Source: a virus. Taken from it: 23,808 bases of DNA. Positions within the stretch are counted from its first letter, which is position 1. The number at the start of each line of letters is the position of its first letter. The translations under genes were made by a program, and so were the position numbers. A model generated the notes under the pieces. That model saw only the letters and a program-made list of their open reading frames with translations. It made no database searches and was not told the DNA's origin. Location: IMG/VR virus record IMGVR_UViG_3300032242_001467, positions 1 through 23,808 of that record; one strand, written 5' to 3'. This document shows positions 1 to 23,808 of this stretch, piece after piece.

Positions 1-273
1 GTTACTCCAACCTGTATAGAATGTTTGAGAAGAACTACCTTGTGAGAATGATGTTGATACATAACTCAATGCTTTGTTATTGAATCGGTATCTTAACCAA
101 AAATAACGAGGTGTAGTTGTTCCTTTAGCAACGGTGTACTTTACTGAAATGGTATCACCCACTTTATAAGGTCCAACAGTTGTGATGGCTTGGTCTACAG
201 TCAATTGTGCCTGTGCCGTAAATGATAATAGAGATATAACTAATACCCCTAAAAATGTTAATAATTTTTTCAT
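1..273 (-). CDS. Exported protein, partial (C-terminus cut by window edge)
   Basis: The reading frame begins at ATG 273-271 and stays open for 91 codons to the window edge, so only the N-terminal part is present. It starts with a typical signal peptide (MKKLLTFLGVLVISLLSF, then TAQAQ), with likely cleavage after about residue 22. The mature part (LTVDQAITTVGPYKVGDTIS...) looks like a beta-rich extracellular domain, but I do not recognise a family. It starts one base after the stop of the 216-aa gene, so the two are probably co-transcribed and translationally coupled. With its neighbour it forms an envelope-directed pair. It could be a surface or virion-associated protein; the function cannot be judged from this fragment. 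Confidence 0.75.
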   Translation of the reverse strand, partial: MKKLLTFLGVLVISLLSFTAQAQLTVDQAITTVGPYKVGDTISVKYTVAKGTTTPRYFWLRYRFNNKALSYVSTSFSQGSSSQTFYTGWSN

Positions 274-274
274 A

Positions 275-925
275 TTACTTTTTTCCTAATAATTTTGTAA
301 TTAGCTTATCGGATGCTTTTTTCAGAGCGTTGCTAAGAGAAGTTTGATTAAATTTACCACCCTCATCAACTATTAACGTAGACATTGAGATTTCTGATGA
401 TGATTCTTCAACCACTATCTCTTTCTCCTTCTTTCCTTCTTTATATAGAATACCTTGCAATCTAACTACCACTTCTTCTTCTCCTTTATGGAATACTGAA
501 ATGTTAGTTTTGGTTGAAAGTACGTCCAAATAAACAATATTTACTTTTAAATGATATTGAGCATCTTGTGAAAGGTCATATCCTTTTTCTTGGATATATT
601 CCTCCAAAATGTTCTTTACTCCAAAAGCAAGATTACGATTTCCTGCTAATTTACCAATCTTAACTTGGTTTTCTACACCATCAACCCATACATGGTCTTC
701 TGCAACATACATAATGTTACCCGGTGAATTTTTAAATGTTCCATCGAACTTCCATTCTAACTGATTAACGATTTCTCTAGTTAATTCAGTTTTACCTGTC
801 ACTTCTAATACCACCATAAATATTTCAAATATTAATGCTAATACTACAAATAAACAAGCTAATTTAACAAATAGCATTGCTAATTGTTCTTTCCAATTTA
901 GTGCAAACGCTTTAATGTAAGACAT
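275..925 (-). CDS. Membrane-anchored protein of unknown function (216 aa)
   Basis: The protein has one strongly hydrophobic helix at about residues 15-40 (LAMLFVKLACLFVVLALIFE) and then a soluble domain of about 175 residues with alternating strands and helices, ending in a lysine-rich tail (KLITKLLGKK). The layout suggests an inner-membrane anchor with the C-terminal domain in the periplasm or cytoplasm. A Shine-Dalgarno-like AAGGTAAAAATC lies directly before ATG 925, very similar to the sequence before the Hsp20 start. It is followed after one base by the exported protein at the window edge. No host-type promoter is visible in the 160 bases upstream. I do not recognise the family. Confidence 0.8.
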   Translation of the reverse strand: MSYIKAFALNWKEQLAMLFVKLACLFVVLALIFEIFMVVLEVTGKTELTREIVNQLEWKFDGTFKNSPGNIMYVAEDHVWVDGVENQVKIGKLAGNRNLAFGVKNILEEYIQEKGYDLSQDAQYHLKVNIVYLDVLSTKTNISVFHKGEEEVVVRLQGILYKEGKKEKEIVVEESSSEISMSTLIVDEGGKFNQTSLSNALKKASDKLITKLLGKK

Positions 926-1021
926 GATTTTTACCTTTTAGTTATTACTATAACCAATTGCGGTAACGAAATTAATGAAATCTATTAAAAAAACCTATTG
1001 AGAGGGAACGTATTTTGGACA

Positions 1022-1060
1022 ATAAAAAAGGTTATCCAACAATAAATATTGAATAACCTT
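1022..1060 (-). terminator. Intrinsic terminator after the DUF5856 gene
   Basis: Arms AAGGTTAT (1028-1035) and ATAACCTT (1053-1060) form an 8-bp stem. The inside of the loop can pair further (CAATA/TATTG). Read on the minus strand, the stem is followed by TTTTTTATT. It lies 27 bases past the stop of the DUF5856 gene and closes the unit that includes the sigma factor. Confidence 0.75.
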
Positions 1061-1086
1061 AAAATAGTATTAATTTAAATATTAAA

Positions 1087-1458
1087 TTATTGTAGATTAA
1101 CTAATTTGTATTTTGTAGAGTATAATAGTTCAGAAACATTATCTAATTGATTTTGAATCCAACTATCTTGTAAATTTTCAGCTTTTCTTTCATTTCCTAA
1201 AAATTTTATTAATAAATCAAAATATTTAATAATATTTTCTGCTGAACAATCGTTATCAATTCCGTTTACAGGTTTAAATTCAATCAAACCATATTTTCCT
1301 TGATATGATTCTACCAATCCATCTATTAAACCTACGATTTCATCATAGTATATGTTTAATGCAGAATGTATTGCAAATGCGCCCGGTCCTTTTACTCCCA
1401 AATGAAATCTATGTACTTGTGTACGACTGTGAAAGAACATTGATGCTATATTTTCCAT
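1087..1458 (-). CDS. DUF5856 ferritin/Dps-like phage protein
   Basis: A 123-aa helical protein. The segment SRTQVHRFHLGVKGPG (about 11-26), followed by HSALNIYYDEIVGLIDGLVE (31-50), has the pattern of the first two helices of Dps/ferritin-like proteins: His-rich helix, short loop, His, then Tyr-Tyr-Asp and Asp-Glu positions that in the family bind metal. This arrangement is typical of the phage family DUF5856, which is common in T4-like phages. Whether it oxidises or stores iron, or binds DNA, is unknown. It follows the sigma factor gene by 6 bases and precedes a terminator, so it is the last gene of that unit. A copy of the ATATTTAT motif (1479-1486) lies 20 bases upstream of its start and may give separate late expression. 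Confidence 0.75.
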   Translation of the reverse strand: MENIASMFFHSRTQVHRFHLGVKGPGAFAIHSALNIYYDEIVGLIDGLVESYQGKYGLIEFKPVNGIDNDCSAENIIKYFDLLIKFLGNERKAENLQDSWIQNQLDNVSELLYSTKYKLVNLQ

Positions 1459-1464
1459 AATTTA

Positions 1465-2199
1465 TTAGTCTTGTTCTAATAAATATTGCTCTTCCCAAAA
1501 ATCATTACTTTTACTTACAATCATACCATTATCCAAATAATCATTTAACATTTTAGTTTGATGTTTTTTCATTTCGTTAACAACCTTAGTAATATAGTGA
1601 GTTTTACAATCTGTCATTTCTCTGATTAATAGGTATAAGTGTTTTTTGTTAAAGTTTTCTATAAATTTACTTCTTCTAAATAACTCTAATACTGCATCTG
1701 CTATTTGGATATCACGTTTCTTTGTAAATACTTTTGTTAAATTTATATCCCAATATTTTAACATTAATTCTTTAAATTCATTTAATTCCTCTCCAAATTG
1801 TTCTTGTTTAAAATCATTCTCAGGATTCCAACTTTCAGGCATTTCAGAAATTGGAGTTGTTTTTTTAAAACGTTTGTAGTTACCATTATTTTTAAGAATT
1901 AAATGATTCTTTGCTACAATACTAAAATAAGAGAAAGCCTTTCCCTTTCCTTCTTGAAACATATGTATTTTTTCAATTAAGGTAGAAACAACTTCCATTT
2001 GAATATCTGATTTTGGAACATCAAAATAAGAAAATTTGAAAGTATTTAAAATATTTTCTGCTAATTTTTCAAAAGCATATTGAATACTATCAACGTATAT
2101 TCTATTTCTTTCTCTTTGATTTGTTGTTTTATTATATAAAATAATTGCGTTTTCAGTATCTTGACTGAAATATATTTTATTCTTTCTTTTACGAGGCAT
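1465..2199 (-). CDS. T4 gp55-like late sigma factor (RNA polymerase sigma factor)
   Basis: A 244-aa protein that resembles the late-transcription sigma factors of T4-like phages. Those are small divergent sigma-70 relatives that redirect host RNA polymerase to late promoters. The best support is the central segment EGKGKAFSYFSIVAKNHLI (about 83-101), matching the region-2-like helix of these proteins with its KGKAxSYF core. A long charged helical N-terminal part precedes it, and a basic helical C-terminus follows (about 180-215). The acidic C-terminal end (NDFWEEQYLLEQD) may be a clamp-binding tail as in T4, but this is inference. The gene lies 2 bases after the 91-aa membrane protein gene and shares its host-type promoter (2496-2527), as expected for a late sigma made before late transcription. 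Confidence 0.75.
   Translation of the reverse strand: MPRKRKNKIYFSQDTENAIILYNKTTNQRERNRIYVDSIQYAFEKLAENILNTFKFSYFDVPKSDIQMEVVSTLIEKIHMFQEGKGKAFSYFSIVAKNHLILKNNGNYKRFKKTTPISEMPESWNPENDFKQEQFGEELNEFKELMLKYWDINLTKVFTKKRDIQIADAVLELFRRSKFIENFNKKHLYLLIREMTDCKTHYITKVVNEMKKHQTKMLNDYLDNGMIVSKSNDFWEEQYLLEQD
1479..1486 (-). promoter_or_regulatory. ATATTTAT motif upstream of the DUF5856 gene (weak late-promoter candidate)
   Basis: The minus strand reads ATATTTAT 20 bases before the DUF5856 start, inside the last codons of the sigma gene. It matches the motif found upstream of six other genes. It is weaker because it is in coding sequence. Confidence 0.25.
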
Positions 2200-2201
2200 T
2201 A

Positions 2202-2477
2202 TTAGAGTTCATTTTTATAGGTTTCAATCAGATTAATGATTTCTTTGTAAGCTCCACCAACTTCATCATCGGCTTCAAATGCTCCATTCATATCATATTC
2301 TCTCATAGTCTCTAATAGCGTTATCAATTTATCTAAAGTATTTTCTCTTTCAATTTCCATAGCATCTACATATTCATTTAATTCATCATTAGAACGAATA
2401 TATTGTAAACCTCTATTTAATAAGTAAATATTTAATATAATTGAAGCGGTTATTAATAATATTAATAATGTAATCAT
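2202..2477 (-). CDS. Small membrane protein conserved in phages (91 aa)
   Basis: One N-terminal transmembrane helix (about residues 2-20, MITLLILLITASIILNIYLL) is followed by a charged helical domain. The C-terminal block around MNGAFEADDEVGGAYKEI is of a kind found in many T4-like phage small proteins, where the hydrophobic anchor varies and this acidic block is kept. The function is unknown. It is the first gene after a strong host-type promoter, with an untranslated leader of only about 12-15 bases, and is followed after 2 bases by the sigma factor gene. Confidence 0.8.
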   Translation of the reverse strand: MITLLILLITASIILNIYLLNRGLQYIRSNDELNEYVDAMEIERENTLDKLITLLETMREYDMNGAFEADDEVGGAYKEIINLIETYKNEL

Positions 2478-2495
2478 GTTATTTTATTTATAATA

Positions 2496-2527
2496 CAAAT
2501 ATACAACTTTTTTTTGATATTACCAAA
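2496..2527 (-). promoter_or_regulatory. Host-type Bacteroidota promoter for the 91-aa/sigma/DUF5856 unit
   Basis: On the minus strand, -33 TTTG (2527-2524) and -7 TATATTTG (2503-2496) are separated by exactly 20 bases. The -33 element continues as TTTGGTA, as in most of its relatives in this window. The gene start is at 2477. Confidence 0.8.
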
Positions 2528-2528
2528 T

Positions 2529-2759
2529 TTAAGCCTCACCTATTTGATTTGAATAAAATCCTTTACTTAAAAAATCTACGGAAGCTTCTTCTTTAGCTTT
2601 GTTAATTTCATCCTTTGCCCATTCCATTTTAGAAACAAATCGAGCATCAAGCTTTTCTTCTTTTACCTTTTTAGTTTCAATTAATTCATCAACTAAAGCT
2701 TCTACTAGCATTTGTAATACTAATATTCTTTCATTTTGTTTTTGTAATAATTCTTTCAT
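2529..2759 (-). CDS. Small helical protein of unknown function (76 aa)
   Basis: A short, charged, almost entirely helical protein. Residues 1-35 (MKELLQKQNERILVLQMLVE...) have heptad-like spacing suggesting a coiled coil, followed by a Lys/Glu-rich middle and the end GFYSNQIGEA. It overlaps the 81-aa gene by 4 bases (ATGA), indicating translational coupling. I do not recognise it. Confidence 0.7.
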   Translation of the reverse strand: MKELLQKQNERILVLQMLVEALVDELIETKKVKEEKLDARFVSKMEWAKDEINKAKEEASVDFLSKGFYSNQIGEA

Positions 2760-3001
2760 ATTAATTGGATTGAGCCGGAGTAGGCATTTTCAAATATTGA
2801 ATTTAGTTCTTCTTCTACATTTCTAAGATATTCCTGCCCAAATGCCTTCTTTACCGATAATGATGTATATCCCATAGCCCCAGCCATTCGGATACACATT
2901 CTTTTATATTCCCAAACATCCATATCATTTGGTACTTCAAATTCTATTTTTGAGGCCTCTCTATTATCTTCTTCGTTTATAGTAAATTGAAACTTTGCCA
3001 T
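2756..3001 (-). CDS. Small protein of unknown function (81 aa)
   Basis: An acidic small soluble protein without signal peptide or membrane segment. The N-terminal half looks strand-rich (MAKFQFTINEEDNREASKIE) and the C-terminal half helical. It overlaps the 76-aa gene by 4 bases and starts 3 bases after the stop of the peptide-deformylase-like gene, so the three form one unit. The family is not recognised. Confidence 0.7.
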   Translation of the reverse strand: MAKFQFTINEEDNREASKIEFEVPNDMDVWEYKRMCIRMAGAMGYTSLSVKKAFGQEYLRNVEEELNSIFENAYSGSIQLI

Positions 3002-3003
3002 AA

Positions 3004-3576
3004 TTAAATAATTTGATATCCTTTTACTAAATATGAATCTACTTTTTTACTCTTTACAAATTCCATTTCATTATTAGGCCCTTGCAACATTACTCTTTCG
3101 TTTCTACCCGGTTCTTTATCTTTAATAACAGTATCTGAATATTTTCTAATTGTATCTGTTATATCAATGCCATCTATTGCATCAATTAATCTTTGTACTA
3201 TAACAGCTTCTACCAATCCCTCATCACCAAAAAATTCATTAGCATCTTTCCATTCATCTTTAGATGCTTTAAATTCAACTTTACCCAAATTATCAGTATC
3301 AATTACAACATATGGAAAACGAATAGTTTTTCTAACTTTTTCTTTATAAGAATCTTTTTCAAAATAAACTAAAGGTTGACTTGATGTTTTTGATATTTTT
3401 GGATTTACTAATGTAAGCTCATCTTCAATATTTCCTAAACGAATAGTAATTATTCTTTTATTAATATTAACATCCAATGCCGTAAACATAAAACCTTTTA
3501 ATTTTGATACAGCTTCTTTATATTTTGTTACATCATCTGCTGTAATTGATGAATGTTCAATTTTTTGTATTTTCAT
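3004..3576 (-). CDS. Peptide-deformylase-like protein lacking catalytic residues
   Basis: A 190-aa protein whose order of motifs follows peptide deformylase (PDF), which removes the formyl group from nascent proteins. By eye, GFMFTALD (28-35) and KRIITI (40-45) correspond to the PDF segment GxGLAAxQ...RIIVI. LTLVNPKI (54-61) corresponds to LVLINPEL. FEKDS (72-76) takes the place of EGCLS. VQRLIDAIDGIDITD (127-141) takes the place of IQHEMDHLxGxLFxD. All three catalytic sites appear changed: motif 1 Gln is Asp, the metal-binding Cys is Asp or Lys, and HExDH is RLIDA. Active PDFs are common in T4-like phages and cyanophages, so a PDF-derived protein is plausible, but it should not bind the catalytic metal. 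It follows the secreted nuclease gene by 19 bases. The assignment rests on my recall of the family. Confidence 0.6.
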   Translation of the reverse strand: MKIQKIEHSSITADDVTKYKEAVSKLKGFMFTALDVNINKRIITIRLGNIEDELTLVNPKISKTSSQPLVYFEKDSYKEKVRKTIRFPYVVIDTDNLGKVEFKASKDEWKDANEFFGDEGLVEAVIVQRLIDAIDGIDITDTIRKYSDTVIKDKEPGRNERVMLQGPNNEMEFVKSKKVDSYLVKGYQII

Positions 3577-3595
3577 AACCTTTTATTTTTGTATA

Positions 3596-4237
3596 TTATT
3601 TAAATTTAAATCCACTCAATTTTTCTACATCAGATACCAATACTTTATGTGAATTTATACCAGTTGGTTTATCAGTTGTATTGTTGAAAATATATGCCAA
3701 GTATTCTTTTGTTTTAACTACATATATAACTTTCCAACATTGTGTAGGAACTGCTACTTTATTTGTACCTATTGTTTTTGCAACACCAACACTCCCACAC
3801 CATACATGAACTGAATCATTATCTTTTGCAATTTGTCTTTCTAATACCTCTACCGATTTCCAATCTCCTGCATTTAAACTATGATATTGTGCAGTCATAT
3901 TTGAAAAATAAAAACACTCATCTTGAACTGCTGGAGTTTGACATTGATTCTCTGCAGCCGGCATATTGTGTCCTCTATCCGTACCACTACCAACATAATC
4001 AGCTGCTAGATTTGTTTCTGCTAATAATTGTGGGTCTGGTTTAAAATTATCTTTTCTAGCTAATGGAGTAGGGCATCCCACTTTAGCTTTTGTAATCCAC
4101 CATTCAACTTCTACTGGATATTTTTTTGATTTAGAGAAATGTGTTGTATAGTTGGTATGTTTAATAACCACTATATCTTGCGAAAATGTTACTATTACTA
4201 TTAATAAAGTAATAAATGTTAAGAAGATTTTTTTCAT
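3596..4237 (-). CDS. Exported DNA/RNA non-specific endonuclease (NUC1/NucA family)
   Basis: A 213-aa protein with a signal peptide (MKKIFLTFITLLIVIVTFSQ, cleavage near residue 19-20) and a DNA/RNA non-specific endonuclease domain. The signature DRGHNMPAAEN is at 87-97, with H90 as the expected general base. FYFSNMTAQYHSLN (109-122) supplies the metal-binding Asn N122, and E130 lies 8 residues later, the same spacing as N119 and E127 of Serratia nuclease. The cysteines at 55, 99 and 108 could form disulfides. The enzyme should act in the periplasm or outside the cell on DNA and RNA with Mg2+. Possible roles are cutting incoming DNA of competing phages, breaking down nucleic acid after lysis, or nucleotide scavenging (inference). 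The ATATTTAT motif lies 16 bases before the start. Confidence 0.9.
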   Translation of the reverse strand: MKKIFLTFITLLIVIVTFSQDIVVIKHTNYTTHFSKSKKYPVEVEWWITKAKVGCPTPLARKDNFKPDPQLLAETNLAADYVGSGTDRGHNMPAAENQCQTPAVQDECFYFSNMTAQYHSLNAGDWKSVEVLERQIAKDNDSVHVWCGSVGVAKTIGTNKVAVPTQCWKVIYVVKTKEYLAYIFNNTTDKPTGINSHKVLVSDVEKLSGFKFK

Positions 4238-4253
4238 AATTTTTGGTTTATAT

Positions 4254-4261
4254 ATAAATAT
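4254..4261 (-). promoter_or_regulatory. Candidate late promoter (ATATTTAT) for the nuclease gene
   Basis: The minus strand reads ATATTTATATATAAACC ending about 8 bases before the start codon at 4237. It is nearly the same as the sequence upstream of the 59-aa gene at 9517 (ATATTTATATATAAAG). It lies in the 24-base gap between two genes. Confidence 0.4.
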
Positions 4262-4438
4262 TTACTTTTTATCTTTAGATTCTATATATTCTTTTATTTT
4301 TTTATCTAAATATTCTATTGAGTCGGAAGTTCCTTCAAATCCCATATATTTTATATAAATTTTAATCTTATTTGGATTTTCTTCTAATTCTTTTTTCAGT
4401 TCTTCCAATTTAGGAAGATGGGCAGTTATATATGTCAT
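4262..4438 (-). CDS. Small protein of unknown function (58 aa)
   Basis: A short frame starting at ATG 4438-4436, overlapping the stop of the cupin gene by one base (TAATG), and ending at TAA 4264-4262. The protein is Lys/Glu-rich and largely helical (HLPKLEELKKELEENPNKIK, then a second helix ending ESKDKK). It fills the gap between the cupin and nuclease genes with the tight coupling seen elsewhere, so it is probably real. No family recognised. Confidence 0.6.
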   Translation of the reverse strand: MTYITAHLPKLEELKKELEENPNKIKIYIKYMGFEGTSDSIEYLDKKIKEYIESKDKK

Positions 4439-4824
4439 TATTCTAAATCGCTTGGTTGGTTTCTATAAATTCTATAACTATCATCATCAAAGTGTTGAGT
4501 ACTTACTTCAAATATTGTTGCTTCATCAGATAATGCTGTTAATTGGTGTGGTAATCCTTTTTTAATTTCAATAACATCTCCTTTTTGAATTTGAGTATAG
4601 CATCTTTCTCCGTTCTCAGTATCTATCCAATCAAATTGAAATGCTCCATTCTGAACATACCAAGTTTCATCTTTAATCATATGATAGTGCATTGAGAACT
4701 TATCACCTGAATTATTAAATACTAATAACTTTCCACAATAATCAGGATGATTATGTATCCATAATTCATATCCCCATTTTTTCTCAACTCTTTTAGGAGT
4801 TTGTATTTTTACATCGTATATCAT
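4438..4824 (-). CDS. Cupin-fold metal-binding protein
   Basis: A 128-aa single-domain cupin. Motif 1 is GDKFSMHYHMIKDETWYV (40-57) with the metal ligands H46, H48 and E53. Motif 2 is GDVIEIKKGLPHQL (82-95) with the fourth ligand H93. The pattern resembles mannose-6-phosphate isomerase-type or small sugar-binding cupins. The substrate is unknown; it may act on a sugar phosphate or bind a small ligand. It lies one base after the second 2OG oxygenase gene and overlaps the 58-aa gene, within the repair/nucleotide cluster that begins at the promoter 8013-8044. Confidence 0.85.
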   Translation of the reverse strand: MIYDVKIQTPKRVEKKWGYELWIHNHPDYCGKLLVFNNSGDKFSMHYHMIKDETWYVQNGAFQFDWIDTENGERCYTQIQKGDVIEIKKGLPHQLTALSDEATIFEVSTQHFDDDSYRIYRNQPSDLE

Positions 4825-4825
4825 A

Positions 4826-5446
4826 TTATAATTCTAATTTTGTTAATGCAGTGCTATTTCCAATAGTTCCCTTAAAAAAAGAATTAAAAGCTAAACTAAT
4901 CCTTGTTTCATTTCCTTTTACTGGTGGAACTCTATGAAATAGAGTCGATGGGAACAATAATAAATCATACTTACCTACAGTAAAAGTTACATCATATGTA
5001 TTATAATCATTTATTTTATTTGTTTTTAATTCAAAAAATCTAGAAAGTTCTTGTTTAACAAACTCAATTTCATCTATTTTTTTATCTGCATTAATATAAA
5101 ATACACCACTAATTATACTGTTTGGGTGATAATGCTGATGATGATATTCATTTGGTTTAGAATAATTTAACCAAGATTGAGTTAATACTAATTTAATTTC
5201 ATTTTTATTTATTGGTGAAAAAATTTCATTTAGATATATGTTTAATGCATTCTCACAAAATATTTTTATATCTTTCATAGATTCATCATCTAAACAATAA
5301 ACATTTTTAGAAGTTGTGTTACTATGATTTGGATTTACATATTTTTTACAATTATTAATAAAATCAATTTCAGATTCAGTAAATTCTCTATCAAATTTAA
5401 ATTTCATAACTGCCGTTGGGAATATAGGGTATATCTTTCCTTCCAT
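4826..5446 (-). CDS. 2OG-Fe(II) oxygenase family protein (T4-like phage type)
   Basis: A 206-aa protein of the putative 2OG-Fe(II) oxygenase family frequent in T4-like phages (PF13759 type). Features: QSWLNYSKPNEYHHQHYHPN (90-109), where the Fe-binding His residues are expected (H105, H107), followed by SGVFYI (113-118); then LLLFPSTLFHRVPP (162-175) with the distal Fe ligand H171, and ETRISLAFN (180-188) with R182 as the likely 2-oxoglutarate-binding Arg. The target is unknown; members may hydroxylate proteins or nucleotides. It is separated by 2 bases from thyA, and a paralogue sits on the other side of thyA. Confidence 0.8.
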   Translation of the reverse strand: MEGKIYPIFPTAVMKFKFDREFTESEIDFINNCKKYVNPNHSNTTSKNVYCLDDESMKDIKIFCENALNIYLNEIFSPINKNEIKLVLTQSWLNYSKPNEYHHQHYHPNSIISGVFYINADKKIDEIEFVKQELSRFFELKTNKINDYNTYDVTFTVGKYDLLLFPSTLFHRVPPVKGNETRISLAFNSFFKGTIGNSTALTKLEL

Positions 5447-5448
5447 AA

Positions 5449-6507
5449 TTAATTACTTAAAGGTGCTTTAATTGTTGGATGACAATGTTCGTTATAATAA
5501 TATAACTTAATTGAATCCGGTGTATATGTTTCTAATGTACCATCCAATACTAAATCATCACCATCACCTTTACCAGGCAATAAAAAGTGTGAACGAATTA
5601 ATTGTTCTTTAGCTTGCTCAATATGATTTAAATATAAATGAGTATCACCTAAATTTCCAATCAAATCATCTGATTTCATATTAACTTCCTTTGCTATGAT
5701 TCTTAATAACAAAGCGTATGAAGTGATGTTGAATGGCAATCCTAAAAATGTATCAACACTTCTTTGATTCCACATTAAAGAGATTGCTCGTCTTGGTACT
5801 GGATATAATTCATCAATTTCTTCGTGGTCACCTCTATGAAAATCAAATGGTTCAAATAACCCTTTATATGTTTTAGATGCCAAGTCCAAACGTTCTTCAA
5901 CACTTAACTCTCTTGTATAAATTTGAAATCCATAATGACATGGTGGTAAAACCATTTTATCTAACTCACCTACATTCCAAGCAGATACTATCAATCTTCT
6001 ACTATCAGGATTTGTTTTTAAGTCATTAATCAAAGTAGCTATTTGGTCAATCCATTTTTTCTCACCATCTCCTTTAACATACCAACCTCTCCATTGTTTA
6101 CCATATATTGGTCCTAAGTCACCCCAATATTTTGCGAAGGCATCATCGGTTTTAATTCTTTCAATAAAATCTTTTTGTGATACTGGTGTGTAATGTTGCG
6201 AATGTGTTTCTGCTAAAGTATCTACATAATTTTTATAAGCATCTCCGTTCCAAATGTTACAACCATTTTGGACAAGATACTGAATATTAGTATCACCTCT
6301 TAAAAACCAAAGTAACTCAGTAACAATTGATTTGAAAGGCATCTTCTTTGTTGTAAGAATTGGGAAGTTATGCTCAATATCAGTAAATCTTAAGTTGTAT
6401 CCAAATATTGATTTAGTTCCAGTTCCAGTTCTATCCTTCTTTTCTATTCCGTAATCCAAAATTGTTTGTAATAATGTTTGGTATTGTTTATCTACTTGGT
6501 TTTCCAT
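5449..6507 (-). CDS. thyA: Thymidylate synthase (ThyA)
   Basis: Makes dTMP from dUMP using methylene-tetrahydrofolate. Clear motifs: DRTGTGTKSIFG (25-36, phosphate-binding Arg), PFKSIVTELLWFLRGDTN (57-74), SRRLIVSAWN (169-178), catalytic cysteine in LPPCHYGFQ (C190), NQRSVDTFLGLPFNITSYA, and the C-terminal PTIKAPLSN. At 352 aa it is longer than the usual 264. One extra stretch lies at about 98-130. Another of roughly 45 residues (about 199-243, RELSVEERLDLASK... to PRRAISL) lies between the catalytic Cys and the RS.D dUMP-binding segment. All core residues are present, so it should be active. It sits between two 2OG oxygenase genes with 1-2 base gaps, downstream of the UvsE promoter. Its likely job is raising dTTP supply for replication. 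Confidence 0.97.
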   Translation of the reverse strand: MENQVDKQYQTLLQTILDYGIEKKDRTGTGTKSIFGYNLRFTDIEHNFPILTTKKMPFKSIVTELLWFLRGDTNIQYLVQNGCNIWNGDAYKNYVDTLAETHSQHYTPVSQKDFIERIKTDDAFAKYWGDLGPIYGKQWRGWYVKGDGEKKWIDQIATLINDLKTNPDSRRLIVSAWNVGELDKMVLPPCHYGFQIYTRELSVEERLDLASKTYKGLFEPFDFHRGDHEEIDELYPVPRRAISLMWNQRSVDTFLGLPFNITSYALLLRIIAKEVNMKSDDLIGNLGDTHLYLNHIEQAKEQLIRSHFLLPGKGDGDDLVLDGTLETYTPDSIKLYYYNEHCHPTIKAPLSN

Positions 6508-6508
6508 A

Positions 6509-7117
6509 CTATGAAGGCGTTTGTGATGTTATATTTGTTGTAAGTACCCATCTTTTTTCATCAGAATTTGATGGCTGTGTTCTATGTCTTATCCAACCGG
6601 GAAACATTAAAACATCTCCTGTTTTAACTTGTATTGTTTTCCAATTCCAAAGACCATCATCCTCATCATGTAAATAAAATCCTTTTTGAGTTTCTAATGG
6701 ATGTTTAAATTCTATGAATCCACTATTTTCAGGAACATTTAAATATGTTGCTATAACCATAACAGCTCCACTATGTAAATGCTCTTTTGTTGTACCACCT
6801 CTTAAATGATAATTAACCCAAGAATTGGATATAACATAATCCAAAGTTGATAATAATTTCCATTCTTTTTTTATTATGTGTAATGCATAAGGTCTTAACC
6901 AAGTATAAAAATCACGAAATTCATTACAAGTATGAGCGTATATAGGATTTGATACAGAACTTTCTCCATACCCATCTTCAATAGAAACTTTATGTGGAGA
7001 ATCTTTAATTAATTTTTCACAAATAGGTTCAATTTTATTCCAATCAAAATTATCATACCTAATTTTTAATATAATTGGTTCGAACGGAGTTATATCTATA
7101 ATATTTTGGTTACTCAT
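6509..7117 (-). CDS. 2OG-Fe(II) oxygenase family protein (second copy)
   Basis: A 202-aa paralogue of the oxygenase at 4826-5446, of the PF13759 type. The core NSWVNYHLRGGTTKEHLHSG contains the HLH iron-binding motif. TYLNVPENSGFIEF follows as the second strand. GDVLMFPGWIRHRTQP holds the distal His, and the Arg in KRWVLTTNI is the probable 2-oxoglutarate ligand. It overlaps the end of the UvsE coding region by 4 bases (ATGA) and is followed after one base by thyA. The substrate is unknown. Confidence 0.85.
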   Translation of the reverse strand: MSNQNIIDITPFEPIILKIRYDNFDWNKIEPICEKLIKDSPHKVSIEDGYGESSVSNPIYAHTCNEFRDFYTWLRPYALHIIKKEWKLLSTLDYVISNSWVNYHLRGGTTKEHLHSGAVMVIATYLNVPENSGFIEFKHPLETQKGFYLHDEDDGLWNWKTIQVKTGDVLMFPGWIRHRTQPSNSDEKRWVLTTNITSQTPS

Positions 7118-7521
7118 TTTATAAAAGGTAAAATTGCTAATTCTTTTGCTTTTGCCTCAACCATTATATCAACAGCAAAACCATACGTGTTAGGTAATTG
7201 TTTAATGTAATCTGAATGAGCTTGCGGTTTACTTCCTTCTTTACTTTCCGAATAATGTACAACGGGCTTTATATTCCAAGGCCAAGTTGATGCTGCTAAT
7301 TCTAATGCTTCATCTTCCGTTAATACGCCAGGACAAAATTTATAGTGATGGTAATCAAATACAATAGGAATACCAATTCTTTCGTGAATATACATCAAAT
7401 CACATACTGAATACATTGATGCTTTATCATCATTCTCTACTGTTAATCTACTACGAACTGAAATTGGATAATCTTTTAAAATTCTTACAAAATCTATCCA
7501 TTGCCGCAATCTTATCACCAT
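7114..7521 (-). CDS. uvsE: UV damage endonuclease UvsE/UVDE, C-terminal part (frameshifted)
   Basis: A 135-codon frame carrying the second half of UVDE. Real homology begins at about DFVRILKDYPISVRSRLTVE; the first 10 residues (MVIRLRQWID) are out-of-frame translation of the first half. It contains the later metal-site motifs: ENDDK, VFDYHHY, VVHYSES, AHSDYI and DIMVEAKAKE, so no catalytic residue appears lost. Removing one T from the TTTT run (AAAA at 7489-7492 on the plus strand) joins it to the upstream frame into a single 291-aa protein, the normal length. Its stop overlaps the next gene by ATGA, so translation to the end of this frame is probably maintained. Either a sequencing or homopolymer error, a +1 frameshift site, or a recent mutation explains the split. 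Confidence 0.85.
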   Translation of the reverse strand: MVIRLRQWIDFVRILKDYPISVRSRLTVENDDKASMYSVCDLMYIHERIGIPIVFDYHHYKFCPGVLTEDEALELAASTWPWNIKPVVHYSESKEGSKPQAHSDYIKQLPNTYGFAVDIMVEAKAKELAILPFIK

Positions 7522-7990
7522 ATACTCCGTTACAATGTATGTTAATTTTGTTATAAGGTGTTTTAGATAACCCCATCATATCAAATACTTTACCATGCAA
7601 TTCTAAATCAGCTATAGTCTTTTCAATTACGGATTCTTTAGGAGATACCAATACATTAAATGGACCGGGATGTGATGTAATACGAATACCCCAATACTTT
7701 GCAAAGTCACCAGCTTTTTTTAACTCACTCTTAATTTCTTTGTAATCTTTTAATTGAGTTAAATCCAATTGGTCACCCCAAGGTATTAAGGCAGATGATA
7801 AACGAAAGAATTTAATTCCGTTTAATCTATTCCACTCTAAAATTTTAATGATATCTTTTGCATTGAGTAATGCAAGTTCAGAAACATAATCCATTCCTTT
7901 TGCCTGAAAAGTTCTTTTAACCATTGTTCGGTTAGTAGTAACTTTTTTACCTATACTCATATTGATACATGCGTATCCTAAATTAGCCAT
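7451..7990 (-). CDS. uvsE: UV damage endonuclease UvsE/UVDE, N-terminal part (frameshifted)
   Basis: UVDE nicks DNA 5' to UV photoproducts and other lesions. It is a TIM-barrel enzyme with a metal cluster. This frame has the family start (LGYACINMSIG), RTF in the first helix, GIKFFRLSSALIPWG, the metal-site ITSHPGPFNVL, and KINIHCNGVYGDKIAAMDRF. After that Phe the frame runs into unrelated residues (CKNFKRLSNFSS) and stops, while the true continuation (VRILKDYPIS) is in the frame of the 7114-7521 segment. The start at 7990 is supported by a host-type promoter at 8013-8044. The gene heads the repair/nucleotide cluster down to the cupin. Confidence 0.88.
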   Translation of the reverse strand: MANLGYACINMSIGKKVTTNRTMVKRTFQAKGMDYVSELALLNAKDIIKILEWNRLNGIKFFRLSSALIPWGDQLDLTQLKDYKEIKSELKKAGDFAKYWGIRITSHPGPFNVLVSPKESVIEKTIADLELHGKVFDMMGLSKTPYNKINIHCNGVYGDKIAAMDRFCKNFKRLSNFSS

Positions 7991-8012
7991 TTCGATATAA
8001 TTTGTTGTTATA

Positions 8013-8044
8013 CAAATATACGAAAATTATTTGAATTTACCAAA
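8013..8044 (-). promoter_or_regulatory. Host-type promoter for the UvsE-oxygenase-ThyA cluster
   Basis: Minus strand -33 TTTG (8044-8041, continuing GGTA-like as TTTGGTA) and -7 TATATTTG (8020-8013, preceded by TTCG) with exactly 20 bases between. The leader to the uvsE start at 7990 is about 15-18 bases. Confidence 0.85.
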
Positions 8045-8046
8045 TA

Positions 8047-9336
8047 TTAATAAGATTTTCCTGAAAAGTCGTTTGGATATTGAGTATGTCTTACAAATTT
8101 TATCCAATAATTAACAGCATTTTGGTCATTTATCCATTTTGAACGGTCGTTCCAATCAAATCCGGTTTGAGCGTAATATGGAACATAATCTCTTATAACT
8201 TGTGCCCTATTTGGATGAGCAGTAATTGTATCTATTAATCCATCACCATTTGTATCATATCCATCGATTTCACCATCACCATCATAATCAATAGGTCTGT
8301 TAGAATAATCAGGTTTAAGATTAGCTAATTCAGTATCCATAACAGTGTTTGGAGCTTTTTCAACAATTTCTTCATTATATTCTTCTACAGCCTCTTTTAA
8401 TGCTTCATTTGGTTCAGTTGGGTTGTTTATAGCATCTACAAACACTTCGGCATCCTTTTCAGATGCTATTATAGGAGTTTCTTCGGGTTTATCACCATAT
8501 ACTTCATAATTCTTATAGTTTTCCTCCATTAAGTCATCTAAATTATCATATAAACCCATTTTTTGGTTATCTTCAACCATTTTACCAATTATTTCTTCTT
8601 TATCTTTCTTTTTTACACCAATTAATCCATTAAATGCGATAATTAGAGCGATTGCAAGAGGGTCAAACACTATTACAATCAAAAATATGAAGAATTTTAC
8701 TACATTTTTTAATTCTACACCAAAAGCTTCGGCAATAAAACGAAATCCACCTACTTCTTTCTCTAAACCTACGTTTTTTATCTTAATTTCGTTGATTTTT
8801 TCGTTATTTTTAGCGTTTTCATCTTGCAAAGTGGAAATTTTACCATTTATTGTAGCAACTTGCTTATCTTTACTATCAATAGAACGTAGTAAACGATTAT
8901 TAACCTTACCTTTCTCCAAAATTGTTGATTGAGTTGAAGATAATTGCCCTAATTGAGTATTTAATTGAGTAATTTGAGCCGTATTTTGCTCAATTTTAGT
9001 AGAATATACCAAAACTTCTCTATCTACTTGCTGTAATTGTAAAGATTGTGATTGGAAAGCGTTAGAAAGATATCCAAATATACCAGCAGAAGTAATCATC
9101 ATAAGAATTCCTACTGCTATTGTTAAATACCATTTGTTAAAACCCTTAATTTCATTCCACATTTGCTTCAAATATGTTGCAGCAACCAATTTAGCAAACT
9201 CTAATGAGCCTGCCATCACCATTACAGCCGTTGATGCTCCACTAAATAGTACACCCAATCCAGTTACTGAAAAGAATGCAGCACATCCGGCAATAATTAG
9301 GGCTGAAACTCCAACTAAGAACTTTAACCAATTCAT
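8047..9336 (-). CDS. Multi-pass membrane protein with coiled coil and Ca-binding-type loops
   Basis: A 429-aa protein with membrane helices at about 5-27, 28-52 and 70-92, then a long coiled-coil-like region (about 95-200, rich in Gln, Asn, Lys and Glu). A further hydrophobic segment at 213-240 contains FDPLAIALIIAFNGLIG. The rest is an acidic linker followed by a C-terminal domain. At about 345-370 it contains two tandem DxDxDG loops (DYDGDGEIDGYDTNGDGLID), the pattern of dockerin or thrombospondin-3 calcium loops. Proteins with this N-terminal layout (GVLFSGA...AGSLEFAKLVAATY) occur in other T4-like phages, but the function is not known to me. It starts one base after the stop of the 59-aa gene and is the last gene before the UvsE promoter. 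Confidence 0.8.
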   Translation of the reverse strand: MNWLKFLVGVSALIIAGCAAFFSVTGLGVLFSGASTAVMVMAGSLEFAKLVAATYLKQMWNEIKGFNKWYLTIAVGILMMITSAGIFGYLSNAFQSQSLQLQQVDREVLVYSTKIEQNTAQITQLNTQLGQLSSTQSTILEKGKVNNRLLRSIDSKDKQVATINGKISTLQDENAKNNEKINEIKIKNVGLEKEVGGFRFIAEAFGVELKNVVKFFIFLIVIVFDPLAIALIIAFNGLIGVKKKDKEEIIGKMVEDNQKMGLYDNLDDLMEENYKNYEVYGDKPEETPIIASEKDAEVFVDAINNPTEPNEALKEAVEEYNEEIVEKAPNTVMDTELANLKPDYSNRPIDYDGDGEIDGYDTNGDGLIDTITAHPNRAQVIRDYVPYYAQTGFDWNDRSKWINDQNAVNYWIKFVRHTQYPNDFSGKSY

Positions 9337-9337
9337 A

Positions 9338-9517
9338 TTATGCTAAATCTACTATATTTGTAGTTAATTCTATTAATCTTTCAATCTCTTTTGTTAAACG
9401 AATTGCTTCCTCTTGATTAGCAGGTCTTTCTCCACTTAACATTTCTAAAATAACTTTAGCTCTTTTATTAATTGCTTCTAAGTTTTCTTGAGCTCTTTGT
9501 TTGTATTCAGGTTTCAT
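9338..9517 (-). CDS. Small helical protein (59 aa)
   Basis: The frame runs from ATG 9517-9515 to TAA 9340-9338. The protein is a charged helical hairpin: helix 1 MKPEYKQRAQENLEAINKRA, a turn at SGERPANQ, then helix 2 ending LTTNIVDLA. It directly precedes the 429-aa membrane protein gene with one base between and follows the terminator and ATATTTAT motif downstream of Hsp20, so it begins its own unit. No family recognised. Confidence 0.7.
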   Translation of the reverse strand: MKPEYKQRAQENLEAINKRAKVILEMLSGERPANQEEAIRLTKEIERLIELTTNIVDLA

Positions 9518-9532
9518 AATATTTCTTTATAT

Positions 9533-9540
9533 ATAAATAT
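9533..9540 (-). promoter_or_regulatory. Candidate late promoter (ATATTTAT) for the 59-aa/429-aa unit
   Basis: The minus strand reads TATATTTATATATAAAG about 15 bases upstream of the start at 9517. It lies immediately after the Hsp20 terminator, where a new transcript must begin, and no host-type promoter is present here. This is the best-placed copy of the motif. Confidence 0.5.
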
Positions 9541-9545
9541 ACTCA

Positions 9546-9575
9546 AAATAAAAATGAGGGTGAATAATCACCCCC
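9546..9575 (-). terminator. Intrinsic terminator after Hsp20
   Basis: Plus-strand arms GAGGGTGA (9556-9563) and TCACCCCC (9568-9575) give an 8-bp stem with one G-T pair and a 4-base loop. On the minus strand it is followed by ATTTTTATTTT. It lies 31 bases past the hsp20 stop. Confidence 0.85.
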
Positions 9576-9605
9576 ACCTATTGTTAGTTTTTTTGTTTAG
9601 TTAAA

Positions 9606-10085
9606 TTAACCAATTGAAATTGTTCGTTTCTTTGGTTTTTCAGGTTCTCTTTTTGGTATTGCTAATTCCAATACACCATCTTCAAATGATGCTTTTACAT
9701 TATCTAAATCAAAGATTTTAGAATCAGCTGTAAAACTTCTTAAGAATGAAGAGCGTTTAACTTCTCTACGAAGATATACTCCACCTTCTTTCTCAGGTGC
9801 TTTAGATGATTTTTCTCCTTTTAGTGTAATTACATCACCATCTACATCGATAGTAATTTGTTCTTTAGTTAAACCCGGAACTTCTGCTACAATCTCAATA
9901 CGGTCATCAAAATTAATGATGTCACATTTTGGATAAGCTGCTTGTTGAAATGCGTTTATACCAATTTCCTTTGATAATTCAGGAAATGATTCTGAAAATA
10001 CTTTATCAAATAAAGTATCCAGTGGTGAGAAGAACTCGTCCCTAAATTGGGGAATAGGGAATCCCTTTTGAATTTGTGCTTTCAT
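9606..10085 (-). CDS. Hsp20/alpha-crystallin small heat shock protein
   Basis: A 159-aa ATP-independent chaperone. The alpha-crystallin domain spans about 52-148: YPKCDIINFDDRIEIVAEVP, then GLTKEQITIDVDGDVITLKG, YLRREVKRSSFLRSF and the conserved ASFEDGVLELAIPK. The C-terminal tail carries the I-x-I motif (ISI in RTISIG) used for oligomer assembly. The N-terminal arm includes FFSPLDTLFDKVF. Hsp20 genes are typical of T4-like phages, where they probably protect virion proteins during assembly. The RBS is AAGGTAAAAATG. An unusually long leader (about 75 bases) with two hairpins lies upstream, and a strong terminator follows. Confidence 0.95.
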   Translation of the reverse strand: MKAQIQKGFPIPQFRDEFFSPLDTLFDKVFSESFPELSKEIGINAFQQAAYPKCDIINFDDRIEIVAEVPGLTKEQITIDVDGDVITLKGEKSSKAPEKEGGVYLRREVKRSSFLRSFTADSKIFDLDNVKASFEDGVLELAIPKREPEKPKKRTISIG

Positions 10086-10113
10086 TTTTACCTTGTTTTT
10101 AAGCGTTAAGTTT

Positions 10114-10160
10114 GTATCTCCTTTTGGATGATACGCCGATATGCTGGTCAGCTCTATCGG
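10114..10160 (-). promoter_or_regulatory. Structured 5' leader of hsp20 (two hairpins)
   Basis: Hairpin 1 has outer arms CCGATA (10136-10141) and TATCGG (10155-10160) and an inner GCT/AGC pair. It sits at the expected 5' end of the transcript. Hairpin 2 has arms GTATC (10114-10118) and GATAC (10130-10134), with an inner CC/GG pair that encloses AGGAG. The start codon is about 30 bases further on with its own AAGG. Other leaders in the window are short and unstructured, so this may be a translational or stability control element. A thermometer role is speculation. Confidence 0.4.
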
Positions 10161-10163
10161 TTT

Positions 10164-10171
10164 ATAAATAT
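10164..10171 (-). promoter_or_regulatory. Candidate late promoter (ATATTTAT) for hsp20
   Basis: The minus strand reads TATATTTATAAACC just before the hairpin leader, in the gap between the HD gene stop (10179) and hsp20. Confidence 0.4.
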
Positions 10172-10178
10172 AATGAAA

Positions 10179-10844
10179 TTAAAAATTAATTCCATTCTTA
10201 TATTCACTATTTTCAATTCGGCAACTCATATGGTCTGCCCAATGTAGTAAGTAAGGTAATTCAGTCTTTAACTGAAAGTTCTCATCGTATGAAATAAAAT
10301 ACTTTTCGTTTCCTTTATTATACAATCCATCTGCTAACATAATACCCAACATTTCTTTTTGAGTAAATTGGATTCCATAATGTTGTAATGTCCAAAGAGC
10401 TCTATGTGTAACATCCATATAATGAATATCAGGATTTTGTTTAAATAAAGAACCCTGATTCTTACGATGCCAATCTGATTCTTGCTCTACATAATATGGT
10501 TTACCTAAATCACCCAACTTTCCTAAGTCGTGATGTAGTGCTGCAAATAATAATTCCTCAACTTCAAAGTCTATAATGCCACCATTCTCTTTGAATTGTT
10601 TCATTTGTCCAATTGCGTTTTTACATACATTCATAATATGGTCAATATAACCACCAGCATATGCCGAATGAAAATGCGCCTTACCACTTGCCGGCGCCAT
10701 TAATAATTCCATACCTAATTGGTCTTCGGAATACATATGTAATAACTTCTCCAATCTTTCGGGTTGTGAAGCAAATGCTTTCTTTACGAAGGTTATAAAC
10801 TTATCATAGTTAGCCTTCAATTGTTGTTCTGTGTAATTTCTCAT
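10179..10844 (-). CDS. HD-domain phosphohydrolase
   Basis: A 221-aa protein of the HD superfamily. It has an upstream His cluster (KAHFHSAYAGGYIDH, 55-69), the defining HD pair in AALHHDLGK (101-109, H105-D106), and a late Asp in LLHWADHMS that completes the H...HD...D metal set. HD enzymes hydrolyse phosphoester bonds in nucleotides or nucleic acids. The substrate here is unknown; nucleotide turnover fits the neighbouring deoxyribonucleotidase and ThyA. The promoter 10849-10880 is so close to ATG 10844 that the mRNA may be leaderless or nearly so. Confidence 0.85.
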   Translation of the reverse strand: MRNYTEQQLKANYDKFITFVKKAFASQPERLEKLLHMYSEDQLGMELLMAPASGKAHFHSAYAGGYIDHIMNVCKNAIGQMKQFKENGGIIDFEVEELLFAALHHDLGKLGDLGKPYYVEQESDWHRKNQGSLFKQNPDIHYMDVTHRALWTLQHYGIQFTQKEMLGIMLADGLYNKGNEKYFISYDENFQLKTELPYLLHWADHMSCRIENSEYKNGINF

Positions 10845-10848
10845 AATA

Positions 10849-10880
10849 CAAATATACGATTTATTTTTTAATTCTCCAAA
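10849..10880 (-). promoter_or_regulatory. Host-type promoter for the HD gene
   Basis: Minus strand -33 TTTG (10880-10877) and -7 TATATTTG (10856-10849, preceded by TCG), 20 bases apart. It overlaps the last codons of the 141-aa gene. Only 4 bases separate the -7 element from the start codon. Confidence 0.75.
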
Positions 10881-11293
10881 TTTTCTTCTATTTCTTTTTT
10901 AGTAAGGGCTCTATAAAGTATTTCTAATTCTTCTTCTGAAGTACACATTCCCAATCCATCCATATCTAGTAATTCAACAAAAAATGTATTAGGCTTTAAT
11001 CCCATATCTTTTATTAAGGCTGTTTCATCCGAAGCATTTGATACTAATGTAGTAGCAAATTTATCATCATCATCTTTAGGTAAAGGTAATGAATAAAAAA
11101 ATGGTGCATTTTCATCGTTTGGTTCATCAAATATTTCTTCCTCATCTTCTTCTTTATACATACCTTCACCAAAAATTTCATCAGGTCCAAATTCTCCTAT
11201 TGGGTCACCAACTTTATGTTTTTTCCAACGTTGCCTAATAAAAGTTTCTTCGGTGATTGGTGTTAGTGGTAATTTAATTTCTTTTTTTCTCAT
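10868..11293 (-). CDS. Acidic protein of unknown function (141 aa)
   Basis: A soluble, very acidic protein. It has a basic N-terminal patch (MRKKEIKLPL, then RQRWKKHKVG), a long Asp/Glu-rich middle (about 38-62 and 74-78) that is probably disordered, and a helical acidic C-terminus (TSEEELEILYRALTKKEIEE). No family recognised. It overlaps the lipoprotein gene by one base, and the HD promoter lies over its 3' end. Confidence 0.7.
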   Translation of the reverse strand: MRKKEIKLPLTPITEETFIRQRWKKHKVGDPIGEFGPDEIFGEGMYKEEDEEEIFDEPNDENAPFFYSLPLPKDDDDKFATTLVSNASDETALIKDMGLKPNTFFVELLDMDGLGMCTSEEELEILYRALTKKEIEENLEN

Positions 11294-11832
11294 TATTCTA
11301 AAACTATTTTTGTATAAATTATTTTATTTGATAAACTATGTGTTGCTTTTATAATCATTGTATCTCTTTTCATTTCTGAAATAGGAGCTATAATTGTATT
11401 TATTTCACCATTAGTTCCGCTATATGATGATTTGTTTATTGTTGGTACTAATTCATCTTTAGATACTATCATTGGTGGTAATTTAATTATTGTATATTGG
11501 CCTGTATAATAGTTGATGTATGATTTAGTAATATAAGCTGAAGTATCTCCTTTACGAATCCACCAATATAAATTACTTTCCCATTCAATATTTTCAGCAG
11601 GTATTGGTTCTTTACCATTAACTAAAATTCTACCAGTAACTCTATATGGTTGTTGATTAGAATTTGGAATTAATTTCAAATGATAAAATCCGTTAGTATC
11701 AATTGCTAATGATTTTGTACCGGTTTGAGTTAATACTGAATCAATTGAGAATGTATAGTTTTTTTGAGGAACTATGGTATCTTTTTTTGTACATGCTGCA
11801 AATAAAATTAAGAGGGGTATTAACTTTTTCAT
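11293..11832 (-). CDS. Predicted lipoprotein (179 aa)
   Basis: The N-terminus MKKLIPLLILFAAC is a lipoprotein signal with lipobox FAAC and lipidated C14. The mature chain (TKKDTIVPQ...) is beta-rich and has no recognised domain. Residues after Cys are Lys-Lys-Asp, so the acidic surface-export signal known in some Bacteroidota is not obvious and a periplasm-facing location is as likely. Phage lipoproteins are often involved in superinfection exclusion, for example T5 Llp, which blocks its TonB-dependent receptor FhuA. That parallel is only an inference. The gene lies one base after the deoxyribonucleotidase gene and overlaps the next gene by one base, all under promoter 12318-12349. Confidence 0.8.
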   Translation of the reverse strand: MKKLIPLLILFAACTKKDTIVPQKNYTFSIDSVLTQTGTKSLAIDTNGFYHLKLIPNSNQQPYRVTGRILVNGKEPIPAENIEWESNLYWWIRKGDTSAYITKSYINYYTGQYTIIKLPPMIVSKDELVPTINKSSYSGTNGEINTIIAPISEMKRDTMIIKATHSLSNKIIYTKIVLE

Positions 11833-11833
11833 A

Positions 11834-12295
11834 TTATAATAAATGTTTTAAAACGGCTTCCCAATTAGGAAACTCATCAGTTGCAAAATGTATGTGTTCA
11901 CCTTTAAAATCACCAGCACCATTTGCGGTTCTATCATCAATTAGATAATCACCAATCAATAAATTCTTTAAATGTGTAATAGCCATTTTCTTATGGAAGA
12001 TTCTACCAAAGTGTTCTTCAATCCAAAATCTTTTATCCATAGCTGCCATTGGATTACCCCAAGGTGCTGCCGTAGCAATATACAATTCATACTTACCACT
12101 AGCTACTAATTTATGGATAGATTCAATAGCTCCTTCAATTGGTGGTGGATTTCTGAATATACCAGGTATGTGGTCATATCTACCTTTGTAATTATCTTTT
12201 AAGAATGTATTTTCTAAAATAGAGTTTTCAACATGCTTTCCAAAATTAACCAAAACACCATCCATATCAATCCATAAAATCTTTTTATTTGTCAT
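11834..12295 (-). CDS. 5'(3')-deoxyribonucleotidase-like HAD hydrolase
   Basis: A 153-aa HAD-family enzyme resembling the NT5C group, which dephosphorylates deoxynucleoside monophosphates. Motif I is DMDGVLVNF (10-18) with nucleophile D10 and general acid D12. Motif II is the Thr in YIATAAPW (72-79). A Lys follows in KNLLIGDYLI, and motif IV is the acidic GDYLIDDR (115-122). The ATAAPW segment is typical of NT5C-like proteins. With ThyA and the HD protein it fits control of the dNTP pool during infection. The promoter is 23 bases upstream of the start. Confidence 0.88.
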   Translation of the reverse strand: MTNKKILWIDMDGVLVNFGKHVENSILENTFLKDNYKGRYDHIPGIFRNPPPIEGAIESIHKLVASGKYELYIATAAPWGNPMAAMDKRFWIEEHFGRIFHKKMAITHLKNLLIGDYLIDDRTANGAGDFKGEHIHFATDEFPNWEAVLKHLL

Positions 12296-12317
12296 ATTCT
12301 TATCATTTGTTACATAG

Positions 12318-12349
12318 TAAAGATACGAAAAATACCCGAAACTACCAAG
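12318..12349 (-). promoter_or_regulatory. Host-type promoter for the nucleotidase-lipoprotein unit
   Basis: Minus strand -33 CTTGGTA (core 12349-12346) and -7 TATCTTTA (12325-12318, preceded by TTCG), 20 bases apart. The first base of the -33 and the last base of the -7 depart from TTTG, but the surrounding bases match the other copies. Confidence 0.7.
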
Positions 12350-12378
12350 CTTTTCCAGTCTATTAAGAAATAAATTTT

Positions 12379-12463
12379 GTTGATAATCAATGAGTTATGA
12401 GGGCAAAAAATAACCCGTTGAAAATCAACGAGTTATAATTTATTGTAAATCAACCAGTTATGA
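12379..12463. repeat. Three imperfect 22-bp direct repeats
   Basis: Copies at 12379-12400, 12417-12438 and 12442-12463 share the pattern GTTGAxAATCAACxAGTTAT. Copy starts are 38 and 25 bases apart. Each copy contains a short internal GTTGA/TCAAC-type inverted repeat, perfect in the middle copy. They lie in the gap between PhoH and the nucleotidase gene. Possible roles are protein-binding iterons or a repeated terminator-like structure; I cannot decide. Confidence 0.65.
12405..12435 (-). terminator. Intrinsic terminator after PhoH
   Basis: Arms TAACCCGTTGA (12411-12421) and TCAACGAGTTA (12425-12435) form an 11-bp stem with one mismatch and a 3-base loop. On the minus strand it is followed by a T run (12410-12405). 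It is built from the middle copy of the 22-bp repeat and ends the PhoH unit 36 bases after the stop. Confidence 0.65.
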
Positions 12464-12470
12464 ATATATA

Positions 12471-13301
12471 TTAATTTTCTACTATATGTACTCCCTCTAT
12501 AAGTTCCCCTTCAGATGGGGCTTCTAAGTTTAACTCAAATGAATTACTTTCACCTAATATAATTTCTTCTTGCAGTTCATATCTTTCTAATACTCTTTTA
12601 ACAATACCAGAACGAATACAATCCGATGCTGTAAATTCTATTTGATAAGCTCCCTTCATTCCTGCTAATCTTCTCCATATATCATAGAATCCACTTTTAG
12701 TATAAGCAGGTGAACCATTATCTTTATATTTATCACATTGAGAAAGGTCACCTTCAATAACTAATTTTGAATCATCTGAAATACGAGTGATTAAAGTTTT
12801 TAATTGTAGTGGTGATGCATTTTGTGCTTCATCTAAAATGATATAACTCTTTTCAAAGTTGATACCTCTTAAAAAGTTCATTACTCTAAACTCAATCTTT
12901 TTGTTTTCAATTAATTTTTTAACTTCAACAGGTCCTATAATTTTGTTTAAGATAAATAAAGATGATTCATTATGTACTTCTATCTTCTCCATCAAATCGC
13001 CAGGTAAATGACCTAACTTATCTTCGTTACCAACATCAACGGTTGGATTAATGATAATAAGTTTTTCTATTGGTGATGATTTATGTAATAATAATTCTAA
13101 TCCTTTTTGTATTGAAATGTAAGTTTTTCCAGCTCCGGCCAATGCATGAGCCATTATAATGTTATTCCCTTCGTTTTCTATTGCTTTGTAAAATCTCTTT
13201 TGGTTTCTTGTTTTAAATTTAATTCTCTTTATAACTTTTGGTAGTGAATGTACTACTGTTTCTAATTCTTCCAAACTTTGCAATTTCTCTTTCCTTGCCA
13301 T
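12471..13301 (-). CDS. phoH: PhoH-like ATPase
   Basis: A 276-aa P-loop ATPase of the PhoH family, widespread in T4-like phages. Walker A is AGAGKT (55-60) in the conserved HALAGAGKTYIS. INPTVDVGNEDKLGHLPGD (84-102) is the family's substrate-region signature (usually RP..... G.LPG). Walker B is IILDEAQN (154-161), and DLSQCD is the following conserved patch. The family is thought to act on RNA, but the phage role is not established. The start at 13301 has AAGGAC just before ATG. It follows the 119-aa gene by 19 bases and is closed by a terminator. Confidence 0.93.
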   Translation of the reverse strand: MARKEKLQSLEELETVVHSLPKVIKRIKFKTRNQKRFYKAIENEGNNIIMAHALAGAGKTYISIQKGLELLLHKSSPIEKLIIINPTVDVGNEDKLGHLPGDLMEKIEVHNESSLFILNKIIGPVEVKKLIENKKIEFRVMNFLRGINFEKSYIILDEAQNASPLQLKTLITRISDDSKLVIEGDLSQCDKYKDNGSPAYTKSGFYDIWRRLAGMKGAYQIEFTASDCIRSGIVKRVLERYELQEEIILGESNSFELNLEAPSEGELIEGVHIVEN

Positions 13302-13320
13302 GTCCTTTTATTTTGTTTTA

Positions 13321-13680
13321 CTAAGAATTTATAACTAAAGATGGAGCTTTCTTTTTAACTCTACCTCTTTTTTTACTTTTTAATAAATTTATTCCATTAT
13401 GTATTTCTCTACACAATTCATATTTTTCCAAATTAATACACAATTGAAGAAGATACTCTAAGGCAAGTAAATAATCTTTACTTTCAATTGTTGAAACAAT
13501 TCCAGATTGTTTAAAGCGGATTAAAATGATTTGTGATTTTTTTGATTGGTATGCTGAGAGTATTCGCTGAAATGTTTGTATGATAAAATCATCTCCAAAT
13601 AATGATAGATATTCTTTAACAATAGTTGTATTACTATCTAAATATCTTTTCCAGCTTACAGTTGATTGTACTCTAGCCAT
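13321..13680 (-). CDS. Small helical basic protein of unknown function (119 aa)
   Basis: A mostly helical protein (helices around 12-50 and 66-100) with a strongly basic C-terminus (LKSKKRGRVKKKAPSL), which suggests nucleic-acid binding. No family recognised. It is the first gene of the PhoH unit. No good host-type promoter is upstream; a lone -7-like TATCTTTA lies at 13740-13747 without a -33 at the right distance. A large inverted repeat (13680-13723) covers its translation start. Confidence 0.7.
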   Translation of the reverse strand: MARVQSTVSWKRYLDSNTTIVKEYLSLFGDDFIIQTFQRILSAYQSKKSQIILIRFKQSGIVSTIESKDYLLALEYLLQLCINLEKYELCREIHNGINLLKSKKRGRVKKKAPSLVINS

Positions 13681-13723
13681 TTAAAACATTTAATTACTTA
13701 TAAGTATTATCGAATGTTTTAAA
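13680..13723 (-). promoter_or_regulatory. Inverted repeat over the translation start of the 119-aa gene
   Basis: Perfect 11-base arms TTTAAAACATT (13680-13690) and AATGTTTTAAA (13713-13723). Inside is a 12-base perfect palindrome TACTTATAAGTA (13695-13706). In the mRNA one arm ends on the A of the start codon, so folding would cover the ribosome-binding region. It could equally be a DNA operator. Confidence 0.5.
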
Positions 13724-13765
13724 TCACTTATATTTTTGTTAAAGATATATCATCTTTTAATCAAA

Positions 13766-14728
13766 TTATTTCTTTTTAAATTTCTTAGGAACTTTAGGAA
13801 CTTTAGGATTAAATTTAGGAACAGGTGGTAATTTTAAAATTGGTAACTTAGGAACATCAGAAATTTTTGGTAATTTAGGTACTTGTGGTAAAGATACGTT
13901 TGGTACTAAATCTGTTACATCTGATATTGATGGTAAATTTGGAACTTTTGGTAAACTTTTTGGAATATTACCCGCTAAACTTTTTATACCAGCAACTAAT
14001 GCGCTTGCCGTTCCTATTACATTTTGTGCTTGAGAAATACCACTTTGTATTTGATTCGCTTTATCTGCTGATGTATTTGATTTTGTTGTATCTGTTTGAA
14101 GTGAACCGCTTGTTCCTGATATAATTGATGTTGGTACTGCTACTATTTTATTAGATATAACATTACTAATTGGGTCTATTTCCAAATAATTCCAATTACC
14201 AACAATTTCAGAAGGTATTACTCCACCAGTATCAATATTTAATGGGTCAACAGGCGATACCAACCAATCTATATAAGCTACTAAGGAATCATAATCAATA
14301 CTATAATCATTATTTATAAATAAATTACGATTCATAATAACTCCATCAGCATGTTCCTTACTTTGAGTAGTTTTAAATCTATCTAATAAATCAGAATATG
14401 TAATGTTTACAATATATGAAGAATTAAATGAAGCTAATGAAAAATATGGATTATTTTCAGATATACTTAAAACTAAATCATTATAGTAAGTTTCGGATGT
14501 ATATAATGTAGGATTTTTATCTAAGTTATCTTTTCTAATTGCTAAAATAAATCTAAAATCAGTACCGGCTACAAATTTTAAATCTTTAATAGTTGGAAAT
14601 GTAAAATTTATTTTATTTGTTTCTGCATATATTCCATACAATACGCCAGCATTATCAGTATCATCTGGTTTGTAATTTCTAAGCGTTGGATATTGATTAT
14701 CCAATTGTATGAGTCTTTTATATTCCAT
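13766..14728 (-). CDS. Phage protein with proline-rich cationic tail (320 aa)
   Basis: Residues about 1-200 form a globular domain (MEYKRLIQLDNQYPTLRNYK...) of a type I associate with structural proteins of large phages, though I cannot name a family. A Ser/Thr/Gln-rich linker follows (about 203-230), then a helix with small residues (IQSGISQAQNVIGTASALVA). The last 70 residues are repeats of the type LPKVPxLPxISDV ending in the very basic KVPKVPKKFKKK. This tail is probably an extended rod or disordered arm. The DNA coding for it is visibly repetitive (TTTAGGAAC units, 13785-13950). The ATATTTAT motif ends 4 bases before the start, so the mRNA may be leaderless. Confidence 0.75.
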   Translation of the reverse strand: MEYKRLIQLDNQYPTLRNYKPDDTDNAGVLYGIYAETNKINFTFPTIKDLKFVAGTDFRFILAIRKDNLDKNPTLYTSETYYNDLVLSISENNPYFSLASFNSSYIVNITYSDLLDRFKTTQSKEHADGVIMNRNLFINNDYSIDYDSLVAYIDWLVSPVDPLNIDTGGVIPSEIVGNWNYLEIDPISNVISNKIVAVPTSIISGTSGSLQTDTTKSNTSADKANQIQSGISQAQNVIGTASALVAGIKSLAGNIPKSLPKVPNLPSISDVTDLVPNVSLPQVPKLPKISDVPKLPILKLPPVPKFNPKVPKVPKKFKKK

Positions 14729-14732
14729 ATAG

Positions 14733-14740
14733 ATAAATAT
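14733..14740 (-). promoter_or_regulatory. Candidate late promoter (ATATTTAT) for the proline-rich protein
   Basis: The minus strand reads GTATATTTATCTAT immediately before ATG 14728, in the 14-base gap after the DUF3310 gene. Confidence 0.4.
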
Positions 14741-14742
14741 AC

Positions 14743-15009
14743 CTATACTAAATTCTCTAAATTATAAATTTTTCGATTAAGGTAAAATGCGGCTTTCTTT
14801 AAATCTTCCAATTCCTTTTGAGGGTCTTTTTTGCCGGCTCTTGCTATGTATTTAGCTACATTGAATAGGTAAGCATCCTTATCTAAATCCCAAGCTTCAC
14901 ATACCTTAATTACCTCATATGGGTTATCAACACCACCATAATAGGCTGGATTCTTTACTGCTTCTTTGTTAGTAAACTCGTCTTTTCTTATGTTTGGTTT
15001 AGCGGGCAT
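14743..15009 (-). CDS. DUF3310 family protein (88 aa)
   Basis: The start is placed at ATG 15009 (MPAKPNIRKDEF). A longer frame from 15066 would run through the promoter. The family pattern is clear: NPAYYGGVDNPYEVIKVCEA, then YLFNVAKYIARAGKKD and ELEDLKKAAFYLNRKI. These match the DUF3310 signature (P.HY... G N..KY..RAGKK... EDL.KA..YL.). The family occurs in many phages, sometimes annotated as nucleotide kinase-like, but its activity is not established. The promoter 15036-15067 gives a leader of about 20-25 bases. Confidence 0.85.
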   Translation of the reverse strand: MPAKPNIRKDEFTNKEAVKNPAYYGGVDNPYEVIKVCEAWDLDKDAYLFNVAKYIARAGKKDPQKELEDLKKAAFYLNRKIYNLENLV

Positions 15010-15035
15010 ATAGTTAGATATTTTTATTCGTTTCA

Positions 15036-15067
15036 CAAATATACGAATAATTTTTGATATTACCAAG
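15036..15067 (-). promoter_or_regulatory. Host-type promoter for the DUF3310 gene
   Basis: Minus strand -33 CTTGGTA (core 15067-15064) and -7 TATATTTG (15043-15036, preceded by TTCG), 20 bases apart. It sets the DUF3310 start at 15009. Confidence 0.75.
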
Positions 15068-15222
15068 CTTTTTCATGTATCTTTTTTATTTTGCTAAATT
15101 TATCCACATTTCTTTACGTTTGGGATTTTACGCAATATATATTCTGTGACTACTGTATAAGCAGGGACAGTATAAAAATAAACTGTAGCAATTAACTGGG
15201 AAACTGTAATACCAGGGAAATA
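15068..15222. other. 155-base gap without a gene
   Basis: No open frame with a plausible start is seen on either strand. It contains one exact copy of the DnaA-box sequence TTATCCACA (15100-15108) and several short ACTGT/ACAGT repeats between 15150 and 15205. No clear hairpin with a T run is present. A single DnaA box is weak evidence for anything. Confidence 0.3.
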
Positions 15223-15429
15223 CTAGGAAGCATCCAAAAATGTTCCATCTTCGTTTTTAATAACAACTTTATAAACTCTTTGAGTTTCATCATTTACAAA
15301 TAATTGAGCTGCGTAAGTTTGAGCTTCCTCTAAAGTTTCAAAAGAATCGATTGTATCTTCATCGTGCATTTTTAATACCCAAATAAAGTTATTACCCGGT
15401 ACTACTTGTTTATGTATGAAATAAGCCAT
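15223..15429 (-). CDS. Small protein of unknown function (68 aa)
   Basis: A small soluble protein with an alternating strand-helix-strand pattern: FIHKQVVPGNNFIWVLKM, the helix TLEEAQTYAAQLF, then QRVYKVVIKNEDGTF. No signal peptide. Its ATG directly follows the stop of the 54-aa gene (TAAATG), so the two are coupled. No family recognised. Confidence 0.75.
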   Translation of the reverse strand: MAYFIHKQVVPGNNFIWVLKMHDEDTIDSFETLEEAQTYAAQLFVNDETQRVYKVVIKNEDGTFLDAS

Positions 15430-15594
15430 TTATAATAATTTTTTAAATAATATCTTTTTAACCCAAACACTTCTTAATCCAACCCATTGATAATACCTAT
15501 ATCTTAATTTTTCTGTTAATATATAAAAACTAATAAAACCAAACACCAATAGTAAAAAATTAATAATTTTCGATATGGTGATTGGAATGTACAT
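15430..15594 (-). CDS. Small membrane protein (54 aa)
   Basis: The frame runs from ATG 15594-15592, preceded by GGAG at good spacing, to TAA 15432-15430, which abuts the next ATG. The protein has one hydrophobic helix at about 9-27 (KIINFLLLVFGFISFYIL) and then a strongly basic C-terminal tail with aromatic residues (LRYRYYQWVGLRSVWVKK). A single-span protein with a cationic tail could be a holin- or spanin-like lysis factor or an inhibitor of a membrane process; this is speculation. Confidence 0.65.
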   Translation of the reverse strand: MYIPITISKIINFLLLVFGFISFYILTEKLRYRYYQWVGLRSVWVKKILFKKLL

Positions 15595-15641
15595 ATTATC
15601 TCCAATCTTGTTTAATATGTATAAACGAAGATATCATACAC

Positions 15642-15649
15642 ATAAATAT
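15642..15649 (-). promoter_or_regulatory. Candidate late promoter (ATATTTAT) for the 54-aa/68-aa genes
   Basis: The minus strand reads TATATTTATGTG in the 64-base gap between the helicase stop and the 54-aa gene, 47 bases before its start. Confidence 0.3.
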
Positions 15650-15658
15650 AAGATACAA

Positions 15659-17047
15659 TTAGATTCCGATATCCTTAAGACGTAGTATCTCCTTTTCAAT
15701 ATGGCGGTTGTATCCGTTCCATTTAATATTTTCCAACATCCATTTACGATACCATACAGGAATTGATTTAATATCTCTACCTTTGTATTTTCCAAATGTC
15801 ATTATAGTAGGAGTAACAGCATTTGCTAAATCTTGCGGTGATGGCTTACCTTCTATATGTAATCCAATTTCATCCAATGGAATGCCTGTTAATTGTTTCT
15901 TTCCTTCTCCATATAGTTTCCAATCAAATGGAAAATGTTCCGTATCTTTTTTGAAATACAGCTCCTCTACCTTACCAAACCTAGGTACACTACCCACAAA
16001 ATCAATAACCAATCCATCTTTCTTATTAGGATGAATACGAGTAACCCTTCCTACAAATTGATACCACCAGCTTAAAGATGCGGTAGGTCTGCCTGTTATT
16101 ATACAATCTAATTCCGGATGGTCAAACCCTACTGATAGAATAGTAACTTGTACAACTATCCTCAAACGTAGATTCTTAAAATCATCAATAATACGTTCTC
16201 TATCACTATCAGCCATACCACTATATACTGCTTCACAGCTTGGTAACTTTGTGGATAACTCAATAGCTGCTTCAACGGATGGTACTGCTACTAATATTGA
16301 TTTTCGGTTTGGAATATCCGAAATCTTCTTCATTATCTTACCACCAATATCCTGCTGCTTATAAGCCCGTTGTATTGAATCGTCTGTATAATCAGCATAT
16401 GATGAATTGTAAACCAAACCCCCTGTTTCAAAATCATAGGATTCATATACTAATGGTGACCAAAATCCATTTTGTACCATATCTTCGATTTGAGCCACAT
16501 GTATCACCTCTTTGAAGTAATTCCCCTTATTTGATTTTGAAGTGAGCATGACCAGCTTAGAATAAGACCTACCTACATCGTTAAGGTTTGTTTGCAGCTT
16601 TAACGGAGTTGCGGTTAATCCTAATACGTGAGTGATTTTAGCAGCACTTAAAAATCTCCTTAACATTCCACCCGGCTCTCTTGGAAATCTATCACACTCA
16701 TCTATAATAACCTTTTTAATACCCAATGTATTAAATTTATGGGCTATTTTAACAATAGAACCAATTGTAGCGTATGTAACCTCACCTATTTCTTTCTCAC
16801 CCATTGCTGCACTATATATGGATGCTTTACCACCTAAATTGATAAATTTGTTATAGTTTTGCTCTAATAACTCTTTTGATGGTTGAATTACCAATAACTT
16901 TTCACCCAGTTTATGAGCAATATCAGCTATCACAATTGATTTACCAAATGCAGTAGGAGCTACTATAATAGATGGAACGGCTTTCTTTTGTTGAAAGAAT
17001 TCTACACCTTTTTTTACAGGTTCTATTTGATTTTCTCTTAGTTTCAA
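15659..17047 (-). CDS. uvsW: UvsW-like SF2 DNA helicase with C-terminal DUF3820-like domain
   Basis: A 462-aa superfamily 2 helicase. Motif I is PTAFGKS (31-37), motif II DECD (116-119), motif III LTATP (144-148), and motif VI QFVGRVTRIH (330-339). The order and size fit T4 UvsW-type recombination and repair helicases, which unwind branched DNA. After the helicase core a short extra domain, TFGKYKGRDIKSIPVWYRKW (417-436), matches the DUF3820 pattern (fGKYKGk.i..iP..Y..W). I place the start at TTG 17047 (MKLRENQ...): the frame continues upstream without a stop to 17098, but that part lies in the promoter, and the N-terminal KLRENQ begins the Q-motif-like region. No ATG is available after the promoter. 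Confidence 0.85.
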   Translation of the reverse strand: MKLRENQIEPVKKGVEFFQQKKAVPSIIVAPTAFGKSIVIADIAHKLGEKLLVIQPSKELLEQNYNKFINLGGKASIYSAAMGEKEIGEVTYATIGSIVKIAHKFNTLGIKKVIIDECDRFPREPGGMLRRFLSAAKITHVLGLTATPLKLQTNLNDVGRSYSKLVMLTSKSNKGNYFKEVIHVAQIEDMVQNGFWSPLVYESYDFETGGLVYNSSYADYTDDSIQRAYKQQDIGGKIMKKISDIPNRKSILVAVPSVEAAIELSTKLPSCEAVYSGMADSDRERIIDDFKNLRLRIVVQVTILSVGFDHPELDCIITGRPTASLSWWYQFVGRVTRIHPNKKDGLVIDFVGSVPRFGKVEELYFKKDTEHFPFDWKLYGEGKKQLTGIPLDEIGLHIEGKPSPQDLANAVTPTIMTFGKYKGRDIKSIPVWYRKWMLENIKWNGYNRHIEKEILRLKDIGI

Positions 17048-17067
17048 ATTTTTACAATTTATAATTG

Positions 17068-17099
17068 TAAAGATACGAAAAAAAATCCATATATCCAAA
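17068..17099 (-). promoter_or_regulatory. Host-type promoter for the helicase
   Basis: Minus strand -33 TTTG (17099-17096) and -7 TATCTTTA (17075-17068, preceded by TTCG), 20 bases apart. It is back to back with the receptor promoter 40 bases away. Confidence 0.75.
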
Positions 17100-17138
17100 T
17101 ATTTTTATTTACGGCAAATATTAATAAATCATTAATAA

Positions 17139-17170
17139 TTTGGTAATGTGGAAAAAAATTTGTATCTTTG
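17139..17170 (+). promoter_or_regulatory. Host-type promoter for the TonB-dependent receptor
   Basis: -33 TTTGGTA (core 17139-17142) and a perfect -7 TATCTTTG (17163-17170) with exactly 20 bases between. The transcript would start near 17175, leaving a leader of about 200 bases before the receptor start, much longer than for other genes in the window. Confidence 0.85.
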
Positions 17171-17225
17171 TGAAAGTTTTAACAATAACATAATAGTTAT
17201 TACGGAAGAAAAGAAATTGAAGCTT

Positions 17226-17306
17226 ATGATTACAAAAAAAGAAAATATATCGTTATATACATATAGAAAGAATTCAGCCACTTTAGCAAACAAAGTGGTG
17301 GGATAA
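17226..17306 (+). CDS. Possible 26-aa leader peptide in the receptor mRNA
   Basis: An ATG-started frame (MITKKENISLYTYRKNSATL...) ends at TAA 17304-17306, just before the terminator-like hairpin at 17313. Its last third overlaps the hairpin 17278-17298, so a ribosome on it would melt that stem. There is no run of one amino acid to suggest classic amino-acid attenuation, and the RBS is weak. It may be chance. Confidence 0.3.
   Translation: MITKKENISLYTYRKNSATLANKVVG
17278..17298 (+). promoter_or_regulatory. Hairpin in the receptor leader
   Basis: Perfect 7-bp stem CCACTTT (17278-17284) and AAAGTGG (17292-17298) with a 7-base loop AGCAAAC. It stands 14 bases before the terminator-like hairpin. 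Together they look like a regulated leader (attenuator or riboswitch-like), but I recognise no known RNA family. Confidence 0.5.
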
Positions 17307-17312
17307 CCAAGT

Positions 17313-17339
17313 AGGTGTGGAGTAATTCGCACCTTTTTT
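17313..17339 (+). terminator. Terminator-like attenuator upstream of the receptor gene
   Basis: A 9-bp stem (AGGTGTGGA 17313-17321 with TTCGCACCT 17326-17334, two G-T pairs) closed by a GTAA tetraloop (GNRA type) and followed by TTTTTT, then ATTTT. It lies between the promoter and the gene with no second promoter after it. It either attenuates the receptor or ends a separate RNA of about 165 bases. Confidence 0.65.
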
Positions 17340-17374
17340 ATTTTAACAATTAAACAAACAAAACAAAAAACAGC

Positions 17375-20300
17375 ATGAAAAATCTGAAAAAACTGATGCT
17401 ACTTACGATTATGTTCGCATTCTCATTCGTAGCAAAAGCACAAGAAACTACATCTGAAATCCAAGGAAATGTTTTGGCAGGTAAGAATGGTTTAGCGGGC
17501 GCAACCGTAACAGCTATTCATCAACCAACAGGAACGAAGTACAAAACAAGTGCTCGTGCCGATGGAAGATACAACCTACCAAACCTTAAGATTGGAGGAC
17601 CTTATGTAGTAACAGTATCATTTGTTGGATTCAAAGAAGAATCGCAGAGTGATATTCAATTAGTATTAGGACAAACCTATAAAGCTAATTTTAGTTTAGT
17701 AGAGAAATCAACTTCATTAAAAGAAGTTGTTGTAAGAGCTAACCAAAGTAAAGTATTTAACAATGCTAGAACAGGTACACAAGAGAACTTTAATAGAACA
17801 CAATTGATAGGTTTACCTTCAACTTCTCGTTCTTATAAGGATATCTTAAAATTAGTTCCTACCAACAATAACTTTTCATTTGGTGGTATTAGTTCACAAT
17901 TAAATAACATTACAGTAGATGGAGCTAACTTTAATAACTCTTTCGGATTGGCTAGTGATATTGGTGGACAAACTGGAGCAACGGCTATCTCTTTAGATGC
18001 TATTGACCAAATTCAAGTAAACACTTCTCCTTTTGATGTACGTCAGGGTGGTTTCGCAGGTGGTGCAGTGAATTCGGTAACTCGTAGTGGTACAAACAAA
18101 TCTTTTGGTTCTGTTTATGAGTATTTCAAAAATAAAAACTTACAGGGTTACAAAGTAGGTGATGTTGAATTACCTAAGCAAGATTACACTTATGATTTAA
18201 AAGGTTTCACAGTAGGTGGAGCATTAGTTAAAAATAAGTTATTCTATTTCATTAATGGTGAGCAAGAAAGTAGAGAAGCTCCAGCAACATTATGGACAGC
18301 TAACGATGCTACTCATCCAGCTAATGGTACAACAGTATCTAACGCTAACGCAGCTCAATTAGATGCTTTAAAACAATTCTTAATTACTAAGTATCAATAC
18401 AATCCTGGTGAGTATCAGGGGTATTCTTACAAATCACAATCAAAGAGATTAACTGCTAAAATTGATTGGAACATTAATACTAACAATACATTCACATTGA
18501 AGTATAGTTATTTAAAATCTTCTAACCAAATTCCTCCATCTAATAGTGGTTCGGTTAATAGTACTTATGGTAGAACACCTGGTCAGTACGCATTACCTTT
18601 TAATGGTGCTGGTTATGAAATTAATAACAACGCTAATGTATTTACTGCTGAGTTAAACACTCGTTTCTCAAATAGTATGAACAACAAATTACAAGTTGGT
18701 TATACTCAATTAAGAGATTATAGAAGTGCATTAACTAGTGCTAATTTCCCATTAGTAGATATCTTAGATGGTAACGGGCAACCTTTCACATCTTTTGGAT
18801 ATGAGCAATACACTTATGGTAACAAATTAAATACCGATGTGTATCAATTCAATGATATCCTTTCTATCTATAAAGGAAAGCATGAGATTACATTAGGTAC
18901 TCAAAATTCTTACAAAGAATATTCAAATGGTTTCTCACCTTCTTATCAGGGTGTTTATCGCTTCAATAGCTTAGCTGATTTCTACGCATCTGCGGCAGGA
19001 ACTAAACCAGCTGCTCGTTACGATTTATCATACACATTAGGTGGTTGTGAATTTCCATTAGTAGGACCTAAAGATTTAGAGTTAGGTGTATTCATTCAAG
19101 ACAAATATAGAGCAACCGATAAATTAACTCTTACCTATGGTTTAAGAGCTGATTACACTCAATTCTATAACACATTCTTATACAACCCAGTTGTAGATAC
19201 ATTAACTCAATTCTATAATGGTACACACGCTAACACAGGGTTAGCACCAAATAAAGCAGTTCAATTCTCTCCAAGAGCAGGATTTAACTATGATGTATTA
19301 GGTGACCAAACATTACAAGTAAGAGGTGGTACTGGTTTATTCTCTGGCCCTCCTCCATTTGTTTGGATTAGTAACCAAGCTTCAAATAGTGGTATGGCAT
19401 TATTCGGAAGTATCTCAGCAGGTACTACTTATATGTTCGACCCAAATGTTGATAAGTATAGACCATCTGCTTCAGCAGCATTATCTAAATCTTATTCAAT
19501 CAATGTAACTGACCCTAATTATAAATTTCCGCAAGTATGGAAATCAACTTTAGCAGTTGATAAGAAAATTGCAGGAGGATTTGTTATAACTGCGGAAGGT
19601 ACATATACAAAGAATATTAACGCTTCAGTATTTCAAAATATCGCTTTACCAACAACAGGTTTAATTACCTTAAGTGATGGTAGAATTAGATATCCAAAAA
19701 CTTCAGTATATCCTATTGGTGGCTCAGCATTAGCATCAGCTAGTAATCCATCAATCGGTAACGCTATTTATATGACTAACGCTAACGTTGGTTATGTATG
19801 GACGGGTACTTTACAAATTCAAAAGGTATCTAAGAATTTAGTAACTACATTAGCTTACACTAGACAAGAAGCTAAAGATGCTACAATCAATGGTTCTACC
19901 GCAGGAACAATGTGGGGAGCTAAGCCGGTTGTAGGTGGTGCTAATAATTTTGAAGTAGGTTATTCAAATAACTACTTACCTCATAGAATTGTAGGTTCTT
20001 TGGTTTATGGTAGAGAGTTAATTAAGAATACAAGAACATCAGTAGGTGTTATCTATGAAGGTTCTCCTAATAATGTTGGTTCATCAACTTCATTCATCTA
20101 CAATGGTGATTTAAATGGTGATGGTTACTCAAATGATTTAATGTTCATCCCTAAAGATGCATCTCAAATCAAATTAGTAAACGCAGCAGCAGTAGCTGGT
20201 GTGGCTGATACTCGTACACAAACTGAATTGTGGAATCAATTAGATGCTTTCATTTCAGGCAACCCTTACTTATCTAAACATAGAGGTGAGTTTGCAGAAA

Positions 20301-20638
20301 GACAAGCAATGGTATTACCTTGGGTTCATAGATTAGATTTAAACTTTACGCAAGATGTTTATGTAAATGTTAAAGGTAACAAACATACTGTAAGATTTAC
20401 AGCTGATATCTATAACTTTACTAACTTATTAAATAAAGAGTGGGGTACATATCAATTACCAACAACAGTAGCTCCTTTAACTTTTACAAAGCTAGATGTT
20501 GATGGAAAGACTCCAATATTCTCATTTCCTTATTTAGATGGTAAGAACAAAGTTCCTTATACTAACTCATTCAAAGATGATGTAAGTGGTACTTCTCGTT
20601 ATACTATTCAATTAGGAGTAAGATATTTGTTTAACTAA
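17375..20638 (+). CDS. TonB-dependent receptor, Oar type, with CarboxypepD_reg-like domain
   Basis: A complete 1087-aa outer-membrane protein. Signal peptide 1-22 (LMLLTIMFAFSFVAKA, cleavage before QETT). Residues about 27-112 form a carboxypeptidase-regulatory-like domain (IQGNVLAGKNGLAGATVTA... SARADGRYNLPNLKIGGPY). LKEVVVRA (115-122) is the TonB-box/plug entry. The plug follows to about 240, with LPSTSRSYKDILKLVP, ITVDGANFNN, IDQIQVNTSPFDVRQGGFAG and GAVNSVTRSGTN, typical of Oar-like receptors. The rest is a 22-strand-type barrel, including DLNGDGYSNDLMFIP near 911, ending YTIQLGVRYLFN. Such receptors import bulky substrates with TonB/ExbBD energy. By eye its G+C is higher than the surrounding phage genes, suggesting transfer from a host. 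It has its own promoter, leader and terminator and lies opposite to its neighbours. The substrate is unknown. Confidence 0.93.
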   Translation: MKNLKKLMLLTIMFAFSFVAKAQETTSEIQGNVLAGKNGLAGATVTAIHQPTGTKYKTSARADGRYNLPNLKIGGPYVVTVSFVGFKEESQSDIQLVLGQTYKANFSLVEKSTSLKEVVVRANQSKVFNNARTGTQENFNRTQLIGLPSTSRSYKDILKLVPTNNNFSFGGISSQLNNITVDGANFNNSFGLASDIGGQTGATAISLDAIDQIQVNTSPFDVRQGGFAGGAVNSVTRSGTNKSFGSVYEYFKNKNLQGYKVGDVELPKQDYTYDLKGFTVGGALVKNKLFYFINGEQESREAPATLWTANDATHPANGTTVSNANAAQLDALKQFLITKYQYNPGEYQGYSYKSQSKRLTAKIDWNINTNNTFTLKYSYLKSSNQIPPSNSGSVNSTYGRTPGQYALPFNGAGYEINNNANVFTAELNTRFSNSMNNKLQVGYTQLRDYRSALTSANFPLVDILDGNGQPFTSFGYEQYTYGNKLNTDVYQFNDILSIYKGKHEITLGTQNSYKEYSNGFSPSYQGVYRFNSLADFYASAAGTKPAARYDLSYTLGGCEFPLVGPKDLELGVFIQDKYRATDKLTLTYGLRADYTQFYNTFLYNPVVDTLTQFYNGTHANTGLAPNKAVQFSPRAGFNYDVLGDQTLQVRGGTGLFSGPPPFVWISNQASNSGMALFGSISAGTTYMFDPNVDKYRPSASAALSKSYSINVTDPNYKFPQVWKSTLAVDKKIAGGFVITAEGTYTKNINASVFQNIALPTTGLITLSDGRIRYPKTSVYPIGGSALASASNPSIGNAIYMTNANVGYVWTGTLQIQKVSKNLVTTLAYTRQEAKDATINGSTAGTMWGAKPVVGGANNFEVGYSNNYLPHRIVGSLVYGRELIKNTRTSVGVIYEGSPNNVGSSTSFIYNGDLNGDGYSNDLMFIPKDASQIKLVNAAAVAGVADTRTQTELWNQLDAFISGNPYLSKHRGEFAERQAMVLPWVHRLDLNFTQDVYVNVKGNKHTVRFTADIYNFTNLLNKEWGTYQLPTTVAPLTFTKLDVDGKTPIFSFPYLDGKNKVPYTNSFKDDVSGTSRYTIQLGVRYLFN

Positions 20639-20661
20639 TATTAATTAAATAAAGTATAAAG

Positions 20662-20687
20662 CCCTCATAGAAATATGGGGGTTTTTT
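20662..20687 (+). terminator. Intrinsic terminator after the receptor gene
   Basis: An 8-bp stem (CCCTCATA 20662-20669 with TATGGGGG 20674-20681, one T-G pair) capped by a GAAA tetraloop and followed by TTTTTT and ATTT. It lies 23 bases after the stop. Confidence 0.9.
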
Positions 20688-20688
20688 A

Positions 20689-20720
20689 TTTGGTATATTG
20701 AAAAATATTTCGTATCTTTG
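20689..20720 (+). promoter_or_regulatory. Host-type promoter for the 138-aa gene
   Basis: -33 TTTGGTA (core 20689-20692) and -7 TATCTTTG (20713-20720, preceded by TTCG) with 20 bases between, right after the receptor terminator. The start codon is 15 bases beyond the -7 element. Confidence 0.85.
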
Positions 20721-20735
20721 TAAAAATAAATTATT

Positions 20736-21152
20736 ATGACTAGTTCCGAATATACCCAATGGTTGAAAGGATTTTTAGATGCGGTAGATAACTACAATAT
20801 TACTAAAAAGCAATTTGATACAATTAGAGAGAAATTAAAAGAAGTTGATGATACTACCGGCACTCCTATTGGTAATGGTTGGGGTATTCCTAATTGGGGT
20901 GGTACAATAACATATCCATCAACAACACCTTATAGCATCCCTTTAAGCGGTACTATTACAACAGGTGGTACAATTACTACATCAAACTATCCAAGCGGAA
21001 GTACACTCACCTATACAACAGGAAATGGTGGTCTAAGCACATATACAACAGCAAATAGTGGTACTGCAAATGTTACTAATGGTACTATTACATCAACAAC
21101 CGCTTATGTAAATCAAAGTAGTGAGGGTGAAGAGAAATTATTATTTGATTAA
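20736..21152 (+). CDS. Small phage protein with Thr/Ser/Gly-rich tail (138 aa)
   Basis: Residues 1-37 (SSEYTQWLKGFLDAVDNYN... FDTIREKLKEV) form a helical domain of a kind I have seen in short phage proteins. From about 45 the chain becomes low-complexity Thr/Ser/Gly/Tyr (GTITTGGTITTSNYPSG...) and ends with an acidic EGEEKLLFD. The tail is probably disordered. There is no signal peptide. It has its own promoter and is the second and last plus-strand gene. Its stop overlaps the stop of the convergent 238-aa gene (TAA 21150-21152 against 21149-21151). The function is unknown. Confidence 0.8.
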   Translation: MTSSEYTQWLKGFLDAVDNYNITKKQFDTIREKLKEVDDTTGTPIGNGWGIPNWGGTITYPSTTPYSIPLSGTITTGGTITTSNYPSGSTLTYTTGNGGLSTYTTANSGTANVTNGTITSTTAYVNQSSEGEEKLLFD

Positions 21153-21865
21153 ATGTTTGGATTCATATAAATTGGAGAACTATAATTGAGTTCATCATAA
21201 TCACCAGCGTTAATTGGGTCATAAGAAGAATCCTCATCAGATATATCTAATATTTTTGGGTCTAACATTGATTCACCACTCTTACCTATATCAGTAGAAA
21301 GATTCTTTATAGCTTGACCTTTATAATCATATCCTTGTCCTCTTGATGATTCGTAACCAGTTAAATTTTCATTAACCGATGATAATTTTTCTTTAGCAAA
21401 TTTATTAAAATCCGAAGAACGCATGAATGTTTTTAATTCATCCATAACTATATTTAATTCATTTTGCTGAATCTTATAGTTTTTTACTAAATTAATAACC
21501 GATTGCGATTTCATCAATCTATCTGTTATTTCCTTAACTTCTGAATAATTTAATCCATTATCTCCTTTATGAACTGAATGTAATATGTTTGCTAAATCTT
21601 TAGTAACTTCTTTACTTTTATGTAATTCGGTTACAAATCTACCTATTCTTGATAAATTAAATTTTATATCATCATAAGTTTTACCCAACTTAGATGCTAT
21701 ATCTTTCATTACATTTTTAAATCCTCTTTCTGCAATATATTTTAAAGCAAATATAGTAATTGGTAACATAACAGAAGTTAGAACGCTTTCTTTTATGTTT
21801 TTCTTTTTAACTGGTTTAAATTCAGAATCCCAGTTTTCATTCATTATATTCTTTAAACTAATCAT
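21149..21865 (-). CDS. Helical protein of unknown function (238 aa)
   Basis: A largely helical protein. It has a possible weak membrane or amphipathic segment at about 28-46 (VLTSVMLPITIFALKYIAE), a lysine-rich helical middle, and an acidic, Ser/Tyr/Asp-rich C-terminus (ISDEDSSYDPINAGDYDELN). It could be a virion or scaffold component, but there is no recognised domain. The start may be ATG 21865 or the internal ATG at codon 8 (MNENWDSEF), which would give a 27-base leader after the ATATTTAT motif. It converges on the 138-aa gene with overlapping stops. Confidence 0.7.
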   Translation of the reverse strand: MISLKNIMNENWDSEFKPVKKKNIKESVLTSVMLPITIFALKYIAERGFKNVMKDIASKLGKTYDDIKFNLSRIGRFVTELHKSKEVTKDLANILHSVHKGDNGLNYSEVKEITDRLMKSQSVINLVKNYKIQQNELNIVMDELKTFMRSSDFNKFAKEKLSSVNENLTGYESSRGQGYDYKGQAIKNLSTDIGKSGESMLDPKILDISDEDSSYDPINAGDYDELNYSSPIYMNPNI

Positions 21866-21871
21866 ACGGCA

Positions 21872-21879
21872 ATAAATAT
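21872..21879 (-). promoter_or_regulatory. Candidate late promoter (ATATTTAT) for the 238-aa gene
   Basis: The minus strand reads CATATTTATTGCCGT directly before ATG 21865, in the 16-base gap after the zinc-ribbon gene. Confidence 0.4.
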
Positions 21880-21881
21880 GA

Positions 21882-22154
21882 TTATTTTAGTTTATCGTAT
21901 CTTTGTTTGTTTCTTTTATTTTCAAATTCCATTTCAACAGCTACCCACTTTCCTCTAGGACAAGCTCCTATTTTTGGGGAATAAATCTTCTTACTTAATA
22001 TACAACCACATTCTCCGCAATGAATATATGGTGTATCTTTCTTAGAATCACATTTATCACATATCTCCATACGTTTGATGGCCAATCCACTTTGTAAATC
22101 ATTTGGGTTATAAGATATCTTCCAAGCCTTAAATATTTCTTCTATCTTATTCAT
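21882..22154 (-). CDS. Zinc-ribbon protein (90 aa)
   Basis: A small protein with cysteines arranged as CDKC (32-35), CGECGC (46-51) and C65 in GACPRGKW. This forms a probable zinc ribbon using C32, C35, C46 and C49 or C51. The ending CPRGKW is common in small phage zinc-binding proteins. The N-terminal part is a helix (MNKIEEIFKAWKISYNPNDL) and the C-terminal part is basic. A role in nucleic-acid or protein binding is likely but unproven. It is the last gene of the unit starting at promoter 23658-23689. Confidence 0.8.
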   Translation of the reverse strand: MNKIEEIFKAWKISYNPNDLQSGLAIKRMEICDKCDSKKDTPYIHCGECGCILSKKIYSPKIGACPRGKWVAVEMEFENKRNKQRYDKLK

Positions 22155-22163
22155 ACAATATAA

Positions 22164-22478
22164 TTATATCGTATTTAAATAATGTGTTAGGGATTCGCCA
22201 AACAATTCCATATCTTCTAATACAGAATGATAAATAACATCCTCAATTATATTAGCCGGTCTTACATCATCTTCTACTAAAGAAAAGTGATAAGCGGTTT
22301 CATATGTATCAGTAGCTTCTGCTAATGGTTCTCTTAAAATAGCCATCGTTATACTCTTTTTGGTATTAGCATTAAACGCCTGTAATGCATAGCACTCTTT
22401 CATTTCTTCTACTCTACCAATTTGCCAATCACCAAAGTATTTATTTTTAATCTTTTTATAGTTCTTTATTACTAACAT
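22164..22478 (-). CDS. Small protein with IKNY N-terminus, paralogue cluster member (104 aa)
   Basis: Begins MLVIKNYKKIKNKYFGDWQI and is followed by a strand-rich middle (YALQAFNANTKKSITMAILR, then YETAYHFSLV) and a helical acidic C-terminus. The first residues resemble those of the next two upstream genes (MITIKNWGK, MLTIKNYNS). There is no signal peptide or membrane segment. It is separated by one base from the upstream gene. No known family recognised. Confidence 0.7.
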   Translation of the reverse strand: MLVIKNYKKIKNKYFGDWQIGRVEEMKECYALQAFNANTKKSITMAILREPLAEATDTYETAYHFSLVEDDVRPANIIEDVIYHSVLEDMELFGESLTHYLNTI

Positions 22479-22479
22479 A

Positions 22480-22785
22480 TTACACTCTAACTTTTAAATT
22501 GTATCTAACTACTACATCTACTATTGCTTCATAAACGGAATCAACATCTTCTAATTCTTTTTTATTCAACCAATATTCCGATACTCCACATAACATTAAA
22601 TACTCACCTCTATGCGGATGGTCTTGTTGTGGAGGACTAATTCTACTTAATGTTATTCTATAATATTCATTAAAAGGCAAAGTGGGATAGTAGTATGTTA
22701 TTTCATAATACAATTCTAATTCCTTTATTTGCAATCTACTTCTAAAAAGTTTAATCAACTTGCCCCAATTTTTTATTGTTATCAT
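22480..22785 (-). CDS. Small protein with IKNW N-terminus, paralogue cluster member (101 aa)
   Basis: Begins MITIKNWGKLIKLFRSRLQI. A tyrosine-rich strand region follows (YYEITYYYPTLPFNEYYRIT), then a helical end (SVYEAIVDVVVRYNLKVRV). Length and layout match the neighbours at 22164 and 22795, suggesting tandem duplication followed by strong divergence. The function is unknown. Confidence 0.7.
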   Translation of the reverse strand: MITIKNWGKLIKLFRSRLQIKELELYYEITYYYPTLPFNEYYRITLSRISPPQQDHPHRGEYLMLCGVSEYWLNKKELEDVDSVYEAIVDVVVRYNLKVRV

Positions 22786-22794
22786 AATTTATAA

Positions 22795-23100
22795 TTAAAA
22801 AGGTAAAGGGTACTCATCATCAATAACCGATTCTATAAAATTATAGAAGGCACTTTTATTTAAATGGTTAGGAGCTAAATAAACATCCTTCTTCCATTGG
22901 TCTTTCATATCTTGGAGATACACTTTATAAAATCCATCAGGCGTAGCTTCTCTATGTACCAAAACATATACTCTCTTTCCCTCTACTCTATGTTCGAATT
23001 CAAAGGAATAATACCCTTTATCTTCCATAGCAAACTTCATATCCCATCCAAAGAATACAGCATACCCCATATCGCTATTATAATTTTTTATTGTTAGCAT
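22795..23100 (-). CDS. Small protein with IKNY N-terminus, paralogue cluster member (101 aa)
   Basis: Begins MLTIKNYNSDMGYAVFFGWD. The middle is strand-rich with many aromatic residues (YYSFEFEHRVEGKRVYVLVH), and the end is helical (HLNKSAFYNFIESVIDDEYP). It overlaps the 186-aa gene upstream by 23 bases, unusually long for this window but compatible with coupling. The function is unknown. Confidence 0.7.
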   Translation of the reverse strand: MLTIKNYNSDMGYAVFFGWDMKFAMEDKGYYSFEFEHRVEGKRVYVLVHREATPDGFYKVYLQDMKDQWKKDVYLAPNHLNKSAFYNFIESVIDDEYPLPF

Positions 23101-23638
23101 CTAAATTAAGTTTATATAAATGTTCTTCTAATTCTTTTAATTGTTGTATTACTTGTGATTGAATACTTTGATGCGATAGTGAACCACTTTTAGGTAATCC
23201 CAACAAAGTAGTACTTTGAGGTGCTATACTATAAGTAACCGCAGTTCCTGTATTGTATACTCGATTAATAATTCCCGTAGTACCACCATAGATACTGTTT
23301 TTAGCTACCTTACTTGCTGTATAACTTTGGGCACCTTCTAATATATCATCAATTAACATTTCATATTCTACTCTAAATTTTTGTAAAGTATGGATATTGG
23401 TTTTTGTTAAATGCGATTTAGCTAATAGATGTTGAGTTGCACTATCTTTAATACGAAAATTAATCACACCAGTAGTATCGTTTATTGATAATGTAATATC
23501 CCATGTCGAAGATACAACGTGATTCAAATCCAATATAGTTGCATAGTAAGTATCTTCACCGGCATTATGTATTGGATTAACAATAGAATAACCTTTGTAA
23601 GTATAGCCTGATATTTTCTCCCATCCTTTAATCTTCAT
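23078..23638 (-). CDS. Protein of unknown function (186 aa), first gene of the paralogue unit
   Basis: Begins MKIKGWEKISGYTYKGYSIV, loosely like the following three genes, but is longer. It has a strand-rich N-terminal half, a helical segment (LQKFRVEYEMLIDDILEGAQ), a Ser/Thr/Gly-rich linker (about 115-150), and a C-terminal coiled-coil-like helix (QVIQQLKELEEHLYKLNLDA). No signal peptide or membrane helix. It starts 20 bases after a host-type promoter. No family recognised. Confidence 0.7.
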   Translation of the reverse strand: MKIKGWEKISGYTYKGYSIVNPIHNAGEDTYYATILDLNHVVSSTWDITLSINDTTGVINFRIKDSATQHLLAKSHLTKTNIHTLQKFRVEYEMLIDDILEGAQSYTASKVAKNSIYGGTTGIINRVYNTGTAVTYSIAPQSTTLLGLPKSGSLSHQSIQSQVIQQLKELEEHLYKLNLDANNKKL

Positions 23639-23657
23639 TACAAAATTGTTTTATCAG

Positions 23658-23689
23658 TAAAGGTACGAAATTTTCCGCACTTTACCAAA
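23658..23689 (-). promoter_or_regulatory. Host-type promoter for the paralogue/zinc-ribbon unit
   Basis: Minus strand -33 TTTGGTA (core 23689-23686) and -7 TACCTTTA (23665-23658, preceded by TTTCG), 20 bases apart. The -7 ends in A instead of G, as at 12318 and 17068. Confidence 0.7.
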
Positions 23690-23690
23690 T

Positions 23691-23808
23691 CTATAATTGT
23701 TTCTTAAGTGCATCTCCAAACGTTTTAGTTACATTTTTCCAATCTTCAAACCACTTAGCTGTTACTAAATGTTGATTACATCTCATATAGTTTAATGAAT
23801 ATGACCAA
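23691..23808 (-). CDS. C-terminal end of a gene cut by the window edge
   Basis: An open frame enters from the right edge and ends at TAG 23693-23691. The visible 38 residues include MRCNQHLVTAKWFEDW and end TKTFGDALKKQL. The promoter of the next unit begins one base after the stop, the same tight packing as elsewhere. No family can be named from this piece. Confidence 0.6.
   Translation of the reverse strand, partial: WSYSLNYMRCNQHLVTAKWFEDWKNVTKTFGDALKKQL

Follow-up and report, generated by a model that had tools for sequence, protein, structure and literature searches.

A conserved terminator-bearing leader precedes a TonB-dependent receptor gene in Bacteroidota phages and is a candidate translation-coupled attenuator

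The stretch of DNA analysed here, called the window throughout, is a 23.8-kb virus record from a Bacteroidota phage. Genes for a helicase, PhoH, thymidylate synthase, Hsp20 and a DUF3310 protein lie on its minus strand, and its sole long plus-strand gene encodes a TonB-dependent outer-membrane receptor preceded by a leader, as follows:

15659-17098, minus strand: helicase gene upstream of the leader, divergent from the receptor gene
17139-17170, plus strand: Bacteroidota primary-sigma promoter TTTG-N20-TATCTTTG, read directly (TTTG at 17139-17142, TATCTTTG at 17163-17170)
17193-17200, plus strand: ATAGTTAT motif, in the phage leaders 21-23 nt downstream of the -7 box
17222-17228, plus strand: conserved start context of the leader ORF, GYYTATG
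17226-17306, plus strand: leader ORF of 26 codons (MITKKENISLYTYRKNSATLANKVVG), with its stop codon TAA at 17304-17306, 6 nt before the terminator stem
17277-17299, plus strand: hairpin 1 (GCCACTTT / AAAGTGGT, loop AGCAAAC), 8 pairs including one G-U, within the end of the leader ORF
17313-17344, plus strand: predicted intrinsic terminator AGGTGTGGA-GTAA-TTCGCACCT, then TTTTTATTTT
17345-17374, plus strand: translation start region of the receptor, A-rich, unstructured and without a second promoter
17375-20638, plus strand: TonB-dependent outer-membrane receptor gene, 1087 aa (CarboxypepD_reg, Plug, OMP_b-brl_4)
20660-20692, plus strand: intrinsic terminator behind the receptor gene (AGCCCTCATAGAAATATGGGGGTTTTTTATTT)

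The intrinsic terminator at 20660-20692 indicates that the receptor is made from a one-gene transcript. Close relatives of the receptor were found in phage contigs of IMG/VR, the largest 274 kb long, and a remote one in two fecal phage fragments only; a DNA-level search of INPHARED returned no phage with a gene similar to the receptor gene. Homologues with 57-71% identity occur in genomes of freshwater Chitinophagaceae and other Bacteroidota, which are therefore the likely hosts of these freshwater phages. Elsewhere in the window, a 35-base stretch of the minus strand (2495-2529) is 86% identical to the receptor promoter region, which makes it another strong promoter of this kind. Also on the minus strand, the thymidylate synthase (5449-6507) aligns over its 352 aa to 264 Pfam positions and so appears to contain about 80 inserted residues, and the hsp20 gene (9606-10178) has a 93-nt upstream gap without a TATMTTTG promoter.

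A preliminary description of this DNA had reported a promoter, a 7-bp hairpin, a possible 26-codon frame and a GTAA-capped 9-bp terminator with a T run ahead of the receptor gene. All of these are present in the sequence, with the hairpin one pair longer than stated. Transcription is expected, from the promoter consensus, to start at about 17175. The terminator pairs 17313-17321 with 17326-17334 around the loop GTAA, and its T run (T6, 17334-17339) is followed by ATTTT; no terminator of this quality (at least 7 bp, at least 4 G-C pairs, T5) arose by chance in 2000 dinucleotide shuffles of the leader. Folding of the 204-nt leader gave z = -2.4, with values of about -3.1 for the terminator alone and about -2.8 for the pre-terminator hairpin. 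The further claim that no promoter follows the terminator was borne out, as the 35 nt from terminator to receptor ATG contain no TAnnTTTG promoter and the upstream helicase gene is divergent. A second promoter within TTTTTTATTTTAA was considered and rejected, because no TTTG -33 element fits and other terminators carry the same tail.

Within one clade, all phage records with the receptor have the same architecture; their receptors are 67-97% identical, and they yield 18 distinct leaders besides that of the window, each occurring once per phage genome. Across these leaders the promoter lies 190-209 nt before the receptor ATG, ATAGTTAT is unvaried in 18 of 19 (L094 has GTAGTTAC), and the leader ORF, the conserved counterpart of the 26-codon frame, comprises 22-32 codons (45 in L094). 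In all 18 other leaders a terminator stands between the sole promoter and the receptor gene, formed by a stem with a GNRA-type or similar loop and then T5-T7, usually TTTTTTATTTT. Hairpin 1 is kept in most leaders with differing sequence (L011) but is weak or missing in three types (L002/L003, L009/L010 and L094). The terminator stem shows compensatory changes, and stem and T run are retained in all leaders despite sequence change, with covariation counts that are modest against shuffles; since MAFFT was unable to bring the two terminator types into register, the stems of each type were counted separately. The stems are thus conserved in homologues, one of the two points on which the preliminary description had said its reading should stand or fall.

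We trained a covariance model on nine leaders, and it recovered the untrained L002/L003 type (E about 3e-7) and L009/L010 type (E 0.002-0.004), and L094 weakly (E 0.48); in whole phage records as long as 274 kb it never hit more than one copy. An exact pattern scan of 2.9 million viral contigs produced 23 hits, 19 of them receptor leaders; the remaining four were considered as leaders attached to other genes and rejected, being one unrelated phage's coding-end coincidence in four contigs. Taken by itself, the ATAGTTAT 8-mer shows no enrichment in the window, and its combination with CYTATG occurs once per phage record, chance hits aside. The more distant phage receptors L092, L093 and L104 lack this leader; those of L097 and L098 have a hairpin with a T run upstream, but behind a co-oriented gene.

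Among 41 chromosomal receptor homologues with enough upstream sequence, none has a terminator between promoter and ATG, and in many a promoter-like element sits 30-42 nt ahead of the ATG. The covariance model found no match in the host loci at E<=0.001 and nothing in searches of 123 host-family genomes (six named-locus genomes and 117 of the family of one of them), a survey that had no positive control in cells. The proposed covariance search of Bacteroidota receptor leaders therefore succeeded in phages and never in chromosomal receptor genes, which makes the leader a phage element rather than a general leader of TonB receptors. Searches against Rfam families at the gathering score and at E<=5 gave only chance-level matches, the best reaching 18.6 bits against a cut-off of 60. 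Taken together, these results define an authentic, previously uncatalogued family of phage leaders, which most likely work as a device of a familiar kind in a setting new to it. Two chromosomal receptor homologues of Prevotellaceae/Bacteroidaceae (L055:2840-3000 and L061:2850-3000) have leaders of 146-159 nt that contain short ORFs as well as long inverted repeats with T runs at their ends; these may be independent attenuators.

The leader ORF is open in all eight lineage representatives, with shuffle probabilities of 0.08-0.23 each and a product of 4e-8, a value that overstates the case because the lineages are related. Its start, frame and stop position are kept; indels within it are multiples of three, those in the UTR are not, and a TTCA holds its reading phase across changes in ORF length. 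The distance from ATAGTTAT to the ATG varies freely (13, 21, 22, 23, 24 or 25). In most close pairs of leader ORFs nonsynonymous differences equal or exceed synonymous ones and, as judged from these substitutions, the leader peptide is not under purifying selection. That the ORF is kept while its peptide is not conserved suggests that the act of translation matters, not the product. In 18 of the 19 leaders a pyrimidine occupies position -3 of the leader ORF start, and the start of the receptor gene is rich in A. In F. johnsoniae, initiation is favoured by adenine at -3, and in Flavobacterium a pyrimidine there is an unfavourable context (PMC6847099), so the default state of the leader may be weak translation.

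The leader ORF ends close to the terminator, or in it. Its stop codon lies 0-8 nt before the stem in some leaders, in the 5' arm or loop of the terminator in the L011, L013 and L004/L006/L008 types, and beyond the T run in L094 only. In E. coli, the efficiency of a terminator dropped from ~90% to <10% when it stood 5 bp past a stop codon, and was regained when translation was untied (PMC4824070). We had considered the distance from stop codon to terminator as proof of coupling, but a control weakened it: among 24 ordinary gene ends of these phages, 12 likewise have their stop 2-7 nt from a terminator, so that proximity alone does not prove a coupling device. None of the 24 control gene ends has a stop inside or past the hairpin. 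Convergent gene pairs in L002, L004, L005, L006, L009 and L014 share this close spacing, with stops 2-7 nt from the terminator on both strands, and termination there must tolerate nearby ribosomes.

We posit that the leader attenuates transcription of the receptor gene in cis, operated by leader-ORF translation in the manner of pyrBI, and place the probability of this reading at roughly one half. It was reached as the simplest mechanism left by leaders in which we found no shared alternative fold, no regulatory codon run, no conserved core and no Rfam match. An alternative antiterminator fold common to the leader set was sought and none was found; a shared long-range fold was rejected, with pairing significant in L094 and L010 only. 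As in pyrBI-type systems, the leaders have a terminator between the promoter and the first structural gene, a leader ORF overlapping or abutting it, and no shared antiterminator. Transcription from the host-type promoter would begin at the expected start, and the RNA would carry a weak-start leader ORF ending at or inside the intrinsic terminator, an arrangement conserved among the leaders. Were no ribosome behind the polymerase at the end of the ORF, the terminator would fold and a leader RNA of ~165 nt would be freed, with transcription stopping at about 17340. A ribosome that kept up, perhaps by way of a pause at hairpin 1, a candidate RNA-polymerase pause hairpin, would cover the lower stem or open the hairpin, so that polymerase read on and the receptor would be translated from its own A-rich start. 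Receptor output would then be tied to translation of the leader and not to peptide sequence or a ligand. Premature termination in the leader is likely; relief of the terminator by the ribosome is what we infer from the analogy with pyrBI. To our knowledge, tight transcription-translation coupling has not been established for Chitinophagaceae, and this counts against the coupling reading, as do the weak or missing hairpin 1 of three leader types and the modest covariation counts.

The main rival, which we consider unlikely, holds that the leader is an independent tiny transcription unit making a short peptide or an RNA of ~165 nt and closed by an ordinary terminator, with the receptor expressed at a constant low level by fixed leaky read-through and nothing sensed. 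Promoter, ORF and terminator would indeed make a complete small gene, and the close spacing of stop and terminator is common at ordinary genes of these phages. Against this, no product seems to be selected, given the lack of purifying selection on the peptide and an RNA conserved only in short motifs. Several leader types also have the stop inside or past the hairpin, unlike the 24 control genes, and the unit is found before this receptor only. The preliminary description had offered regulated receptor expression through an attenuator-like leader or, alternatively, a separate small RNA of about 165 bases. The former is supported by the stems, ORF and terminator kept in homologous phages; the latter gained nothing, as the RNA is conserved only in the promoter, ATAGTTAT, the start-codon context and the terminator.

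Control in trans appears quite unlikely. Here a phage or host protein or an sRNA would recognise ATAGTTAT ... GYYTATG or the leader start, and would time receptor expression by modifying the polymerase (put/Q-like antitermination) or by switching initiation at the leader ORF. No RNA segments are better conserved than ATAGTTAT and the start context, both of which precede every structured element, the pyrimidine at -3 is kept in 18 of 19 leaders although unfavourable (PMC6847099), and pairing between the 5' UTR and the pre-terminator region is strong in L094 and L010. However, such long-range pairing is significant in only these two of the tested leaders, and the ATAGTTAT motif is not common to other genes of the phages. 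A bolder proposal, which we hold to be very doubtful, is that ATAGTTAT ... GYYTATG forms a new translation-initiation control element for Bacteroidota mRNAs lacking a Shine-Dalgarno sequence; leader translation would gauge the ribosome pool and switch the receptor on only at a given stage of takeover. Two leader-bearing phages encode a ribosomal protein bS21 of their own, at L119 (G013:95343-95486) and L120 (G003:120216-120359), both above the cut-off of Pfam PF01165. bS21 is reported to affect translation initiation in Bacteroidia (PMC9976891).

It is very improbable that the stem and T run act as a 5' stabiliser or insulator of the receptor mRNA and not as a terminator in vivo, as the stem with T6ATTT has the same form as terminators behind other genes of these phages and is kept in all leaders while its sequence changes. 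A classical amino-acid attenuator of the trp/his type, or a ligand riboswitch or T-box, is barely credible: leader ORF, hairpin and terminator are present, and leader-peptide attenuation does occur upstream of amino-acid operons in Flavobacterium psychrophilum (PMC9723704), but the leaders have no alternative antiterminator pairing, no repeated regulatory codon (pooled residues Asn 12.8%, Thr 10.6%, Tyr 7.3%) and no conserved aptamer-like core, and their stop lies <10 nt from the terminator and not the >20 bp of amino-acid attenuators (PMC4824070).

Translation-coupled attenuation would place the leader closest to pyrBI, in which the leader ORF likewise runs up to or through an intrinsic terminator, no alternative antiterminator exists, the position of the ribosome acts (PMC4824070 and general knowledge), and an upstream hairpin could be a pause site. 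The differences are that pyrBI belongs to pyrimidine synthesis in enteric bacteria, and here we have a phage gene, a receptor and a start without Shine-Dalgarno; the U-rich UTP-sensing tract is not shown here and there is no sequence homology. The trp/his leader-peptide attenuators, with examples in Flavobacterium (PMC9723704), share a short leader ORF and a terminator, whereas the phage leader is without an antiterminator switch or regulatory codon run and has its stop too near the terminator. A TonB-dependent receptor is likewise phage-borne in Mar_Mega_1 and LR745206, as presented in an excerpt of PMC9723777; there it is annotated as SusC and belongs to a marine megaphage, and that excerpt describes no such leader. 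Among phage elements, the leader also resembles that of satellite phage P4. In P4, premature termination occurs in a leader with an ORF, with effects of translation; P4 differs in using an immunity RNA and in controlling replication genes.

A host-type TonB-dependent receptor in a phage genome prompts one to ask when it is placed on the cell surface, and for what reason. If the proposed mechanism holds, it would constitute translation-coupled attenuation in a Bacteroidota phage whose hosts start translation without Shine-Dalgarno pairing, and would offer a simple reporter for transcription-translation coupling in Bacteroidota, a phylum little studied in this respect. The predicted phage-specific gate on receptor expression persists even where receptor bodies have diverged by 30% or recombined. 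In the best receptor tree the phage genes form two clades, but two independent captures of the receptor by phages were rejected as a conclusion, a single phage clade being compatible with the data (AU p = 0.345). One leader-bearing record, L011, is a mosaic (L011:5700-6300), in which the leader terminator and the first ~100 codons are like those of the window's type and the remainder is like the other phage clade. This suggests that the leader moves with the 5' end of the gene, serving receptor bodies that differ by about 30%.
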